Shown: piece by piece, positions 1 through 64,000 of the stretch
Position numbering within the stretch: the stretch's first letter is position 1
How the letters are laid out: every line of letters starts with the position of its first letter
Assembly (NCBI RefSeq): GCF_900100075.1
Contig: NZ_FNEG01000002.1
Coordinates: forward strand, 496,001 to 560,000
Reading direction: 5' to 3'
Length of the DNA: 64,000 nt
DNA from: Chryseobacterium jejuense
GTDB taxonomy: Bacteria; Bacteroidota; Bacteroidia; Flavobacteriales; Weeksellaceae
Made by a program: the position numbers and the translations under genes
Notes under the pieces: generated by a model
Database searches by the model: none
The model's input: only the letters and a program-made list of their open reading frames with translations
Told to the model about the DNA's origin: nothing

Positions 1-1
1 T

Positions 2-376
2 ATACAGCCTGAGGTTAACTTCATCAGCAAAGGCACAAAGTTTAAAAACAGCTTGGGAAGTGAAACCTACAATTTCAATTATATAGAGGTTCCGGTATTG
101 GCAAAATACAGCTTTGGACCAGTATACGTAAATGCAGGCCCTTCTATCGGTTTCCTAATGGGGAAAAATGATAAAATGAAGGCTGCCTACGGTAAAACAA
201 AATCAATAGATTTCGGATTACAGATGGGAGCTGGAGTAGCCATTCCTGCAGGGCCAGGAAAGGTAATTGTAGATGGGAGATATAATTTAGGATTGAACAA
301 TATCTCTGATGAAAAAGGGCTAGATGTGAAAAACAGAGGTTTTGCAATCTCTTTGGGGTACGCTATCCCTTTATAG
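2..376 (+). CDS. PorT-like outer-membrane beta-barrel protein, 3' part
   Basis: The open frame runs in from the left edge, so the signal peptide and first strands are missing; about 124 codons remain. The visible part has alternating hydrophobic strands rich in Gly, Tyr and Phe, with segments such as YIEVPVLAKY, VYVNAGPSIGF and YNLGLNNIS, and ends in the short aromatic strand FAISLGYAIPL. This pattern is typical of the OMP_b-brl_2/PorT-like family of eight-stranded barrels in Bacteroidota. The protein is probably outer-membrane; its substrate or partner is not visible. It converges on a LytTR/LytS regulatory pair. A related barrel at 13419-14015 also lies beside such a pair. Confidence 0.8.
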   Translation: MQPEVNFISKGTKFKNSLGSETYNFNYIEVPVLAKYSFGPVYVNAGPSIGFLMGKNDKMKAAYGKTKSIDFGLQMGAGVAIPAGPGKVIVDGRYNLGLNNISDEKGLDVKNRGFAISLGYAIPL

Positions 377-458
377 TCTTTACATCATAGCTTTTTCTTT
401 ATATAGGATCCCTTCATGAGTAATTCGTGAGGGGTTTTCTGGTGTGCGTAATAGGGTT

Positions 459-588
459 GGGAGCTGGAAGAGGGAAATTACTATTGTTCGAAGAACTTCT
501 AATCATTATAGAAACTACCCGATCATTAAAAATAATTTTAATTTGTTTTCGGACCTCAATAACTTCCCTCTTCCAGCCTCCAGCTTCC
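459..588. repeat. dispersed imperfect palindromic repeat, copy A
   Basis: The left end reads GAGCTGGAAGAGGGAAATTA and the right end has AACTTCCCTCTTCCAG followed by CCTCCAGCTTCC, so the ends are complementary and could fold into a long hairpin. The middle is AT-rich and unpaired. Copies with the same ends and partly matching centres lie at about 16976-17121, 30010-30145 and 31087-31227. It fills the gap between the convergent barrel and response-regulator genes; open frames across it are not credible genes. Confidence 0.7.
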
Positions 589-594
589 TTTCTA

Positions 595-1359
595 TTAATA
601 ATCCATCCAGGATTTAAAGATAGATGCCTTTTCCCGGCTTACAATCACTTCCATTTCAGGCTGTTTTCTCAGTTCCAGTTTCAGTTTTCCATTAAAATGA
701 TTAAAGATCTGCTTTACAGAATCAATATGAATAATAAATTGTCTGTTGGCACGGAAGAAGAATTTCGGATCCAATTGTTTTTCCAGTTCTTCCAGAGTTT
801 GAGGAATATTTTCTACAGTACCGGTATTCAGCATAGCCTTACTGATTCCAAGCTCTGTATAAAAGTATAAAATATCTTCTGCCAATACTGTTTTATAACC
901 ATCACGATGTGCAATCAGGAAACGTTTTCTGTAATCTTTAGGCTGAATATAGTTCAGGAGCCCTTCAATAGCAGATCCAACAACCGGAACGGCTTCCATA
1001 AAGGTTTCATAGCGCTTCAGAGCAGCATCCAGTTCATCTTCTTCTATTGGTTTTAAAAGATAATCTATACTGTTGTATTTAAAGGCCTGTACTGCATATT
1101 CGTCGTACGCAGTTGTAAAAATTACTGCACTTTTAATTTCATGCTTATTAAAAATCTCAAAGCTTAATCCGTCTGCCAGACGAACATCCATCATAATGAT
1201 ATCCGGAACGACATTATTTTCCAGCCAGTTCACTGTGGAGGTTATTGAATCTTCTACGGAAAGGATTTCAATATGAGGTCTGAGCTTTTGCAATAGTCTT
1301 TTTAGCCTGTCTGCATTGGGTCTTTCATCCTCAACTATTAAAATTTTATTAATCTTCAT
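595..1359 (-). CDS. LytTR-family response regulator
   Basis: This 254-residue protein has an N-terminal receiver domain (about 1-120) with the acidic pair E10-D11, the phospho-acceptor D58 in MMDVR, the Thr of FTTAYDE and the Lys of LLKPIEE. A C-terminal LytTR DNA-binding domain (about 145-250) contains FFRANRQFIIH. It is the partner of the histidine kinase immediately upstream; the two frames overlap by the ATGA junction at 1356-1359, so they are translationally coupled. Family knowledge says such regulators bind direct repeats near target promoters; the targets here are unknown. The neighbouring barrel gene is one candidate, by position only. Confidence 0.93.
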   Translation of the reverse strand: MKINKILIVEDERPNADRLKRLLQKLRPHIEILSVEDSITSTVNWLENNVVPDIIMMDVRLADGLSFEIFNKHEIKSAVIFTTAYDEYAVQAFKYNSIDYLLKPIEEDELDAALKRYETFMEAVPVVGSAIEGLLNYIQPKDYRKRFLIAHRDGYKTVLAEDILYFYTELGISKAMLNTGTVENIPQTLEELEKQLDPKFFFRANRQFIIHIDSVKQIFNHFNGKLKLELRKQPEMEVIVSREKASIFKSWMDY

Positions 1360-2474
1360 ATCAATGGAAGTTTTACAATAAATTTATCTTCAGTTTTTTC
1401 TATAATCGGTTTTGTGTATCCCAGGATCTCATATCTGGCAATGATATTGGTAAGGCCAACTCCTGAGGAATCAGGTTTATTAATCAAAGGTAAAAAGGTA
1501 TTAGAAACCACCAATTCACCTTCAGAATTTGTATAGACGTGGATCTCCAGCGGGTTTGCTTTTGAAGTTTGATTATGTTTGATGGCATTTTCCACTAATA
1601 ATTGCAGTGATAAGGGAAGCGTGTACATAGACCTGTATTCTTCCTGAATATCTATTTTAAATACTACTCCTTCCCCAATTCTGTTTTCAATCAGGAAAAT
1701 ATAAGAGTCTAAAAATTTCAGCTCTTCTTCTACTGCAATAATGTCCTTCTTAGAATTAACCAGCAAATACCGGTATACCCTTGCAAATTTTTCGGAGTAT
1801 TCATATCCTAGTTGCTGATCTTCGAGAATAAGTTCAGAAAGCACACTCAGGTTATTAAAGATAAAATGAGGGTCTATTTGTAATTTGAGAGCCTGAAGTT
1901 CGGCAACCATAGCTGCCTGCTTATGCTTGGAAGCTCTGATTTTATGCTGAGCGGCTTCTACAGCCGTTCTTTTCCAGTTTTGAAGTAAATAATCTACGGT
2001 ATTAAAACCGCTTATAATAAGTGATATCACGATATTGGTGGCCACCCATTGTCCTAATAAAGTATATTCTTTTCGGGAATCCATTTCCGGCAAATTGTCT
2101 GAAGTGCATTCTACAATGGCATTGATAATCATTACAATCAAAACACTTCCTACAATTTGAAGAAATCCCTGAATGAGTAATCGTTTAACCGTTCTGTCTT
2201 TCCATGGAAGTAACTTATTGAGAGTAGAATCAATAAAAATACTCACCTCTGAAATGATGATTGAAAAAAAGAAGATCCATAAAGCATCTTCGATGAACAT
2301 TTTCAATGGGCTCTCCCAATAGCTCTGCCAAACCGGATCAAAAGGGTCAATGAGATAAGAAAACCCACAGAAGGTAATTACTGCTACCGCCCAGATTACC
2401 AGCCTCCTTTTCATTGCGGAAAGGATCTTTTTACTTCGTATTAAATTTTTCCTAATGGTAGAAATCCTATTCAT
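1356..2474 (-). CDS. LytS-like sensor histidine kinase
   Basis: This 372-residue protein has about four membrane segments in its first half (WAVAVITFCGF, DALWIFFFSIII, IVGSVLIVMIINAI and NIVISLIISGF regions). A His_kinase (LytS/YpdA type) domain follows, with the phospho-accepting His in QIDPHFIFNNLS, an N-box LLVENAIKHNQ and the Gly-rich lid GVGLTNI. It probably senses an envelope or small-molecule signal and phosphorylates the LytTR regulator encoded just downstream. The ATG at 2474 is chosen because residues further upstream look like untranslated leader; an ATG at 2414 (MKRRLVIW) is equally possible and would remove a basic 20-residue tail. The ligand cannot be read from sequence. Confidence 0.9.
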   Translation of the reverse strand: MNRISTIRKNLIRSKKILSAMKRRLVIWAVAVITFCGFSYLIDPFDPVWQSYWESPLKMFIEDALWIFFFSIIISEVSIFIDSTLNKLLPWKDRTVKRLLIQGFLQIVGSVLIVMIINAIVECTSDNLPEMDSRKEYTLLGQWVATNIVISLIISGFNTVDYLLQNWKRTAVEAAQHKIRASKHKQAAMVAELQALKLQIDPHFIFNNLSVLSELILEDQQLGYEYSEKFARVYRYLLVNSKKDIIAVEEELKFLDSYIFLIENRIGEGVVFKIDIQEEYRSMYTLPLSLQLLVENAIKHNQTSKANPLEIHVYTNSEGELVVSNTFLPLINKPDSSGVGLTNIIARYEILGYTKPIIEKTEDKFIVKLPLI

Positions 2475-2677
2475 ATCCGGGACTTTGTGAATGTAAATAT
2501 AGAAATAGATTTTAGAAGAGTCTCCGCTATTTTCAACGAGACGACTAAAAGCGCATCTGAAACGTAAAATAGACGAGTTCAAATGAAGGCGAACGTTTCA
2601 TCACCTGAAAAATACATTTCATCATCATTTTATGCAACATCACCCTATTTTTAATGCAATAGCCCCTTCCTCTATCC

Positions 2678-2685
2678 TAGTTTTG
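2678..2685 (+). promoter_or_regulatory. -7 promoter box of the uspA-like gene
   Basis: TAGTTTTG matches the Bacteroidota -7 consensus TAnnTTTG and lies 19 bases before the start codon at 2705. No clear TTG -33 element is visible. Confidence 0.5.
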
Positions 2686-2704
2686 CAGTATCAAAATCGG
2701 TACA

Positions 2705-3529
2705 ATGAAAACAATAATTGTCTGCACAGATTTTTCCCAGGAAGCTGAAAATGCGATTCATTATACAGCTTCTATGGCTAAGGAAAACCATTATAATATC
2801 ATTTTGTTCAACTTGCAAAGCGTTTCTATCCATGCCCTGAATGCTCAGGCTTCTGCTGATTTTTTCTATGAGCAGACGCTTAAAAACCAACAAAAGCTTA
2901 CTGATAAATCTATTGAAATAAGCAGCTTATATGCAGTTAAAACAGAGTTTCATCTGGCTTCCGGAAGTTTTATTGAGGAACTGAACCACTGCATACAAGC
3001 CACAAACAGTGATCTTATTGTGATGGGAATGGCAGAAAAGACTCTTGAACAGAGGCTTTTGGGAAACAATGTGATCAAGGCTATTCACAGAATTAAAAAA
3101 CCGATATTAATTATTCCCGGGCATATAGAATTTACAGGAATCCGAAAGGTTCTCTTTGCCTATGATACCCATAAATCTATCACCTGGTCTGCGATGAATG
3201 ACATTTATTCTTTCATTCATGAGTTTAATGCAGAAATTGAGGTATTTAATGTAGGTGAAAGCGTAGAAGATTTTACGGAAGTTATTCATGATATTGATCT
3301 GAACTCCGGTTATGATCTTGATGATATTAAATACAGTTTTAAAATGATTCAGTCTATTGAAATCATCAAAGCTATTGAAGAGGAAGTAAAACTGACCAAT
3401 GTGGATCTTTTGACAATGGTTCCTTACCAATATAACCTCGTGGAATCTCTTTTCCATAGAAGCAAAACAGCTATTATGGCGTATAAAAATAAAGTTCCAT
3501 TACTATCAATCCCCCTAAACATAGATTAA
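2705..3529 (+). CDS. universal stress protein, tandem UspA domains
   Basis: The 274 residues form two Usp-like halves. The first (about 1-140) begins MKTIIVCTDFSQEAENAI and carries a nucleotide-binding-type stretch GMAEKTLEQRLLGNNV followed by KPILIIPG. The second (about 145-274) begins RKVLFAYDTHKS and lacks a clear glycine-rich ATP loop, so it may not bind nucleotide. Such cytosolic proteins are usually induced by starvation or stress, but their biochemical role is often undefined. It stands alone, divergent from the kinase/regulator pair, with its own -7 box and a strong terminator downstream at 3611-3647. Confidence 0.88.
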   Translation: MKTIIVCTDFSQEAENAIHYTASMAKENHYNIILFNLQSVSIHALNAQASADFFYEQTLKNQQKLTDKSIEISSLYAVKTEFHLASGSFIEELNHCIQATNSDLIVMGMAEKTLEQRLLGNNVIKAIHRIKKPILIIPGHIEFTGIRKVLFAYDTHKSITWSAMNDIYSFIHEFNAEIEVFNVGESVEDFTEVIHDIDLNSGYDLDDIKYSFKMIQSIEIIKAIEEEVKLTNVDLLTMVPYQYNLVESLFHRSKTAIMAYKNKVPLLSIPLNID

Positions 3530-3610
3530 GGCTCAATCAATAAAAATCACACATTTGAATTATCCTTTTTTGCCTTTTTAAAGGTTAAATTTTACACTTA
3601 ATCTTGTTTA

Positions 3611-3647
3611 ACAGGACCGGAGAGCAATTTCCGGTCCTGTTTTTTTT
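3611..3647 (+). terminator. rho-independent terminator after the uspA-like gene
   Basis: A perfect 10-bp stem, ACAGGACCGG with CCGGTCCTGT, has a 10-nt loop and is followed directly by a run of T. Confidence 0.9.
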
Positions 3648-3709
3648 AAACTTTCTTTTTTGTTTTTATATAATTTGTACTTTTATCTAAGCACCAAAAA
3701 CAAATAATT

Positions 3710-4186
3710 ATGAAGTCTATTTTTTTTCATTCCCGATGGTATTTGATGTGTTTATTATTTTTTGGATATACACAATCCTTTGCCCAGCTATCCCAAAATC
3801 AGGAAGGAAGTCCTGCTCAATGTACGCAGAAGCTTAAATTGATATCTGATAAAATGATGTTCACACAAAATCGTCAGGAAAAACCCGTTAAAGTGGATAT
3901 TATTATTGATCCTCTAAGCTCTACTATCAAAACAATATTGCAGGAACCTGGTCAGAAGGTTCCATCTGAACGGATATATCAGATTAAAAATATGAATTGT
4001 ACAGTGAATGATAATTTTACTTTCGGAAGAGTCATTTATTCAGTAGCAAGCAATAATCCGGATGGTTCATTTTCCTCTGGCGAATTTCTTCTGGAAGCCA
4101 CAAAACGAGGTCTGTTCTTCTCCAATACAATTGATCCGCCTCAGGATAAAGCTATTATTCCGATTACTAAGTTTGAAAAGCTATAA
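3710..4186 (+). CDS. small secreted protein of unknown function
   Basis: The 158-residue product has an N-terminal signal peptide (basic start, hydrophobic WYLMCLLFFGY, likely cleavage after QSFA). The mature part has two Cys residues (in QCTQKL and NCTVND) that could form a disulfide, and is rich in polar residues without a motif I recognise. It is therefore probably periplasmic or exported. It is a single-gene unit: a terminator precedes it, and a hairpin at 4192-4217 separates it from the convergent ATP-grasp gene. A weak promoter-like TATAATTTG lies about 40 bases upstream. I do not assign a family. Confidence 0.75.
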   Translation: MKSIFFHSRWYLMCLLFFGYTQSFAQLSQNQEGSPAQCTQKLKLISDKMMFTQNRQEKPVKVDIIIDPLSSTIKTILQEPGQKVPSERIYQIKNMNCTVNDNFTFGRVIYSVASNNPDGSFSSGEFLLEATKRGLFFSNTIDPPQDKAIIPITKFEKL

Positions 4187-4191
4187 GTAAA

Positions 4192-4217
4192 AATCCACCT
4201 CAGAGCTGAGGTGGATT
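4192..4217 (-). terminator. terminator hairpin between convergent genes
   Basis: AATCCACCTCAG and CTGAGGTGGATT form a perfect 12-bp inverted repeat. Read on the minus strand it is followed by TTTTTAC, so it best serves the ATP-grasp gene ending at 4226; on the plus strand the T-run is weak. Confidence 0.8.
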
Positions 4218-4225
4218 GGTCTATT

Positions 4226-5095
4226 TTATGAGATTAAGGCCGCTAGAGCCTGATAATAATTCTCCAATAAAGCTTTGTCTCCATTCAGGAACAAATAAGG
4301 CTCTATCAGCTCTAATTCCATAAGATTGAACGTATTATCAATCAGCACTCCGTCTACTCTTGCATATAATGTGGATTGAGGTAAGCTTTTCAGATAAGCT
4401 CCTGCCTGTTCTATATGCAAAGGATCCGGTGTTGGATAACTAATACTTCCACCATGATAATGCTGTACTCTGAAATCTCCTTCTTTAGGTGTTTTTAATG
4501 AACAGTGACTATATTTTCCGTTGAAAAACAGGAATGACCATTCCCCATTTTTAATTTCTTCTACGAAAGGCTGTACAATATAGTCCTGCTCTTTCAAAAG
4601 CTTATCTATTTCTTTAGACCGCTCTTCAGTATTATCTCTGTTGATGGTGAGTGTATTTTGTGCCCCGGCACTTACACATGGTTTTACTACCAGCTTATCC
4701 GCATTCAAAAGATCAAATACATCTTTTTTAAAGGAAGATCCTTTTTCCAGGTATTCTGATGCAATAACCGGAAGCTGTTTATCTGCAATATCTTTCAGGT
4801 AATGCTTATCGGAATTCCATTTGATAATTTCTACAGGATTTAAAACTTTGATACTTAGTTGTTCAAGATGATCCAGCCAATTCAGGAATTCATTCAGGTG
4901 ATTATGATAATCCCAGGGAGACTTGATAATGGCTACGTCAAAACTGCTCCAATCTACCTTTTCATCATTCCAAATGGTTGAGACTACATCCAACCTTTTA
5001 TCTTTTAAAAAGCTGATGAGGTCTGTATCTTCATCATTCGCCACTCCTTGTGAAAGTCTCGCTTCTTTTTTATAGCCTACTACAGTGATTTTCAT
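4226..5095 (-). CDS. ATP-grasp domain protein (DcsG/RimK-like ligase)
   Basis: This 289-residue protein has the ATP-grasp layout: an N-terminal pre-ATP-grasp region (1-110, with IIKSPWDYH), a central lid with DKLVVKPCVSAGAQNT, and a C-terminal metal/ATP site YARVDGVLIDNTFNLMELEL, whose acidic residues D, E and E are typical Mg-ATP ligands. The ending ELIEPYLFL resembles the family that includes the cycloserine-forming ligase DcsG. Such enzymes join a carboxylate to an amine or thiol through an acyl-phosphate. The substrate is unknown here, and no biosynthetic partner lies next to it: both flanks are unrelated single genes. Confidence 0.85.
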   Translation of the reverse strand: MKITVVGYKKEARLSQGVANDEDTDLISFLKDKRLDVVSTIWNDEKVDWSSFDVAIIKSPWDYHNHLNEFLNWLDHLEQLSIKVLNPVEIIKWNSDKHYLKDIADKQLPVIASEYLEKGSSFKKDVFDLLNADKLVVKPCVSAGAQNTLTINRDNTEERSKEIDKLLKEQDYIVQPFVEEIKNGEWSFLFFNGKYSHCSLKTPKEGDFRVQHYHGGSISYPTPDPLHIEQAGAYLKSLPQSTLYARVDGVLIDNTFNLMELELIEPYLFLNGDKALLENYYQALAALIS

Positions 5096-5273
5096 GCTTC
5101 TGTTATTATGATTTTATCTTATAGTAAAGTTGCGAAGAATGGATGGATCAACTTAGACACAGATTTTTTTATTTGGAGGGATACAATTAAAGAAAAGAAT
5201 TTAATCAATACAAAATCTCAGTTTTTTTGATAGTGTTACTCTTCAAAATATATTCTAATTCTCAATATTTTAA

Positions 5274-5281
5274 TACATTTG
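5274..5281 (+). promoter_or_regulatory. -7 promoter box upstream of the HExxH gene
   Basis: TACATTTG matches TAnnTTTG and lies 18 bases before the ATG at 5300. The rest of the gap back to 5096 shows no gene. Confidence 0.5.
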
Positions 5282-5299
5282 TTATAAAACATACTTCAA

Positions 5300-5809
5300 A
5301 TGAATTTTGAGCAGGTTAATCTACACCTTGAGGCCTATAAAGAACATAACCAGATCCTGGATGCTGCCAAATATCTGATTCATTCTTTTGATCTGGAACA
5401 TGAAAATTTTGCAGGTTTTGGATTCAGGGAAGAGCTTTCTCCTACTTCGATGCTTCTTACCGCAGAAGGGGAATTGGGAGGACCACAAACCGTAATGATT
5501 CCCAGAAATTTATTTGATTTTGACCTGAACCTTGTCTTAAATATGGTAGCCCACGAAATGCTTCATGTAAGGCAAAAGGCTCCAGGACAGGTGATAGAAG
5601 ACAAAAATGAAAGAGAGTTTCAGGCTTATTATGAAATGCTCTTTCACAAGGTTTTCCCACAGGTTCCCGAAGTTTCAGACTTTCATAAAAAATTCTTTGG
5701 CGGAAAAGCTTTAGAATATTATAAAAGAATGGGTGAAGGTTCAGAATTACAACAAAAATATGCAGAACAGAAAACAGAAGTAGAACATTTTATTAACACA
5801 TTACCATGA
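5300..5809 (+). CDS. putative zinc metallopeptidase-like protein (HExxH)
   Basis: The protein is 169 residues, cytosolic by lack of a signal peptide. HEMLH at residues 85-89 fits the zinc-peptidase motif HExxH, preceded by a helix (LNLVLNMVA). Downstream EREFQAYYE (104-112) could supply a third acidic zinc ligand. The first gene of an apparent operon, it overlaps csaA by the ATGA junction at 5806-5809. I do not know a named family with demonstrated activity; a peptidase or a zinc-binding structural role are both possible. Confidence 0.72.
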   Translation: MNFEQVNLHLEAYKEHNQILDAAKYLIHSFDLEHENFAGFGFREELSPTSMLLTAEGELGGPQTVMIPRNLFDFDLNLVLNMVAHEMLHVRQKAPGQVIEDKNEREFQAYYEMLFHKVFPQVPEVSDFHKKFFGGKALEYYKRMGEGSELQQKYAEQKTEVEHFINTLP

Positions 5810-6153
5810 ACGTAAAACCAGACATAACTTGGGCAGATTTTGAAAAAATAGACATCAGATGCGGAACAATTATTTCAGTAAATGATTTTGAAAAAGCCAG
5901 AAATCCATCTTATCAATTGGAAATTGACTTTGGTGACTTAGGAATCAGAAAATCATCTGCACAAATTACTTCATTGTATCAGAAAGAAGAACTGGTAGGA
6001 AAACAGATTTTGGCCGTAGTTAACTTTCCTAAAAAACAGATTGCCAACTTCTTCAGCGAATGTTTAGTCTTAGGATTATATGGAGAAGACAAAAATGATG
6101 TAACTCTTTTAGCTCCTTCATTACCCACCAAAAACGGAATGCAGGTAGGATAG
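5806..6153 (+). CDS. csaA: CsaA-like tRNA-binding protein
   Basis: At 115 residues it is a stand-alone EMAP/tRNA-binding OB-fold protein. FEKIDIRCGTIISV, the KSSAQIT segment, GKQILAVVNF and SECLVLGLYG follow the order seen in bacterial CsaA and the C-terminal domain of methionyl-tRNA synthetase. CsaA homologues are dimers reported to bind tRNA and to have chaperone-like activity. The start overlaps the stop of the HExxH gene, and the exonuclease gene follows after 15 bases, so the three are probably one transcript. Confidence 0.92.
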   Translation: MNVKPDITWADFEKIDIRCGTIISVNDFEKARNPSYQLEIDFGDLGIRKSSAQITSLYQKEELVGKQILAVVNFPKKQIANFFSECLVLGLYGEDKNDVTLLAPSLPTKNGMQVG

Positions 6154-6168
6154 CAAATAAAAAACACG

Positions 6169-6870
6169 ATGATACAGAACATACCACTAGAAAAGGTCTT
6201 ATTCCTTGATATTGAAACCGTTCCACAGGCAGGATCCTGGGACGATTTATCAGAAACCGATCAACATCTTTGGGATAAGAAAACAAGATTCCAGAGAAAA
6301 GAAGATGTTTCCGCGGCTGAGTTTTATGACAGAGCCGGAATTATGGCTGAGTTCGGAAGGATTATCTGCATCACGATCGGAATGGTGGAAAAGAATGAAA
6401 CCTTAAAGATCAAAAGCTTCTCCGGACATGATGAGAAGAAGATGCTTCAGGAATTTGGAGAAATTTTCAACAGTCCAAGGTTGTATAATGTTATTCTCTG
6501 CGCCCACAACGGAAAAGAGTTTGATTTCCCATGGATTGCAAGGAGATATCTCATCAACGGTATGCAGCCTCCTGCCCCATTCCAGATGTTTGGAAAAAAG
6601 CCTTGGGAAATTCCTCACATAGATACAATGGAACTGTGGAAATTCGGGGATTATAAAAGTTTTGTATCATTGGAATTATTAGCTCACGTCTTTGGTATTC
6701 CCACTCCAAAGGATGATATCGATGGCTCAATGGTTTCATCAATTTACTACATAGAAAAAGACTTGCAGCGAATTGTTGACTATTGTGAAAAAGATGTCTT
6801 AACTTTGGCAAATATTTTCCGACGTATGCGTCAGGAAGATTTGTTGAAAAGGAATATCAATTTAGATTAA
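6169..6870 (+). CDS. DEDDy-type 3'-5' exonuclease (PolB exonuclease-like)
   Basis: The 233-residue protein is a stand-alone exonuclease domain. Exo I is FLDIETVP with D14 and E16; Exo II includes CAHNGKEFDFPWIARRYL; Exo III is YCEKDVLTL with the YxxxD pattern of DEDDy enzymes. This is the predicted family related to the proofreading domain of B-family polymerases (DNA_pol_B_exo2). It should remove nucleotides from 3' ends with two metal ions; whether DNA or RNA is the substrate is unknown. It sits between csaA and the DUF59 gene in a tight operon (15 and 3 bases). Confidence 0.9.
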   Translation: MIQNIPLEKVLFLDIETVPQAGSWDDLSETDQHLWDKKTRFQRKEDVSAAEFYDRAGIMAEFGRIICITIGMVEKNETLKIKSFSGHDEKKMLQEFGEIFNSPRLYNVILCAHNGKEFDFPWIARRYLINGMQPPAPFQMFGKKPWEIPHIDTMELWKFGDYKSFVSLELLAHVFGIPTPKDDIDGSMVSSIYYIEKDLQRIVDYCEKDVLTLANIFRRMRQEDLLKRNINLD

Positions 6871-6873
6871 AAA

Positions 6874-7200
6874 ATGAAATTTACAGACGATCAAATTGCA
6901 GACATTGGTGAAGAAATCATCAGCGTGCTAAAAACCGTATATGATCCCGAAATTCCGGTAGATATTTACGAATTAGGGCTAATTTATGATGTACAGATCT
7001 CCGATGATGCTGACGTAAAAATTATAATGACCCTTACCACTCCCAACTGTCCGGTAGCAGAAACACTACCTCAGGAAGTAAAGGATAAAGTAGCAGAAGT
7101 AGAACATGTAAATAGTGTTGACTTAGAGCTTACCTTTGAACCGAGCTGGAATAAGGACATGATGAGCGAAGAAGCAAAATTTGAACTTGGAATGCTATAA
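6874..7200 (+). CDS. DUF59/MIP18-family iron-sulfur assembly protein
   Basis: The 108 residues are a single DUF59 domain: VYDPEIPVDIYELGLIYDV, a TLTTPNCPVA loop with the conserved Cys, and a C-terminal VDLELTFEPSWNKDMMSE. Stand-alone members (SufT-like, PaaD-like) help mature Fe-S proteins in the cytosol. The reading frame begins 3 bases after the exonuclease stop, so it is co-transcribed. SufE at 54804-55223 belongs to the same process, but other suf genes are not in the window. Confidence 0.92.
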   Translation: MKFTDDQIADIGEEIISVLKTVYDPEIPVDIYELGLIYDVQISDDADVKIIMTLTTPNCPVAETLPQEVKDKVAEVEHVNSVDLELTFEPSWNKDMMSEEAKFELGML

Positions 7201-7256
7201 ATCTTAAGCATTTTCTAAACAGATAAAATTAATATTACCACTTTTACTTAGTAATC

Positions 7257-7400
7257 ATGATAAAAAAGATAGGAGCAATACTACTTGCTTTCTTAGGAGT
7301 ATATATGCTTTATTTAGGGTCTAAAATGCAGGCTCACCCTCCTTTTATAACCGGAATAGGATTTATAATTATCTCATTGCTGCAACTGAGTAAAAAGTAA
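7257..7400 (+). CDS. 47-residue membrane protein
   Basis: A short open frame starts with ATG at 7257 and ends with TAA at 7400. Two hydrophobic stretches (IGAILLAFLGVYML and FITGIGFIIISLLQL), a basic N-terminus MIKK and a basic tail SKK suggest a two-pass hairpin membrane protein. It follows the DUF59 gene by 56 bases and precedes a terminator, so it may close that operon. Codon use looks like its neighbours. No function is known to me. Confidence 0.6.
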   Translation: MIKKIGAILLAFLGVYMLYLGSKMQAHPPFITGIGFIIISLLQLSKK

Positions 7401-7417
7401 TATAGAATTGAAAATAT

Positions 7418-7448
7418 AAAAGGATGTCACAGTATGACATCCTTTTTT
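7418..7448. terminator. bidirectional terminator
   Basis: The stem AAGGATGTCA / TGACATCCTT has a 5-nt loop CAGTA, with T-rich tracts on both strands. It separates the plus-strand operon from the convergent sulfurtransferase gene. Confidence 0.85.
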
Positions 7449-7479
7449 CTATCGTTGAAACCTCAATCTAAAATTACTT

Positions 7480-8316
7480 TTACAGTTCTTTTGCAACTTC
7501 TTTTCCTTCTCTCCTGCTCCATTCACTCCACGATCCTACATAAAGATCAGGGATCTTAAACCCTGCATGGGCTAATGCTAAAATGGTATGACATGCCGTA
7601 ACCCCTGAACCACAGTGAATAATGAGGTTTTCAGGTTTATTTTGTAATAATTGGGTATATTTTTCTTTTAGAATTTCAGGACTCAGGAACAATCCGTTTT
7701 CATCCAGGTTTTCAGAAAAAGGAATATTGATTGCTCCTGGAATATGTCCGGCAACCAGATCAATCGGCTCAGATTCTCCTCTGTATCGGTAAGCATCTCT
7801 AACATCAATTACGGTAGACGAATTATTTTCTAATTCATTTTCAACTTCTTCCAGACTTGAAACAGGTAGATTCCAGTTCTCTTTTTTAATTAATGGAGCT
7901 TTTTCAAAGGTCTCTTCTCCTGATGAAAATTCTATATTATTCTTTTCCGCAGCCTGTATCCCACCATCAAGAACCCGAACGTTATCAAACCCAAAAGATC
8001 TCAGCATCCACCATGCTCTGGCAGCTGCATTTGATCCGTTTTTATCGTCATAAACAACAATATGAGAATTTTCAGTAATCCCTAAATTGGACAGTGTTTC
8101 TGAAAATTTTTCCAGGCCTGGAAGTGGATGTCTTCCTCCAAAGGCTGCATTTTCACTTATCTCAGCAAGATCTTTATCCAGATCAATGAATCCTGCTCCT
8201 ATGATATGCTTTTCACGGTAGTTTTGCTTTACATCTTTCCCTGTTCTTGCATCAAGAATGATGAGGTTTTCCGTTGGAAGATTCTTTAATTCGGAAGGTG
8301 AAATTATTGGAGACAT
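7480..8316 (-). CDS. sseA: 3-mercaptopyruvate sulfurtransferase-like protein
   Basis: The 278 residues form two rhodanese domains. The N-terminal inactive domain contains ILDARTGKD and GRHPLPG; the C-terminal catalytic domain contains VIDVRDAYRYRGE and the active-site loop HCGSGVTACH near residue 235. CGSGVTA is the loop of 3-mercaptopyruvate sulfurtransferases rather than thiosulfate-specific rhodaneses. It moves a sulfane sulfur from 3-mercaptopyruvate to a thiol or cyanide acceptor in the cytosol. It is a single gene, convergent with the DUF59 operon; the region upstream holds a two-hairpin repeat. Confidence 0.9.
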   Translation of the reverse strand: MSPIISPSELKNLPTENLIILDARTGKDVKQNYREKHIIGAGFIDLDKDLAEISENAAFGGRHPLPGLEKFSETLSNLGITENSHIVVYDDKNGSNAAARAWWMLRSFGFDNVRVLDGGIQAAEKNNIEFSSGEETFEKAPLIKKENWNLPVSSLEEVENELENNSSTVIDVRDAYRYRGESEPIDLVAGHIPGAINIPFSENLDENGLFLSPEILKEKYTQLLQNKPENLIIHCGSGVTACHTILALAHAGFKIPDLYVGSWSEWSRREGKEVAKEL

Positions 8317-8350
8317 ATTGTTGAATTTTAGGGTATTCTAATTAGGTTTT

Positions 8351-8400
8351 GACTAAAGTCAATGGATTGATGGATATAGTAAAGCGGACTTTAGTCCGCT
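8351..8400. repeat. two-hairpin dispersed repeat, copy 1
   Basis: A short palindrome GACTAAAGTC (8351-8360) is followed 22 bases later by AGCGGACTTTAGTCCGCT (8383-8400). The same arrangement, with paired substitutions, occurs at 59427-59480. Downstream to 8500 the gap is AT-rich and shows no gene. Confidence 0.65.
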
Positions 8401-8500
8401 CTTCTTTATATATTTTTGATTTCACACAGATTTTGTAAATCCTAATTTCCAGTTTCTTATCTGCGTAATTTGCTAAATCTGCGAGACATTTTAAATCATT

Positions 8501-9349
8501 TTAAAAATGAAAAATATCCTTTGCTTTATTGTAAGAGCTTTCAAAGTTTAAAAGATTCAGCTTGTGCTCTGCTTTTTCAACACTCATGAAGTTGATAACC
8601 TGTTCTGTAGGCATATTCCCTACCAAATCATCTTTCGCCATAGGACATCCACCAATTCCTTTGATAGCACTATCGAATCTTCTACAACCTTGATCATAAG
8701 CTGCTTTCAGTTTTGAATAAGACTCTTCATAACGGTTATGAAAGTGTCCTCCAAAATTAATTTCAGGATATTTTGATGGAATTTTCTCAAATAAAAGCGC
8801 AATACTTTCCGGTGTTGCCACTCCTGTTGTATCAGAAAGCAGAATATCTTTCACCCCAATATCTGAGAATCTTTGTGCCCATTGGTCTACATCTTCCCAT
8901 TTCCACATTTCACCATACGGATTTCCAAAAGCCATAGAAAAATAAATATTCAGCTGCTTCCCTTCACTTTTTACCAGTTCAAGCATTTTAATGATCTCAT
9001 CAAAAGCTTCTTCCTGGCTTTTATTGGTATTCCTATGCTGAAAGGTTTCAGAAATAGAGAAAGGAAACCCTAAAATATCTACAGCCTGATGTTTTAATGC
9101 TTTTTCAGCACCTCTATAATTTCCGATAATAGCAGAAACCTTAGTTTTGGAGCGGGATTTATCGATATTTTCAGCCACCTCATCAGAGTCAGCCATCTGT
9201 GGAATTGCTTTTGGAGAAACAAAGCTCAGACAATCCAACACATCAAAGCCAACATCCATTAAGGAGTTGATATAATCTATCTTTTTATCAGTAGGGATAA
9301 ACTCTCCCCATCCCTGCATTGCATCTCTAGGACATTCGGTAAGAAACAT
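8501..9349 (-). CDS. mvaB: hydroxymethylglutaryl-CoA lyase
   Basis: The 282-residue enzyme is a TIM-barrel HMGL-like lyase. It starts with the conserved ECPRDAMQGW, carries SFVSPKAIPQMAD, the metal-binding GGHFHNRYE and the signature SAIKGIGGCPMA with the catalytic Cys loop. It cleaves 3-hydroxy-3-methylglutaryl-CoA to acetyl-CoA and acetoacetate, the last step of leucine breakdown. No other leucine-catabolism gene is adjacent. A -7 box lies 20 bases upstream on the minus strand. Confidence 0.93.
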   Translation of the reverse strand: MFLTECPRDAMQGWGEFIPTDKKIDYINSLMDVGFDVLDCLSFVSPKAIPQMADSDEVAENIDKSRSKTKVSAIIGNYRGAEKALKHQAVDILGFPFSISETFQHRNTNKSQEEAFDEIIKMLELVKSEGKQLNIYFSMAFGNPYGEMWKWEDVDQWAQRFSDIGVKDILLSDTTGVATPESIALLFEKIPSKYPEINFGGHFHNRYEESYSKLKAAYDQGCRRFDSAIKGIGGCPMAKDDLVGNMPTEQVINFMSVEKAEHKLNLLNFESSYNKAKDIFHF

Positions 9350-9368
9350 TTTTACTTTTTGATTTTCT

Positions 9369-9376
9369 CAAATATA
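9369..9376 (-). promoter_or_regulatory. -7 promoter box of the HMG-CoA lyase gene
   Basis: On the minus strand the sequence reads TATATTTG, matching TAnnTTTG, 19 bases before the start codon at 9349. Confidence 0.5.
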
Positions 9377-9509
9377 ATAAAACTAAACTACTTAGTATAC
9401 TGTACATACAAATCTAACATTATTTTGATTTTCAAAGTTTTATATTCGATTTATAATTTCAATAACTGATATTCAGTCGCAAATAATGTATTCTGAGCAT
9501 CAAATTTGC

Positions 9510-9517
9510 TAACTTTG
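9510..9517 (+). promoter_or_regulatory. -7 promoter box of pepT
   Basis: TAACTTTG matches TAnnTTTG. Its position rules against an earlier start codon and supports the ATG at 9539. Confidence 0.55.
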
Positions 9518-9538
9518 TTAAAATTTATGATAAATCTG

Positions 9539-10786
9539 ATGAGTACAATAGAATTCAATCCTTTATGGAAAGAGAAATTACTGAACCGTTTTCTTAGTTA
9601 TGTAAAAATATATTCAACAAGTGATGCAGAGAGTGAAGCAACTCCTTCTACTGAACGCCAGTGGGATATTGCCAACTACATTACTGAAGAATTGAAGACT
9701 ATCGGTTTAGAAAATGTTTCAATTGATGAACACGGTTATATTATGGGCTATGTTCCTTCTAACCTTGAAAATGATGACAGACCAACGATCGGATTCATTT
9801 CACATTATGATACATCACCTGATTTTAGCGGAGAGAATGTAAAACCTCAGGTTTGGGAAAATTATGACGGAAGTGATCTTTTGTTGAACCAGGCTACAGG
9901 ATTCACTTTATCTCCTTCAAGATTTGAAAGCTTAAAAAAATATATCGGGCAAACTTTAATTACTACTGACGGGACTACCCTTCTTGGAGCTGATGATAAA
10001 GCGGGTTGTGCAGAAATTGTAACGGCTGCTGAATATCTTATTGCTCACCCTGAAATTAAGCATGGAAGAATTGCGGTAGGGTTTACTCCTGATGAAGAAA
10101 TCGGAAGAGGTGCACACAAATTTGATGTTGCTAAATTCGGTGCTGAATGGGCCTATACAATGGACGGCGGAGAAGTGGGAGAGCTTGAATATGAGAACTT
10201 TAACGCTGCCGGAGCTGTTGTAAAAATCCACGGATTAAGTGTACACCCTGGATATGCTTATGGTAAAATGATTAATGCAGCTTTACTGGCTGCAGAGTTC
10301 GCTCAAACCCTGCCTGCTAATGAAACCCCTGCAACCACTAAAGGTTTTGATGGGTTCTATCATTTAATGGACATTACAGCTGATATTTCTGAAGCGAAAC
10401 TTCAATACATCATCCGTGATCATGATGCTGATAAATTTGAAGCAAGAAAAAAATTCATGGAAGGAAAAGTGGCTGAATTCAACCAAAAACATGGCGCAGG
10501 AACCGCTGAAGTGGAAATTAAGGAACAATACAGAAACATGAAGCAGCAGTTTGAAGGCAAAATGCACATCGTAGATCTTGCAGCAAAAGCAATGACAGAA
10601 GCTGGTATTGAACCTAAGATCAAAGCGATCAGAGGAGGTACTGATGGTGCTCAACTTTCTTATATGGGACTTCCTTGTCCTAATATCTTCGCTGGAGGAA
10701 TCAACTTCCACGGACCCTATGAATATGTAGCATTGGAAAGTATGGAGAAAGCTACAGGAGTGATTATTAATATCGTAAAAGCTTAA
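9539..10786 (+). CDS. pepT: peptidase T (tripeptidase)
   Basis: The 415-residue enzyme belongs to metallopeptidase family M20B. Visible zinc-site segments are FISHYDTSPD, TLLGADDKAG, FTPDEEIGRG and, at the end, GGINFHGPYEYV; MDGGEVGELEYENF lies before the dimerisation domain (about 210-320). It removes the N-terminal residue from tripeptides in the cytosol. The start MSTIEF at 9539 is preferred because a -7 box lies at 9510-9517. The next gene starts 4 bases after its stop, so the two are probably co-transcribed. Confidence 0.95.
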   Translation: MSTIEFNPLWKEKLLNRFLSYVKIYSTSDAESEATPSTERQWDIANYITEELKTIGLENVSIDEHGYIMGYVPSNLENDDRPTIGFISHYDTSPDFSGENVKPQVWENYDGSDLLLNQATGFTLSPSRFESLKKYIGQTLITTDGTTLLGADDKAGCAEIVTAAEYLIAHPEIKHGRIAVGFTPDEEIGRGAHKFDVAKFGAEWAYTMDGGEVGELEYENFNAAGAVVKIHGLSVHPGYAYGKMINAALLAAEFAQTLPANETPATTKGFDGFYHLMDITADISEAKLQYIIRDHDADKFEARKKFMEGKVAEFNQKHGAGTAEVEIKEQYRNMKQQFEGKMHIVDLAAKAMTEAGIEPKIKAIRGGTDGAQLSYMGLPCPNIFAGGINFHGPYEYVALESMEKATGVIINIVKA

Positions 10787-10790
10787 TAAG

Positions 10791-11357
10791 ATGAAAAAAC
10801 TCTTAGCATTAGCCTTCATCGTATCTTTTGCTTTCGGAAATGCTCAGATCTCTGCATTTCAGAAGGCTGACTCAAAATATGAAAGAAAAAAGGCCGCATT
10901 GTACAACAAATACCCTAAGCCTAATGATCTGAGAACTAAGCTAGAGTGGCTTCTTACGGAAGACAAAATAACATCTTATAAAAATGCACTTGAGAAAATT
11001 TCTGAAGACGATAAGAAAGTATTAGCCAACGATCCACCCGTTAAGACTAAATTGACGAAAGAAGCGGAATATGAAGCTGGAAAAACGGCTTTTCAAAAGT
11101 CATTATATGATGCTGTAGATCTTGTTTTCTTAAACTATGCTTCAGATACTTATAAAGCGACATTAAGCTTTGTAGTAGACTCTAAGGGAAATGCTCTTGA
11201 TGCTCAGGTGAAAGGAAATAATGAAGATGTAAATGCATTTATTGAGGCTGCTTTTTATCGCATAAAAGATAAAGGAAAATGGAAACCCGCTGAAGTCAAC
11301 GGAAAACCGGTATCTTCTACAGTTTCCATCCCGTTAGCATTAAGTTTTAAAAAATAA
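10791..11357 (+). CDS. secreted protein with TonB-C-like domain
   Basis: The 188-residue protein has a signal peptide (MKKLLALAFIVSFAFGNAQ), a Lys-rich helical middle and a C-terminal domain (about 120-188) with LSFVVDSKGNALDAQV, WKPAEVNGKPVSSTVSIPLAL. That resembles the C-terminal domain of TonB but without a membrane anchor or proline-rich spacer. A shorter relative occurs at 22408-22815. It is likely periplasmic. It follows pepT by 4 bases and ends in a strong terminator. Confidence 0.72.
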   Translation: MKKLLALAFIVSFAFGNAQISAFQKADSKYERKKAALYNKYPKPNDLRTKLEWLLTEDKITSYKNALEKISEDDKKVLANDPPVKTKLTKEAEYEAGKTAFQKSLYDAVDLVFLNYASDTYKATLSFVVDSKGNALDAQVKGNNEDVNAFIEAAFYRIKDKGKWKPAEVNGKPVSSTVSIPLALSFKK

Positions 11358-11364
11358 TACAAAC

Positions 11365-11392
11365 AACCCGCTGTCATAGCGGGTTTTCTTTT
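11365..11392 (+). terminator. rho-independent terminator after the pepT operon
   Basis: AACCCGCT and AGCGGGTT pair around the loop GTCAT, followed by TTCTTTTAT. Confidence 0.9.
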
Positions 11393-11540
11393 ATAGCTCC
11401 ATTAATATCAAGGATAAGTCAAAAACATACAACATAAACAGTACTGAAAATCACTATGTTAGAAACAATAATTTAACCTAATTGTTTTGTAGGCTTTAAA
11501 TAATTCACCTAATTTAGATGAAACCTTCAAATTTCTGTTT

Positions 11541-12848
11541 ATGAAAATAAAATCTAACTTATTCAAAATCAGCAGAAAGTTTTATTTCTCTATTCTTTTT
11601 GCTATTTTCTGCGTGTTTCTTTTAACGTCTTGTTCTCAGGATGATCCGGCGGATACTCCTGTTGAAAAAACAACAGAATCCACTGCACTGAAAACCTTGG
11701 GAAATCTGACTTTACAAAAAAATGTGATGATCCTGAATGATGAATCTGTGAACGCAATTTCTTCCCAGGATGAAAGAACTATTACTTTTAACCGTACGAC
11801 TCCCCAAACAGACAGTATTTCGACGGGAACTGTTATTGTAGGTACAAAAATAGATGGTGACCAGGTGAATACGATTCTATCAAAAGTAACTTCCGTTTCT
11901 AAAATAAATAATGGATTTATTGTACAAACCTCCAGTGCTAAGCTTGAGGAATTTATCTACAGCGGAACTTTAAGCGGAGTCTATGACCCTTCAGATAAAT
12001 CGCCGGTTAGCATCAATGGAAAAATGGTTAATTATATTCCCGTAGAAGGATTGGTTTCTAAAGAAATCAATAATAAAATCCTTTCTATAGAAGCTAAAAA
12101 CTTTCAAAATCAAAAAATAGTTGAGTTTAATCGTTTCAATTTTGACAAAACTTTCTCATTTCCATTATCTTCGGCCGGTACATCCAGTGTGAATGTAAAA
12201 GGAGGATTTACCCCTAAAATTGATTATCATATTTCCTTTTCATGGGGTCATTTATCTGATTATTACGTAAACTTTATCATGGATGATATCAAACTTCAGA
12301 GTACGGCAAGCATTGTAGGAAGTCTTGGATATACGGCAAGCACTACAGATTACCTGAATATTCCAATTGTTCCCATTGTACTTGGACCTACTGGGCTCAT
12401 TTTAAGCCCTACCGTTTCTGCGGGTCCATTTGTTGGAGTACAGGCAACAGGAAAAGTACAGGGAAAGCTTCTGGACCTTGAAGGAAATGCCAACTTCCTA
12501 GTGAGCAAAGCTCCGGCCCTGAATATCAATTTACAGAAGAAATCTGACCCTGCCATCACCGGATTGGAAGGAAATCTGTCTGCAGAGGTAGGCCTGGAAG
12601 CAAAAGGAGCTGTAGGGCTCATGTTTGTCACTATACCTATTGCCAATTCAGGATTAAGGGGAAGAGCATCTGCCCTTTCTTCTTTAGGATTAACAGTTAT
12701 CCCTGAAAGAAAAGGTATTTTTTCTGTAAAAGGCAGAATACAGGCGGATATGTTTTATGGTTTTGGAATTGCTCCATTCAGATATGAGGGTACTATTCCT
12801 TTATTAAAAAAAGAATACTTGCTGTATCAAAAGGACTTTATTTTTTAA
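11541..12848 (+). CDS. large lipoprotein of unknown function
   Basis: The 435-residue protein has a long basic, hydrophobic N-terminus ending in LLTSCSQDD, a lipoprotein signal with the acylated Cys near residue 31. The mature part begins with an acidic linker and continues as a beta-rich sequence without Cys; Gly-rich strands (about 230-420) such as GNANFLVSKAP and GLEAKGAVGLMF suggest a beta-sandwich or barrel-like fold. I recognise no family. It is a single-gene unit flanked by terminators. Confidence 0.75.
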   Translation: MKIKSNLFKISRKFYFSILFAIFCVFLLTSCSQDDPADTPVEKTTESTALKTLGNLTLQKNVMILNDESVNAISSQDERTITFNRTTPQTDSISTGTVIVGTKIDGDQVNTILSKVTSVSKINNGFIVQTSSAKLEEFIYSGTLSGVYDPSDKSPVSINGKMVNYIPVEGLVSKEINNKILSIEAKNFQNQKIVEFNRFNFDKTFSFPLSSAGTSSVNVKGGFTPKIDYHISFSWGHLSDYYVNFIMDDIKLQSTASIVGSLGYTASTTDYLNIPIVPIVLGPTGLILSPTVSAGPFVGVQATGKVQGKLLDLEGNANFLVSKAPALNINLQKKSDPAITGLEGNLSAEVGLEAKGAVGLMFVTIPIANSGLRGRASALSSLGLTVIPERKGIFSVKGRIQADMFYGFGIAPFRYEGTIPLLKKEYLLYQKDFIF

Positions 12849-12869
12849 AGAAAAAATGATAATTGTAAG

Positions 12870-12894
12870 AAAGCCACTGTATGAGTGGCTTTTT
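12870..12894 (+). terminator. rho-independent terminator after the lipoprotein gene
   Basis: AAAGCCACT and AGTGGCTTT pair around the loop GTATG and run into TTTTG. Confidence 0.88.
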
Positions 12895-12932
12895 GTACTT
12901 AATAAAAACCCACAGACCCTACTCATTTACAA

Positions 12933-12959
12933 TTGTTTAAGACTATTTCGTTATATTTA
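12933..12959 (+). promoter_or_regulatory. possible promoter of the Cys-rich peptide gene
   Basis: TTG at 12933-12935 and TATATTTA at 12952-12959 are 16 bases apart. The -7 box differs from TAnnTTTG at the last base, so the call is tentative. It lies about 50 bases before the start at 13008. Confidence 0.4.
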
Positions 12960-13007
12960 CAAAGGATGCACAATCCTAAACGATAACATTTAATACCAAA
13001 TTAAACT

Positions 13008-13256
13008 ATGAAACAAATGAAAAAACTTTTGAGAAAGGATCTTTCAACGATTCTTGGTAACGGAATAGACAGCTGCCATATGGGAGGAGATTCTTATAAT
13101 TGCCAGAACGACTGCCAATGTGCCTGGGGAAAAGCCTGTGAAATGTATGAAGACGGAACCCCGGGACAATGTATTTCTGTTGGCGGAGGCGGTGGAGGTA
13201 CTGGCGGCGGAGGCGGATGTATTCCCCCGAACGACTGCACAGAACAGCCTTATTAA
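13008..13256 (+). CDS. Cys-rich peptide with GG-type leader (bacteriocin-like)
   Basis: The 82-residue product starts with a basic, amphipathic leader containing KKLLRKDLSTILGNG, which matches the xKLxKxxLxxIxG(x)G leader shape of the three peptides at 26156-26718. The core (about 20-82) has eight Cys, most in the segments DSCHMGG, NCQNDCQCAWGKAC and GQCIS, then a glycine tract and CIPPNDCTEQPY. This suggests an exported disulfide-rich or otherwise modified peptide. No modification enzyme, peptidase or ABC exporter is nearby. It is followed by a terminator and then a barrel gene and a LytS/LytTR pair. Confidence 0.7.
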   Translation: MKQMKKLLRKDLSTILGNGIDSCHMGGDSYNCQNDCQCAWGKACEMYEDGTPGQCISVGGGGGGTGGGGGCIPPNDCTEQPY

Positions 13257-13278
13257 AATTAAATCAAACAACAATCTA

Positions 13279-13309
13279 TCGGAAGCTATAATGGCTTCCG
13301 ATTTTTTTT
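13279..13309 (+). terminator. rho-independent terminator after the Cys-rich peptide gene
   Basis: TCGGAAGC and GCTTCCGA pair around TATAATG, followed by eight T. Confidence 0.9.
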
Positions 13310-13418
13310 CATTCAAAACAGGATTCTCGTCAAAGGATTTCTGCCATTCATCAAATAAAATTCCCGCTCAGCTTGCAGATCTGTTGTTTTGCATCAAATT
13401 TATAACAGTAATCAATTT

Positions 13419-14015
13419 ATGAAACAACAATTTTTAGCATTCTGCTCATTATTACTATGCATCACATGCTCTATGGAGACACAGGCTCAGCAAACGCCAT
13501 CTTTACACTTTGGAATTAAGGGTGGCGCAAATTTTACAAAAACCTCAACGGAGTCTTCTTCCTTGGAAGGGAAATACGGCTTCGGCTATCAGGCAGGGGT
13601 AATGGCAAGACTGGATATCGGAAGCCTGTATGTACAAGGCGAAACATTATTCAACAAAAGAAAAACTTCCTACGAAGCCAATGGAGGAAATGCTGCAAAA
13701 CTAACATGGAATTCTATTGATATTCCTGTAGTGATAGGATACAAATTCATTAAAACCGATGATTTCAATATAAGAGCATTTGCTGGTGGCGTGTACAGCT
13801 ATGCTTTTAACAATAAGTTATCGATTTCGGAATCCCTGCAGGAAGGTTTTAATAAGTTTGATAAATCCAATATCGGAATTACCGGAGGAATAGGATTAGA
13901 TTATAAAAACTTCACGGTAGATCTTAGGTATGAACATGGGTTATCCAACATCAGTAAGGAGTATAAATCGAAACCTCACAGCTTTAGTCTTGGAATCGGT
14001 TATTTCTTATTCTAA
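13419..14015 (+). CDS. PorT-like outer-membrane beta-barrel protein
   Basis: The 198-residue protein has a signal peptide (MKQQFLAFCSLLLCITC, likely cut after ETQA) and a barrel domain: LHFGIKGGANFTKT, YGFGYQAGVMARL, LYVQGETLFNKR, IDIPVVIGYKF, GGIGLDYKNFTVDLRYEHG, ending FSLGIGYFLF with a C-terminal aromatic as in outer-membrane barrels. MKQQFL at 13419 is preferred over an earlier frame start because the signal peptide begins there. A terminator precedes it and another follows before the histidine kinase gene. Confidence 0.88.
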   Translation: MKQQFLAFCSLLLCITCSMETQAQQTPSLHFGIKGGANFTKTSTESSSLEGKYGFGYQAGVMARLDIGSLYVQGETLFNKRKTSYEANGGNAAKLTWNSIDIPVVIGYKFIKTDDFNIRAFAGGVYSYAFNNKLSISESLQEGFNKFDKSNIGITGGIGLDYKNFTVDLRYEHGLSNISKEYKSKPHSFSLGIGYFLF

Positions 14016-14037
14016 AAACTTGAATTATCTTTGACTG

Positions 14038-14072
14038 ATTAGAAACTGTAAATCTGCAGTTTCTAATTTTTT
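14038..14072 (+). terminator. rho-independent terminator after the barrel gene
   Basis: ATTAGAAACTG and CAGTTTCTAAT form an 11-bp stem with an 8-nt loop and a T-run. Confidence 0.85.
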
Positions 14073-14095
14073 GTAAACTCTCTTCAGACCAACCC

Positions 14096-15148
14096 ATGAC
14101 TAAACCCATTGTTTTCAAAGAATATATTTTCTCTCTCTGTTTCTGGTGTGTTTTTGCTGTTGCCATATGGATCAATTTTCAGGCAAATACGGATCGATTT
14201 ATTGCTCTGCTTCAAACGATAGCCATTGTAATAAGTTCTTTTATATTCACCTATCATCTAACTTATAACCTTCTTCCCAAAGCCTTAAGGGCAAAAAGGA
14301 TGAAGGTCTTCCTGATACAGGCAGTAGTGAACATTTTAATTCTGAGCATTGCTTATTCTTTCACATTCACTTATCTTCAGGTGGCCCCTACAGTTAACCT
14401 GCCTCCTAATTTCTATGATCATTTACCCATTTTATGGCAGGGCTTTTATATGGCTCTTCCTGCTGCATTTATGATCAGTGTAGCTACATGTGGTATTAAA
14501 TTCTATCTTGAGCACAAAAAAATAGAACGGGACCATATTCTCCTTCAGCAAGCTCATTTGGAAAATCAACTTAAGCTGCTTCAGGATCAGATTAATCCAC
14601 ATGTGGTATTTAATATTCTGAACCACATTCATATTCTCATGAAAACAGATACAGCACTTGCTGATTTTTTACTAATGAAATTTTCAGATATTTTACGATA
14701 CCAGCTCTATCATTGCAATCAAAACCTTGTCCCTCTCGACAAAGAAATTGAATATCTCCAAAATCTGGTTGAAGTAGAAAAACTAAGATGGGGAAATGAA
14801 CTGAATGTAGATGCTAATTTAAAAATCAATAATACAAAGGCTTTCATTGCTCCTCTGCTATTGATTCCTTTTATAGAAAACGCTTTTAAGTATGTCTGCA
14901 GACTTCCCGGGCAAACGGGCTATGTGAAAATCTTTTGTAAAGAGGAAAATAATATCCTTTCCTTTTATGTTGAAAATTCATATTCGGAAATGGCTGTTCA
15001 CAAAAAGAAAGATGGCGGTATTGGTCTGCAAAATGTACAGAAACGTCTGAAATTACAGTATCCTGATGCTTATGATCTTAAAATTGAGTCTGATAATCTT
15101 GTCTATAAAGTAACTTTAACCTTAAAACTATCTGAAAATGAGCAATAA
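14096..15148 (+). CDS. LytS-like sensor histidine kinase
   Basis: The 350-residue protein has four hydrophobic segments in its first 140 residues (FSLCFWCVFAVAIWI, LLQTIAIVISSFIFTY, VNILILSIAYSFTFTY, MALPAAFMISVATCG) and then a coiled stretch and the LytS-type kinase domain: His in QINPHVVFNILNHI, N-box LLIPFIENAFKY and G-box GGIGLQNVQKRL. No extracellular sensor domain is visible, so the signal is probably detected within the membrane. It overlaps the response regulator downstream by 11 bases, indicating coupled expression. Confidence 0.92.
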   Translation: MTKPIVFKEYIFSLCFWCVFAVAIWINFQANTDRFIALLQTIAIVISSFIFTYHLTYNLLPKALRAKRMKVFLIQAVVNILILSIAYSFTFTYLQVAPTVNLPPNFYDHLPILWQGFYMALPAAFMISVATCGIKFYLEHKKIERDHILLQQAHLENQLKLLQDQINPHVVFNILNHIHILMKTDTALADFLLMKFSDILRYQLYHCNQNLVPLDKEIEYLQNLVEVEKLRWGNELNVDANLKINNTKAFIAPLLLIPFIENAFKYVCRLPGQTGYVKIFCKEENNILSFYVENSYSEMAVHKKKDGGIGLQNVQKRLKLQYPDAYDLKIESDNLVYKVTLTLKLSENEQ

Positions 15149-15872
15149 TATCCCCAAAATGAAATGCCTGATCGTAGATGATGAACCTCTGGCAAGATTC
15201 CATCTTAAAGAACTGGCAGATCAGATCGATTTTGTATCTGTAGTTGGAACCTGTGCTACTGCTCTGGAAGCTGATGCCAAGGTAAAGGAAAGCGAAATAG
15301 ATCTTATCTTTCTTGATATTAATATGCCTTACCTGAATGGTATTGATTTTTTGGAACAACTTGAAAACCCTCCATTATGTATTTTTACAACCGCTTATTC
15401 TGAGTATGCGCTGGAAGGATTCCGGCTTCAGGTGGTGGATTATATTGTAAAGCCTATTGCCTTTAACCGCTTTTATCAGGCTGTAAATAAAGCACAGCAA
15501 CAGTTTATCATCAATGAAAAATTAAAGAAAAACACTCCTTTGGATGATCCTTTTCTGTATGTAAGACAATCCGATACCTTTATCAAGGTTTCCTGGGTGG
15601 ATATTTTATATATTGAGAGTATGCAGAACTACACCAAGCTGCATTTTAAGGATAAATCGCTGGTTATTCATCAGACAATGAAAGCGATTGAAGAGTCTTT
15701 GCCTTCAGAACATTTTTTCAGGATTCATAAATCATTTTTAATCAACATCATTCATATTGATATGATTTCCGGAGGTCGTTTGTTTATCAATAAAACAGAG
15801 CTTCCTATTTCCCGTACCCGAAAAGAGGAATTACTTAATCAGGTAGTTTACAAGAAGTTAATTAGTAAATAA
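15138..15872 (+). CDS. LytTR-family response regulator
   Basis: At 244 residues it has a receiver domain (about 8-125) with D14-D15 in VDDEP, phospho-acceptor D60 in FLDINMP, TTAYSEYA and VKPIAF, followed by a LytTR DNA-binding domain (about 140-240) with VRQSDTFIKVSWVDILYIES and FFRIHKSFLINI. It is the partner of the kinase just upstream. A start at the internal ATG 15159 (MKCLIVDD) is also possible. Targets are not evident; the outer-membrane barrel and leader-peptide genes upstream are candidates by position. Confidence 0.93.
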   Translation: MSNNIPKMKCLIVDDEPLARFHLKELADQIDFVSVVGTCATALEADAKVKESEIDLIFLDINMPYLNGIDFLEQLENPPLCIFTTAYSEYALEGFRLQVVDYIVKPIAFNRFYQAVNKAQQQFIINEKLKKNTPLDDPFLYVRQSDTFIKVSWVDILYIESMQNYTKLHFKDKSLVIHQTMKAIEESLPSEHFFRIHKSFLINIIHIDMISGGRLFINKTELPISRTRKEELLNQVVYKKLISK

Positions 15873-15957
15873 AAGAAGGAGGCCAGAAGGTGTTGGGGGA
15901 ATTATTCAAGTTAAAAAATAGATCAAATAAATACATTCCGGCCTCTTTTCTCATATT

Positions 15958-16866
15958 TTAAGGTAGATTCCAGCGTAGGGATACAGCCGCATAGAATGTA
16001 CTGGAAAACTTAGGATCTGCAATTTTTTTCTCTTTAAAAATGCTTTTGATCTTTCGCTCACTTTCCGTGAAGCTTCTCACCAGGGTTGAACCTCCCGTTA
16101 TTCCTATACTCAACTTATCATTGATCTTGATTTCCGGTTTTAGACCTGCTGTGATCTGCTGATAACCAAACATAATAGATTTCCCGTCCTTGTTCCTTTC
16201 TACAGTCATTCCACTAAGATTAACCACAGCTTTTAAAGTAAAAGCATCTGAGACTTGATATCCGGCTTCTGCTCCTTCCGGGAAATTAATTCTGAACTTA
16301 ACTCTTCCGCTGGTTTTCCAATCGAAATAGATCCATGGCAGAACCATTGGAGCCCCAAACGCAGTGGTAAGCACCGGCCCGACCCCCAAAGCAAGATTAG
16401 GATTAAAATGTCTGATAAATACGACTCCACCTTGCCCCAGAACATCATCAAAGCTTACTTTTTCCATATCAGTATATACTCCAACTGAAGCCATCATCAT
16501 CATACTCCATTTCTTTCCTAAAGGTCTTACATGCTGCAATCCAACCTGAGCGTTCAGCATCTGATCCGGAAATAACGGAGTTTCATAATTCTTGTGCGAC
16601 ATTTTTGCATAGGAGCCACTCAGTAGCATAGACCAAGCCTTTACCTTACCTTCTTTGTCTTTTTTTACAGATAATGGAATACTCAGCGTAAGGTCTACTC
16701 TTTTAAAATCACTTTTGGAATTGGTTTTTGTGCTGTCTTCCGGACGGATATAATTGGAGGCCGGAATATACTCTGTTTTAAGTTCAGCAGAGATTCCCGA
16801 CTGGGCATTTACCCAATATCCTAACGGCAGCAGACAGCAAAAAGCCGTCAAAAGGTTTCTTTTCAT
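15958..16866 (-). CDS. DUF6268-family outer-membrane beta-barrel protein
   Basis: The 302-residue protein has a signal peptide (MKRNLLTAFCCLLPLGYWVNAQ) and a strand-rich body with segments such as VDLTLSIPLSV, WSMLLSGSYAKMSH, LNAQVGLQHVRPLG, FIRHFNPNLALGVGPVLT and GAPMVLPWIYFDWKTS. These agree with the DUF6268 barrel family of Bacteroidota, and the last residues FYAAVSLRWNLP form a typical closing strand. The likely location is the outer membrane; the function is unknown. It converges on the LytTR gene and stands alone. Confidence 0.82.
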   Translation of the reverse strand: MKRNLLTAFCCLLPLGYWVNAQSGISAELKTEYIPASNYIRPEDSTKTNSKSDFKRVDLTLSIPLSVKKDKEGKVKAWSMLLSGSYAKMSHKNYETPLFPDQMLNAQVGLQHVRPLGKKWSMMMMASVGVYTDMEKVSFDDVLGQGGVVFIRHFNPNLALGVGPVLTTAFGAPMVLPWIYFDWKTSGRVKFRINFPEGAEAGYQVSDAFTLKAVVNLSGMTVERNKDGKSIMFGYQQITAGLKPEIKINDKLSIGITGGSTLVRSFTESERKIKSIFKEKKIADPKFSSTFYAAVSLRWNLP

Positions 16867-16975
16867 ATTCTAAATTTTATGCAAAGAGAACCTTTTGACT
16901 ATTTTTTACAAAAATTACTTGATTAAGTGTCCGAATGGTATGACCAATAGAAATAATGGAAGGATAAAGTTCAAC

Positions 16976-17121
16976 GAGCTGGAAGCCCGAAGAGGGAATC
17001 TGGAAGTTACTATTAGCCTTTTGGATTACTTAAAGTTACCATAAATAGAGTACTACAATCCAGAAAAATCAGAAATACCGGATTAGTTTTTCGGCTTTCA
17101 ATAAATTTACTCTTCTAACTT
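16976..17121. repeat. dispersed imperfect palindromic repeat, copy B (degenerate)
   Basis: GAGCTGGAAG at the left, CTGGAAGTTACTATTAG inside and CTCTTCTAACTTCT at the right match the ends of copies A, C and D, though the centre is diverged. The whole gap from 16867 to 17130 shows no gene. Confidence 0.6.
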
Positions 17122-17130
17122 CTCTACCAC

Positions 17131-18339
17131 TTAAGCAACAGATTCCTGCATTACAGCTTTTTTATCCTTAAAGATCTGATATCCAAACCATACAGCAACT
17201 AATGCCATACCTGCGCGGGTTACCACCATCGGTAAAATAGAGTCTGCTTCTAAAAAGCCTAGTAATCCTGATATTAAAAAAGTTACCATTAATTGCATAA
17301 ATCCTAATAGTGCTGCAGCAGTACCTCTTCCCTCTTTAAAAGGAGATAGAGCATGCGCTGAAGTAAGAGGAAACAGAATTCCAATAGCCAGAAGTGATAG
17401 ATACAACATCCCTATTTCTAATACCATAGAAAGGTTTTCTGCTGCTATAAAAATGTGAAGAGTACATACTATCAATAACATTAAAGTTGCTGCAAATAAA
17501 AGCGTTGAATTACTGATTCTCTTGATTAATCTAGGCGTAAGATAAGCCGCCGTAATTAAAGCTAATGAATTGAATGCAAATATAAAACTGAAAGTCTCAC
17601 TGGAAAATCCATGAATTTCCATAAATAAGAACGGAGCATTTGAAATGTAAATAATCAAAGAGGCAAATGCAATACTTCCAACCATTGTACTGTTGATGAA
17701 TTCTTTGTTGGAAATAATCATTTTCAGTTGCTCTTTTAAGCCTTTTTCTTCTGTTGTTACATTATCAGGCTGGCTGATTCTTACGTTTGTTTCCGGAACG
17801 TATTTGTATACCATGAAGAATGTAATCAGTCCCATAATACACAAAAAAGCAAATGAACTATTCCAGCCCCAATATTTCAGAAATACGCTTCCCATCAAAG
17901 GCGCTACAATAGGCGCAATACCACTGATCTGTGATTGCTGTGCGAAAATGGTTACGGATTTCTGCTTATCATAAAGATCAATAATAATGGCTCTTCCAAT
18001 CACAATTCCTGCACTTCCTCCAAATGCCTGTAAGAAACGCATCGCCCATAAAACATAAATATCTGAGGTAAAATAGATAGCTGTTGTCCCTATGATAAAA
18101 AAGAGCAGCCCGCAATACAGCATCGGTTTACGACCTGTTTTGTCTGATAGAGGTCCCCATAATAATTGTCCGAAAGCAAATCCGGCAAAGAAAACTGAGA
18201 TAGAGATCTGGATGTGCCCGATATCGGTTTTAAAAATATCGGCCATGCTTGGGAAAGCAGGAAGATAAAGATCTATACTTAGAGATTCCAACGTGTTGAG
18301 TAGCGCTAAAATAAACACTACAATACCTAACTTCTTCAT
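17131..18339 (-). CDS. Bcr/CflA-type multidrug efflux MFS transporter
   Basis: The protein is 402 residues with about twelve membrane segments. The N-terminal LESLSIDLYLPAFPSMA and the loop WGPLSDKTGRKPMLYCG (MFS motif A, between helices 2 and 3) are characteristic of the Bcr/CflA drug/H+ antiporter group; the GGSAGIVIGRAIIIDLYD segment follows in helix 5. It should export hydrophobic drugs with proton uptake across the inner membrane. The start at 18339 (MKKLGIVVF) is chosen because it begins just before helix 1. An AraC-type gene upstream in the same direction may regulate it. Confidence 0.9.
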   Translation of the reverse strand: MKKLGIVVFILALLNTLESLSIDLYLPAFPSMADIFKTDIGHIQISISVFFAGFAFGQLLWGPLSDKTGRKPMLYCGLLFFIIGTTAIYFTSDIYVLWAMRFLQAFGGSAGIVIGRAIIIDLYDKQKSVTIFAQQSQISGIAPIVAPLMGSVFLKYWGWNSSFAFLCIMGLITFFMVYKYVPETNVRISQPDNVTTEEKGLKEQLKMIISNKEFINSTMVGSIAFASLIIYISNAPFLFMEIHGFSSETFSFIFAFNSLALITAAYLTPRLIKRISNSTLLFAATLMLLIVCTLHIFIAAENLSMVLEIGMLYLSLLAIGILFPLTSAHALSPFKEGRGTAAALLGFMQLMVTFLISGLLGFLEADSILPMVVTRAGMALVAVWFGYQIFKDKKAVMQESVA

Positions 18340-18506
18340 AAATTGTAAGCCTTCACAGGCGATTTTTTTCAGTGTGCAAAATTGCCTTAAAAAGCAGCAG
18401 ATTACAATACAAGAACTGAAGGAAGTATAGGACAAAGTGAAGATTTAAATAAAAAAACAAATAAAAAAAGCCAATTTACATCTACCTTAATTGTAAATAT
18501 TGAAGA

Positions 18507-19331
18507 TTACCTTTTTTCATTATTCTTAAAATTGTCAGGGTTTTGCCCTGTATGTTTCTTGAAAAACCTTGAAAAATATGAAGCATCGTTAAAACCGAGC
18601 TTAAAAGCAATCTCCTTTACCGTAAGAGCACCAAAACTTAGTTCTCTTTTCGCTTCCAGAATTAAACGTTGAGAAATCATTTTCTTTACTGTTGTTCCTC
18701 TCAAAAGACGTACAATATCATTAAGATGGTGAGTGCTTATCTTTAATTTTTCAGCGTAGAAGCTTGTTTCTTTCTCTACTATATAATGCTTCTCAATAAG
18801 TACCACCAGCTCATGAATACGTTGACGGTCATTCAACAAAGGCTCCTGAGGTTTTATTTGCTCTCCAATGATAATACAAAATGCTTTCAGATATGCCTTT
18901 AAGAGTTCAGTTCTTGCTGTTGCTTTATATTCCTGCTCAATCAATGACAGGATGGTACTGCATGTCTTTTCGTTTTTAGGATCTAAAAAAAACGGCAGCT
19001 CTCCTCCCGTGAGTACTGATTCTATATCACAGGCTTCGTTGAAAATTTCCCGGCTTATCGCCATTGCATATCCCTCCTCGCCTTCTATTTTCATATTGAA
19101 AGCCTGTCCTGGTGCTATAATACAGATTTGATTATTTTCTAGTTTGTAGCTTTCAAAATCCAGTTCAAGACGGCTTTTTTCGTACACTTCTCTGAACCAG
19201 ATAATTTCAAAAAAATTGTGCCGGTGCACATCATGGAAGTTCTCCGGGCCAGCTGCACTTAATGTGCTCATCTGAAATTTTTCAGAAGTAAGATGGTGAA
19301 CCGGGATTTCTTTTTCTGGTATATTCATCAC
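18507..19331 (-). CDS. AraC-family transcriptional regulator
   Basis: The 274-residue protein has an N-terminal cupin-like ligand domain (about 20-150; FHDVHRHNFFEIIWF) and a C-terminal AraC DNA-binding domain of two helix-turn-helix units (about 175-270), with KLGFNDASYFSRFFKKHTGQ as the conserved second unit. It is probably a ligand-responsive activator. It lies 167 bases upstream of the Bcr/CflA pump gene and in the same direction, so it is a likely regulator of that pump; this is inferred from position. Confidence 0.9.
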   Translation of the reverse strand: MMNIPEKEIPVHHLTSEKFQMSTLSAAGPENFHDVHRHNFFEIIWFREVYEKSRLELDFESYKLENNQICIIAPGQAFNMKIEGEEGYAMAISREIFNEACDIESVLTGGELPFFLDPKNEKTCSTILSLIEQEYKATARTELLKAYLKAFCIIIGEQIKPQEPLLNDRQRIHELVVLIEKHYIVEKETSFYAEKLKISTHHLNDIVRLLRGTTVKKMISQRLILEAKRELSFGALTVKEIAFKLGFNDASYFSRFFKKHTGQNPDNFKNNEKR

Positions 19332-19356
19332 TGTATTTTAAAAAAGGTTATCAATA

Positions 19357-19392
19357 AACAAAAACCACAGCAAAAAAAGTGCTGCGGTTTTC
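19357..19392 (-). terminator. terminator after thiL
   Basis: On the minus strand AAAACCGCAGC and GCTGTGGTTTT pair (one G-U wobble) around an A/T-rich loop and run into a T tract. The wobble becomes an A-C mismatch on the plus strand, so it works for thiL, which ends at 19419. Confidence 0.75.
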
Positions 19393-19418
19393 TACAATAT
19401 TTAAAATTAAATTAAATC

Positions 19419-20480
19419 TTATCCGTTCTGGCTTCCTAAAAAGGCATCCCATCCCTGAGCAGTAAGAGCCACTAACTGGTTAGAACCTCTTGCTACCATA
19501 AAGTTTCCTTCTTCTTTTTCAACCGCATGACCTATAATGGTAAAGTCAGGATGATTTTTAATTTTATCAAAATCATTTGGTGAAATTGTGAACAGCAATT
19601 CATAATCTTCACCACCACTTAAGGCTGTCATTACCGGGTTTAGATTCATTTCATCTGCTGTAGAGATGGTAAGGCTGTCCATAGGTACCTTTTCTTCATA
19701 CAATCTGAATCCTACCTTAGATTGATCGGAAAGGTGAAGAATCTCAGAAGCCAAGCCGTCTGAAATATCAATCATGGAAGTTGGTTTAATATCCAGCTCC
19801 TCCAAAATCTTTTTAACGTCTGTTCTTGCTTCAGGTTTCAACTGTCTTTCCAGGATATAATCGTAACCTTCCATTTCCGGCTGCATATTCGGATCCGCAA
19901 GATAAACGGCATGCTCTCTTTCAAGAACCTGCAGTCCCATGTATGCACCTCCTAAATCGCCTGTTACTACAAGAAGATCATTTGATTTTGCCCCACTTCT
20001 TTTAACAATATTTTCGTCAGTTTCAATTCCTACAGCCGTAATACTCATTACTAATCCTGAGTTGGAACTTGTAGTATCACCACCAATCAAATCTACTTTA
20101 TATCTTGTACATGCCGCCTGAATTCCCGCATAAATTTCTTCTAAAGCTTCTACCGGAAAACGGTTGGAAACAGCCAAAGAAACTAAAATCTGTGTAGGAA
20201 TAGCGTTCATAGCAGCAATATCACTTAGGTTTACAACTACCGCTTTATAGCCTAAATGTTTTAACGGAACGTAACCTAAATTAAAGTGTACTCCTTCCGC
20301 CAACACATCTGTGGTAAGAACTACTTTTTTATTACCAGGGTTAATTACTGCCGCATCATCTCCTACCCCAAGTTCCGAAGATTCATTGGATAATGGAAAA
20401 TGCTCAGTCAAATGCTTAATAAGACCGAACTCTCCTAATTTTGAAATGGGCGTCAGCTCCTGTGATTTATCTTCAAACAT
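19419..20480 (-). CDS. thiL: thiamine-phosphate kinase
   Basis: The 353-residue enzyme shows the ThiL/PurM-like fold: GVGDDAAVI near residue 40 (metal/ATP binding), DLIGGDTTSSN, the TPxxxIDISDG-type SMIDISDGLASEI near residue 235, and SGGEDYELLF. It phosphorylates thiamine monophosphate to thiamine diphosphate in the cytosol. The thioesterase gene lies upstream in the same direction across 95 bases that contain an inverted repeat GATAATTGATA / TATCAATTATC (20513-20566), so co-transcription is uncertain. Confidence 0.95.
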   Translation of the reverse strand: MFEDKSQELTPISKLGEFGLIKHLTEHFPLSNESSELGVGDDAAVINPGNKKVVLTTDVLAEGVHFNLGYVPLKHLGYKAVVVNLSDIAAMNAIPTQILVSLAVSNRFPVEALEEIYAGIQAACTRYKVDLIGGDTTSSNSGLVMSITAVGIETDENIVKRSGAKSNDLLVVTGDLGGAYMGLQVLEREHAVYLADPNMQPEMEGYDYILERQLKPEARTDVKKILEELDIKPTSMIDISDGLASEILHLSDQSKVGFRLYEEKVPMDSLTISTADEMNLNPVMTALSGGEDYELLFTISPNDFDKIKNHPDFTIIGHAVEKEEGNFMVARGSNQLVALTAQGWDAFLGSQNG

Positions 20481-20575
20481 AAAATTTTATTTATCAATGA
20501 TAACTGATAAGCGATAATTGATAATCTTACTTTCAGCTCCTCTAGGAACATCATGTATCAATTATCATTCATCAT

Positions 20576-21070
20576 TTATAGATTAATTTCTGCCGGATCA
20601 ATATTGTGTGGGTGGAAAGGAAGTTTTTTAAAGTCTTCTTTTGATAACACCACTGTTTCCGGGCTTTTGTATTTATTCATAGCTTCCACTACATCATCTG
20701 GTGGAGTGGTCATTTTTCTTAGCATCATATCGATCCAAACTCCTGTAGCTTCGGAAGTAGCACAATGCACACCATCCGGAGTATAGAACTTGTGAACGAA
20801 ACGGTAGATGGAAGAATCATCAGAACATCCGTCTATTTCTACACTTACAATCACAATCTGATCCGCATAGATCTCTTTAAAGAAAGAATATCTTTCGTGC
20901 AGAATAACAGGGCCTATTCCCCATCTGCTTAATTGGGTAACCCCCATTTTTTCCTTGGTCATAAAAGCCATTCTGGCTTGCGCACAATATTGTACATATG
21001 ATGAATTGGCTAAGTGTTTGTTGGCATCAAGATCGCTCCAACGCACTTCAAATTTATGGTAGAAAATCAT
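20576..21070 (-). CDS. acyl-CoA thioesterase, hotdog fold
   Basis: At 164 residues it is a single hotdog domain of the 4-hydroxybenzoyl-CoA thioesterase type: FEVRWSDLDANKHLANSSYVQY contains the catalytic-type Asp and the conserved helix, followed by GPVILHERYSFFKEI. It likely hydrolyses an acyl-CoA, substrate unknown. The ATG at 21070 (MIFYHKFEV) is preferred to the one at 21121 because family members begin a few residues before the first strand. The gene is divergent from the BaiN-like gene. Confidence 0.85.
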   Translation of the reverse strand: MIFYHKFEVRWSDLDANKHLANSSYVQYCAQARMAFMTKEKMGVTQLSRWGIGPVILHERYSFFKEIYADQIVIVSVEIDGCSDDSSIYRFVHKFYTPDGVHCATSEATGVWIDMMLRKMTTPPDDVVEAMNKYKSPETVVLSKEDFKKLPFHPHNIDPAEINL

Positions 21071-21143
21071 ACTGAAATCGTTTTTGGTATAATTAAAATT
21101 ATAATCTTCAAAAATACTCAAATAAGATGGTTTATAAAAATTG

Positions 21144-21151
21144 TACTTTTG
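21144..21151 (+). promoter_or_regulatory. -7 promoter box upstream of the BaiN-like gene
   Basis: TACTTTTG matches TAnnTTTG and lies 33 bases before the start at 21185. Confidence 0.45.
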
Positions 21152-21184
21152 AAAAAATAATCTTCAGCATAGGATTACACATAC

Positions 21185-22387
21185 ATGAAACAGATCATTA
21201 TTATCGGAGGCGGTGCTGCAGGCTTTTTCTGCGCATCCAACCTTGACGAAAAGAAATACAAAATTACGATTTTAGAACAGAACTCAGATGTCCTTCAGAA
21301 AGTTAAGATTTCCGGAGGTGGACGATGTAATGTTACCCACGCCTGCTTTGATCCAAGAGAGCTGGTACAATTCTATCCCCGTGGAAACAAGGAATTACTG
21401 AGTGTCTTTACCAAATTTCAACCGGGAGATACTATGGAATGGTTCGATCAGCGAAATGTTCCATTGAAAGTAGAAAATGACAACAGGACTTTCCCTGAAA
21501 GTAATTCTTCACAAACCATCATCAATACTTTTTTGAATGAAGTTCAAAAGAAAAATGTGGTGGTACAAACAAAATGCAGTGTAAAAGAGATTGAAAAACA
21601 GGATGAAAAATATCTTGTAAAAACCAATTCCGGAGACTTTGAGGCTGATTATATTGTGTATACTACCGGAAGTTCTCCAAAATCGTTGAAAATTGTTGAA
21701 AATCTAGGACATAAGATTATAGACCTTGTTCCTTCTCTTTTTACTTTTAATATTAAAGATGACCTTTTAAAAGATCTTCCGGGAACCAGTTTTGAAAATG
21801 CCGGGATTTCAATTCCTAAATTAAAAACTGAGGAAAGCGGACCACTCTTGATTACCCATTGGGGACTTTCCGGACCTGCTGTTCTGAAAATTTCAGCATG
21901 GGAAGCCATCAGTCTTGCAAAACTTAAATATAATTTTGAAATTGAAGTGAATTTTATTTCCATAGACATGGAAGATGCAGAAGAAATTTTCAACAACTTC
22001 AAACAAAGCAATCCCAAAAAGACCATCGGCCAATCGAAAATCTTTGATATTACGAACAGATTCTGGCAGAAAATTCTGGACATTTCAAAAGTGGATCTCA
22101 ACAAACAGGTTGCCAATATTTCAGGCAAAGAGATGCAGAAAATCCTGGAAAATCTTTGCAAAAAGAAATTTCAGGTTACAGGAAAATCTACATTTAAAGA
22201 TGAATTTGTAACAGCAGGAGGTATTGATTTAAAGGAAATTAACTTCAAAAACATGTCCTCAAAAGTTCTTCCTAATTTTTATATTGCCGGAGAGGTCTTA
22301 AATATAGATGCAGTAACCGGAGGTTTCAACTTCCAGGCATGCTGGAGTGAAGGCTGGCTGATTGCACAGGATTTGAATAACTTGTAG
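21185..22387 (+). CDS. BaiN/HI0933-family FAD-dependent oxidoreductase
   Basis: The 400-residue flavoprotein starts with a dinucleotide-binding loop IIGGGAAGFFCASNL, followed by KVKISGGGRCNVTHAC (HI0933-family signature), ITHWGLSGPAVLK in the middle and a second FAD-contact DAVTGGFNFQACWSEGWLIA at the end. Members are NAD(P)/FAD-dependent oxidoreductases; BaiN of gut bacteria acts on bile-acid intermediates, but most homologues have no known substrate. It is first of an apparent run including the TonB-C-like, DUF2306 and YARHG genes. Confidence 0.92.
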   Translation: MKQIIIIGGGAAGFFCASNLDEKKYKITILEQNSDVLQKVKISGGGRCNVTHACFDPRELVQFYPRGNKELLSVFTKFQPGDTMEWFDQRNVPLKVENDNRTFPESNSSQTIINTFLNEVQKKNVVVQTKCSVKEIEKQDEKYLVKTNSGDFEADYIVYTTGSSPKSLKIVENLGHKIIDLVPSLFTFNIKDDLLKDLPGTSFENAGISIPKLKTEESGPLLITHWGLSGPAVLKISAWEAISLAKLKYNFEIEVNFISIDMEDAEEIFNNFKQSNPKKTIGQSKIFDITNRFWQKILDISKVDLNKQVANISGKEMQKILENLCKKKFQVTGKSTFKDEFVTAGGIDLKEINFKNMSSKVLPNFYIAGEVLNIDAVTGGFNFQACWSEGWLIAQDLNNL

Positions 22388-22407
22388 AATATAAAAAACT
22401 ATAATCC

Positions 22408-22815
22408 ATGAAAAAATTATCATTATTAGTCTTACTTTTAGGATCCTCCTATGCTTTTTCTCAGATAAAGATAAAAGATCCTCTCCCTACCCACGGTATT
22501 TTCCAGGAAAAGAAAGAACGTAAAGCAGCAGAATATCCTGGAGGAATTGGAACGTTAATAAAAGATATTTCCAAAGAAATTAAAACAGGCCGTATAAGAG
22601 GAGCGAGAAGTGGACAAATACGGTCCAATGCTAAATTCATAGTAGACCTTGATGGTAAAATAGCAAAGGTGGAAGTAACTGGTGACAATCAAGATCTAAA
22701 TAGTGAAGTGGAAAGAGTACTGAAATCTATGAAAACCAAATGGATTCCCGGAGAACAAAATGGTACTCCTGTAGAAACATGGTATAGAGTTCCTGTGGTT
22801 GTCAACTTTAATTAA
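22408..22815 (+). CDS. small secreted TonB-C-like protein
   Basis: The 135-residue protein has a signal peptide (MKKLSLLVLLLGSSYAFSQ) and a single domain (about 45-135) with AKFIVDLDGKIAKVEVTGDN, WIPGEQNGTPVETWYRVPVVV. It resembles TonB C-terminal domains and the 188-residue protein at 10791-11357. There is no membrane anchor, so it probably acts in the periplasm or is surface-exposed. It begins 20 bases after the flavoprotein gene and ends 4 bases before the DUF2306 gene. Confidence 0.75.
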   Translation: MKKLSLLVLLLGSSYAFSQIKIKDPLPTHGIFQEKKERKAAEYPGGIGTLIKDISKEIKTGRIRGARSGQIRSNAKFIVDLDGKIAKVEVTGDNQDLNSEVERVLKSMKTKWIPGEQNGTPVETWYRVPVVVNFN

Positions 22816-22819
22816 CAAA

Positions 22820-23455
22820 ATGCTATCAGCCAAAAGAAATATCACATTTTTCAAAATCCTTCTCATTATAGGATTTGTATATTTCTTTTGGCTGATGTTG
22901 AAAATAACGCTGGAGTATATTCCCTTAAACCCCAACATCAGTTTCCTGATGATTAAACAGACTGAAGTGGAACACAGGCCGGAATATCTCTACTTTTTCT
23001 ACACTCATGTGTACACCAGTATTGTTGTCCTTCTTTCAGGGTTTCTAGCCATCATCCGGAAAGACTTCGGGCTGAAAAACTTCCACAGAAATATGGGGAA
23101 AGTATATATTTTTCTCATTTTGCTTTTGGCTGCACCATCAGGTCTTTATATGGGATTTTTTGCCAACGGAGGCCTATTTTCAAAGGTTTCATTTGTTATG
23201 CTGGGCTTTTTATGGTGGTTTTCCACTTTCAAAGCTTATCAGTTGGCCAGGCAAAAAAGATTTAAAGAGCACAAGCAATGGATGTGGCGGAGTTTTGCTT
23301 TTACATTATCAGCCATCACATTGCGAATGTGGAAGGTTATTATTGTATATTTATTCCATCCCAATCCCATGGACGTTTACCAAATCATTGCCTGGCTGGG
23401 CTGGATTCCCAACATCCTTATCATTGAATACTTAATGACAAAAAAACTAATATGA
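22820..23455 (+). CDS. DUF2306-family membrane protein
   Basis: The 211-residue product has about six membrane segments (ILLIIGFVYFFWLM, VYTSIVVLLSGFLAII, IFLILLLAAPSGLYMGFF and others) and conserved polar positions KNFHRNMGKVY and EHKQWMWRSF. This matches DUF2306. It is probably an inner-membrane protein; the paired His residues could bind a cofactor but no function is established. The ATG at 22820 is chosen because the preceding gene ends at 22815. Its stop overlaps the next start by ATGA. Confidence 0.83.
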   Translation: MLSAKRNITFFKILLIIGFVYFFWLMLKITLEYIPLNPNISFLMIKQTEVEHRPEYLYFFYTHVYTSIVVLLSGFLAIIRKDFGLKNFHRNMGKVYIFLILLLAAPSGLYMGFFANGGLFSKVSFVMLGFLWWFSTFKAYQLARQKRFKEHKQWMWRSFAFTLSAITLRMWKVIIVYLFHPNPMDVYQIIAWLGWIPNILIIEYLMTKKLI

Positions 23456-24369
23456 AAACTTTACATTACACTTTAATTTCCCTGCTCGCCGTTTCGTTGA
23501 TAAGCTGCAAGAAAGACGGAAAAACGAATGAATCCAACAAAGATTCCCTAACCGCAAAAAAAGATTCTGTTGTTATTCCTGAAGTTCATAAAGAATATTA
23601 TGGCGTTTACACAGGTGATTTTGCAGGCATGGAAAAAATAGTTGATGATGTAGATGGCTCTGAATATGATGAGAATGTCTACAAAAAAATCTCTATCAAG
23701 ATCAACAGAATTACCAAAGACAGTGTTTATGGCCAAAGCATTGTAAACGGAAATCAGCGTCCCGTAAAAGGAATTTTTAATGAGGCTTCCAAATCTTTTA
23801 TTCTGGATGAACCAGGAAACGATAAAACAGATGGCAGATTTGAAGTAAAACTGAACGGAGACAGCTTAACCGGAAAATGGAATGCCTTTAATAAAAAAGC
23901 AGTAAAAGCCCCTCTGAAATCTCTTAAACTCATCAAAAAAGACTTTGTCTATAACCCTAACTTTATGCTTGATCCGGATTCCAATCTGGTAGACTGGAAC
24001 AATCCTAAAGATTTTGTTGAGAAGTATACGGATGACGATGGAAAAACGGAAAGCTACACTACATCCAAAAACCGGGTGGCTTCTGATGCCATCTTTAAAC
24101 TGAATGCTTCTAAGCAAAAGCTCAACGAAAAAGACCTTAAGAATTTAAGAAAACTGGATATGGAAATTATCAAAAACTCAGTATTTGCAAGACATGGCTA
24201 TTCCTTTAAAAAAGAAACGTACAGAGACTTTTTCGAGCAGACAAATTGGTATATTCCGGTTTCCAATAATGTAGATAATGATCTTTCTCCTATGGAAAAA
24301 GATAATGTAGCCCTACTGAACCGATTCATTAAATATGCTGAAGATAAGTATGACAGCTTTGGAAGATAG
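23452..24369 (+). CDS. YARHG-domain lipoprotein
   Basis: The 305-residue protein has a lipoprotein signal MKTLHYTLISLLAVSLISC with the acylated Cys at residue 19 and a Lys/Ser-rich linker. The C-terminus (about 220-290) is a YARHG domain: LRNLRKL-type helix, then SVFARHGYSFKKETYRDFFEQTNWY. YARHG domains occur on extracellular or surface proteins; the function is unknown. It overlaps the DUF2306 gene by four bases and is the last gene of this run; a convergent gene starts its 3' end 14 bases later. Confidence 0.88.
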   Translation: MKTLHYTLISLLAVSLISCKKDGKTNESNKDSLTAKKDSVVIPEVHKEYYGVYTGDFAGMEKIVDDVDGSEYDENVYKKISIKINRITKDSVYGQSIVNGNQRPVKGIFNEASKSFILDEPGNDKTDGRFEVKLNGDSLTGKWNAFNKKAVKAPLKSLKLIKKDFVYNPNFMLDPDSNLVDWNNPKDFVEKYTDDDGKTESYTTSKNRVASDAIFKLNASKQKLNEKDLKNLRKLDMEIIKNSVFARHGYSFKKETYRDFFEQTNWYIPVSNNVDNDLSPMEKDNVALLNRFIKYAEDKYDSFGR

Positions 24370-24383
24370 ATTAATAGCAGGTA

Positions 24384-24785
24384 CTAGAGATCGGGTGTTG
24401 AAGTTAAGTTCTGACCTTTTGTCATTGTAACGAAAAGATAGAGTAACAGACAACCTACGGCATAACACAGAATATCAATCCACGAGAAAGAGTTTCCAAT
24501 CACAATATACATCAGGCTTCCAGGACGGAAGCCTAGTTTTTCTGCAATATTGAAATACTGGGCAACTTCTATAAAGCAGGAAAATATTAAAATTCCAAGA
24601 ATCAATTTTTCATTGTTTACCCTGAAGAAGCTCTTTACTAAAGTATAGAGCAGTATGACAACAATAACATCTCCAAGATAAGCTCTTACAAAAAAAATAT
24701 CCTTCAATTTCGTCGCAATAAGTACCTCAATAAGAAAAATAAAAATGGAGATGAGAAGATATTTCAGGCTAAATTGGAATTTCAT
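24384..24785 (-). CDS. DUF2809-family membrane protein
   Basis: The 133-residue protein has four membrane segments: YLLISIFIFLIEVLIAT, LGDVIVVILLYTLVKSFF, LILGILIFSCFIEVAQYF and WIDILCYAVGCLLLYLFV. Conserved polar residues in FVRAYLGD, EVAQYF and GNSFSWIDI agree with DUF2809, which is distantly VanZ-like. It is likely an inner-membrane protein of unknown function. It follows the thioredoxin-fold gene by 76 bases in the same direction. Confidence 0.85.
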   Translation of the reverse strand: MKFQFSLKYLLISIFIFLIEVLIATKLKDIFFVRAYLGDVIVVILLYTLVKSFFRVNNEKLILGILIFSCFIEVAQYFNIAEKLGFRPGSLMYIVIGNSFSWIDILCYAVGCLLLYLFVTMTKGQNLTSTPDL

Positions 24786-24861
24786 GTTGATGTTGTATTA
24801 AAAGTTTGAGCATAAAAAATCGGCATTCAAAAGAACCCCGATTTTTATTCTGACAAATATA

Positions 24862-25518
24862 TTATTTCTTTACTTTGATTGTACACCCAATCGCTACAGT
24901 TTTTGTCATTTTCACCGGTTCTCCCTTTATCAAAGCATTTACGGCATCCTGAGCATAGTATTCTGACACATCGGTTGGGTTATCGTAATTGTTATCAATA
25001 GCTCCAATATATTTTACAATGTTCTTACTGTTTTCCTTTTGCAATATAAAAACATGGGGTGTTTTTGTGGCTCCGTACTGCGGATAGATCTTCTGTCCTT
25101 CATCCATTAAATACGGAAAAGTAAAACCTTTCTGTTTTGCTCTCTCTATCATTTGTTTATATCCATCCTCCGGTTGCACAGTCGGATCATTCGGATTAAT
25201 GGCTATTACCGGATATCCCTGAGCTTTGTACTTTTTATCCAACTCAATGATTCTGTCTTCATATTTCTTGGCATACGGACAATGGTTACAGGTGAAGATC
25301 ACGATGAACCCTTTAGCTGTTTTAAAATCACTCAGGGAAACCATCTTCCCATCAATATTTTTAAGTTTAAAATCTGCAGCCTCATCTCCTACTTCATAAC
25401 CCTTTACCACTGAAACAGTTTCTTTTTGAGGTTCATTTTTATCGTGATTCGTTGTTGTAAAACTTAACAATCCCAGCCCAGCAATGAAAGCTGCTATTAA
25501 TGTTTTCATATTTTTCAT
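24862..25518 (-). CDS. thioredoxin-family (AhpC/TSA-like) exported protein
   Basis: The 218-residue protein has an N-terminal signal (MKNMKTLIAAFIAGLGLLSF) and a thioredoxin-like domain (about 45-200) with the active site FTCNHCPYAKKY (CxxC), a redoxin cis-Pro region TKTPHVFIL and a C-terminal TVAIGCTIKVKK. This agrees with periplasmic redoxins of the AhpC/TSA superfamily. It may reduce disulfides or peroxides in the envelope. The TlpA-like gene lies upstream with its stop at 25529, so the two form an operon; ATG at 25518 is preferred to a TTG at 25524. Confidence 0.88.
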   Translation of the reverse strand: MKNMKTLIAAFIAGLGLLSFTTTNHDKNEPQKETVSVVKGYEVGDEAADFKLKNIDGKMVSLSDFKTAKGFIVIFTCNHCPYAKKYEDRIIELDKKYKAQGYPVIAINPNDPTVQPEDGYKQMIERAKQKGFTFPYLMDEGQKIYPQYGATKTPHVFILQKENSKNIVKYIGAIDNNYDNPTDVSEYYAQDAVNALIKGEPVKMTKTVAIGCTIKVKK

Positions 25519-25528
25519 ACTCAATTAT

Positions 25529-26017
25529 TTATTGTAGATTTTCAGTAATTGTCTTTTCTAAATCTTCCTTGCTCATTTCTCCATCATTGAAATATACTTT
25601 CTCTCCGTTTTTATAAAAAATAGTTACCGGAATATTTCCTTCCCATTCTTTTTCAAATCTTGGAATCCAGGTATTCATGCGTTTAATATCGTCTAAAAGT
25701 ACAACTTCAGCAGTCAGATTTTTATTTTTAATGAATTTTAAAACCCTTTCTTTATCCACCAACCTATCTAATGAAACCAAAATCATCTTAAATTTAGAAT
25801 TATTTGAGTTTTGATTATTGACTTCCATAAAGTGAGGAAGTTCCTTCACACAAGGTGCACAAGTAGTGGCCCAAAAATTCACAACCAGAACCTTATCTTT
25901 CTCCGATTGGATTTTCTTTTCCAGGTCTTCATATTTCAGAACAGAGACTTCCATCTGCTGCGCTTTACAAATCGTACAGAACAAAAAGACAGCAAGGATT
26001 TTTAGTAAATTCTTCAT
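25529..26017 (-). CDS. TlpA-like thioredoxin
   Basis: The 162-residue protein has a signal peptide (MKNLLKILAVFLFCTICKAQ) and a TlpA/ResA-like domain with NFWATTCAPCVKELPHF as the CxxC active site and VTIFYKNGEKVYF following the cis-Pro strand. Such proteins reduce disulfides in the periplasm, for example during cytochrome c maturation. It is divergent from the Cys-Cys peptide genes at 26156-26718. The operon includes the next thioredoxin-fold gene. The start at 26017 gives the signal peptide; an earlier frame start lacks one. Confidence 0.9.
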   Translation of the reverse strand: MKNLLKILAVFLFCTICKAQQMEVSVLKYEDLEKKIQSEKDKVLVVNFWATTCAPCVKELPHFMEVNNQNSNNSKFKMILVSLDRLVDKERVLKFIKNKNLTAEVVLLDDIKRMNTWIPRFEKEWEGNIPVTIFYKNGEKVYFNDGEMSKEDLEKTITENLQ

Positions 26018-26125
26018 ATTCAAATGTAATAAATAATTGCAAATCAGAAATCTTAAGACTCTATTTTTTATGATCTTACGTAAATGAATTTTTTCACAAT
26101 CCGTAGAGTTATTTAGATAATTTTG

Positions 26126-26133
26126 TATATTTG
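26126..26133 (+). promoter_or_regulatory. -7 promoter box upstream of the Cys-Cys peptides
   Basis: TATATTTG matches TAnnTTTG and lies 22 bases before the start at 26156. Confidence 0.5.
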
Positions 26134-26155
26134 AATACAACCAAACTAAATTATT

Positions 26156-26317
26156 ATGAAAAAATCAAACATTCAGAAAAAGAAACTTACCAAGAAAGAA
26201 ATGAAATTCATTAATGGAGCAGGCCCAATCTGCCCACGGGTAATTAATTGTACAGACCGAAATACCGGAGAAGAACGATATGGTGTTTATGGAATTCAGG
26301 ATGGACCTTGCTGTTAA
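26156..26317 (+). CDS. GG-leader peptide ending in Cys-Cys, copy 1
   Basis: The 53-residue peptide has a basic leader with KKKLTKKEMKFINGAG and a core starting about residue 22: PICPRVINC, then acidic/polar residues and a C-terminal GIQDGPCC. The leader fits the Bacteroidota bacteriocin-type leader that ends near a Gly-Gly/Gly-Ala site. It is first of three tandem related genes under one -7 box and is followed by 51 bases and the second gene. No modification or export gene is in the window; the product may be a bacteriocin-like or signalling peptide, which is inference. Confidence 0.72.
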   Translation: MKKSNIQKKKLTKKEMKFINGAGPICPRVINCTDRNTGEERYGVYGIQDGPCC

Positions 26318-26368
26318 TACTTTTCAGAAACCTCAACCAAATAATCAAATCCAACTAAAATTGTTCTT

Positions 26369-26536
26369 ATGAAAACAACATTAAAACTTCAGAAAAGGAA
26401 GCTTAAAAAAAGTGAGTTAAAAAAAATTACAGGTAACGGAAGTGATACTTGCTACGACGGATTCTGCCGTATGGGAATAGATGAACCATGGCAACTTGGA
26501 GCTGGAGACCAAAACGGATTCTGTTGCCAACTATAG
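26369..26536 (+). CDS. GG-leader peptide with C-terminal Cys-Cys, copy 2
   Basis: The 55-residue peptide has a leader with KRKLKKSELKKITGNG, matching copies 1 and 3 in the KLxKxExKxI(N/T)G block, and a core with CYDGFCRMGID and a C-terminal QNGFCCQL. Unlike copies 1 and 3 it has two residues after the Cys pair. The leaders align residue by residue while the cores differ in length and order, as expected for precursor paralogues under diversifying selection. It has no cotranscribed partner other than its two neighbours. Confidence 0.72.
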   Translation: MKTTLKLQKRKLKKSELKKITGNGSDTCYDGFCRMGIDEPWQLGAGDQNGFCCQL

Positions 26537-26559
26537 TCAAACTAAACAAATTAAAAGAT

Positions 26560-26718
26560 ATGAAAAAATCAGTCATTCAAAAAAATAAGCTTACGAAAAC
26601 TGAGCTTAAGGAAATCAACGGTGGTGCAGTTAACTGCGCAGAAGGAACTTGTAAACTCAGAGGAGTAAGCCATTTCCTTATCATCGGTCCTAGAGGCAAA
26701 GACGGATACTGCTGTTAA
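26560..26718 (+). CDS. GG-leader peptide ending in Cys-Cys, copy 3
   Basis: The 52-residue peptide starts MKKSVIQKNKLTKTELKEINGG and has the core AVNCAEGTCKLRGVSHFLIIGPRGKDGYCC. The GG is followed by AVNC, the clearest double-glycine site of the three. Start at 26560 is chosen over an upstream in-frame codon that would read into the preceding gene. It begins 24 bases after copy 2 and shares its leader with copy 1 almost completely. A bidirectional terminator in the mutS 3' end closes the unit. Confidence 0.75.
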   Translation: MKKSVIQKNKLTKTELKEINGGAVNCAEGTCKLRGVSHFLIIGPRGKDGYCC

Positions 26719-26742
26719 TCATTCTTCTAATCGTATAAAAAG

Positions 26743-26778
26743 AAAAATGATTGGATTATCCTCCAATCATTTTTTTTA
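26743..26778. terminator. bidirectional terminator overlapping the mutS 3' end
   Basis: AATGATTGGA and TCCAATCATT pair around TTATCC and run into T on the plus strand; the minus strand also has a T tract. The hairpin includes the last mutS codons and its TAA. Confidence 0.8.
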
Positions 26779-29344
26779 TGGCATTGAGCTTCATTAAAGC
26801 TTCAATGGGTGTTAAAGTATTGATATCTATTTTGGTAAGCTCTTCCCTGATATTCTCCAACACCGGATCATCCAGCTGGAAGAAGGAAAGTTGCATGTTT
26901 TCTTCGGTTACCCTTTTGATATTCTCTGAAGCTCCTCCTTCCTGACTTCTGCTCGCCTCAAGGGTTTTTAGGATTTCATTTGCTCTGTTCACCACTTTGG
27001 CAGGCATTCCTGCTAATTTGGCAACATGAATACCGAAACTATGTTCACTGCCACCGGGAACCAATTTTCTCATGAAAATAATATTCCCTTTATTTTCCTG
27101 AATGGAAACGTGGAAATTTTTCACTCTTTCAAAATTCACGGTCATCTCATTCAACTCATGGTAATGCGTAGCAAATAAAGTCTTCGCCTGTGTAACATGT
27201 TGGTGAAGATATTCTGCAATAGCCCATGCAATGGAAACCCCATCATACGTAGAGGTTCCACGGCCAATTTCATCCAAAAGAATAAGGCTTCGTTCTGAAA
27301 TATTATTCAGGATATTGGCAGCTTCATTCATTTCTACCATGAAAGTAGATTCTCCTGCAGAAATATTATCCGTTGCTCCTACCCTTGTAAAGATTTTGTC
27401 CAGCAGTCCGATTTCAGCATGTTTAGCAGGTACAAAACTTCCAATCTGAGCCAAAAGACATACAATAGCCGTCTGACGCAAAATTGCTGATTTACCGGCC
27501 ATGTTAGGCCCTGTTACCATGATGATCTGTTGGGAATCTTTATCCAGGAAGATATCATTCGGAATATATTTTTCTCCTAACGGAAGAGCGTTTTCAATGA
27601 TTGGATGCCTTGCTTCTTTCAGATCAATAGCATAACCGTCATTCAGAATAGGTTTTGTATAGCTTTCTGAAACAGCCAGTTCAGATAATCCTGCAGCAAC
27701 ATCAATCTGCGCAATAATATTAGAGTTCCCCTGAATCTGATCGATATACACCATAGTTTCAGCACATACATTTCTGTACAGCTGAGTTTCCAGAACACTA
27801 ATCTTTTCTTCAGCACCCAGAATCTGGCTTTCATATTCCTTTAGCTCTTCTGTGATATATCGCTCGGCATTCACAAGGGTCTGTTTTCTCAACCAGTCAT
27901 TCGGAACTTTATCTTTATGGGTATTTCGAACTTCAATATAGTATCCGAAAACGTTATTAAAATCAATTTTAAGGCTTGTAATACCTGTTCTTTCAATTTC
28001 TCTCTGGCACATTTCATCCAGGAATCCTCGCCCTTTGCTCTGAAGATTTCTCAATCTGTCCAATTCCTCAGAAACTCCATTCTGAATAACATTTCCTTTG
28101 GCAATACTTACCGGAAGCTCTTCATTCAGATGATTTTGCAGATATTTAATCAGTTCTTCAAGATCAAATAAAGGTTCTAACCAAGCCAGCACGTCTGCAT
28201 GTGGGTGCAATAACGCTTTGATTGTATGAATATTAATCAAACTCTGACGCAGATAACCCAGCTCTTTAGGAGATATTTTCTCTGCAGCCAGTTTTCCCAT
28301 CAGTCGGTCAAGATCGGAAATTGATTTTAGCAGTTGTCCTATTTCATATTTAAGATGATCGTTTTCGTTTAAGAAATCAATAAGAGAAAGCCTTCTGGAA
28401 ATTTCATCTACCGATTTTAAAGGAAGAATAATCCTTCTTCTCAGCAATCTCCCACCCATTGGAGTTGAAGTTTTATCAATAATATCCAGCAATGATTTCC
28501 CTTGTGGGTTACTTGGATAAACAATTTCCAGATTTCTTAAGGTAAAATTATCCATCATCAGATAATCTTCCTGTGGAATAATCTGAAGTTTGGTAATATG
28601 AGAAAGCAGGTTATGGTGTGTATCTTCTACCAGATAGGCAAAAATAGCTCCGGCTGCTGTAATAGCTAATGGAAGAGTCTCCACTCCAAACCCTTTTAAG
28701 GAATTGGTTTTAAAATGATTGGTTAATTTTTCGTAGGCAAAATTATATTGAAAAGCCCAGTCTTCCAGTTTAAAAGCATTCTTATTTTTAATCTGCTCCG
28801 GAAGCTGTACACTTCTCTGGAAAATAATTTCACTCGGATCGAAGGTATTGACAATATGGAGCAGCTTTTCAAGGTTACCCTCGCTTACCAAAAACTCGCC
28901 GGTAGAAATATCTACTAAAGCAATTCCATATTTCTCCTTTTCCTTATGAAGAGAAAGCAGAAAGTTATTTTTCTTGGAATTTAAAACCTGATCATTGAAG
29001 GTTACTCCAGGCGTTACCAGTTCCGTAACTCCTCTTTTTACAATTCCTTTCACCATTTTAGGATCTTCCAGCTGGTCACAAATAGCAACTCTCATTCCGG
29101 CTCTTACCAATTTTGGAAGGTAAGAGTCTATTGAATGATGTGGAAAACCTGCCAGCTCTACACTTCCTTCTCCGTTATTCCTTTTTGTAAGAACAATACC
29201 CAGTATCTGTGAGGTCTTCACGGCATCCTGCCCAAAAGTTTCATAAAAGTCCCCTACTCTGAAAAGTAAAAGCGCATCAGGGTATTTTCCCTTGATGGTA
29301 TTATATTGAGTCATTAGCGGGGTTTCCTTCTTCGATTTTGCCAT
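26756..29344 (-). CDS. mutS: DNA mismatch repair protein MutS
   Basis: The 862-residue ATPase has the mismatch-recognition start MTQYNTIKGKYPDALLLFRVGDFYETF, whose F and E flank the Phe-x-Glu motif, the connector and clamp domains, and the C-terminal ABC ATPase: Walker A TGPNMAGKSAILRQ near residue 615, Walker B LLDEIGRGTSTYDG and HYHELNEM. It binds base-base mismatches and small loops and recruits MutL. It is a single gene facing the peptide cluster. Confidence 0.97.
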   Translation of the reverse strand: MAKSKKETPLMTQYNTIKGKYPDALLLFRVGDFYETFGQDAVKTSQILGIVLTKRNNGEGSVELAGFPHHSIDSYLPKLVRAGMRVAICDQLEDPKMVKGIVKRGVTELVTPGVTFNDQVLNSKKNNFLLSLHKEKEKYGIALVDISTGEFLVSEGNLEKLLHIVNTFDPSEIIFQRSVQLPEQIKNKNAFKLEDWAFQYNFAYEKLTNHFKTNSLKGFGVETLPLAITAAGAIFAYLVEDTHHNLLSHITKLQIIPQEDYLMMDNFTLRNLEIVYPSNPQGKSLLDIIDKTSTPMGGRLLRRRIILPLKSVDEISRRLSLIDFLNENDHLKYEIGQLLKSISDLDRLMGKLAAEKISPKELGYLRQSLINIHTIKALLHPHADVLAWLEPLFDLEELIKYLQNHLNEELPVSIAKGNVIQNGVSEELDRLRNLQSKGRGFLDEMCQREIERTGITSLKIDFNNVFGYYIEVRNTHKDKVPNDWLRKQTLVNAERYITEELKEYESQILGAEEKISVLETQLYRNVCAETMVYIDQIQGNSNIIAQIDVAAGLSELAVSESYTKPILNDGYAIDLKEARHPIIENALPLGEKYIPNDIFLDKDSQQIIMVTGPNMAGKSAILRQTAIVCLLAQIGSFVPAKHAEIGLLDKIFTRVGATDNISAGESTFMVEMNEAANILNNISERSLILLDEIGRGTSTYDGVSIAWAIAEYLHQHVTQAKTLFATHYHELNEMTVNFERVKNFHVSIQENKGNIIFMRKLVPGGSEHSFGIHVAKLAGMPAKVVNRANEILKTLEASRSQEGGASENIKRVTEENMQLSFFQLDDPVLENIREELTKIDINTLTPIEALMKLNAIKKMIGG

Positions 29345-29466
29345 AGTAAAAAATGAGCCCCAAATTTAAAAAAATAAATCCAGGGTTGCAGAATTGTTTC
29401 ATGGTTATGCCTGAATAACTTTTCTCTATCAGGAATTAATCGTATTTTCACCATAAAATCACCTTC

Positions 29467-29997
29467 ATGAAATTTCCTATTTTAGAAACTGAAAGGCTTA
29501 TTCTGCGCCAACTTACCCTTGATGACACCCAAGATTTGTTTGAATATTTCTCTCTGGAAGAAGTGATGGAATATTATGATCTTGAAACCTTCAAATCTCT
29601 TGAAGATGCACAGCAAATTATTCAGCATTTCAATAGTGAATTTGAGAAAGGAAAAGGCTTCCGCTGGGCTTTGCAACTGAAATCTGATGGAAAAGTGATT
29701 GGTACCTGTGGTTATCATAACTGGTACAAAGAACATTTCAAAGCTGAAATTGGATATGAACTTAATCCTCTTTTCTGGAGACAGGCTTATATGAAAGAAG
29801 CCATTCTTCCTATTCTTACTTTCGGTTTTGAAAGCATGAGACTACATCGTGTGGATGCCTTTATTGATCCAGCCAACACTTCCTCCGAAAAACTTCTGAC
29901 TTCTATAAATTTTCAGGAAGAAGGAACGCTTAGAGACTATTTTTTTGAAAAAGGAAAATTTGTGGATGCCAAAATCTTCGGACTGATTAATAGATAG
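29467..29997 (+). CDS. GNAT-family acetyltransferase (RimJ/RimL-like)
   Basis: The 176-residue protein has the RimJ/RimL-type GNAT fold: ETERLILRQLTLDD at the start, VIGTCGYHNWYKE, IGYELNPLFWRQAYMKEA and VDAFIDPANTSSEKLLTSINF, containing the acetyl-CoA-binding strand and helix. It likely acetylates an amino group of a protein or small molecule. It is a single gene; the region after it (29998-30145) holds repeat copy C. Confidence 0.88.
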   Translation: MKFPILETERLILRQLTLDDTQDLFEYFSLEEVMEYYDLETFKSLEDAQQIIQHFNSEFEKGKGFRWALQLKSDGKVIGTCGYHNWYKEHFKAEIGYELNPLFWRQAYMKEAILPILTFGFESMRLHRVDAFIDPANTSSEKLLTSINFQEEGTLRDYFFEKGKFVDAKIFGLINR

Positions 29998-30009
29998 AAT
30001 GCTTTTTAA

Positions 30010-30145
30010 GGCTGGAATAATGAAGCTGGAAGTTTCTATTAGTCTGTGAACTTCTATGCATCATTCTATAAAATAGTTTTAATGGAAAACTTAAACTGAC
30101 TTTTCGGCAAAAATAACTTCCATCTTCCCGCCTCCATCTTCCATC
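30010..30145. repeat. dispersed imperfect palindromic repeat, copy C
   Basis: GAAGCTGGAAGTTTCTATT and TCTGTGAACTTCTATGCAT match copy D nearly base for base; the right end AATAACTTCCATCTTCC pairs imperfectly with the left. Together with copy D it flanks the cupin gene. Confidence 0.7.
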
Positions 30146-31021
30146 TTATCTTTTTCCTAAATGTTTCTCCAAAGCCTCTGAACTTTTCTTGTACGCCCAT
30201 TTTTGTTTATAGTTTATCCATTTAGCTTTAAACAGCTTACGCATAATCTTATCTGTATACCTCATAATAAAGACATGATACAGCATATTGGCAAAAACAT
30301 TCGGTTTATTGGGAAGAGCTCTTAACGATAATGAAAACCCGGGCTCAAGGTACCTGTTAAAGTGCCAGAATGCTCCCGGAATAAAAAGAGCATCACCATG
30401 TTCCATAAAGATTTCATATCCTTTTGCATACTTCAGAGCCGGAAATTTTTCGTAATCAGGATTCTCATAATCTACCTCGTAGATGGTATGAACGGACAAT
30501 GGAACTTTATATAAAAACGGAGACTGTTTCTGATCGAATAACAGAATTCTTTTTTTCCCCTCGAAATGGATATGCATAAAATCACCCAAATCTACATCAT
30601 AATGCATTAATACATGGGCTTCACTTCCCCCAAAGAATAAAGTGGGGAGCCTTTTGAAAAACTTAATTCCCAAATCAGGATACGTGAAGTTTTTAAGCAG
30701 CTCCGGAAGCCTGTCTGTAATAATATAGAAGAAAATCCTAAGATCTGAAGGTTTACTTTTTATCGTATCAATATAATCCTTCATCTTCATATTGGCTACC
30801 GGAGCATCAGAGCTTTTAGCTGCATCAGCTGGTTTATTATCATACAAAGGAACTTCTTGATCCCCTGCTTTTTCACGGATATAGCCAAGATTCCATTTGT
30901 CAAAAGCATCCCAACGGCTCGCAAAATTCTTAATTAAAAGAGGCTTTTGCTTTTTGAAATAATTCTTCTGAAAATCTTCTTTACTGATATCATTGACTAC
31001 ATCTACGTTTTCGAGGATCAT
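30146..31021 (-). CDS. cupin-like (JmjC-type) domain protein
   Basis: The 291-residue protein has a Cupin_8/JmjC-like fold (about 10-245): KPLLIKNFASRWDAFDKW at the start and LMHYDVDLGDFMHIHFEGKKRILLFD in the middle. HYD and the later HGDALFIPGAFWHF provide an H-x-D...H-type iron triad. Relatives are 2-oxoglutarate/Fe(II)-dependent hydroxylases; the substrate is unknown. The basic C-terminus (RYTDKIMRKLFKAKW) may be structural. The gene is bracketed by repeat copies C and D in the same orientation. Confidence 0.85.
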   Translation of the reverse strand: MILENVDVVNDISKEDFQKNYFKKQKPLLIKNFASRWDAFDKWNLGYIREKAGDQEVPLYDNKPADAAKSSDAPVANMKMKDYIDTIKSKPSDLRIFFYIITDRLPELLKNFTYPDLGIKFFKRLPTLFFGGSEAHVLMHYDVDLGDFMHIHFEGKKRILLFDQKQSPFLYKVPLSVHTIYEVDYENPDYEKFPALKYAKGYEIFMEHGDALFIPGAFWHFNRYLEPGFSLSLRALPNKPNVFANMLYHVFIMRYTDKIMRKLFKAKWINYKQKWAYKKSSEALEKHLGKR

Positions 31022-31086
31022 GTATTTTGTATTTAATGCGAAATAAAAATAGTGTTTTTTTGAACACTGCGAAAATTAAGATGAAT

Positions 31087-31227
31087 GAGAGGGAAGCTAG
31101 AAGAAGGAAGCTGGAAGTTACTATTTGTCTGTAAGCTTCTATATGTCATTCCATAAATGATTTTTCTGGAAAGGCTAAATCTACTCTTCGGTTTCAATAC
31201 CTTCCCTATTCCAGCTTCAGACTTCCT
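31087..31227. repeat. dispersed imperfect palindromic repeat, copy D
   Basis: It reads GAGGGAAGCTAGAAG at the left, then AAGCTGGAAGTTACTATT and CTGTAAGCTTCTATATGTCA, and ends CCTATTCCAGCTTCAGACT. It lies between the divergent cupin and bestrophin genes. Confidence 0.7.
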
Positions 31228-31245
31228 ACTTTATTCTGAAAAAAT

Positions 31246-31253
31246 TATATTTG
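31246..31253 (+). promoter_or_regulatory. -7 promoter box of the bestrophin gene
   Basis: TATATTTG matches TAnnTTTG 17 bases before the ATG at 31271 and lies just outside repeat copy D. Confidence 0.5.
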
Positions 31254-31270
31254 TGGTATTAAGCGAATTT

Positions 31271-32149
31271 ATGAGAGCCTACAACACGAAACATTTCATT
31301 AAAATCCTTTTCAGCTTGCATAAAAGTGATACCCTGAAGATCCTTTTCCCAAGCATGATTCTGGTAGGACTATATTCCTGGGGAATCCAGTACCTGGAGG
31401 TGGGATATTTTCATCTTACTACAAAATCGGGAATCAGTAATGTAGGGATGATTCATTCCCTTTTGGGGTTTGTACTCTCTCTTTTATTGGTTTTCAGAAC
31501 CAATACAGCGTATGACAGATGGTGGGAAGGAAGAAAATTATGGGGAAAACTCGTGAATGATACCCGAAACTTCGCCATAAAGATCAATACCATCCTTGGA
31601 GATAACCGTCAGGACGCTGAACAGATTTCAAGATATTTAAAATATTTTCCTCACTTTTTAGCCAAACATCTTTCTAAGGAATCGACCCGACTGGCTTTAG
31701 ATGAAGACTACTCAGAAATTGAAAAATCATTGAAAAATCACGGTCCGAGTGAAATTATCATCCTTTTAAGCCATAAACTGAATCAGCTCAAAAAAGAAGG
31801 CAAGATTTCAGAGATTGAAATGCTGTATTTAGACACTCAGCTTTCAGGGTTTCTGGAGGTATGCGGTGGATGTGAACGAATTAAGAATACACCTATTCCC
31901 TATTCTTATTCGTCATTTATTAAGAAGTTCATCATTCTTTATGTATTCGCTCTTCCTATTGCTTACGTTATTACCATTGGCCTTTTCATGATCCCGCTTA
32001 CGGTATTTGTGTATTATGTACTGATGAGTCTGGAACTAATTGCAGAAGAGATTGAAGATCCTTTCAACAATGACGAGAATGATATTCCAATGGAAACCAT
32101 AGCTCAGAATATTGAGAAGAATGTTCATCAGATTATGAACAAAAAATAA
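31271..32149 (+). CDS. bestrophin-family channel protein
   Basis: The 292-residue protein matches bacterial bestrophin homologues (UPF0187/YneE): membrane segments ILVGLYSWGIQYLEVG, GFVLSLLLVFRTN, IILYVFALPIAYVITIG and MIPLTVFVYYVLMS, with the conserved RTNTAYDRWWEGRKLWG and EIEDPFNNDENDIPM near the end. Bacterial bestrophins form pentameric ion channels. The start at 31271 follows a -7 box; an earlier frame start would place the N-terminus in repeat copy D. It ends in a bidirectional terminator. Confidence 0.9.
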   Translation: MRAYNTKHFIKILFSLHKSDTLKILFPSMILVGLYSWGIQYLEVGYFHLTTKSGISNVGMIHSLLGFVLSLLLVFRTNTAYDRWWEGRKLWGKLVNDTRNFAIKINTILGDNRQDAEQISRYLKYFPHFLAKHLSKESTRLALDEDYSEIEKSLKNHGPSEIIILLSHKLNQLKKEGKISEIEMLYLDTQLSGFLEVCGGCERIKNTPIPYSYSSFIKKFIILYVFALPIAYVITIGLFMIPLTVFVYYVLMSLELIAEEIEDPFNNDENDIPMETIAQNIEKNVHQIMNKK

Positions 32150-32181
32150 GAAATCAACCTTTTAAAGGTTGATTTCTTTTA
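32146..32181. terminator. bidirectional terminator between convergent genes
   Basis: AAGAAATCAACCTT and AAGGTTGATTTCTT form a 14-bp stem with a TTA loop. It overlaps the stops of both the bestrophin gene and the secreted-protein gene. Confidence 0.88.
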
Positions 32182-32761
32182 ATTCTCCATCCTGTTTGAT
32201 CTCTACAAACTTACTTTCTCTATTGCCGGCATCATAGCCATAGAAAAAGGTTGAATAAATTGGTGAAGAATACAGATATCCTCCCAATCCATTATAAGTA
32301 TCTGTTGTTCCGGTCTGTTGCTGATAGCTTCCTGTTGCCGTAAAATTCACGATAGTTTCAAGATAATATTTTCCAGGTTTCAGTTTTTCAAATTTAAATC
32401 TCCCGTGGTCATCTGTTAAAGCTTCTACTCTATACTTAAAAGCTTCTTCAGACATATAAACTGTTGTCTTTTTGTTTTCATACTTCTTCCTCATATTATA
32501 AAACTCTTCAAAATAAGGAGTCACCGGAAAAAGCATGATCACCGTTCCTTTCGGAGCATAATGTTTCTGTCCAAGCAGAGGTTTAATTCCCCAATTATTT
32601 TTTTGTTTGGTAGAGGCTACTCCCTCAATGGTTGAATTTCCGAAGGCAAGCATATCCCGAGCCATTTTTTTATCAAAGAAAGCTTGCGGATAGTAGGTGT
32701 TCTGTGCCTGTGTATGCCAAAAAGAAAACATCAGTATAAATAAAGTAAATAATTTTTTCAT
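32162..32761 (-). CDS. secreted protein with carboxypeptidase-regulatory-like domain
   Basis: The 199-residue protein has a signal peptide (MKKLFTLFILMFSFWHTQAQ). Its C-terminal half contains VEALTDDHGRFKFEKLKPGKYYLETIV, the typical transthyretin-like / SdrD-type module that often occurs in Bacteroidota surface proteins; the rest is Tyr- and Gly-rich. It is probably outer-surface or periplasmic. The start at 32761 is supported by a -7 box 16 bases upstream on the minus strand. It is divergent from the YwqK-like gene. Confidence 0.75.
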   Translation of the reverse strand: MKKLFTLFILMFSFWHTQAQNTYYPQAFFDKKMARDMLAFGNSTIEGVASTKQKNNWGIKPLLGQKHYAPKGTVIMLFPVTPYFEEFYNMRKKYENKKTTVYMSEEAFKYRVEALTDDHGRFKFEKLKPGKYYLETIVNFTATGSYQQQTGTTDTYNGLGGYLYSSPIYSTFFYGYDAGNRESKFVEIKQDGELKEINL

Positions 32762-32776
32762 AGTATATTTTTGAAT

Positions 32777-32784
32777 CAAATATA
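32777..32784 (-). promoter_or_regulatory. -7 promoter box of the secreted-protein gene
   Basis: On the minus strand the sequence reads TATATTTG, 15 bases before the start at 32761. Confidence 0.5.
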
Positions 32785-32794
32785 AGTATTTTAC

Positions 32795-32802
32795 TATTTT
32801 TG
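32795..32802 (+). promoter_or_regulatory. -7 promoter box of the YwqK-like gene
   Basis: TATTTTTG matches TAnnTTTG, 14 bases before the start at 32817. It is 10 bases from the divergent minus-strand box. Confidence 0.5.
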
Positions 32803-32816
32803 AAATAAAAATAGCT

Positions 32817-33437
32817 ATGAAATACATTTTTCTATTGTTTTTTTCTTTTTCCACCATGGGTCTTGCACAGAAACCTTGTGGATATAAAGACGGATTGCAG
32901 GAAGGAAACTGCAAGGAGTTCTATGACAACGGACAGGTAAAAAATATGGTTGAATGGAAGAAAGGGAAAAAAGAAGGGGATGCTATTTTTTATCATGATA
33001 ATGGAAAAGTAAATGCAAAAGGTGAGTTCAAGAAAGATTTCAAAGTAAAAGAATGGATTTACTATGATAAAAATGGCGCTCTTACCGCTAAAGAACTCTA
33101 TAGAAACGGTGATAAAAATGTTTATGACAACAGCTTTACAGCCACTTTTTATTCTCCAAAAGGAGTTGCCGAAGAAGTTTCCAACTACAAATTTGCAAAA
33201 CTGCATGGAGAAACCAAACTCTTTCATGAAGATGGAAAATCAGTAAAGCAGACCGGAACTTATGATAATGGACTTGCCACCGGAAAATGGAAAGCATTTT
33301 ATCCCTCAGGCAAAGTACAACGTGAAACGGAATTCGTTAATGATAAGTGGAATGGCAACAGAATTCATTACCGTGAAGACGGAAGCATTGAAAAAACAGA
33401 GGTCTATAAAGACGGAAAATTAATCTCAACAAAATAA
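32817..33437 (+). CDS. YwqK/MORN-repeat family protein
   Basis: The 206-residue protein has a signal peptide (MKYIFLLFFSFSTMGLAQ) and about six MORN-like repeats of the form YxxGxxxGxxxxxYxxGxxxxxxxY, for example KEFYDNGQVKNMVEWKKGKKEG and YHDNGKVNAKGEFKK, ending FVNDKWNGNRIHYREDGSI. Databases often call these toxin-antitoxin YwqK antitoxins, but the signal peptide makes an envelope role more likely here. No toxin gene is adjacent. The RNA methyltransferase gene follows after 5 bases. Confidence 0.85.
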   Translation: MKYIFLLFFSFSTMGLAQKPCGYKDGLQEGNCKEFYDNGQVKNMVEWKKGKKEGDAIFYHDNGKVNAKGEFKKDFKVKEWIYYDKNGALTAKELYRNGDKNVYDNSFTATFYSPKGVAEEVSNYKFAKLHGETKLFHEDGKSVKQTGTYDNGLATGKWKAFYPSGKVQRETEFVNDKWNGNRIHYREDGSIEKTEVYKDGKLISTK

Positions 33438-33442
33438 TACAA

Positions 33443-33973
33443 TTGGTACAGAAACTAAAACTGGAGGAACTAAACAGAATAGATGTAGAAACATTTAAGA
33501 ACGTTGAAAAAATTCCGTTGGTCATCATTTTAGATAATATCAGAAGCATGCACAATGTAGGTGCAGCCTTCAGAACGGCAGATGCCTTTTTAATTGAAAA
33601 AATAATCCTTTGCGGAATTACTCCGCAACCGCCTCACCGTGAGATTCACAAAGCAGCATTAGGAGCTACAGAAAGTGTAGACTGGTCTCATGAAGAAGAC
33701 ACCAACAACGCTATTTCAGACTTGAAAAGCAAAGGATACGAAATCATAGGAATTGAACAAACCACCGGTAGTCAAATGATTACAGATTTCACGATTGATA
33801 AGTCTAAAAAATATGCTTTAATTTTAGGAAATGAAGTGGAAGGAATCAGTGATGAGGTACTGCCTAATGTGGATGTATTCTTAGAGATTCCGCAACTTGG
33901 AACCAAGCATTCTCTTAATGTAAGTGTATGTGGTGGAATTGTGATGTGGGAGTTTGCAAAGGCCCTAAAATAA
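33443..33973 (+). CDS. SPOUT-family RNA methyltransferase (TrmH-like)
   Basis: The 176-residue enzyme has the SPOUT knot motifs SMHNVGAAFRTADAF, GNEVEGISDEVLP and TKHSLNVSVCGGIVMWEF. It transfers a methyl group from S-adenosylmethionine to the 2'-OH of a ribose in tRNA or rRNA. The only usable start is TTG at 33443, encoding a protein beginning VQKLKLEELNRI; there is no in-frame ATG before the first motif. The start follows the YwqK stop by 5 bases, suggesting coupling. The target RNA is not identifiable. Confidence 0.9.
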   Translation: MVQKLKLEELNRIDVETFKNVEKIPLVIILDNIRSMHNVGAAFRTADAFLIEKIILCGITPQPPHREIHKAALGATESVDWSHEEDTNNAISDLKSKGYEIIGIEQTTGSQMITDFTIDKSKKYALILGNEVEGISDEVLPNVDVFLEIPQLGTKHSLNVSVCGGIVMWEFAKALK

Positions 33974-33975
33974 AA

Positions 33976-34009
33976 AAACTGCATATGTCATTAGTAGACA
34001 GTGCAGTTT
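33976..34009 (+). terminator. possible terminator hairpin
   Basis: AAACTGCA and TGCAGTTT pair around a loop with an inner TGTC/GACA stem, but there is no T-run. Confidence 0.35.
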
Positions 34010-34160
34010 GAAATAAATCTAATAAAAAGTAAAAATGAAAGGCGACAAAGGTACTTTTTTTTTCCTTACAAACAAATTTTAACGGCATTTTTTTTGTTTC
34101 AACTTAAAAAAAGTCGGGTTTTCAGAAAAAGTTTCGTTTAATTTTTTATAAATTAGCACA

Positions 34161-34814
34161 ATGTTTATCAAGGACTATATCTCAAAAGATTTCCCATGTT
34201 TTAACCTGTCGGACTCTATAGAATCGGCAAGAAAGACATTGGAGGACTTCGGATATTCACATGTTTTCATCAAAAAATCCCACCACTTTTACGGAGCCCT
34301 TGCTAAGGACTTTTTATACGAGGAAGATGGTGGAACTTTGAAGGAGCTTGAGCATCAGATCGAACGATTTGCCATCCTGGATGATAATAATATCATGGAT
34401 AGTATCCGCCTGTTTTATACATTTAATTCTAATGTAATCCCAGTGATTAATAAGAATGAAAAGTATTTAGGCTATATTACCTGTGATGATATTTTTCAGG
34501 ACCTTTCCCGTTATCCATTATTTTCAGAATCAGGGGCTATTCTTACTGTAGAAACTCCTGCCAGAAAATATTCAATGACGGAAATTGCCAATATTGTGGA
34601 GAGCAATAACTCGAAATTTTATGGAGGGTTCATTAGTTTTATGTCTGATGAGGTAGTTCATATTACCATCAAGATCAGCAATGAAAACCTGGCCTCGATA
34701 GACTCAACTTTTGACCGGTACGACTACAGAATTGTTGAAAAATACTATTCTGATGAGAAATCCGATCTGTTTAAAGACCGATTCGGTTTTTTCCAAAAAT
34801 TTATAGAAATATAA
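34161..34814 (+). CDS. CBS-domain protein with ACT-like C-terminus
   Basis: The 217-residue protein has two CBS motifs (about 1-125; FNLSDSIESARKTLEDFGYSHV and HQIERFAILDDNN, NVIPVINKNEKYLGYITCDDIFQDL). A C-terminal segment PARKYSMTEIANIVESNN...VVHITIKISNENLASI resembles an ACT-like domain. CBS pairs bind adenosine nucleotides; the partner is unknown. It lies one base before nadK, so it may regulate or report NAD metabolism, which is inferred from position. Confidence 0.85.
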   Translation: MFIKDYISKDFPCFNLSDSIESARKTLEDFGYSHVFIKKSHHFYGALAKDFLYEEDGGTLKELEHQIERFAILDDNNIMDSIRLFYTFNSNVIPVINKNEKYLGYITCDDIFQDLSRYPLFSESGAILTVETPARKYSMTEIANIVESNNSKFYGGFISFMSDEVVHITIKISNENLASIDSTFDRYDYRIVEKYYSDEKSDLFKDRFGFFQKFIEI

Positions 34815-34815
34815 C

Positions 34816-35682
34816 ATGAAGGTAGCCATATATTCTCAGAAAAAAGATCTTGATACTTTTTTATATTTAAGCAAGTTTATCTCTGAACTTGAAACCAGAG
34901 GTGTAAAATCTGTTCTGTACGATGAAATGGCTGAAGCACTTCAGTTTTCGAAAATTTTCGAAACTTTCAACAATAAACAGGACCTTTTAGATAAGGAAGT
35001 AGATCTTTTCTTCACTTTTGGTGGAGATGGAACGATTGTAAACTCTCTAACATTCATTGAAGATCTTGAGATCCCCGTAGTAGGTGTAAATACCGGAAGA
35101 CTAGGATTTCTTGCCTTCTTTACGAAAGAAGAAGCTTTTAAGGAACTGGATTCTATCTTAAAAGGAGATGTAAAAACAAGCCGTCGTTCAGTCATTCAAG
35201 TAGTTTCCCCGAACCTGGAAGGATTTTTCCCTTATGCATTAAATGATGTAACCGTTTCCAGAAAGGAGACCACCTCTATGATCACGGTGGATTCTTATAT
35301 TAACAACGAGTTTCTAAATGTATTCTGGGGTGACGGGGTTATTATCTCTACTCCTACTGGTTCTACAGCCTACTCTTTAAGCTGTGGTGGCCCTATCATT
35401 TCTCCAAATAACGAAAATTTTGTCATCACTCCTATCGCCCCTCACAATCTGAATGTAAGGCCTTTAGTAGTAAATGATAAAGTGGAAATCAAGTTCAGGG
35501 TGGAAAGCAGAGTACCACAATACTCTTTGTCTTTAGACTCCAGACTGATTCATATTGAAACTGATAAGGAAATCATCATCAGAAAGGCAGACTTTCAGCT
35601 TCTTTTGGTGCAGCCCAACAATTTGAGCTTTTACGAAACCATCCGTCAGAAGCTACTTTGGGGACGCGACAAAAGAAATTAG
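34816..35682 (+). CDS. nadK: NAD kinase
   Basis: The 288-residue enzyme carries the diagnostic FTFGGDGTIVNSL (GGDG), NTGRLGFLA and the second substrate motif TPTGSTAYSLSCGGPII, followed by the ITPIAPHNLNVRP segment. It phosphorylates NAD at the 2' position to give NADP in the cytosol. It begins one base after the CBS gene and is followed after 69 bases by fbaA, which has its own upstream region. Confidence 0.97.
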   Translation: MKVAIYSQKKDLDTFLYLSKFISELETRGVKSVLYDEMAEALQFSKIFETFNNKQDLLDKEVDLFFTFGGDGTIVNSLTFIEDLEIPVVGVNTGRLGFLAFFTKEEAFKELDSILKGDVKTSRRSVIQVVSPNLEGFFPYALNDVTVSRKETTSMITVDSYINNEFLNVFWGDGVIISTPTGSTAYSLSCGGPIISPNNENFVITPIAPHNLNVRPLVVNDKVEIKFRVESRVPQYSLSLDSRLIHIETDKEIIIRKADFQLLLVQPNNLSFYETIRQKLLWGRDKRN

Positions 35683-35751
35683 TGATTGCTTAAAAATGAT
35701 TACCTTTACGCGAAATTAAACACCTAATAAATTTATAATAAAAAGTAAAAC

Positions 35752-36822
35752 ATGAGCAGAATTTTTCCGGCAGGAGTTGCCACAGGTCAGTTAGTTACTG
35801 ATATTTTTCAGTATGCTAAAGAAAACAAATTTGCATTACCTGCAGTAAACGTAATTGGATCAAGCAACGTAAACGCTACGATGGAAACTGCAGCGAAATT
35901 AAACTCTCCTGTAATTATTCAGTTTTCAAATGGTGGAGCTGCTTTCAACGCAGGGAAAGGATTAAGCAATGACGGACAAAAGTCTGCAATCTTAGGAGCT
36001 ATCGCTGGAGCAAAACACATTCACACTCTTGCAGAAGCTTACGGAGCAACAGTAATTCTTCACACAGACCACTGTGCAAAGAAATTATTACCTTGGATCG
36101 ATGGATTAATGGATGCTAACGAAGAATTCTTCAAGCAGACAGGAAAATCTCTTTACTCTTCTCACATGTTAGACCTTTCTGAAGAATCTTTAGAAGAAAA
36201 CCTTGAGATTTCAGCTAAATATTTCGAAAGAATGGCTAAACTTCAGATGACTCTTGAAGTAGAAATCGGAGTAACTGGTGGTGAAGAAGATGGTGTTGAC
36301 AACTCAGACGTTGATAACTCTAAACTATATACTCAGCCTGAAGATGTAGCTTATACTTATGAAAAATTAAAAGCTATTTCTGATAACTTTACAATTGCTG
36401 CAGCATTTGGTAACGTACACGGAGTTTACAAGCCAGGAAACGTGGTTCTTACCCCAAAAATCCTTGACAACTCTCAGAAATATGTTCAGGAGAAATTCGG
36501 AACTGCTGATAAGCCAATTAACTTTGTATTCCACGGAGGTTCAGGATCTACTTTGGAAGAAATCAGAGAGGCAATTGACTATGGAGTAATCAAAATGAAT
36601 ATCGATACTGACCTTCAGTTTGCATATACAGAAGGCGTTAGAGATTATATGGTTAACAATGTAGAATATTTAAGAACTCAAATCGGAAACCCTGAAGGAG
36701 AAGAAAAGCCTAACAAAAAATTCTATGACCCAAGAGTTTGGGTAAGAAAAGGTGAGGATACTTTCTCTACAAGATTAGTACAAGCATTTGAAGATTTAAA
36801 TAACGTAAATACTTTAAAATAA
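35752..36822 (+). CDS. fbaA: class II fructose-bisphosphate aldolase
   Basis: The 356-residue enzyme has the zinc-binding histidines of class II aldolases in LHTDHCAKKLLPW and FHGGSGSTLEEIREAI, plus VEIGVTGGEEDGVDNSD and KMNIDTDLQFAY. It cleaves fructose-1,6-bisphosphate to glyceraldehyde-3-phosphate and dihydroxyacetone phosphate. The codon use is notably GGA/GTA-rich and regular, as is common for highly expressed genes in AT-rich genomes. A 14-bp hairpin (36835-36883) separates it from accD. Confidence 0.97.
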   Translation: MSRIFPAGVATGQLVTDIFQYAKENKFALPAVNVIGSSNVNATMETAAKLNSPVIIQFSNGGAAFNAGKGLSNDGQKSAILGAIAGAKHIHTLAEAYGATVILHTDHCAKKLLPWIDGLMDANEEFFKQTGKSLYSSHMLDLSEESLEENLEISAKYFERMAKLQMTLEVEIGVTGGEEDGVDNSDVDNSKLYTQPEDVAYTYEKLKAISDNFTIAAAFGNVHGVYKPGNVVLTPKILDNSQKYVQEKFGTADKPINFVFHGGSGSTLEEIREAIDYGVIKMNIDTDLQFAYTEGVRDYMVNNVEYLRTQIGNPEGEEKPNKKFYDPRVWVRKGEDTFSTRLVQAFEDLNNVNTLK

Positions 36823-36834
36823 GAACTGTACATT

Positions 36835-36883
36835 TGTATCAATGTAAAAAGCATTCATAAAAGAGTGTATTTACATTGATACA
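36835..36883. repeat. inverted repeat between fbaA and accD
   Basis: TGTATCAATGTAAA (36835-36848) and TTTACATTGATACA (36870-36883) are perfectly complementary around a 21-nt loop. No T-run follows on the plus strand, so it is not a classic terminator; further ACAT-rich text continues to 36900. Confidence 0.75.
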
Positions 36884-36913
36884 TTTTACATTTATACATT
36901 AATACAATTAAAA

Positions 36914-37768
36914 ATGGCATTCGACTGGTTTAAAAGAAAAGCAAAAAACATTACCACCTCTACTGATGAGAAAAAGGACGTTCCCAAAGGTCTATGGCAT
37001 CAGACTCCATCTGGAAAAGTTGTGGAACATGATGAATTAAAGAGAAATAACTATGTTTCTCCTGAAGACGGGTTTCATGTAAGAATAGGAAGTGCGGAAT
37101 TTTTTGACATCCTTTTTGACGGTGGTAAATTTACCGAACTGGATGCCAATGTTGAAAGTATTGATATCTTAAACTTTAAGGATACAAAGGCCTATAAAGA
37201 CCGTTTAAAAGAAGTAAAAGCGAAAACAAAACTTACAGACTCTATCAGAAATGCTGTAGGAACTGTAAAAGGAACTGAAATGGTAGTTTCTTGTATGGAT
37301 TTTGCTTTTATTGGTGGATCTTTAGGTTCTGTAATGGGTGAAAAGATCAGAAGAGCTGTAGACTACTGTATCGAGCACAAACTTCCGTATATGATTATCT
37401 GTCAGTCCGGAGGAGCAAGAATGCAGGAAGCTACCTATTCTTTGATGCAGTTAGCTAAAGTACAGGCGAAATTGGCTCAGCTTTCAGAAGCAGGTCTTTT
37501 ATATATCGCTTATCTGTGTGATCCAACTTTTGGTGGGATCACAGCATCTTTTGCAATGACTGCTGATATCATTATGGCTGAACCGAAGGCTCTTATCGGT
37601 TTCGCAGGACCAAGAGTAATTCGTGAAACGATCGGTAGAGATTTACCGGAAGGTTTCCAGACTTCTGAATTCCTACAGGAAAAAGGATTTGTTGACTTCA
37701 TTGTAAAAAGAACTGAAATTCAGGACACTGTTGCTAAAACTGTTAATTTATTAGCTGCAAAAGCATAG
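36914..37768 (+). CDS. accD: acetyl-CoA carboxylase, carboxyltransferase beta subunit
   Basis: The 284-residue subunit has the crotonase-like carboxyltransferase core with [28 protein letters not shown] and [17 protein letters not shown]. It forms malonyl-CoA with AccA. The N-terminal zinc ribbon of E. coli AccD has four Cys; here that region reads [13 protein letters not shown] and [11 protein letters not shown], so all four are absent. The first 50 residues therefore do not bind zinc the usual way. A terminator closes the gene at 37790-37819. Confidence 0.95.
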
Positions 37769-37789
37769 TTTCTGTAACAAAAACAATAC

Positions 37790-37819
37790 AATCTCTCTCT
37801 AATTGGGGAGAGATTTTTA
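37790..37819 (+). terminator. rho-independent terminator after accD
   Basis: AATCTCTC and GAGAGATT pair around TCTAATTGGG and run into TTTTATTT. The next start codon is 4 bases further on. Confidence 0.8.
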
Positions 37820-37822
37820 TTT

Positions 37823-38332
37823 ATGAGGACTTTTAAAATATTTTTCAATACCATCAGGAGTATGAGTTTTAAGAAGATTATGCGTCTCTTATCTCTTGTT
37901 CTCCCCCATCCTCTTTTTGCAATACTCAGCTTTCATGCTACGGTTAAAGCATTCACTATCGCACAGGCGAAATTTCCTGAAACAGCTTCTAACAATGGTA
38001 TAGGAAATGCATTCAGACATGCGCTTTGGTGTTGTTTCATCATGATGTATTGCAGTAAAATTTCTTCACCTGAAAAAGCTCTGGATTTCTGTAAAAGAAT
38101 GACAGATCTCCACGAAGAATTGTTTCCCAACCAACCTTTGGAAACCAAAATGGACCTTCATAACAACAAGTTAGGAATGGATTATTTCATGGAACTTTTG
38201 CCAGGAATCCACCGCCAATTCTTTGAAAAAAGCTTTTTTGTTGATGGATTAGTCAAAAAAATGGATGATGCCAAAGTTTTAAAGAGCTTAGATGACGACT
38301 TTGAGGGGCATCTTGTTTATCTGGAAGACTAA
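37823..38332 (+). CDS. DUF6973-like protein with conserved His and Cys
   Basis: The 169-residue protein has a hydrophobic region (LSLVLPHPLFAILSFHATVK) and a conserved block NGIGNAFRHALWCCFIMMYC, then DLHEELFPNQP and MDLHNNKLGMDYF. These agree with the DUF6973 group, related to small lipid-active or membrane-associated proteins; I cannot assign a reaction. It follows accD's terminator by 3 bases, so it may be transcribed by read-through or from a promoter inside accD. Confidence 0.7.
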   Translation: MRTFKIFFNTIRSMSFKKIMRLLSLVLPHPLFAILSFHATVKAFTIAQAKFPETASNNGIGNAFRHALWCCFIMMYCSKISSPEKALDFCKRMTDLHEELFPNQPLETKMDLHNNKLGMDYFMELLPGIHRQFFEKSFFVDGLVKKMDDAKVLKSLDDDFEGHLVYLED

Positions 38333-38653
38333 GTATAATTTTATTTTAAACGCTAGAAATACGCAGAGAGATTATAAAAACTTTATGCATATTTTTTGAG
38401 CGCAAGGGCATTTCATTCAGCAAGGTATTCTAATTTGTGTTCTCTGCTAAGTGCTAACGCCGCTGCGAACGTAAAATCTACATCCACCAATAAAAATCTT
38501 TGCGAACATTGCGTTAAAACAAATGATTTTCAAAAGCTTGAGAATGTTATCAACGTAATTCTTTTCACTTCTCAAAAACTTAATTGCTTAATTCTTTTGT
38601 AGCTTTTGTGGTTTAAAGTATTTTTGATAAGTTTAAACAATTAAATCAATCGA
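38333..38653. other. AT-rich intergenic region with repeat-like text and promoter
   Basis: About 320 bases without a credible gene. Stretches such as CGCAGAGAGATT and ATCTTTGCGAACATTGCG look like degraded copies of a family seen between genes in this region of the tree; this is from general familiarity. The promoter of the next gene lies at 38597-38626. Confidence 0.45.
38597..38626 (+). promoter_or_regulatory. consensus promoter of the SpmA/SpmB-like gene
   Basis: TTG (38597-38599) is separated by 19 bases from TATTTTTG (38619-38626), an exact match to the Bacteroidota TTG-N19-TAnnTTTG promoter. The start codon at 38654 is 27 bases later. Confidence 0.7.
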
Positions 38654-40057
38654 ATGGTTCTCAGCAGAATTTGGTCGGCATTCATTATCATTGCCATTGC
38701 CATTGCCAGTATAAAATACATTTCGTCAAGTCATTACAAAACCATTTTCAATGATATGGTGGTTGGAAAAGGCGGTGATACGGTGAAGATCGCAACTCAA
38801 CCTATGAGCACCCTTACTCCTGTTGTGAAGGACAGCCTGATGAAGAAAAATGATTTTGCAGACAGCAGAATTCACTATAAAACAGATTCTCTAAAACAAA
38901 ATGTAGCAGTTTATCGTGTTCAGGAAGCTGATGGGGTTATTGGAACTTCAGAAACTGCCGTAAAAATATGCATTGGACTGATTGGCATTATGACCCTATT
39001 TATGGGATTCATGAGTATTGCTGAAAAAGCAGGCGGAATCAACCTTTTGAGTAGATTTATTCAACCTTTCTTTTCTAAATTATTTCCTGATATTCCTAAA
39101 AACCACCCGGCATTTGGCCACATGCTGATGAATTTCAGTGCCAATCTTCTAGGATTAGATAATGCAGCCACTCCGTTTGGATTAAAGGCAATGGAAAGTC
39201 TTCAGACCTTAAATCCTAATAAAGATACTGCCAGCAACTCACAGATTATGTTCCTGTGTCTTCATGCAGGAGGAATGACGCTTATTCCTGTATCAATTAT
39301 CGCCATCAGGGCTTCAATGGGATCCAAAACGCCTACTGATATTTTCCTGCCTTGTATGATTGCAACCTTTGCAGCAACCCTGGCAGCTATGATTATTGTT
39401 TCCTTATATCAAAAGATCAATCTTCTTCGTCCGGTAGTTATCGCTTACGTGGGTGGAATTTCAGCAATTATAGGGTTATTGGTAGTCTATCTTGTACAAT
39501 TGAGCAAAGACGAGCTTGATGATTTCAGCAAGGTATTAAGTAATGGGCTTATTCTCTTTATTTTCCTTGCTATCGTTCTTGGAGCTGTTTATAAAAAAAT
39601 CAACGTTTTTGATGCCTTTATTGAAGGTGCCAAAGAAGGATTCACTACCTGTGTAAAGATTATCCCTTACCTGGTTGGAATGTTGATCGCTATCTCCCTT
39701 CTAAGAACTTCAGGAGTTTTTGATGTTATTATTGACGGGATGAAATGGGTAGCTAATGTAGCTCACCTGGATCCAAGATTTGTGGATGGACTTCCCACCG
39801 CATTAATCAAGCCTTTATCCGGTTCCGGAGCAAGAGGAATGATGGTTGATACAATGGCCACCTTCGGAGCAGACAGTTTCCAGGGGAAATTAGCAGCCGT
39901 ACTTCAGGGAAGCTCAGATACGACATTTTACGTGATTGCAGTCTACTTTGGCGCCGTAGCCATTAAGAATACTAGATATACGGTAATTGCTATGCTTTTA
40001 GCTGATTTGGTAGGTATTATTACTTCTATTGCGTTGGCTTATCTATTCTTTGCTTAA
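38654..40057 (+). CDS. nucleoside-recognition (SpmA-SpmB-like fusion) membrane protein
   Basis: The 467-residue protein has two Gate/nucleoside-recognition halves joined in one chain: an N-terminal SpmA-like part (about 90-240; FGHMLMNFSANLLGLDNAATPFG) and a C-terminal SpmB-like part (about 290-467; IEGAKEGFTTCVKIIPYLVGM, PLSGSGARGMM and GSSDTTFYVIAVYFG). In spore formers SpmA and SpmB are separate proteins for spore dehydration; here the organism makes no spores, so transport of a small molecule is more likely. Residues 30-85 are a non-homologous soluble insertion. Confidence 0.88.
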   Translation: MVLSRIWSAFIIIAIAIASIKYISSSHYKTIFNDMVVGKGGDTVKIATQPMSTLTPVVKDSLMKKNDFADSRIHYKTDSLKQNVAVYRVQEADGVIGTSETAVKICIGLIGIMTLFMGFMSIAEKAGGINLLSRFIQPFFSKLFPDIPKNHPAFGHMLMNFSANLLGLDNAATPFGLKAMESLQTLNPNKDTASNSQIMFLCLHAGGMTLIPVSIIAIRASMGSKTPTDIFLPCMIATFAATLAAMIIVSLYQKINLLRPVVIAYVGGISAIIGLLVVYLVQLSKDELDDFSKVLSNGLILFIFLAIVLGAVYKKINVFDAFIEGAKEGFTTCVKIIPYLVGMLIAISLLRTSGVFDVIIDGMKWVANVAHLDPRFVDGLPTALIKPLSGSGARGMMVDTMATFGADSFQGKLAAVLQGSSDTTFYVIAVYFGAVAIKNTRYTVIAMLLADLVGIITSIALAYLFFA

Positions 40058-40119
40058 TGAAGACTGTTTACCCGTTTATCAACAACTTTAAACATTAAAC
40101 TCAAAACTTTAAACCCATT

Positions 40120-40512
40120 ATGATTACAGATAAAGAATTCACCCTAAGACTCATCCGCCAGTTAACACAGGCATTGGAAAAATTAATTCTGGATAAGCCG
40201 GAAGAAAGTTTACTACAAAAAGAGCTGGATTTTGATACTTTGATGAGGGATATTTTCAAAATGAACTTCACAGAGGTTTCCTCAATGACTAAGGAAGAAA
40301 TGATTGCCTTAGTTAATGAAAGACAGGAAAGAGACCATAAAGACTATTATGAGATGCTTGGGAACCTTTTCTACTTTAAAAGCAGAGAAGCACAAAATAA
40401 AGACTTTCAGGATAAAGCAAAAACATTCTATGAGCTGTATCTACAAAAAAGCGGAATATTTGCCCTTCCAATAATCAACAGAATAAATGAATTAAAAAAA
40501 GCACTTGAATAA
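40120..40512 (+). CDS. small helical protein of unknown function
   Basis: The 130-residue protein is all-helical by composition, with no signal or membrane segment. LIRQLTQALEKLILDK and YYEMLGNLFYFKSREAQ are followed by QDKAKTFYELYLQKSG, reminiscent of a single TPR-like hairpin. I do not assign a family; a DUF6483-like relationship is possible. It follows the SpmAB fusion by 62 bases. A terminator overlaps its stop codon. Confidence 0.7.
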   Translation: MITDKEFTLRLIRQLTQALEKLILDKPEESLLQKELDFDTLMRDIFKMNFTEVSSMTKEEMIALVNERQERDHKDYYEMLGNLFYFKSREAQNKDFQDKAKTFYELYLQKSGIFALPIINRINELKKALE

Positions 40513-40524
40513 AGTGCTTTTATA
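40496..40524. terminator. terminator overlapping the helical-protein stop codon
   Basis: AAAGCACTT and AAGTGCTTT pair around GAATA. T-rich text follows on the plus strand; the complement also serves the convergent tonB gene. Confidence 0.75.
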
Positions 40525-40527
40525 TTT

Positions 40528-41418
40528 TTAGAATGTAATTTTATAAGTTCCGCTGGAAGATACATTGGCTTTCTCGGCCTTTACATATTTCTTCACCCAG
40601 CTAACGGATGTAGATGATACACAAGGATCTGAAATTCCTCCTGCCCTTCTTGCAGATACCACATTTCCTGCTTTATCTACAGTATAGGCAACTGTAATGG
40701 AACCACTCGCCGTACAGCTATGAGAAGGCTGTGCTCCACCTCTCCCCATTGTTCCGGGGATATATCCTACAAGCTTTCTATCAATTCCCACTTTACTGTC
40801 TCCATTTCCTTCTCCGCCTAGTGGATCTCCTGCATTTCCAGGACCATTTCCATCTCCCTGTCCACCTGGCTTTTGTCCTTTTCCGCCAAGAAACTTACCA
40901 ATAGCAGCATTTCCTTGTCCATCTCCGTTTCCGGTTTTTGAGTTGGCTTTAGCAGCTCCTGATTTTTTAGTATTCTTCGCATTACTTGTGCTCGTAGCCT
41001 CCTTTTTTTCTGCTTTTTTAGATTCCTCTTTTTTAGGAACTGTATTTTTTGAATTATTTCCTGTAATCACTTTTTCCTTCGCTTCTACTTTCTTGGGCTC
41101 AGGCTTCACTACCGGTTCAGGCTTTACTTCGGTTTTTGTTTCTGGAACAGGAACTTCTACGGGCTCAGGTGTTACCACTTCTGTTTCAGCTGCTAAGCTT
41201 CCAGGCTGTTCCGCAGGCTCGTCAGCACCGTTCCCATTTCTGTTGTCTCCGAAGTTCACCAACATCGTGGTTATCACTTCAGGCTCTTTATCCAGTTCAG
41301 GTTTTAATTTATAATAAAAAACAAAAAGCAAAATGGCAGCCCAGATAAGGATAGAGAGTAATGCACTCTTTACCCGGTCTCGGTTTTCCTCGTTTTTGTT
41401 TGCAGTATAGCTTCTCAT
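40528..41418 (-). CDS. tonB: TonB-like energy transducer
   Basis: The 296-residue protein has an N-terminal membrane anchor (VKSALLSILIWAAILLFVFYY), a proline/lysine-rich spacer (PEPVEVPVPETKTEVKPEP and further) and a Gly/Asn-rich linker (about 165-215). The C-terminal domain contains GSITVAYTVDKAGNVVSARRAGG. It spans the periplasm and passes the ExbBD proton energy to outer-membrane receptors. The C-terminal domain has two Cys (SCTASG and DPCVSST) that could form a disulfide. It is last in an exbB-exbD-tonB operon. Confidence 0.9.
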   Translation of the reverse strand: MRSYTANKNEENRDRVKSALLSILIWAAILLFVFYYKLKPELDKEPEVITTMLVNFGDNRNGNGADEPAEQPGSLAAETEVVTPEPVEVPVPETKTEVKPEPVVKPEPKKVEAKEKVITGNNSKNTVPKKEESKKAEKKEATSTSNAKNTKKSGAAKANSKTGNGDGQGNAAIGKFLGGKGQKPGGQGDGNGPGNAGDPLGGEGNGDSKVGIDRKLVGYIPGTMGRGGAQPSHSCTASGSITVAYTVDKAGNVVSARRAGGISDPCVSSTSVSWVKKYVKAEKANVSSSGTYKITF

Positions 41419-41440
41419 CTTAAAAAATGATTCTTAGCAT

Positions 41441-41839
41441 TTATTTATCCTTAACAGTTGCAATAGCAATGTTAAATTTATGTTTTTCAGCAATTTCCAT
41501 TACAAAAACAACGTCTTTATGCATGGTATTTTCATCTGCTCTGATCGTGAAAGATTTGTTAATCTGTCCGTTCAATTTATCGGCAATAATTTTCTCCAGT
41601 TCTCCTTTATTTACTGGATTATCATCCACAAAATAAGAGCCATCCGGTTTAATACTTACAATAACAGGATTGGGAATATTATCTTCAACGGCTCCGGCTT
41701 TCGGCAGATTCACCTCTATAGCACTTTGATTGGCTGCAGACGAGGTAATCATAAAGAATATCAGCATCAACAGGATAACATCTGTCATCGCTGCTAAACT
41801 GAATTCCGGATTTGCTTTATTTCTTCTCTGAATTTTCAT
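41441..41839 (-). CDS. exbD: ExbD/TolR-family biopolymer transport protein
   Basis: The 132-residue protein starts MKIQRRNKANPEFSLAAMTDVILLMLIFFMITS with the single membrane helix carrying the conserved Asp of ExbD, and a periplasmic domain (about 50-132) with EVNLPKAGAVEDN and SFTIRADENTMHKDVVFVMEI. It works with ExbB as the proton-driven motor. It lies between exbB (12 bases) and tonB (22 bases) on the same strand. Confidence 0.95.
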   Translation of the reverse strand: MKIQRRNKANPEFSLAAMTDVILLMLIFFMITSSAANQSAIEVNLPKAGAVEDNIPNPVIVSIKPDGSYFVDDNPVNKGELEKIIADKLNGQINKSFTIRADENTMHKDVVFVMEIAEKHKFNIAIATVKDK

Positions 41840-41851
41840 CTTAAGAAAGAT

Positions 41852-42556
41852 TTATAAAGGTTTGTTGATTAGATCTAAAAATTCTCCTGACATATTCTGA
41901 GCTTTCAGTACAAACTTATCAATCCTTGTTAAAAGAATATTATAACAGAAGTTTGCTGGAATAGCTACTGCAAGACCTACTGCTGTTTGTCCCAGCGCAG
42001 TATAAATACCTTCCGAAAGTGTTTTCGGAGAGAAAGATCCTGTTGCATGCGATAGATTAAAGAAGGCAATAATCATCCCGATTACCGTTCCCAAAAGTCC
42101 TAACATTGGTGCAATACTTGGTACCACAGCCAAAAGGTTCAGGTTTTTCTCCATATTGGCAACTTCTACCTGCGCCTGAGCCTCCATAGCACTTACAATG
42201 TCTGAAACAGGACGTCCCAGTCTTGAAATTCCTTTTTCAAGAATTCTTCCTTCGGGAGAATTCTGTGTTTTGCAATAATCTGCGGCAGCTTCTATTTTCC
42301 CTTCCTTAATAAAGTCTTCAATATTGTTCATGAAGTTGGAATCTGTTTTAGAAGTTACTCTTTTAATAAAGAAAAATCTTTCAAAAAACAGGTACAAAGA
42401 AAATATTCCCAACAGCAAGACAACAGCCATCACTATTTTAGCGAAGGCTCCTCCGTGAAACATGATTTTCCAGAATGAAAATTCTAAATTGTCTGCGGCA
42501 ACTGCAGGGGTAGTGATTTGTGCAAATAAAATCTGAGAAAGTTCCGTTAACAGCAT
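41852..42556 (-). CDS. exbB: MotA/TolQ/ExbB-family proton channel protein
   Basis: The 234-residue protein has three membrane helices: VVLLLGIFSLYLFFERFFF, LNLLAVVPSIAPMLGLLGTVIGMIIAF and YTALGQTAVGLAVAIPANFCYN. The AIP(A)NF and GTVIGM segments belong to the proton path. It forms the motor complex with ExbD and energises TonB. A -7 box lies 31 bases upstream on the minus strand. The operon order exbB-exbD-tonB is standard. Confidence 0.95.
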   Translation of the reverse strand: MLLTELSQILFAQITTPAVAADNLEFSFWKIMFHGGAFAKIVMAVVLLLGIFSLYLFFERFFFIKRVTSKTDSNFMNNIEDFIKEGKIEAAADYCKTQNSPEGRILEKGISRLGRPVSDIVSAMEAQAQVEVANMEKNLNLLAVVPSIAPMLGLLGTVIGMIIAFFNLSHATGSFSPKTLSEGIYTALGQTAVGLAVAIPANFCYNILLTRIDKFVLKAQNMSGEFLDLINKPL

Positions 42557-42586
42557 TAAATGTGAATTTTATTAAAGTTTCAACGA

Positions 42587-42594
42587 CAAATGTA
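42587..42594 (-). promoter_or_regulatory. -7 promoter box of the exbB operon
   Basis: On the minus strand the sequence reads TACATTTG, 30 bases before the exbB start at 42556. Confidence 0.5.
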
Positions 42595-42730
42595 GTGGAA
42601 TATTATGAATTGCTCTCTTAAAAATTGCTTAAAAACAACTTAAAGTTTGTTATGATTTATAAACAGCAAATTTCTTTCCAAAAGCAATTTTGAAAAGAAA
42701 TCTGGTATTAAAAAGAATGAAAAGCAGCGC

Positions 42731-43192
42731 TTAGTCTTCGTCTACTTCAATATCATCCTGTTTGAACTCACATTTTAACCTAAAAGGAATCGGAGCATCA
42801 GATCCGGTATAGAAATCATCAATGGTTCCCTTCCATATCATCTGAAGCTCACCCTCTTCATTCTTCTCGAAAAGAAGCTCATTGTCATAGACATAGGCTT
42901 CATCATCATCGAAAAGATCTACCTCCGTATAGGTATCCTCATCAGAATCATTGATTTTGAATATTTTTCCTTCTATTTCCGCTGAGTCGATAGGAAAATC
43001 GAAAACTTCAAGTGAAAGCTGCGGAAAGTTATACTGTAATGAATCATCATCTACGTGATCCAAACTGTCATCCGTAATAATTTCAACCTCTAAAAAATGT
43101 TGCTGGTTGCTGTAAACTGCTTTACAATAAGTGTTTCTAATATTGTATTTTAGCGTTTCGTCCGGATGGTAAATTTTTAAAATCCCTTTCAT
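42731..43192 (-). CDS. acidic protein of unknown function
   Basis: The 153-residue protein is strongly acidic (many Asp/Glu, for example ITDDSLDHVDDDSLQ and DLFDDDEAYVYD) with no signal peptide and no Cys-rich motif, and a single Cys in NTYCKAVY plus RLKCEF near the end. It is probably cytosolic. I recognise no domain. It precedes the exbB operon by 175 bases in the same direction; whether the two are linked is unclear. Confidence 0.65.
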   Translation of the reverse strand: MKGILKIYHPDETLKYNIRNTYCKAVYSNQQHFLEVEIITDDSLDHVDDDSLQYNFPQLSLEVFDFPIDSAEIEGKIFKINDSDEDTYTEVDLFDDDEAYVYDNELLFEKNEEGELQMIWKGTIDDFYTGSDAPIPFRLKCEFKQDDIEVDED

Positions 43193-43334
43193 TTTTTCTT
43201 AAAAAAGAACTGTAATAATATGATTGTTAAACGTTTTAGACAAAGATAAAAAATTGATTTAATGTGAAAAGGATTTTGAATATTATTTTTTTAAAATCAA
43301 TTCATACAATGGGTCTGAATCTACCAATAATACT

Positions 43335-43342
43335 TACTTTTG
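43335..43342 (+). promoter_or_regulatory. -7 promoter box of the DUF885 gene
   Basis: TACTTTTG matches TAnnTTTG, 19 bases before the start at 43362. Confidence 0.5.
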
Positions 43343-43361
43343 TTTTATAAAGATTCTGAAA

Positions 43362-45158
43362 ATGAAAAGTATTTTATCGAAAAGTATTCTGGGAATAGGC
43401 TTAGCGATTGGTCTTGCCTCGTGCAAAAAGACCGATTCTCCCCTTACAAAGGTAACTCCGACCAACCTGGATTCTATTGCATCCAATTATTATGAACAGT
43501 ATCTTAAACTATATCCTTTAGACGCCACAGCTCAGGGAGATCTAAGATACAATGACCAACTTCCCATCAATATTGATAAAGATTTCATCTCAGGAGAGGT
43601 TGCCTTTTACAATTCTGTACAGAAACAACTGGAAAATGTAGACTATAAAATTCTTTCTGATGAAGATAAGGTAGTATATGATGTGTTGGATTATACTTTA
43701 AAAGATAAAATTGAAGCGTATGCTTATCACCCTGAATATATTCCTTTTACTCAGTTCGGAGGTCTGCCTTTAAATTTTCCATTGTATGGAAGCGGACAGG
43801 GAAGCCAGCCTTTCAAAACTGAAAAAGACTACAGCGACTGGCTGAAAAGAATGGAAAAATTCCCGGAGTGGATGGATGCAGCAGCTGATAACTTCCGTGA
43901 TGGAATCACCAATAAAGTAGTTCTTCCAAAAAAACTGATTGTTAAAATGATTCCTCAAATGAAAGCAGAGGAAATCACCACTCAGGATATGGAAAAGAAT
44001 ATTTTCTATGGCCCCATTAAAAACTTCCCAAAGAACTTTACTCAGGCACAAAAAGATAAATTTTCAGCACTTTATAAGGATGCTATCATTAAAAAAATCA
44101 TTCCTGCCTATACTAAAATGGGAGTATTCCTTGAAAAAGAATATTTACCAAAAGGTAGAGATACGGATGGATATAACAGTCTTCCAAATGGGAATGAAAT
44201 CTACGGTTATTATGTAAAAAGCTGGACGACAACAAAAAAATCGCCTGAAGAAATTAATAAAATCGGACTCCAGCAGGTCGCTATGCTTCGTGCAGAAATG
44301 GAAAAGGTGAAGCAGCAGGTTGGTTTTAAAGGAACATTGGAGGAATTTATTATTCATGTGAAAACAGATCCTAAAGCAATGCCTTATAAGACTTCTAAAG
44401 AGGTTTTAGCTGGATTTAACAGTATTCTGACGAAGATTACTCCGAAGCTGAAGACGATGTTCAATGTAACACCAAAAACAAAGTTTGAAATCAGACAGAC
44501 AGAGAAATTCAGAGAAGCCAGTGCCAGTGCTGAATATATTCCAGGAACTCCAGATGGAAAAAGAGCAGGAATTTTCTACGTTCCACTTCCTGATCCCACC
44601 AAATTCAATGTTACTTCAGGAATGGAGTCTTTATTTTTACACGAAGCCATTCCGGGGCATCATTACCAGTTTTCCCTTCAGCAGGAAAATACAAAACTTC
44701 CTAAATTCATGAGATTTGGATGGTTTGGTGCTTATGGTGAAGGATGGGCACATTATTGTGAAACTCTAGGCCCTGAATTTGGGCTGTATACAGATCCTTA
44801 TCAGAAAATGGGATATTTAAGCGACCAGATGCTTAGAGCTGTAAGGTTGGTGATAGATACAGGCTTACACACCGGAAAAATGAGCAGAGAGGAAGCTATT
44901 AAATATTTCCTGAGCAATATTTCTTATGATGAGGGATCTGCTGTAGCTGAAGTAGAAAGATATATGGCGATGCCAGGACAGGCTTTAGGATATAAAATCG
45001 GGTCTTTAAGAATCCGTGAGCTCAGAGAAAAATACCAGAAAGAGCTTGGCAATAAGTTTAACCTGGCAAGCTTCCACGGTGAAGTATTAAGCCAGGGATG
45101 TCTTCCATTGGATGTTTTAAACAGAAAGATGGAGCTTTGGGCGAAAAAACAAAAATAG
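43362..45158 (+). CDS. DUF885-family lipoprotein (putative metallopeptidase)
   Basis: The 598-residue protein has a lipoprotein signal MKSILSKSILGIGLAIGLASC with the acylated Cys at residue 21. The DUF885 domain (about 40-590) contains the conserved FLHEAIPGHHYQFSLQ, whose HExxGHH pattern resembles a zinc-peptidase site, and GEGWAHYCETLGPEFGLY. It is probably anchored to the periplasmic or outer face of the envelope. The substrate is unknown. It is a single gene closed by a terminator. Confidence 0.92.
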   Translation: MKSILSKSILGIGLAIGLASCKKTDSPLTKVTPTNLDSIASNYYEQYLKLYPLDATAQGDLRYNDQLPINIDKDFISGEVAFYNSVQKQLENVDYKILSDEDKVVYDVLDYTLKDKIEAYAYHPEYIPFTQFGGLPLNFPLYGSGQGSQPFKTEKDYSDWLKRMEKFPEWMDAAADNFRDGITNKVVLPKKLIVKMIPQMKAEEITTQDMEKNIFYGPIKNFPKNFTQAQKDKFSALYKDAIIKKIIPAYTKMGVFLEKEYLPKGRDTDGYNSLPNGNEIYGYYVKSWTTTKKSPEEINKIGLQQVAMLRAEMEKVKQQVGFKGTLEEFIIHVKTDPKAMPYKTSKEVLAGFNSILTKITPKLKTMFNVTPKTKFEIRQTEKFREASASAEYIPGTPDGKRAGIFYVPLPDPTKFNVTSGMESLFLHEAIPGHHYQFSLQQENTKLPKFMRFGWFGAYGEGWAHYCETLGPEFGLYTDPYQKMGYLSDQMLRAVRLVIDTGLHTGKMSREEAIKYFLSNISYDEGSAVAEVERYMAMPGQALGYKIGSLRIRELREKYQKELGNKFNLASFHGEVLSQGCLPLDVLNRKMELWAKKQK

Positions 45159-45169
45159 TACACAATACA

Positions 45170-45202
45170 AATGGGACATTTCTTAACTGTCCCATTTTTT
45201 AA
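45170..45202 (+). terminator. rho-independent terminator after the DUF885 gene
   Basis: AATGGGACA and TGTCCCATT pair around TTTCTTAAC and run into TTTTTT. Confidence 0.9.
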
Positions 45203-45219
45203 TTTCAAAACCAATCACA

Positions 45220-45666
45220 ATGATCACAGTACCTCTACGCTCTCTTTATCACAGAGACCTAAGCAAATTAAAAGCAGAGATCGAAGCTTATCAAAACGAA
45301 GAAAACCTCTGGAAGACTGATCAAAACATTTCCAATTCCGCAGGAAACCTTTGTTTACATCTTATTGGAAATCTTAATCATTTTATTGGAGCACACCTCG
45401 GAGATACAGGCTATGTAAGACATCGTGAGCTTGAATTTTCGTTAAAAGATATTCCAAGAGCTGAGCTTATTGAAAAAATTGAATCCATGACAATTATGAT
45501 AGATTCGGTTTTAAGCCAACTTCCGGAAAGTGAAATGGACAAGGAATATCCATTGATCGTTTTTGGGGAACCCATGACAACAGGCTATTTTCTGATTCAT
45601 CTTATTACGCATCTGGATTATCATCTGGGACAGATTAATTACCACAGAAGATTATTGGATATCTAA
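45220..45666 (+). CDS. DinB-like (DUF1572) protein
   Basis: The 148-residue protein is a four-helix DinB-fold protein of the DUF1572 type. NLCLHLIGNLNHFIGAHLG and LIHLITHLDYHLGQINYH carry the histidines that can bind a divalent metal. Proteins of this fold include thiol transferases, but this group has no proven reaction. It lies 17 bases after the DUF885 terminator and has its own terminator downstream. Confidence 0.85.
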   Translation: MITVPLRSLYHRDLSKLKAEIEAYQNEENLWKTDQNISNSAGNLCLHLIGNLNHFIGAHLGDTGYVRHRELEFSLKDIPRAELIEKIESMTIMIDSVLSQLPESEMDKEYPLIVFGEPMTTGYFLIHLITHLDYHLGQINYHRRLLDI

Positions 45667-45700
45667 CTTGATAACCTTCAATGGGTAAATACATTACAAC

Positions 45701-45733
45701 AAAAAGTCCCTTCTCTAGAGAAAGGACTTTTTA
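45701..45733. terminator. bidirectional terminator
   Basis: AAAAAGTCC and GGACTTTTT pair, with an inner TTCTCT/AGAGAA extension; T-rich tracts lie on both sides. It serves the DinB-like gene and the convergent nth gene. Confidence 0.85.
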
Positions 45734-45753
45734 TTTTGTATCAATTGAATACA

Positions 45754-46374
45754 TTACTTCTCAAACATCATTTTAGTAATAAAGTCCTTCTCCCCTTTTC
45801 CCCTTGCAGGAGAATACTCTCTTCCATAGAAAATGATCTGAAGGTGAAGTTTATTCCATACCTCTTCCGGAAATAATTTCTTTGCATCTTTCTCTGTTTC
45901 CACTACATTTTTACCGGAAGTAAGTTTCCACTGTGTCATCAGACGGTGAATGTGCGTATCCACTGGAAATGCAGGAAACCCAAACCCCTGGCTCATTACT
46001 ACTGATGCTGTTTTGTGTCCTACGCCAGGAAGTGCCTCTAATTCTTCGTAAGTCTGCGGAACAATACCATCATGTCTTTCCAGTAAAAGTTCAGCCATTC
46101 TCTTTAAGTTCTTGGCTTTGGTATTGGATAATCCTATTTCTTTAATTAATTCTTTGATCTGAAACTCTTCCAGCCTTGCCATTCTCTGTGGAGTTCCGGC
46201 TACCTCGAAAAGGTTTGGGGTAACTTCATTTACCTTCTTATCTGTTGTCTGCGCAGAAAGGGCAACAGCAACCATTAAAGTATAAGAATCTGTATGATCC
46301 AAAGGAATAGGCGTTGTAGGATACAATTTATCCAGTTCAATCTGAACGAGCTCAGCTCTTTGCTTTTTTGTCAT
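45754..46374 (-). CDS. nth: endonuclease III-like DNA glycosylase without the Fe-S loop
   Basis: The 206-residue protein is a helix-hairpin-helix glycosylase: LEALPGVGHKTASVVMS contains the catalytic Lys and PVDTHIHRLMTQW the catalytic Asp. It should excise oxidised pyrimidines. The usual C-terminal CX6CX2CX5C iron-sulfur loop is missing: the tail reads IIFYGREYSPARGKGEKDF and has no Cys. The ATG at 46374 is chosen because a -7 box (46393-46400) covers the alternative start at 46395. It is divergent from bcp. Confidence 0.92.
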   Translation of the reverse strand: MTKKQRAELVQIELDKLYPTTPIPLDHTDSYTLMVAVALSAQTTDKKVNEVTPNLFEVAGTPQRMARLEEFQIKELIKEIGLSNTKAKNLKRMAELLLERHDGIVPQTYEELEALPGVGHKTASVVMSQGFGFPAFPVDTHIHRLMTQWKLTSGKNVVETEKDAKKLFPEEVWNKLHLQIIFYGREYSPARGKGEKDFITKMMFEK

Positions 46375-46382
46375 TTTACCCT

Positions 46383-46390
46383 TAAATTTG
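46383..46390 (+). promoter_or_regulatory. -7 promoter box of bcp
   Basis: TAAATTTG matches TAnnTTTG, 17 bases before the bcp start at 46408. Confidence 0.55.
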
Positions 46391-46392
46391 AA

Positions 46393-46400
46393 CAAAAATA
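46393..46400 (-). promoter_or_regulatory. -7 promoter box of nth
   Basis: On the minus strand it reads TATTTTTG, matching TAnnTTTG, 18 bases before the nth start at 46374. It is two bases from the opposing bcp box. Confidence 0.55.
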
Positions 46401-46407
46401 AATCATT

Positions 46408-46857
46408 ATGCTGAAAGTTGGAGATAAATTACCTCAATTTGAAGGAACAAATCAGGATGGAGAAGCAATATCTTCATCAACATTAATCGGAAAAAAGCTA
46501 GTTGTTTTCTTTTATCCTCAGGCAAGCACTCCAACATGCACCGTGGAAGCCTGCAATCTGAGTGATAATTATTCCAAGCTTGAAAAAGCAGGATATCAAC
46601 TGTTGGGAGTAAGTGGAGATTCTGTAAAAAAACAAAAAAACTTCCATAGCAAATTTGCTTTTCCTTATGATCTTATTGCGGATGAAACCCGTGATATTAT
46701 CGAAAAATTTGGAGTTTGGCAGGAAAAAAAGACGTTTGGTAAGACTTATATGGGAATTGTAAGAACCACGTTTATTTTTGATGAAAACGGAGTGTGCACA
46801 AGAGTTATTGAAAAAGTAACTTCCAAAACAGCAGCTGATCAAATTCTAGAAGGATAG
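46408..46857 (+). CDS. bcp: thioredoxin-dependent peroxiredoxin (Bcp/PrxQ-like)
   Basis: The 149-residue enzyme has the Bcp-type active site FYPQASTPTCTVEACNLSDNY with peroxidatic Cys near residue 43 and resolving Cys five residues later; the family motif is TPxCTxEAC. KVTSKTAADQIL closes the fold. It reduces hydroperoxides in the cytosol using thioredoxin. It is divergent from nth, the two start codons being about 33 bases apart, so they may be co-regulated. Confidence 0.95.
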   Translation: MLKVGDKLPQFEGTNQDGEAISSSTLIGKKLVVFFYPQASTPTCTVEACNLSDNYSKLEKAGYQLLGVSGDSVKKQKNFHSKFAFPYDLIADETRDIIEKFGVWQEKKTFGKTYMGIVRTTFIFDENGVCTRVIEKVTSKTAADQILEG

Positions 46858-46871
46858 TTGTAAATACTGAT

Positions 46872-46916
46872 AAAAAAGAAAAATCCACAAAGAGTCTTTG
46901 TGGATTTTTCTTTTTT
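46872..46916. terminator. strong bidirectional terminator
   Basis: AAAAATCCACAAAG and CTTTGTGGATTTTT pair around AGT and extend by further A/T pairs on each side, so T tracts exist on both strands. Confidence 0.92.
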
Positions 46917-46929
46917 ATAATGTTTGATT

Positions 46930-47463
46930 TTATTCTGTTTCGTAATAATTTAATTCTTCTGTTTCGCCAGGAAGCGTAACAAACTTCTTAAATTTCAGGC
47001 CCAGTTTTTCGATTAGTTTTTGTGAAGAAAGATTATCTTTTGAAATAATGGCAGATATTTTCGACAATCCAAAATCTTCCATCCCGATGGATTTCACCTT
47101 TTGAGCGGCTTCAAAAGCATATCCTTTTCCTTCAAACTCTTCCAACAAAGAATATCCGATATCTACAACATCAAGACCTTCTCTTTCAAAGATTCCAACG
47201 GCGCCTATTTTTTCATTACTCTCTTTGGTTACTAAAAGGTAGTTTCCATATCCCAGCCTTTCAATCTGTGGAGCAAATCTATTCAGAATATAGTTTTCTG
47301 CATCTTCAATTGTATTCACATTTCGGTTTCCGATATGTTGAATAAATTTAGGTCTGTTGTAAAGTTCAAAAATAAAATCTCTGTCTTCAGCAGACATTGG
47401 ACGAAGTATTAAACGCTCAGTTTCATATGTATTATCGGCGCTTTGGTGTTTTTTTAAGCTCAT
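46930..47463 (-). CDS. GNAT-family acetyltransferase
   Basis: The 177-residue protein is a RimJ/RimL-like GNAT: YETERLILRPMSAEDRDFIFELYN, IGAVGIFEREGLDVVDIGYSLLEEFEGKGYAFEA and ISKDNLSSQKLIEKLGL, the last being the acetyl-CoA-binding helix region. The substrate is not known. Its first 32 bases overlap the 3' end of the upstream hypothetical gene, so the two are translationally linked. Confidence 0.88.
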   Translation of the reverse strand: MSLKKHQSADNTYETERLILRPMSAEDRDFIFELYNRPKFIQHIGNRNVNTIEDAENYILNRFAPQIERLGYGNYLLVTKESNEKIGAVGIFEREGLDVVDIGYSLLEEFEGKGYAFEAAQKVKSIGMEDFGLSKISAIISKDNLSSQKLIEKLGLKFKKFVTLPGETEELNYYETE

Positions 47464-48097
47464 CTTGTTTTGGTTCTTCTTTTTTCTCGACTTTTAAAAG
47501 TCTTGGGTTATTAGCACATTTTTTATTGTAAAGCTCAATATAGGTTCCATTATCTTTTACATTTGTTACAAGCCCGGTAGTTTTATTAACCGTTACTGTG
47601 AAATGTGTTTTCTGATAAGGGCATTCTTTTGATGTTAATTTTCCAAGATCCAGATAATAATTCTTTTGATCTTCATGATAATTGCCTGCCAGGTCCTTGA
47701 ATTCTTCATCCACCATATAACCATCAGCAGAGAGTATTATTGCTGCTTCCTGTGCATTATCTACTTTTCCTACAAAAGTTTTTAAAGCCTCCGTATCAAG
47801 AATGTAATTCAATTTTCCACCTGAAGAATAAGCTATATAGTAAAAACTATCTTCGTTGGGGAAAAGATTAAACCCGGAAAACTGAGGTGTATAGCTCATC
47901 TTTCCGCCAGAAGTTTTGATTTCCTCTCCTTTTCCATAGCTGTTGTATACCAAAACCCAGGAATCCACCTTAGCATCAGGTTCAATTCTTTGCAATACAT
48001 TAGGAATGCTGGAAAACTTTTTCTTCTCCTGAGCATATCCCAGGATGGTAAAAAGCAAAAGTGCTAAAGTCGTGAATCGGAGTGTACATTTAATCAT
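47432..48097 (-). CDS. secreted protein of unknown function
   Basis: The 221-residue protein has a signal peptide (MIKCTLRFTTLALLLFTILGYAQ), a mature region rich in Tyr and Lys, two Cys (KECPYQKT and KKCANNP) and a very basic tail PKQDELKKTPKRR. No known domain is visible. It is likely envelope-associated. It overlaps the acetyltransferase gene downstream by 32 bases in a different frame, and lies 32 bases after mannose-1-phosphate guanylyltransferase on the same strand. Confidence 0.68.
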   Translation of the reverse strand: MIKCTLRFTTLALLLFTILGYAQEKKKFSSIPNVLQRIEPDAKVDSWVLVYNSYGKGEEIKTSGGKMSYTPQFSGFNLFPNEDSFYYIAYSSGGKLNYILDTEALKTFVGKVDNAQEAAIILSADGYMVDEEFKDLAGNYHEDQKNYYLDLGKLTSKECPYQKTHFTVTVNKTTGLVTNVKDNGTYIELYNKKCANNPRLLKVEKKEEPKQDELKKTPKRR

Positions 48098-48129
48098 AGC
48101 CTAAAAATAAGCATAAAAGATACCAAATA

Positions 48130-49212
48130 CTACATAAACTTATCTCCTTTCTTGAAACTTTTCAGATCCAGGACATAATCTTTAATTAATTGGTCATTTT
48201 CTCTAGGGCAAATAAGAAGAGCCTTGTCTGTATCTACAACAATGTAATTTTCAAGACCATCAATAATAACAGCCTTGTTATTATTTTTTAAACGGATAAT
48301 ATTTCCTTTTGAATTATACGCAAGTAAATGCTTTAGTTTCACGGCATTGTCATCCTTATCTTTTTCTGTATTTTCATAGATAGAAGTCCATGTTCCCAAA
48401 TCACTCCAACCTAAATCAGATGGAATAACATATACATTTTTAGCCTTCTCTAAAATCCCATTATCAATGGAAATTTTCTGAACTTTTGGATAAATGGTTT
48501 CTATACAGTTATTTTCTTTTTCAGAATTATATTCACAAGCCATAAAATGTTGGGTCATTTCAGGAAGATACATCTCAAAAGCATGATGAATGCTTTTCAT
48601 ATTCCAGATAAAGATTCCTGCATTCCAAAGAAAATCTCCACTCTCCAAAAAGCTTTGAGCAATTTCAAGAATTGGCTTTTCTGTAAATGTTTTTACTTTG
48701 AAATATTCTGAATTTTTCTTTTCTACAAACTGAATGTATCCATAACCAGTATCAGGTCTTGTAGGGGTAATTCCCAATGTTACCAGATAGTCATGTTTAG
48801 AAGCAAGATCAAATGCCAGAATTACTTTTTCCAGAAATACATCTTCCTTCAAAATCAGGTGATCTGCCGGAAGAACAATCATAGTAGCATTTGGGTTGAT
48901 TTCAGCAATTTTATTAGCCATGTAAAGGTTACAGGCTGCTGTATTTTTCATCAGAGGTTCTCCCACAATATTTTCCTCAGGAATTTCCGGAAGTTGCTGA
49001 TGGGAAAGCGCTATATACTCTTTATTTGTGATAACGAATATATGTTCTTTTGGAATTACCTTACTGATTCTATCATACGTTTGCTGAATCATGGTACGCC
49101 CTGTTCCTAAAATATCCTGAAATTGTTTTGGAAATTTCTGTGTACTCATGGGCCAGAATCTGCTACCGATCCCCCCAGCCATTATTACGCAGTATCTATC
49201 TGATTTTAACAT
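48130..49212 (-). CDS. manC: mannose-1-phosphate guanylyltransferase
   Basis: The 360-residue enzyme is a nucleotidyltransferase of the MPG type: MAGGIGSRFWPMSTQKFPKQF (GxGxRxxPxS...PK signature), LPADHLILKE, TFTEKP and FLWNAGIFIWN, ending in a beta-helix region with VVDTDKALLICPRENDQLIKD. It makes GDP-mannose from mannose-1-phosphate and GTP for glycan synthesis. No isomerase domain is fused. The SprT-like gene precedes it by 2 bases on the same strand. Confidence 0.95.
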   Translation of the reverse strand: MLKSDRYCVIMAGGIGSRFWPMSTQKFPKQFQDILGTGRTMIQQTYDRISKVIPKEHIFVITNKEYIALSHQQLPEIPEENIVGEPLMKNTAACNLYMANKIAEINPNATMIVLPADHLILKEDVFLEKVILAFDLASKHDYLVTLGITPTRPDTGYGYIQFVEKKNSEYFKVKTFTEKPILEIAQSFLESGDFLWNAGIFIWNMKSIHHAFEMYLPEMTQHFMACEYNSEKENNCIETIYPKVQKISIDNGILEKAKNVYVIPSDLGWSDLGTWTSIYENTEKDKDDNAVKLKHLLAYNSKGNIIRLKNNNKAVIIDGLENYIVVDTDKALLICPRENDQLIKDYVLDLKSFKKGDKFM

Positions 49213-49214
49213 TC

Positions 49215-49805
49215 TTAGCTACATTTTTCTACCCTTGCTAAAGGTTTGAAAGAATACTTCCTTCCAGTAGCCAGGTTCTTACAAAGATAGTTTTTTTTAA
49301 TCAGTCCCTCTAATAAATACTTTTCGTTACGATATATAAAAAATTCTCCTTTTTGAAGTTGTTCGATAAAATGGAGACTATCATCCTGCTTCTCAGTATG
49401 AAAATATCTAACCAAGTCAGGACTTGCCATAAAATTAGCTTTGGGCGATTTTGAAAACTTTACAATGACAGGTTTCAGCTCTTCATCATAAATTTCAAGG
49501 CTTTCAAGCAGCATATTTCTAAAGGTTTCTTTCCATTCATTGCCATGGGGAGAAATCCTTCTTCCGTATTTTTCAAAGGCAATGAGGTGCGCCAGCTCGT
49601 GAGTAAGCACAAAGAAAAAAAGTTGTGGGGTAAGCGTTGAGTTTACCGTAATTTCATGAGAATTATCTGGAAGTTTTCTGTAATCTCCCAGTTTAGAATT
49701 TCTGTTTCGCGTAACTTTTATATGAATATAATAGTCTGAAAACCAAATTCTTAAATAATTAAGTGTATTTTGTGGTAAATATTTTTCTAACGATTGGATA
49801 GACAT
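49215..49805 (-). CDS. SprT-like zinc metalloprotein
   Basis: The 196-residue protein has HELAHLIAFEKYGRRISPHGNEWKETFRNML: HExxH plus a downstream His and Trp region typical of SprT-like domains. Family members include the DNA-protein crosslink protease Spartan and bacterial SprT proteins of unclear role. It is cytosolic (no signal peptide). It lies one base after the TolC-like stop and two bases before manC on the same strand, so all three are probably co-transcribed. Confidence 0.9.
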   Translation of the reverse strand: MSIQSLEKYLPQNTLNYLRIWFSDYYIHIKVTRNRNSKLGDYRKLPDNSHEITVNSTLTPQLFFFVLTHELAHLIAFEKYGRRISPHGNEWKETFRNMLLESLEIYDEELKPVIVKFSKSPKANFMASPDLVRYFHTEKQDDSLHFIEQLQKGEFFIYRNEKYLLEGLIKKNYLCKNLATGRKYSFKPLARVEKCS

Positions 49806-49806
49806 T

Positions 49807-51129
49807 TTACAAACTTAGTGGAATTCCCGCATAGAAATTCAATAATTTAAGGCTGAAAAGATAATTATATTTCGCCTGCGCTACTGATCCCTGTGCATTT
49901 GCATAATTATTTCTTGCAACGTTAACGTCGTAAATGGTTGTTTTTCCTGCAGCATAGCTTTTATCAGCAAAATCAAGGGCCAGCTTGGAGCTTTTCTCAG
50001 CTTCTAATGCCGCAAGGTATGATTCATAATTGGCATCAGCATCAAACTGAGCTTTTTGTATATTTTGTCTTACTGTCTGCTTCTGCTGTTCAAGGGTAAT
50101 TTTACTCACACTTTCATTCAATTTAGACTGCTCAACCTGTAGTTTTGTTTTCCCTTTATTGAAGATAGGGATATTAAGTGACACCCCTACATTTTGTCCA
50201 AACTGATCTTTATATTGTTCAAAAAAAGTTCCCTGAACAATACCTGGAGGAACATTAAATGATCTATTATAGAAAGTATTAAGACCAGCACTAGCTGTTA
50301 ATGTAGGCCAAAATGCTGTTTTACTTACCTCAGTTTGTGCTTCGGCAGATCTTATTCTGCTTTCGGCTGCTTTTATCTGCGGTTGTACATCATAAGCTTT
50401 TGTAAGAACCTCGTCAGCAGTTACCAGCTGTGATTCTAATGCTTCAGGAATATCTACATTTTCTACATCAAAATCTTTATAATCTGAAAGCTGTAAAAGC
50501 TGAGCAATGGCAAACAAAGCTCTTCCTACATTTATCTCTGCTGTTTTAAGGTTTTGCTTTTCTCTCGCCCATGCTGCTTCTGCTTCTGCTAAAACAGTTT
50601 GAGCAGTAGTTCCAACCTGAGTGGTTATCTTTGCTCTGTCATGCTGCTTTTTAGCATTTTCTACAGCACTTTGAGAAATCTTAACAATTTCTTTGTTCAG
50701 CAAAGCTGTTAAGTATTGTTGTGCAATTTGTACAGAGATATCATTTTTGATGGCCTCAATATCATATTGGCTTGCTTCTACATCAAACTGAAGCTTTCTT
50801 ACATTCTTCTCTAATCTTCCGTTATTGTAAACCAAAACATCAGCACTTACTCCAATACTGTTATTGAATCTATCGTTTCTATAACTTCCTGCTCCTAATG
50901 ATCCCTGTCCAAAACTCACTCCATTCATCATACTTCCCGATACAGAAGGCAAATAATCTTTTTTAGCCGCTTTAAGGTTGTATTCTTGGTTTTGCTTGGT
51001 ATATTGATTTTGGATAACCTGAAGATTATGCTCCACTGCATAGCTTACACATTCTTTTAAGGACCATTGCTTCTGAGCACTTAAACCCAGACAACTTAGT
51101 CCAAAAACGATAATCCAAACTTTTTTCAT
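49807..51129 (-). CDS. TolC-family outer-membrane efflux protein
   Basis: The 440-residue protein has a signal peptide (MKKVWIIVFGLSCLGLSAQ) and two OEP repeats: the N-terminal part starting WSLKECVSYAVEHNLQV and the C-terminal part with GVSLNIPIFNKGKTKLQVEQSK, with long coiled helices (about 140-260 and 340-430). It likely forms an outer-membrane channel for a tripartite or type I exporter. The inner-membrane partner genes are not in the window. It heads a tight run with the SprT-like gene and manC. Confidence 0.92.
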   Translation of the reverse strand: MKKVWIIVFGLSCLGLSAQKQWSLKECVSYAVEHNLQVIQNQYTKQNQEYNLKAAKKDYLPSVSGSMMNGVSFGQGSLGAGSYRNDRFNNSIGVSADVLVYNNGRLEKNVRKLQFDVEASQYDIEAIKNDISVQIAQQYLTALLNKEIVKISQSAVENAKKQHDRAKITTQVGTTAQTVLAEAEAAWAREKQNLKTAEINVGRALFAIAQLLQLSDYKDFDVENVDIPEALESQLVTADEVLTKAYDVQPQIKAAESRIRSAEAQTEVSKTAFWPTLTASAGLNTFYNRSFNVPPGIVQGTFFEQYKDQFGQNVGVSLNIPIFNKGKTKLQVEQSKLNESVSKITLEQQKQTVRQNIQKAQFDADANYESYLAALEAEKSSKLALDFADKSYAAGKTTIYDVNVARNNYANAQGSVAQAKYNYLFSLKLLNFYAGIPLSL

Positions 51130-51314
51130 ATTTTGTAGATGTTTATTTGTTTTTAATGGTCATATGGCCTCGCGTCATCTTCATCTGTATTTCTACTTAT
51201 AAATCACCGCGATTTCATACTAAGATTTTTCCCTATTAGACGAAGTAAATATAAAAAAGTTACAGATTGAAAAAAATAGTTTCATTTTAATAAAACTTTT
51301 GAGAATTTTGTATC

Positions 51315-52559
51315 ATGACAAACGAACAATATCAGGAAGCTATTGACTGGCTTTTCGTACAGATGCCCAACTATCAGATAGATGGGCAAAAGGCTTATAA
51401 ACCCGGGCTTGACAATATCATCAAACTTTGTGCTTACTTTGGAAACCCACAGGAGAAAATAAAATGCATCCATGTTGGTGGCACCAATGGGAAGGGATCT
51501 TCAAGCAATATGCTGTCATCTATCCTTCAGGAAGCCGGTTACAAAGTTGGGCTATATAATTCCCCACATCTTATTGATTTTACAGAGCGGATTAAAGTGG
51601 ACGGTAAAAACTGCCATAAAGAGTTTGTCTTCGATTTTATTCAGAAGCTTAAAAATATTCCGGAGGATATTAAGCCATCGTTCTTTGAGTTTACCACCAT
51701 TATGGCTTTTGAATATTTTTATCAACAGCAGGTAGATTTTGCAATCATTGAAGTAGGATTAGGTGGAAGGCTGGATTCTACTAATATTATAAAGCCTCTG
51801 GTTTCTGCTATTACAAATGTTCAACTTGACCATCAGAATATATTGGGAGATACTATTGAAGAAATAGCCGCTGAAAAAGCCGGAATTATTAAAAAGAACA
51901 TTCCAATTATCTCAGGTGACGAAAATGAAATTGTAAAAGCAATGATCACAGAAAAAGCAATGAAGGAAGACGCTCCTTTTATAGATGCTACTCTACTTCA
52001 TTCCGACCTTTCTTCTGATTTGAAAGGGAATTACCAGAAAAAGAACATCCGCGTAGTTTTAGCCATTGTTCAGGAACTAAGAAAACAGGATATTAATATT
52101 ACAGATATTGATCTGAAAAACGGATTACTAAATGTTCATCAAAACACAGGATTCATTGGACGTTGGTTTGAGTTCTCACAAAATCCGCTTACGATTTGTG
52201 ATACGGGACACAATCAGGCAGGTTTGGAGTATGTTTTTTCACAATTAAATTCTATATACAGGCACAAGCACGTCATTTTGGGGTTTGTAAATGATAAAAA
52301 AATAGATGAAGTGATGAATTTACTTCCTGAAAATTCTGAGTTTTATTTTGCCAAACCATCCATCAACAGGGGAAGACATCCCGAAGATTACGAAAACCTG
52401 CTTCAGGAGGCGAAAATTTTTTATAAAATTTTTAATTCCGTACAGGATGCGTATCTATCTGCAAAAGAACGATGTACAAATGAAGAAATGATTTTTATTG
52501 GCGGAAGTAACTTTGTTGTTGGAGATTTTTTAGAAAAAAATTTAAAGTTTAAAGAATAA
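51315..52559 (+). CDS. folC: bifunctional folylpolyglutamate/dihydrofolate synthase
   Basis: The 414-residue ligase starts with YQEAIDWLFVQMPNYQ and has the Mur-ligase-type P-loop HVGGTNGKGSSSNMLSS, NSPHLIDFTERI, the AGIIK segment and CDTGHNQAGLEYVF. It adds glutamate to dihydropteroate and to folates in the cytosol. It is a single gene; an ATTTTG just before the start might be part of a promoter. The tRNA-Val genes start 49 bases after the stop. Confidence 0.95.
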   Translation: MTNEQYQEAIDWLFVQMPNYQIDGQKAYKPGLDNIIKLCAYFGNPQEKIKCIHVGGTNGKGSSSNMLSSILQEAGYKVGLYNSPHLIDFTERIKVDGKNCHKEFVFDFIQKLKNIPEDIKPSFFEFTTIMAFEYFYQQQVDFAIIEVGLGGRLDSTNIIKPLVSAITNVQLDHQNILGDTIEEIAAEKAGIIKKNIPIISGDENEIVKAMITEKAMKEDAPFIDATLLHSDLSSDLKGNYQKKNIRVVLAIVQELRKQDINITDIDLKNGLLNVHQNTGFIGRWFEFSQNPLTICDTGHNQAGLEYVFSQLNSIYRHKHVILGFVNDKKIDEVMNLLPENSEFYFAKPSINRGRHPEDYENLLQEAKIFYKIFNSVQDAYLSAKERCTNEEMIFIGGSNFVVGDFLEKNLKFKE

Positions 52560-52563
52560 GTTG

Positions 52564-52571
52564 TATATTTG
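52564..52571 (+). promoter_or_regulatory. -7 promoter box of the tRNA-Val genes
   Basis: TATATTTG matches TAnnTTTG and lies 37 bases before the first tRNA. Confidence 0.5.
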
Positions 52572-52608
52572 CACCACTCTAAACGAGAAAACAACAAAAA
52601 AGTCTAGA

Positions 52609-52683
52609 GGGTTCTTAGCTCAGTTGGTTCAGAGCATCTGGTTTACACCCAGAGGGTCGGGGGTTCGAATCCCTCAGGACCCA
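52609..52683 (+). tRNA. tRNA-Val (anticodon UAC), copy 1
   Basis: The 75-nt cloverleaf has acceptor GGGTTCT/AGGACCC (one G-U pair), D-arm GCTC...GAGC, anticodon stem TCTGG/CCAGA around TTTACAC with anticodon TAC, and T-arm with GGTTCGAAT. No CCA is encoded. Confidence 0.95.
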
Positions 52684-52715
52684 CAGAAAGGAAACGAAAC
52701 CTTTAAAAAAAATTC

Positions 52716-52790
52716 GGGTTCTTAGCTCAGTTGGTTCAGAGCATCTGGTTTACACCCAGAGGGTCGGGGGTTCGAATCCCTCAGGACCCA
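52716..52790 (+). tRNA. tRNA-Val (anticodon UAC), copy 2
   Basis: It is identical to copy 1 over the whole 75 nt and separated from it by 32 nt. Confidence 0.95.
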
Positions 52791-52822
52791 CAAAAAGGAG
52801 ACGAAACCTTTAAAAAAAATTC

Positions 52823-52897
52823 GGGCTCTTAGCTCAGTTGGTTCAGAGCATCTGGTTTACACCCAGAGGGTCGGGGGTTCGAATCCCTCAGGGCCCA
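52823..52897 (+). tRNA. tRNA-Val (anticodon UAC), copy 3
   Basis: It differs from copies 1 and 2 only at acceptor pair 4-69 (T-A to C-G): GGGCTCT pairs with AGGGCCC. The body and anticodon loop are the same. Confidence 0.95.
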
Positions 52898-52898
52898 C

Positions 52899-52931
52899 AA
52901 AAAAACTCTCAGATTTCTGAGAGTTTTTTTA
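52899..52931 (+). terminator. rho-independent terminator after the tRNA genes
   Basis: AAAAACTCTCAGA and TCTGAGAGTTTTT form a 13-bp stem with a TT centre, ending in T-run. Confidence 0.92.
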
Positions 52932-52946
52932 TTATTTATTTTGAAT

Positions 52947-53831
52947 TTATTTCATCTTTCTTACCAACATAGCCAACTTATAAAAATCAAAATACCGTAT
53001 ACTAGGGTTCTCTGAAAGAAGATTAGTCCTTATTTTTTTTTCACAAACCTTATAAATAGACAGGAACAATGGGACAAGCCCAAACCGCTTCAATATTACG
53101 GCTGCTTTATAGACCTTAATATCTTTAATAAAGGTATTGTTTTGTGGATTTTTTGAAAGCCGGAATAAAGACCCCATCCCTATTTCCGCTTTTCCCAGAA
53201 AAACAGCATTACTTGTATCATCTACATGAATAACAGGATTAGTCATCGCAAGAAATTTTATTTCATTTTGTTCCAAAAGTTTAGCGAAAACGAAATCTTC
53301 ATATCCATACTCCGTCAACATTTCGTTAAAAGGGAATTTTTCAAAAATTTTTTTTGAGATAATAAAATTTACGGTTTTAAATAATGAAAAATCATAGGAC
53401 CGACTGCCAAAAAAAATTTCTCTTTCCACAGAATACCTGTTTCTAAGAGTGGACGCATATTGGGGGTCAATTATAAAACTCCCGTAGATAAGTTCTAAAT
53501 CGGGTTGTTTATTTATTTCAGATATATAATTCCACAGGAAAGCTTTCTCAGCTATTTTAACATCACAATCCAGGAATAAGAGGTATTCCCCCGAAGAATA
53601 TTGCAGAAAGAGATTACGGATCCTGGAACGTCCGATATTTTCTTCCAGGAAAACCAGCTTTTTCACCTGACTTTGAAGTTCTTCATTAATTACTTTAAAG
53701 GCAGCATCTGAAGCATCATCTATCAATATAATTTCAGCATCAATGTTATGGCTATCAATTTCTTTTTTTAAATCAAAGACCAATTCACGGACATCAAAAT
53801 TATAGACAGGAATACAGATTGACAACTTCAT
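52947..53831 (-). CDS. family 2 glycosyltransferase
   Basis: The 294-residue enzyme begins MKLSICIPVYNFDVREL, the GT2 start, with LIDDASDAAF and the metal-binding FLDCDVKIAEKAF (DxD-type). It adds a sugar from an activated donor to an acceptor in envelope glycan synthesis; neither donor nor acceptor can be named. The ATG at 53831 is preferred because an earlier start lies in the preceding gene. It is last in sufE-GT9-GT2 order on the minus strand. Confidence 0.88.
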   Translation of the reverse strand: MKLSICIPVYNFDVRELVFDLKKEIDSHNIDAEIILIDDASDAAFKVINEELQSQVKKLVFLEENIGRSRIRNLFLQYSSGEYLLFLDCDVKIAEKAFLWNYISEINKQPDLELIYGSFIIDPQYASTLRNRYSVEREIFFGSRSYDFSLFKTVNFIISKKIFEKFPFNEMLTEYGYEDFVFAKLLEQNEIKFLAMTNPVIHVDDTSNAVFLGKAEIGMGSLFRLSKNPQNNTFIKDIKVYKAAVILKRFGLVPLFLSIYKVCEKKIRTNLLSENPSIRYFDFYKLAMLVRKMK

Positions 53832-53835
53832 GATG

Positions 53836-54801
53836 TCAGATTTTCTCAACGACCTTTTGAATACTGAACTCTTCAAGACAAGCCCAATCTCCCCTATAGC
53901 ATTCCTTATCACCAAAAACGGAACACGGCCTGCAGGAAAGGTCTTTTACCTGTACTACATCATCTTCACTCTGTCCGAATCCTAAAAATCCGGCGTAAGG
54001 GTGCGTTGCACACCAAATAGAAACACATCGTGTTCCCATCAGGCTTGCCAAATGCATATTCGCAGAGTCCATAGAGATCATTACTTCTAGTTCCGAAATC
54101 TTCTGAAGCTCTTCAGTAAGGCTTAATTTTCCGGAAAGACTTTTCGTATTTGGGATCTGATTTTCCCAAGACTCAAGAGTCTCAGTTTCTTTTTTTCCGC
54201 CTCCAAAGAAGTATACCGTATGCTTCTGAGCCAAAAGTGTGGCCAATTCAAACGATTTTTCCAGTGGAAGCATTTTTCCTTTATGTTGAGCAAAAGGTGC
54301 AAAACCAATACCCGACTTATGTTCTGAAAGTGGTCTTAATTTTTGCGAAAGTTCTACTTTAAAACCCATTTCACGGAAAACATCTGCATACCGTTCAACT
54401 GTTTTTTTTAATTGAACTTTATCCAGATTCCAGACATCAGTAAGATGTTCTTTTTCCTCTTTTCCTTTATCTATTTTGAAAACCTTTAAGCCTTTTCTTC
54501 TGTAAATCCTATCCAAGATTTTGGTTCTGATCACATCATGAAGGTTGGCAATATAATCCGGTTTGAATTCTTTAATCAATTCATCTCCCAATCTTCTCAG
54601 TCCAAAGAAGCCTTTATAGTCATCTACATTAATTCCTTTAAATATAACATTAGGAACACCTGCAAACAATGCTTCAAAGTTCTTTCTGGAAACCATGACA
54701 ATCTCCACACCGGGATTTTGCTCTAAAAATTCCTTAAAAACAGGAACCGTCATGGCAACATCTCCAAATGCAGAAAAACGATATGCTAAAATTCTGGTCA
54801 C
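53836..54801 (-). CDS. family 9 glycosyltransferase (heptosyltransferase-like)
   Basis: The 321-residue protein fits the GT9 (WaaC/WaaF-like) fold: ILAYRFSAFGDVAMTVPVFKEF at the start, GFAPFAQHKGKMLPLEKSFELA, and MISMDSANMHLASLMGTRCVSIWCATHPYAGF near the end. It likely transfers a heptose-type or related sugar to the lipopolysaccharide core. The stop of sufE is 2 bases upstream and the GT2 start 4 bases downstream, so the three are one transcript. Confidence 0.88.
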   Translation of the reverse strand: MTRILAYRFSAFGDVAMTVPVFKEFLEQNPGVEIVMVSRKNFEALFAGVPNVIFKGINVDDYKGFFGLRRLGDELIKEFKPDYIANLHDVIRTKILDRIYRRKGLKVFKIDKGKEEKEHLTDVWNLDKVQLKKTVERYADVFREMGFKVELSQKLRPLSEHKSGIGFAPFAQHKGKMLPLEKSFELATLLAQKHTVYFFGGGKKETETLESWENQIPNTKSLSGKLSLTEELQKISELEVMISMDSANMHLASLMGTRCVSIWCATHPYAGFLGFGQSEDDVVQVKDLSCRPCSVFGDKECYRGDWACLEEFSIQKVVEKI

Positions 54802-54803
54802 GA

Positions 54804-55223
54804 TTATGATTTCAGCTGGTAAGCTACTGCGTAAAATTTGATTTGTTTAGTCATGGCCATCAATCCATTAGCTCTGGATGGTGAAAGAAATTCCTGTAAT
54901 CCAATCTCTGAAATAAACTCAAAGTCAGAATCTAGGATTTCCTGAGTAGAATGCCCACTGTAAATGCTCACCAAAAGAGAGACAATACCTTTGGGTAAAA
55001 TTCCGTCTGAATCTGCATCAAAGAAAAGTTTACCTTCTTTAAATTCAGCATCTATCCAAACTTTGCTCTGGCAGCCTTTAATGAGATTTTCATCTGTTTT
55101 CTTATCTTCCGAAAGTCCTTTCAGTTCTTTTCCAAGGTCAATGATGTATTCATATTTCTGCTCCCAGTCGTCAAGAAACGCAAATTCGTCGATAATTTCC
55201 TGCTGTTTTTCCTTAATGGTCAT
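54804..55223 (-). CDS. sufE: SufE-family sulfur acceptor protein
   Basis: The 139-residue protein has the SufE start IIDEFAFLDDWEQKYEYIIDLGKEL and the active Cys in LIKGCQSKVWIDAEF, and continues GIVSLLVSIYSGHSTQEIL, SPSRANGLMAM. It accepts persulfide sulfur from SufS for Fe-S cluster assembly. It lies two bases before the GT9 gene and no suf gene is adjacent, so it has been separated from its usual cluster. Confidence 0.92.
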   Translation of the reverse strand: MTIKEKQQEIIDEFAFLDDWEQKYEYIIDLGKELKGLSEDKKTDENLIKGCQSKVWIDAEFKEGKLFFDADSDGILPKGIVSLLVSIYSGHSTQEILDSDFEFISEIGLQEFLSPSRANGLMAMTKQIKFYAVAYQLKS

Positions 55224-55322
55224 TGTAAATCAAATTTCTTTGTGCAAAGATAGTAAATTATGCTTTAGACCTAAAGTGTTAGTCCAAAGCTAATTTAAGG
55301 AATATTACGCTATGAAAACAGT

Positions 55323-56435
55323 CTATTGCTTAAAGCCTAATGAATTAGAAGCTTTCTGAAAAACGTGCAATAGCTTAATTTCTTCATTTTCCCAACAAAG
55401 TGCTTCAGATGCTTTTTCCAATTCCACCTGATAGTTAAGTCTTCCTTTTGCTAAAACTTTCTTTACTGCAGCTGCAATATTTTCCGGCTGATGATCTTTA
55501 ATTAACTCCCCCACATCAAACTGGCTTTTAATATTCTGAAGTTCGGGAAGCTTTGACAAAATCAAAGGAACTCTTGCCTGAATACAATCTAAAACCTTAT
55601 TGGGTAAAGAATACAGATAACTATCTCCCCCATTCTCTTCAATACTCATTCCGCAATCAGCAGTTAATGTAACCTTTCTTAGGTCTTCGGGCTTTAATTT
55701 TCCAAGAAACTGAACCTTATGCTGAAGGTTTTCCTTCATTACAAGCTCTTCATATTCTTTTTTCATCGGCCCATCGCCTGCAATTTTCAACTGTACATGA
55801 TCCATATGATGCATGGCAAGTATCACTTTATCAATTCCCCTAAAAGGATTAATGGCTCCCTGATACAACAGTATTTTAGAGTTATTTTGGGGAATATCAA
55901 GCTTAAAATCTAATCTTCTGGGTGAATTTTGAACAATTACCGGACTTATTCCATATTTTTTTTCAAACCATTTTCCATAACTTCCGCTTGCAGTTATCAT
56001 CCATGTCAGCTTCGGAATGACAGTCTTTTCGACATAACGCCACAATTTTTGTGACATTTTGCCCTGAACAGCAGGCATTTCCGAAAAAATCTCATGACTA
56101 TCAAAAATCAAAGGAATATTTAATTTCCGAGCAATAAGATAGTTGGGATACAACGCATCAATATCGTTGGCATGAAGAATTGTATTTTGATCTGCTTTTT
56201 TTTTGAGCTCATGATATAGCTTCCAATTGAATTCAAAATAAGCTGTTTTCAAACTTTTTGAAGCCAAATGAATTCTTGAGAACGGATAAGGACGCTGCAT
56301 TTCTTCTGCACCATTCCAGTCATTTCCAATCAACTCAATCTCATATCCATTTTCATATAAAGTCCGGCATACCTTTTCAATACGCTGGTCTGTAAATAAA
56401 TTACTGAAGGCAGATGTGATGATTTTTTTCTTCAT
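55323..56435 (-). CDS. family 4 glycosyltransferase
   Basis: The 370-residue enzyme has a Rossmann-like N-terminal half (IITSAFSNLFTDQRIEKV) and a GT4 C-terminal half with QGAINPFRGIDKVILAM, KIAGDGPMKKEYEEL and the nucleotide-sugar-contact SIEENGGDSYLYSLPNKVLD. It probably adds sugars to an envelope polysaccharide. The start at 56435 is supported because the TAA of the small upstream gene ends on the same base. It is second in a two-gene operon. Confidence 0.9.
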   Translation of the reverse strand: MKKKIITSAFSNLFTDQRIEKVCRTLYENGYEIELIGNDWNGAEEMQRPYPFSRIHLASKSLKTAYFEFNWKLYHELKKKADQNTILHANDIDALYPNYLIARKLNIPLIFDSHEIFSEMPAVQGKMSQKLWRYVEKTVIPKLTWMITASGSYGKWFEKKYGISPVIVQNSPRRLDFKLDIPQNNSKILLYQGAINPFRGIDKVILAMHHMDHVQLKIAGDGPMKKEYEELVMKENLQHKVQFLGKLKPEDLRKVTLTADCGMSIEENGGDSYLYSLPNKVLDCIQARVPLILSKLPELQNIKSQFDVGELIKDHQPENIAAAVKKVLAKGRLNYQVELEKASEALCWENEEIKLLHVFQKASNSLGFKQ

Positions 56436-56659
56436 TAAGCTTTTTTTCCAAGCAATAAATGATAGATTTGAATAAAGCAAATAAGTCCATTCGGGATGAT
56501 GACCGGCCATAACGGTCCGCTAAAGAAACCATAAATGACAAAACATGCACAGCCAATCATGTTAACAATTCTGATTTTTCTTACATCTTTTAGTATGAAA
56601 CTCAATACGATAAAAACTGAGGCTGAGTATCCGACGTAAGTGACAATTTCAGGATTCAT
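56435..56659 (-). CDS. YgjV-like small membrane protein
   Basis: The 74-residue protein has three hydrophobic stretches (YVGYSASVFIVLSFIL, IVNMIGCACFVIYGFF and WPVIIPNGLICFIQIYHLLL), fitting the YgjV-like family related to half-SWEET type proteins. It is probably inner-membrane and might transport a small sugar or intermediate, but no function is shown. Its stop shares one base with the start of the glycosyltransferase gene. Confidence 0.78.
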   Translation of the reverse strand: MNPEIVTYVGYSASVFIVLSFILKDVRKIRIVNMIGCACFVIYGFFSGPLWPVIIPNGLICFIQIYHLLLGKKA

Positions 56660-56810
56660 TGGGATTTTTTAATGATAACAAACTTAATCATTTTCAATAA
56701 GATAATAAAATTTTTTCTGCCATAAAGTCATTTATTGATTTTTGGTAAAATATTTGTAATTTAGATAATGAATAAATGGCACTGTTGCTTTTATTCTAAT
56801 GAGATATATT

Positions 56811-59357
56811 ATGGATTATAAGTTTTCACAAGGTTTGAGCCAGGTGTTCAAACAAAGCAAAAGCGAAGCTAAGAGGCTGAAAAGTGAATTTCTTAATACA
56901 GAACATCTACTTTTAGGTATTATAAAAACGGAAAACTCTGCAAAAGAAATCCTTCAAAACCTCAATGCGGATTTAACACAAATCAGAAGAAAAATTGAAA
57001 CTCTAAATACAGCAAGTCTAAATCCTATTTCTGAGGAGGTTACCAATATTTCTTTCACCAAAATGGCAGATCATGCTATTAAGCGTGCGGAGTTAGAATG
57101 CCGACAGTACAAAAGCAATGAAATTAATACCGTTCACCTGCTTTTAGGTATTCTATATAAATATGAGGATCCTACTTCAAATATTTTGGGAGCTTATGAC
57201 ATCGACTATGAGGGTGTTTCAAGAGAGTACCAGACTATGCTTAAAAATTCCGGGCAGTCACCACAAATGAGTGCTTATGATGACGATGATGAAAGAGAGG
57301 AATTTGAGCAAATGAGAAAGCCTACAGGAAATTTAGGCTCTGCAAAAAGCAAAACTCCTACATTGGACAACTTTGGTAGAGATTTAACGTCTTTAGCAAG
57401 GGATGGAAAATTAGACCCAGTAATTGGACGTGAGAAAGAAATTGAGAGAGTATCTCAGATCTTATCCCGTAGAAAGAAAAACAACCCACTTCTTATCGGG
57501 GAGCCCGGGGTTGGTAAATCTGCAATTGCAGAAGGGTTAGCTTTAAGAATTCAGCAGAAAAAAGTTTCCCGAGTTCTTTACGGAAAACGTGTTATCACAT
57601 TAGACCTTGCTAGTTTAGTAGCAGGAACCAAATATCGTGGTCAGTTTGAGGAAAGAATGAAGGCTATCATGACTGAACTTGAAAAAAACAGAGATGTCAT
57701 CTTATTTATTGATGAGCTTCACACTATCGTAGGTGCAGGAAGTTCTACAGGAAGTTTAGACGCATCCAATATGTTCAAACCTGCGTTAGCTAGAGGTGAG
57801 ATTCAATGCATTGGAGCAACTACTCTGGATGAATACCGTCAGTATATTGAAAAAGACGGAGCTTTAGAGAGAAGATTCCAGAAAGTAATGGTGGAACCTA
57901 CTTCTATTGATGAAACCATTCAGATTCTGAACCAGATTAAAGATAAATATGAAGAGCACCATAATGTAATTTATACTCCTGAAGCAATTCTGGCTTGTGT
58001 CAATTTGACATCCAGATATATTACAGACCGTTTCCTTCCGGACAAAGCTATTGATGCAATGGATGAGGCTGGTTCAAGAGTTTACATCAAGAACATGAAA
58101 GTTCCTACCGAGATCATTGATTTTGAAAAGAAAATTGAAGAGATCAAGGAATTGAAACAAAAAGCTGTGAAGGCTCAGGATTATCTTGAAGCAAGAAAGC
58201 TTAAAGATGAGGAAGAACGTCTTCAGATGGAACTGAATGCTGCCCAGGACAAATGGGATAAGGATGTAAAAGAGAAAAAAGAAACCGTAAGTGAAGAAAA
58301 TGTAGCGGAAGTGGTTTCTATGATGAGTGGAGTTCCGGTAACGAAAGTTGGTAAAAACGAACTTGACAAACTGGCTCAAATGGATGAAAAACTTAACGGA
58401 AAAGTTATTGGTCAGGAAGATGCTGTGAAAAAGGTAGTGAAAGCTATTCAAAGAAACAGAGCAGGTCTTAAAGATCCTAACCGTCCTATTGGTACCTTTA
58501 TCTTCCTTGGAACAACAGGGGTTGGTAAAACCGAGCTTGCAAAAGTAATGGCAAGAGAGCTTTTTGAGTCTGATGAGTCTTTGATCCGAATCGACATGAG
58601 TGAATACATGGAAAAATTCGCTGTTTCAAGATTAGTGGGTGCGCCTCCGGGATACGTTGGATACGAAGAAGGTGGTCAGCTGACTGAAGCGGTAAGAAGA
58701 AAACCTTATGCTGTGGTTCTTTTGGATGAGATTGAAAAAGCTCACCCGGATGTATTCAATATCCTGTTACAGATTCTTGATGAAGGACATGTTACAGATA
58801 GTTTAGGTAGAAAAATCGACTTTAGAAATACGATCATTATCCTTACTTCTAACATTGGAACAAGAGATCTTAAAGATTTCGGAGATGGTGTAGGATTTGG
58901 TACTTCAGCTAAGAAAACAACTTCAGATTCAAGAGCAAGAAGCACCATTGAAAATGCCCTTAAAAAAGCATTTGCTCCGGAATTCTTAAACAGAATTGAT
59001 GACATTGTGATCTTCAACTCTCTTGTACAGGATGATATCAAGAAAATCATTGATATTGAACTGAACAAACTATATGGCAGACTTGAAAAGTTAGGCTATA
59101 AAGTGGAATTAACTGAGGAAGCAAAAGACTTTATTTCTGAAAAAGGATGGGATAAAGACTTCGGTGCAAGACCATTGAAGAGAGCTATTCAGAAGTACAT
59201 TGAGGATTTATTGGCAGAAATGCTTGTGAATAAACAACTGAACGAAGGTGAAACTGTAATTCTTGAGCTTAACGAAGCAAAAGATGGGTTAGTAGGGGGA
59301 AAAACTTCAAAAGCTAAGAAATCATCAGCGGCTGAAAAATCTTCGCCTCAATCTTAA
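56811..59357 (+). CDS. clpC: ClpC-type AAA+ protease ATPase
   Basis: The 848-residue protein has a Clp_N double repeat (about 1-150), an AAA1 domain with GEPGVGKSAIAEG, a UVR-like middle segment DYLEARKLKDEEERLQ, an AAA2 domain with GTTGVGKTELAK and ILLQILDEGHVTDSLG, and a short basic tail. It unfolds proteins for the ClpP protease and can act with adaptors. The start MDYKFSQG at 56811 is preferred to the one at 56799. It is a single gene; a terminator follows. Confidence 0.97.
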   Translation: MDYKFSQGLSQVFKQSKSEAKRLKSEFLNTEHLLLGIIKTENSAKEILQNLNADLTQIRRKIETLNTASLNPISEEVTNISFTKMADHAIKRAELECRQYKSNEINTVHLLLGILYKYEDPTSNILGAYDIDYEGVSREYQTMLKNSGQSPQMSAYDDDDEREEFEQMRKPTGNLGSAKSKTPTLDNFGRDLTSLARDGKLDPVIGREKEIERVSQILSRRKKNNPLLIGEPGVGKSAIAEGLALRIQQKKVSRVLYGKRVITLDLASLVAGTKYRGQFEERMKAIMTELEKNRDVILFIDELHTIVGAGSSTGSLDASNMFKPALARGEIQCIGATTLDEYRQYIEKDGALERRFQKVMVEPTSIDETIQILNQIKDKYEEHHNVIYTPEAILACVNLTSRYITDRFLPDKAIDAMDEAGSRVYIKNMKVPTEIIDFEKKIEEIKELKQKAVKAQDYLEARKLKDEEERLQMELNAAQDKWDKDVKEKKETVSEENVAEVVSMMSGVPVTKVGKNELDKLAQMDEKLNGKVIGQEDAVKKVVKAIQRNRAGLKDPNRPIGTFIFLGTTGVGKTELAKVMARELFESDESLIRIDMSEYMEKFAVSRLVGAPPGYVGYEEGGQLTEAVRRKPYAVVLLDEIEKAHPDVFNILLQILDEGHVTDSLGRKIDFRNTIIILTSNIGTRDLKDFGDGVGFGTSAKKTTSDSRARSTIENALKKAFAPEFLNRIDDIVIFNSLVQDDIKKIIDIELNKLYGRLEKLGYKVELTEEAKDFISEKGWDKDFGARPLKRAIQKYIEDLLAEMLVNKQLNEGETVILELNEAKDGLVGGKTSKAKKSSAAEKSSPQS

Positions 59358-59378
59358 ATAAATAATTTAATTTTAATA

Positions 59379-59417
59379 AAAAAGCACTGGGAAAACTCCT
59401 GGTGCTTTTTGTTTTTT
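59379..59417 (+). terminator. rho-independent terminator after clpC
   Basis: AAAAAGCAC and GTGCTTTTT pair around a loop of 14 nt and are followed by GTTTTTT. Confidence 0.8.
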
Positions 59418-59426
59418 ATACGTTTT

Positions 59427-59480
59427 GGCTAAAGCCAATGTGATTTTAATATTTTTATTAGATGGGCTAAAAAGCCCATC
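59427..59480. repeat. two-hairpin dispersed repeat, copy 2
   Basis: GGCTAAAGCC (59427-59436) and, 24 bases later, GATGGGCTAAAAAGCCCATC (59461-59480) form two hairpins. It matches the layout of the 8351-8400 copy. Confidence 0.7.
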
Positions 59481-59543
59481 CCTATTGAATTTATATTATG
59501 ATGTTTTAAAAATACAGCTAAGCCTTTTCAATAGATATAATGG

Positions 59544-60071
59544 CTAAAGTCCCACTACAAATCCGATGTTTGGAACCAAGCCACTCGAAAACACACTCGA
59601 TCTTTCTTTCCAAAGTACATTATACATCAATCCTAACTGCAAAAAAGAATTGTTTCCGATTCTTTGCATATAACCACCTCCAAGATAAAGTGCATTTTCT
59701 TCTCTGCTATCTTTATAATCGTAATATTTATCTTTATAATTGATAAAATAATGTTGAAAATTAGCACTCAAGAAAAATGTTCTTGCAATGTAATAATTAG
59801 CAAATGGTCCTACTCCGAACATGGTGGAGGAATGATAATTAGACGTTTGCCACGTCACACTACCCGCTACTCCTCCTTCCAGATCATCGGTAATTCTATA
59901 CCCCACTCTTGGGGAAGCCTGCAAACTAAAATAGCTGTTGCTTCCAAATCCCACACCAATCCCGCCACCGAAAGTCCATTTGTTGTTTTCTTGTACGGGA
60001 GTACCTACTGAAACCTGAGAAAAGACGGATGCTGAAGTCAGTAGCATCATCGAAATAATAAACTTTTTCAT
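59544..60071 (-). CDS. outer-membrane beta-barrel protein
   Basis: The 175-residue protein has a signal peptide (MKKFIISMMLLTSASVFSQ) and alternating strands with WTFGGGIGVGFGS, VGYRITDDLEGGVAGSVTW, FANYYIARTFFLSANFQHYF, ALYLGGGYMQRIG and a final segment GLVPNIGFVVGL. It fits the family of small eight-stranded outer-membrane barrels. The substrate is unknown. It is a single gene convergent with clpC. Confidence 0.85.
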   Translation of the reverse strand: MKKFIISMMLLTSASVFSQVSVGTPVQENNKWTFGGGIGVGFGSNSYFSLQASPRVGYRITDDLEGGVAGSVTWQTSNYHSSTMFGVGPFANYYIARTFFLSANFQHYFINYKDKYYDYKDSREENALYLGGGYMQRIGNNSFLQLGLMYNVLWKERSSVFSSGLVPNIGFVVGL

Positions 60072-60221
60072 ATTTAATTTTTTATTTTGTTCTAAAATTT
60101 ATAATCCATCCCTATTCAATCTGCTTTTGGATGTTGTAAACGTTATGATTGGTGGCTTTGATATGACTATCGTTTTTATCAATGTTTAAAATTATGGTTT
60201 TTTTACGAATTTATTTAGTTG

Positions 60222-60229
60222 TATTTTTG
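60222..60229 (+). promoter_or_regulatory. -7 promoter box of mnmA
   Basis: TATTTTTG matches TAnnTTTG and lies 50 bases before the start at 60280. Confidence 0.45.
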
Positions 60230-60279
60230 CAGCGTCAAACTAAGAACTCCCGTTAAGAGTTTCGTAAAATTGAAATACA

Positions 60280-61467
60280 ATGAAAATAGTAGTAGGCCTC
60301 TCAGGAGGTGTAGACTCAAGCGTTACCGCTTATTTGCTACAACAGCAAGGTCATGAAGTAGTGGCTTTGTTTATGAGAAACTGGAATGATGCTTCGGTAA
60401 CATTGGAAGATGAATGTCCATGGATTGAAGACAGTAACGATGCATTAATGGTAGCCCAAAAGCTGGGAATTCCATTTCAGGTAATCGATATGAGCGAACT
60501 TTACAAGGAACGTATTGTAGATTATATGTTCGAGGAATATCAAAGAGGAAGAACTCCGAATCCTGATGTTTTGTGTAACAGAGAAGTAAAATTCGATGTT
60601 TTTATGAAGACCGCCATGTCTTTAGGTGCTGATAAAGTAGCTACCGGACATTATGCAAGGGTAAACTCAACTTTTGATGAGAACGGCAAGGAAATTTTCC
60701 ATCTTTTGGCAGGAAAAGACAATAATAAGGACCAGTCTTATTTCCTTTGCCAGCTAAGCCAGGATCAGTTATCAAAAGCTTTATTCCCTATCGGAGAACT
60801 TACTAAACCTCAGGTAAGAGAGATCGCAAAAGAGATCGGATTGGTAACAGCTGATAAAAAAGATTCTCAGGGATTATGTTTTATCGGAAAGGTGAGCCTG
60901 CCACAGTTTTTACAGCAACAATTAAAGCCGAATGAAGGTGAAATCGTAGAAATTTTCAAAGATTCCCCTTTATTTGCTGAAGAAGCACCTGAATTTTCTA
61001 CCAAAGAAGAAGAGCTTAATTTCTTATCAAGAAAGATCAATTATAAAAAAGCCGATGGAAAAGTGATTGGAAAGCACCAGGGTGCTCAATTTTTCACGAT
61101 CGGACAAAGTAGAGGATTAGGAATTGGTGGACATAAAGAAAGCTGTTTCATTGTTTCCAGAGACATGGAAAACAATATTATTTTTGTTGGAGAAGGAAGT
61201 CACTTCCCGGGACTGTACAAAAAAGCATTAAAAATAGACAATTCTGAACTTCATTGGGTTCGTGAGGATATGAAACTTCAAAATGGAGAATCTATGGAAG
61301 TAATGGCCAGATTCAGATACAGACAGGCTTTACAAAAAGCAACTATTTACCAATTTGAAGATGCTTTTTATGTTGAGTTTGAAGAGCCTCAATCTGCTAT
61401 TGCTGAAGGACAATTTGCTTCATGGTATATAGATGAGGAACTTATTGGAAGCGGTGTGATTTCATAG
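60280..61467 (+). CDS. mnmA: tRNA 2-thiouridine(34) synthase MnmA
   Basis: The 395-residue enzyme has the PP-loop [27 protein letters not shown] with the first catalytic Cys and [17 protein letters not shown] with the second, then the [12 protein letters not shown] segment. It adenylates and thiolates U34 of Glu, Gln and Lys tRNAs, with sulfur relayed from a desulfurase. It is a single gene. A terminator at 61555-61592 is nearly identical to one at 61897-61932. Confidence 0.97.
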
Positions 61468-61554
61468 TGCTTTCGTGGTTAGAGATCCATGATACCGATA
61501 TATTCATTGAACCAGAAATCAGACAAAATTAAGAGCAATACTTAGTGATATATA

Positions 61555-61592
61555 AAGCCCGAAGCAACTTTTGTTTCGGGTTTGTTTTTTTT
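61555..61592 (+). terminator. terminator after mnmA
   Basis: AAGCCCGAAGCAA and TTGTTTCGGGTTT pair and run into GTTTTTTTT. It shares most bases with the terminator at 61897-61932. Confidence 0.85.
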
Positions 61593-61674
61593 AAGAAATA
61601 ATTTCTGAAAATATTTTTGTAACGTATTGAGAATTGTCATACTTACTGAGTAAATAACAATAAAAAATACCATT

Positions 61675-61881
61675 ATGAAAACAACTACAAAAAATCAGTA
61701 TGCTTATGCCAACAATATTTTAATCGCTTTGGTATCTGCTATTTTTGGCTACAATCTTTATCAGACCATTGTACATCCGGCTGAATCCAATATTGGCCTA
61801 AGTCTTATTCTGGTGGTTCTTACCTCTATTATGGTCAGAAAATATGGTTATAAGCAAGTAAAAGATAAAGAAAACAATTAA
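61675..61881 (+). CDS. small two-segment membrane protein
   Basis: The 68-residue product starts MKTTTKNQYAYANNILIALVSAIFGYNLYQ and has a second hydrophobic segment SLILVVLTSIMVRKYGYK, with a basic C-terminus. It is probably a two-helix inner-membrane protein. No family is recognised. It is a one-gene unit between two nearly identical terminators. Confidence 0.65.
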   Translation: MKTTTKNQYAYANNILIALVSAIFGYNLYQTIVHPAESNIGLSLILVVLTSIMVRKYGYKQVKDKENN

Positions 61882-61896
61882 TCACAATATTTTATA

Positions 61897-61932
61897 TAAA
61901 GCCCGAAGCATTTTGTTTCGGGTTTGTTTTTT
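61897..61932. terminator. terminator after the small membrane protein gene
   Basis: AAGCCCGAAGCA and TGTTTCGGGTTT pair around TTT, followed by GTTTTTTATT. It also lies just beyond the 3' end of the convergent gene. Confidence 0.85.
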
Positions 61933-62284
61933 ATTGTTTAAGTTTATCATTAGATGTCCAACTCATCAATAAAAATGCAATAATCAACTCTGCAATTAAT
62001 ATCATAGCTAAGAATCCAATTGGTTTTCCCAACATGATTCCCCGGATCAGTTTGACAATTCCCAAACAGCCAATACCCATTAGAAAATAAAAAGTTGTTG
62101 GTGAAACTCTTCCCCCTACCGATTTTACGATAAAGATTGAGCCATAAAACCCCAGTACCAGAATTAAATAGAATTTCAGGAAATCTGGTCCCTTCAGTGT
62201 TATCGGATTGAGTGTCTGATATTCAGCAATAAGCCATATACCACTTATTACAACCGGTATAAAATGAATGATTAGCTTTTTCAT
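61931..62284 (-). CDS. four-segment membrane protein of unknown function
   Basis: The 117-residue protein has hydrophobic stretches IIHFIPVVISGIWLIAEY, FLKFYLILVLGFYGSIFIV, TFYFLMGIGCLGIVKLI and IGFLAMILIAELIIAFLLM and ends in a polar tail SNDKLKQ. It is likely inner-membrane. I recognise no family. It follows the Gly/Cys-tailed gene by 30 bases on the minus strand, so the two are probably co-transcribed. Confidence 0.65.
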   Translation of the reverse strand: MKKLIIHFIPVVISGIWLIAEYQTLNPITLKGPDFLKFYLILVLGFYGSIFIVKSVGGRVSPTTFYFLMGIGCLGIVKLIRGIMLGKPIGFLAMILIAELIIAFLLMSWTSNDKLKQ

Positions 62285-62314
62285 GATTGATTTTTATTTT
62301 TTTTATTATTCTTT

Positions 62315-63034
62315 TTACCCGCCACATCCTCCGCAACCGCCACATCCCCCACCGCAGCCTCCGCCACAGCTACTTCCGCCACTGCAACTGCTTCCGCCAC
62401 TACTTGAATCAGTATTTCCGCCATTATTATTTTTACCCTTTTTAATGGAAGAGATGATTCCCCCAAAAATGATAATTCCTACGAAGGAAAAGAAGATAGA
62501 ACTGATTGTTGTTATCACCTCTCCAAGGCAGGAAGTAAGCAGCAGAATGAGCATCAGGAATGGGATAAACTTCCATATTTGCGATTTGTTTTTTGTTTTT
62601 TCAGCATTGTTTCTATTCAGCCAAATATCCTCAGGAGCTTCAGACTGGAAAATATCCCGATAACTTTTTAAGGTGTCTGTAAACCAGTTCTGATGTTTAA
62701 GCTTTTCATTAAATCCTCCTTTTGATGGATGGTGATGCAAGGGCCTTTTTAAAATATTCGGACAGAAATCTTCCCAGTAACTTTGGGTGTAAATTAAATG
62801 CAGGTGCCAGACTTTATCCACAATTTCACTTGGAGAAGCTCCTTTGGGAAGGATGCAGCAGAGGTAGACAAACTTTTTATATTCTTCAATAGCTTTTCTG
62901 GTAAATTCCAGGCTCCAGTTCTCTTCTTTTGCCAGTTTTTTCGAAAAAGGGAAATCGGCATCGGAAGCATCCAGTGAAAATCCCTGGATTCTGTTCCAAA
63001 GGGACTCATCTTTTAATAACATTCTTGTTTCCAT
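62315..63034 (-). CDS. glycine-rich-domain membrane protein with Gly/Cys tail
   Basis: The 239-residue protein has an N-terminal domain (about 1-130) with SEIVDKVWHLHLIYTQSYWEDFC, resembling the glycine-rich domain protein (GRDP-like) family, two hydrophobic segments (WKFIPFLMLILLLTSC and ISSIFFSFVGIIIFGG) and a tail (about 200-239) made almost only of Gly, Ser and Cys (SGGSSCSGGSSCGGGCGGGC...). The tail has seven Cys spaced two to five residues apart. Start at 63034 gives METRMLLKDE. The role is unknown. Confidence 0.75.
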   Translation of the reverse strand: METRMLLKDESLWNRIQGFSLDASDADFPFSKKLAKEENWSLEFTRKAIEEYKKFVYLCCILPKGASPSEIVDKVWHLHLIYTQSYWEDFCPNILKRPLHHHPSKGGFNEKLKHQNWFTDTLKSYRDIFQSEAPEDIWLNRNNAEKTKNKSQIWKFIPFLMLILLLTSCLGEVITTISSIFFSFVGIIIFGGIISSIKKGKNNNGGNTDSSSGGSSCSGGSSCGGGCGGGCGGCGGCGG

Positions 63035-63148
63035 TGTTTTTTCTTTTGTTTTTCTACTCAAATTTCAATGGATTTCATAATATAAAAGTCGTTCAAAAAT
63101 CTTATTTGGTTTGATAAAAATCTTAAATTAGTCTTACAAAATCAAAAT

Positions 63149-64000
63149 ATGAAAAAGGAAGATATTCTGCATCTTGAAAAGCTGATGACTTTTTTAAGTC
63201 GGCATTTTTTAAAGAAAAATCATTGGGAAGATGTTACCAAAACCGAATGGTCGTACATCTGTGCTGAACTTAATGAGCTCATCATTGCTGAGCATTCGGA
63301 AAAGGAAATAAAGAAAAATCCCGATCTTCTGGGGACCAATTATCTTTATGAACACCTGATTATCAATAAATTGAAGAAATTCAGTCAAAATGAAAATGCT
63401 ATTTTAAGCAGGCCGAATCTTGCAAAATTAAGTTTGATTGTCAAGGTTTTAGGATACTCCAATTATATTGATTTTATCAATTCCAATACGGAATCTTTCA
63501 ACTTTAATGATCTTAAGATTGACATGAACAATGTGAATCAGAATACAGCCCTTTTAGACCGTCTTGTAGGCTGTTGGTATTCATATAACAGAAATCTTCC
63601 TGAAAATCCCATACAGGCCCGGGAAGACAGGATATGGCGTTCTGCTATGGAAATCTACAAGTCTGAAACCACTGGAGAGTATTTTATAGAAAGAAGTGGC
63701 GGGGATCACCATAAATATTTCGGAAAAGTAACGGCATATTCCGATTATATTTTTATCATCATGAACAGCAATACTTTTATCCGGCAAAGACACTTTATAT
63801 CAAGAATAAAAGATAGCAAGGAAAAGCTCAAAAACCCAGATTATAAGCTGCATGAGCTTCACTTTATCAGCACCTGTATCAGCTTTAACCAAGAACCTAT
63901 TGCCCTGTTTGAAATCTTCCGGAAAGCTGACAGAAAAAGTTTCATTTCGGATTCTATCAGCTTCCCAATCGACAGTGATGAGATTCCGGAATCTATTCTT
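63149..64000 (+). CDS. protein of unknown function, 5' part (cut by right edge)
   Basis: An open frame begins with ATG at 63149 and runs past the end of the window, at least 284 codons. It encodes a soluble, charged protein without signal peptide: MKKEDILHLEKLMTFL, WSYICAELNELI, LGYSNYIDFIN and VGCWYSYNRNLPENP. There is a pattern of short helices followed by a beta-rich part with YSDYIFIIMNSNTF. I recognise no family. It is divergent from the Gly/Cys-tailed gene. Confidence 0.7.
   Translation, partial: MKKEDILHLEKLMTFLSRHFLKKNHWEDVTKTEWSYICAELNELIIAEHSEKEIKKNPDLLGTNYLYEHLIINKLKKFSQNENAILSRPNLAKLSLIVKVLGYSNYIDFINSNTESFNFNDLKIDMNNVNQNTALLDRLVGCWYSYNRNLPENPIQAREDRIWRSAMEIYKSETTGEYFIERSGGDHHKYFGKVTAYSDYIFIIMNSNTFIRQRHFISRIKDSKEKLKNPDYKLHELHFISTCISFNQEPIALFEIFRKADRKSFISDSISFPIDSDEIPESIL

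Follow-up and report, generated by a model that had tools for sequence, protein, structure and literature searches.

Three short genes lying head to tail between a divergent gene for a TlpA-like thioredoxin and the convergent mutS raise the question of what peptides with a common leader and a Cys-Cys end are for, and which machinery handles them, at a Chryseobacterium jejuense locus where no processing genes lie beside them. The genes stand on the forward strand of the window, the whole 64,000-nucleotide stretch of DNA that was analysed, and encode peptides of 53 (peptide 1, 26156..26317), 55 (peptide 2, 26369..26536) and 52 residues (peptide 3, 26560..26718), whose C-termini read PCC, FCCQL and YCC, all as an earlier sequence-only reading had described them. 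For peptide 3, the open reading frame listing gives a longer frame of 76 residues from 26488, and most aligned homologues use the 52-residue start.

The three leaders agree in 18 invariant columns, including K10, L11, K13, E15, K17, I19, G21 and G23, a likeness far above chance given the database and genus-profile matches, and a G[G/A] site, as in double-glycine leaders, follows a leader of the L..xEL..I type. In peptide 1, the leader is MKKSNIQKKKLTKKEMKFINGA, with the cleavage point inferred from the GG/GA site of its orthologues, and the predicted mature form is GPIC...GPCC. The leader of peptide 2 ends in ITGN, a GN site that appears as GN, GS or GG among its relatives, with a predicted mature form GSDTC...GFCCQL, and that of peptide 3 ends in INGG, with a predicted mature form AVNCAEGTC...GYCC. 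The predicted cores are 30-32 residues long and hold four cysteines each. That the genes share a leader and then diverge is thus right as to the leader; the cores are not without resemblance, because a C-x4/5-C-x18/19-CC frame and a [D/N]GxCC end are common to all three. Database searches gave 16 matches for peptide 1 and 26 for peptide 3 (the window's own protein among the 26), with Chryseobacterium as the origin in every source naming an organism. A PDB search for relatives of the peptides returned one match, at chance level, and a structure model of peptide 3 was set aside at a pLDDT of 49.

The distribution of the array was followed with a profile built from the three window peptides and 18 homologues. 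At E<=1e-3, it has matches in 134 of the 173 genomes of the genus, strong ones (E<=1e-16, counted from the match table) in 94; the remaining 40 genomes, with a weak match, are probably leader-only. At most 39 candidates were scored per genome in this search, and the match numbers are accordingly lower bounds. Of 148 genomes drawn from the family, nine are matched by the profile at E<=1e-6, and every one of the nine belongs to this genus. Thirty array loci, the best-scoring ones and this window included, were inspected, and mutS (26756..29344, reverse strand, in the window) adjoins the array in all 30. A leader pattern recovers 79 peptides from these loci, one to six per locus and at least two in 27 of them; each of the 79 carries Cys-Cys within its last six residues, and 72 have four cysteines and seven have six. 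The 49 gaps between array members measure 21-241 nt, and the frames of at least 30 residues within them comprise two more Cys-Cys peptides that the leader pattern had missed and six frames of 31-46 residues without evident meaning; no immunity-like frame was found inside the arrays (49 gaps, 30 loci).

Upstream of the window array, a predicted promoter of the form TAG-N19-TATATTTG, located by pattern match at 26104..26133 on the forward strand, is of what we take to be the Bacteroidetes -33/-7 type. The pattern precedes the array at 25 of the 30 loci and occurs in 0.9% of 90-nt pieces taken at random from the genome, but it had been widened with the sequences in view; a first, strict pattern matched five of the 30, and the 25 are not an independent test. 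A scan for sigma-70 type promoters gave two sites against 3.2 in shuffled sequences. Between the array and the convergent mutS lies a hairpin with a 13-pair stem and flanking T runs (26743..26774), a predicted terminator that is listed on the reverse strand, one being found against 0.5 expected in shuffles; an identical or similar stem occurs in 24 of the 30 loci.

Selection on the reading frames was estimated as pN/pS in groups made from the array loci, with dS near saturation. Leader and core stand at 0.24 and 0.23 in the peptide 1 group, 0.25 and 0.29 in the peptide 2 group (B, n=7) and 0.189 and 0.068 in the peptide 3 group (C), in which the core is nearly invariant across 20 aligned sequences. 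Purifying selection at 0.07-0.29 in the three window groups therefore marks the three frames, as far as sequence can tell, as real and conserved genes, and the proposal that they encode precursor peptides with a shared leader, for which an absence of selection had been named as fatal, survives. The further expectation of a conserved leader with a variable core does not carry over to orthologues: the core of peptide 3 is tighter than its leader, and in peptides 1 and 2 the two parts do not clearly differ. Fast-diversifying cores were accordingly set aside for peptides 1 to 3 and kept for group D, a group absent from the window with a looser core (pN/pS 0.51). Between paralogues, the leader is common and the cores differ; peptide 3 does not look like the product of an arms race, its slowly changing part being the core and its faster one the leader.

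These figures bear on the function that database names suggest, namely that the peptides are bacteriocins of the class II type, which kill relatives. Matches of peptides 1 and 3 carry 'bacteriocin' as a source name, peptide 3 narrowly misses two models of bacteriocin leaders (TIGR03949, 18.9 bits against a cut-off of 21.5; TIGR01847, 15.5 against 15.7) and the more variable cores of group D fit such a role, whereas the near-invariance of the peptide 3 core and the 49 array gaps without an immunity-like frame speak against it, and we regard it as unlikely. Among the families searched, the class IIb lactobin A/cerein 7B model (TIGR03949) registers below its cut-off with peptide 3 only, and the CCPGW family of putative bacteriocins (NF047792) gives 16.2 bits against a cut-off of 80 with peptide 1. 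Databases label these genes as bacteriocins or as hypothetical, presumably from the short leader. Given so little variation in the core of peptide 3 and no immunity-like frame within the arrays, a conserved role, for example signalling or a self-directed use, looks likelier to us than that of a classical bacteriocin; an immunity gene may still lie elsewhere in the genome.

The immediate neighbours were the first candidates for a partner, since the sequence-only reading had noted two thioredoxin-fold genes beside the array that could handle its cysteines. Both exist as described, a TlpA-like thioredoxin (25529..26017) and an AhpC/TSA-Redoxin domain protein (24862..25512), each on the reverse strand, and tlpA lies inside the fetched flank of 23 of the 30 array loci (the flank being 1.5 kb, so that longer arrays can hide it). 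Among 20 genomes without a trio-profile match (E<=1e-3), a tlpA orthologue is found in 10, beside ahpC every time; mutS lies inside the flank in six of these 10, and VKOR is absent from five. One of the 10 (G044) has a divergent Cys-Cys peptide by tlpA, with a canonical MKNLKK leader, and the scanned flank of the other nine contains no Cys-Cys peptide. Because the pair persists in half of these 20 genomes, the neighbours do not depend on the array and a special role for them is not supported; as dedicated partners, TlpA and AhpC were set aside. The tlpA-ahpC pair thus keeps together whether or not an array is present, and may still act as a helper. The same persistence counts against a role, in the periplasm or after secretion, in the handling of metals or redox chemistry, in which the four cysteines would bind metal or act together with the TlpA and AhpC-like neighbours. 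The Cys-Cys ends and the 23 loci with tlpA nearby suit this idea, which is nonetheless very improbable, the leader and its co-distribution with a distant gene cluster, presented below, pointing to export.

A wider view of the leader leads out of the window. The public model NF047798 (leader_Chryseo, 'bacteriocin-like protein') describes a leader of the same kind as that of the trio; it covers 18 leader positions only, is silent on a processing hub, disulfides and arrays, and leaves the trio below its cut-off of 23.5 bits (15.9 for peptide 1, 17.9 for peptide 3 and no match for peptide 2). In a profile comparison with hhalign, the trio profile aligns with 21 canonical leader peptides, one of which (L131) itself has a CC core, over 19 leader columns with a probability of 96.6 and an E-value of 6e-10, which identifies the two leaders as homologous at profile level; the G044 peptide, with its canonical leader on a Cys-Cys core at the corresponding site, supports this. 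The description of the locus as an undescribed system consequently holds only in part, the leader class having an NCBIfam name. At E<=10, NF047798 has at least 81 matches in this genome, and at least 46 of these exceed the cut-off (150 of the 163 candidates were scored). When 35 stretches around these matches and the window were scanned with a leader pattern blind to cysteines, 61 frames came out, a few plainly due to chance; a second leader pattern gave 57 distinct peptides in the scanned stretches, so that about 57 leader-class precursors are scattered over the genome. One further GG-leader precursor lies in the window itself (13008..13256, forward strand), with 82 residues, eight cysteines and a Gly-rich stretch. 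Elsewhere, at L039:12236-16164, nine Cys-rich leader peptides with leaders of the KKLNKKELRSITGG type, like that of the window trio, stand within 4 kb as a larger array with other frames between two groups.

That no C39-type exporter lies in the window was stated correctly by the sequence-only reading and is misleading as a description of the organism, because the genome holds two C39 exporters over the cut-off elsewhere. One of them belongs to a cluster, here called the hub, with the order HlyD, leader peptide, C39-ABC exporter, leader peptide and VKOR/DsbA fusion, which then continues with grasp-with-spasm enzymes and a leader peptide, the latter probably being the precursor of those enzymes. 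The exporter (L037:9701-11893) conserves the D-C, H and D of the C39 domain, of which Cys, His and Asp are presumably the catalytic residues, and matches PCAT1 and ComA over its full length, PCAT1 aligning with it over residues 2-722. The fusion protein combines VKOR and Thioredoxin_4 domains, and its structure model (pLDDT 65, medium confidence) shows a likeness to ScsC/DsbA structures and a weaker one to VKOR. The N-terminus of the fusion (L037:12235-13743) may correspond to a degenerate C39-like domain without the catalytic Cys; the match is sub-threshold (13.9 bits), and a profile match in register (probability 0.05%, E 0.84, not significant) and weak fold matches to PCAT1 (TM about 0.15, on the model of pLDDT 65) leave the domain unproven.

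Twenty-one hub regions were compared, that of this genome and 20 that were fetched, 16 of them because C39 and VKOR were listed close together and four (G042, G067, G109 and G161) on a single row. C39 and VKOR are present in all 21, largely by choice of regions; HlyD is present in 20, the remaining one being cut by the end of the stretch; leader peptides stand among VKOR, C39 and HlyD in 17; and the grasp-with-spasm pair is found in six, that of this genome included. In one of these regions (L169, G013, about 5191-7950), the matches of HlyD and of the next gene are split, possibly by frameshifts.

The enzymes at and around these exporters suggest another fate for the peptides, as RiPP precursors that the grasp-with-spasm maturase or a radical SAM enzyme of the genome would turn into graspetide or thioether products. 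At L036:11659-15438, the second C39 exporter is accompanied by a small peptide with cysteines and by an enzyme of the radical SAM/SPASM type, whose best NCBIfam match, TIGR04463, stays below the cut-off; this is likely a separate RiPP locus, and its exporter could serve some leader peptides. The enzyme beside the second exporter and the grasp-with-spasm pair in six of the 21 hub regions lend the idea some substance. At least eight genomes with a strong array, however, have no TIGR04193 match at E<=1e-20, the precursor that stands beside maturation enzymes looks different from the trio, and even cysteine counts fit disulfides, which together make modification by these enzymes improbable. A graspetide identity was set aside, the maturase not being present wherever the precursors are; some further modification, by a radical SAM or another enzyme, is conceivable.

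The cysteine counts were compiled for the leader-class cores. Among 56 non-redundant cores of this genome, the number of cysteines is even (2, 4, 6 or 8) in 55; the remaining core has five. Restricted to cores with at least three cysteines, 53 are even and one is odd, against 51 even and 75 odd among control small ORFs from the same stretches; with at least four cysteines, the controls divide into 51 even and 19 odd (Fisher p 1e-4 against the cores) and with at least two into 207 even and 75 odd. The other fetched loci yield 50 non-redundant cores, 40 even and six odd at three or more cysteines, three with a single cysteine and one that is Cys-free, and odd counts thus concern six of the 46 with at least two cysteines. 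By reading of the tables, three 3-Cys and three 1-Cys cores come from hub regions with grasp-with-spasm enzymes, and these six look like graspetide precursors; the remaining odd cores are two of a five-Cys type that is also found in this genome and one with seven. The five-Cys type recurs in three genomes (L046:5021-5188; L154:5401; L159:16592) and is the main exception to parity. Judged from the counts, even numbers of cysteines would fit disulfide-bonded peptides.

The sequence-only reading had proposed asking whether an exporter or modifying enzyme co-varies with the leader, and an exporter and an oxidising enzyme do co-vary with the leader family. In the draw of 148 genomes, the VKOR fusion (E<=1e-10) is present in 37, the leader in 33 and both in 31; the fusion thus accompanies 31 of the 33 leader genomes against six of the 115 others (Fisher p 1e-23, kinship ignored). 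The two leader-only genomes have one weak leader match each, and in the six genomes with the fusion alone its match is a fragment or no more than 36% identical; among the 31 genomes with both, the fusion match of G175, G227 and G285 is likewise a fragment or a distant paralogue. A full-length fusion match of at least 41% identity, a threshold set after the table had been seen, is accompanied by the leader in 28 of 28 genomes. The leader occurs in eight genera of the draw and the fusion in 10, with seven in common. Where the listed matches show both places, which is the case for seven genomes from three other genera, 0.3-3.8 kb separate a leader from the fusion; among the matches listed for G231, the leaders are not near it.

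Within the genus (n=173), VKOR (PF07884, a count that takes in VKOR genes outside the hub) is found in 161 genomes, NF047798 in 160 and C39 in 169. NF047798 has matches in two of the 12 VKOR-less genomes (four matches and one), against 158 of the 161 with VKOR, and the trio profile in none of the 12 against 134 of the 161, with Fisher p-values of 4e-12 and 4e-9, respectively, that ignore kinship. Three genomes have VKOR without the leader (G030, G088 and G137) and two the leader without VKOR (G068 and G106). A MutS tree of 31 rows, chosen to hold all 12 VKOR-less genomes, places the absence of VKOR at eight changes, at least five of them on well-supported branches. It offers five usable independent pairs, of which three agree, none disagrees and two show no difference (p 0.25); this count of independent changes weakens the co-variation seen within the genus.

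Taken together, these observations point, with a probability that we would put at roughly 60%, to the trio as double-glycine leader precursors served in trans by the distant C39 exporter-HlyD-VKOR/DsbA cluster, which would cleave them, export them and form their disulfide bonds, and the predicted processing in trans would be why no processing genes lie beside them. One promoter would drive the whole array. The leader, KLTKxELKxINGG, would dock to the hub exporter at its C39 domain, which would cut after G[G/A/N], the ABC exporter with HlyD would carry the core across the envelope, and the VKOR fusion with its DsbA-like domain would oxidise the four cysteines to two disulfides, which perhaps tie the N-terminal C-x4/5-C to the C-terminal Cys-Cys. 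The mature peptides would then act outside the cell.

Parts of this scheme have counterparts in known systems. Like the PCAT exporters with their double-glycine peptides (PCAT1, ComA), the hub combines a full-length exporter match, catalytic residues and GG leaders; unlike them, one hub stands against dozens of precursors spread over the genome, its cluster includes a VKOR-DsbA fusion, and the mutS array has no exporter of its own and no immunity-like frame in the gaps of the 30 loci inspected. A VKOR oxidase dedicated to exported peptides would be, to our knowledge, an unusual pairing. In the prochlorosins, many precursors are processed in trans and the lanthipeptides are made by one LanM; the processing of many precursors in trans is alike, and here the common step is likely disulfide formation. 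In Chryseobacterium itself, chryseoviridin and its graspetide relatives also come from tandem precursors and need ATP-grasp ligases (PMC8939145). Genus and tandem arrangement are the same, and the hub has grasp-with-spasm genes beside it in some genomes only; the difference is that array-bearing genomes can be without a SPASM maturase.

The kind of system is already known, because the leader is publicly named and the exporter is of a known type. Among the literature matches listed (titles and abstract starts, with most subscription journals outside the coverage), none concerns even-Cys precursors served by a hub or a Cys-Cys array linked to mutS. More tentatively, and with the odds somewhat against it, this Gram-negative genus may run, genome-wide, a repertoire of secreted disulfide peptides, some fifty to eighty even-Cys GG-leader microproteins that stand singly or in small arrays and are all served in trans by one C39-ABC/HlyD/VKOR-DsbA hub, the mutS-linked Cys-Cys array being a conserved subset with almost invariant cores that serve as within-genus signals. 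For assigning further genes, an even cysteine count provides a simple sequence test of membership in the class. If the hub does process these precursors, one cluster that can be deleted would export dozens of disulfide-closed miniproteins in a widespread genus, and a whole class of unknown genes would become testable by one knockout and one secretome.
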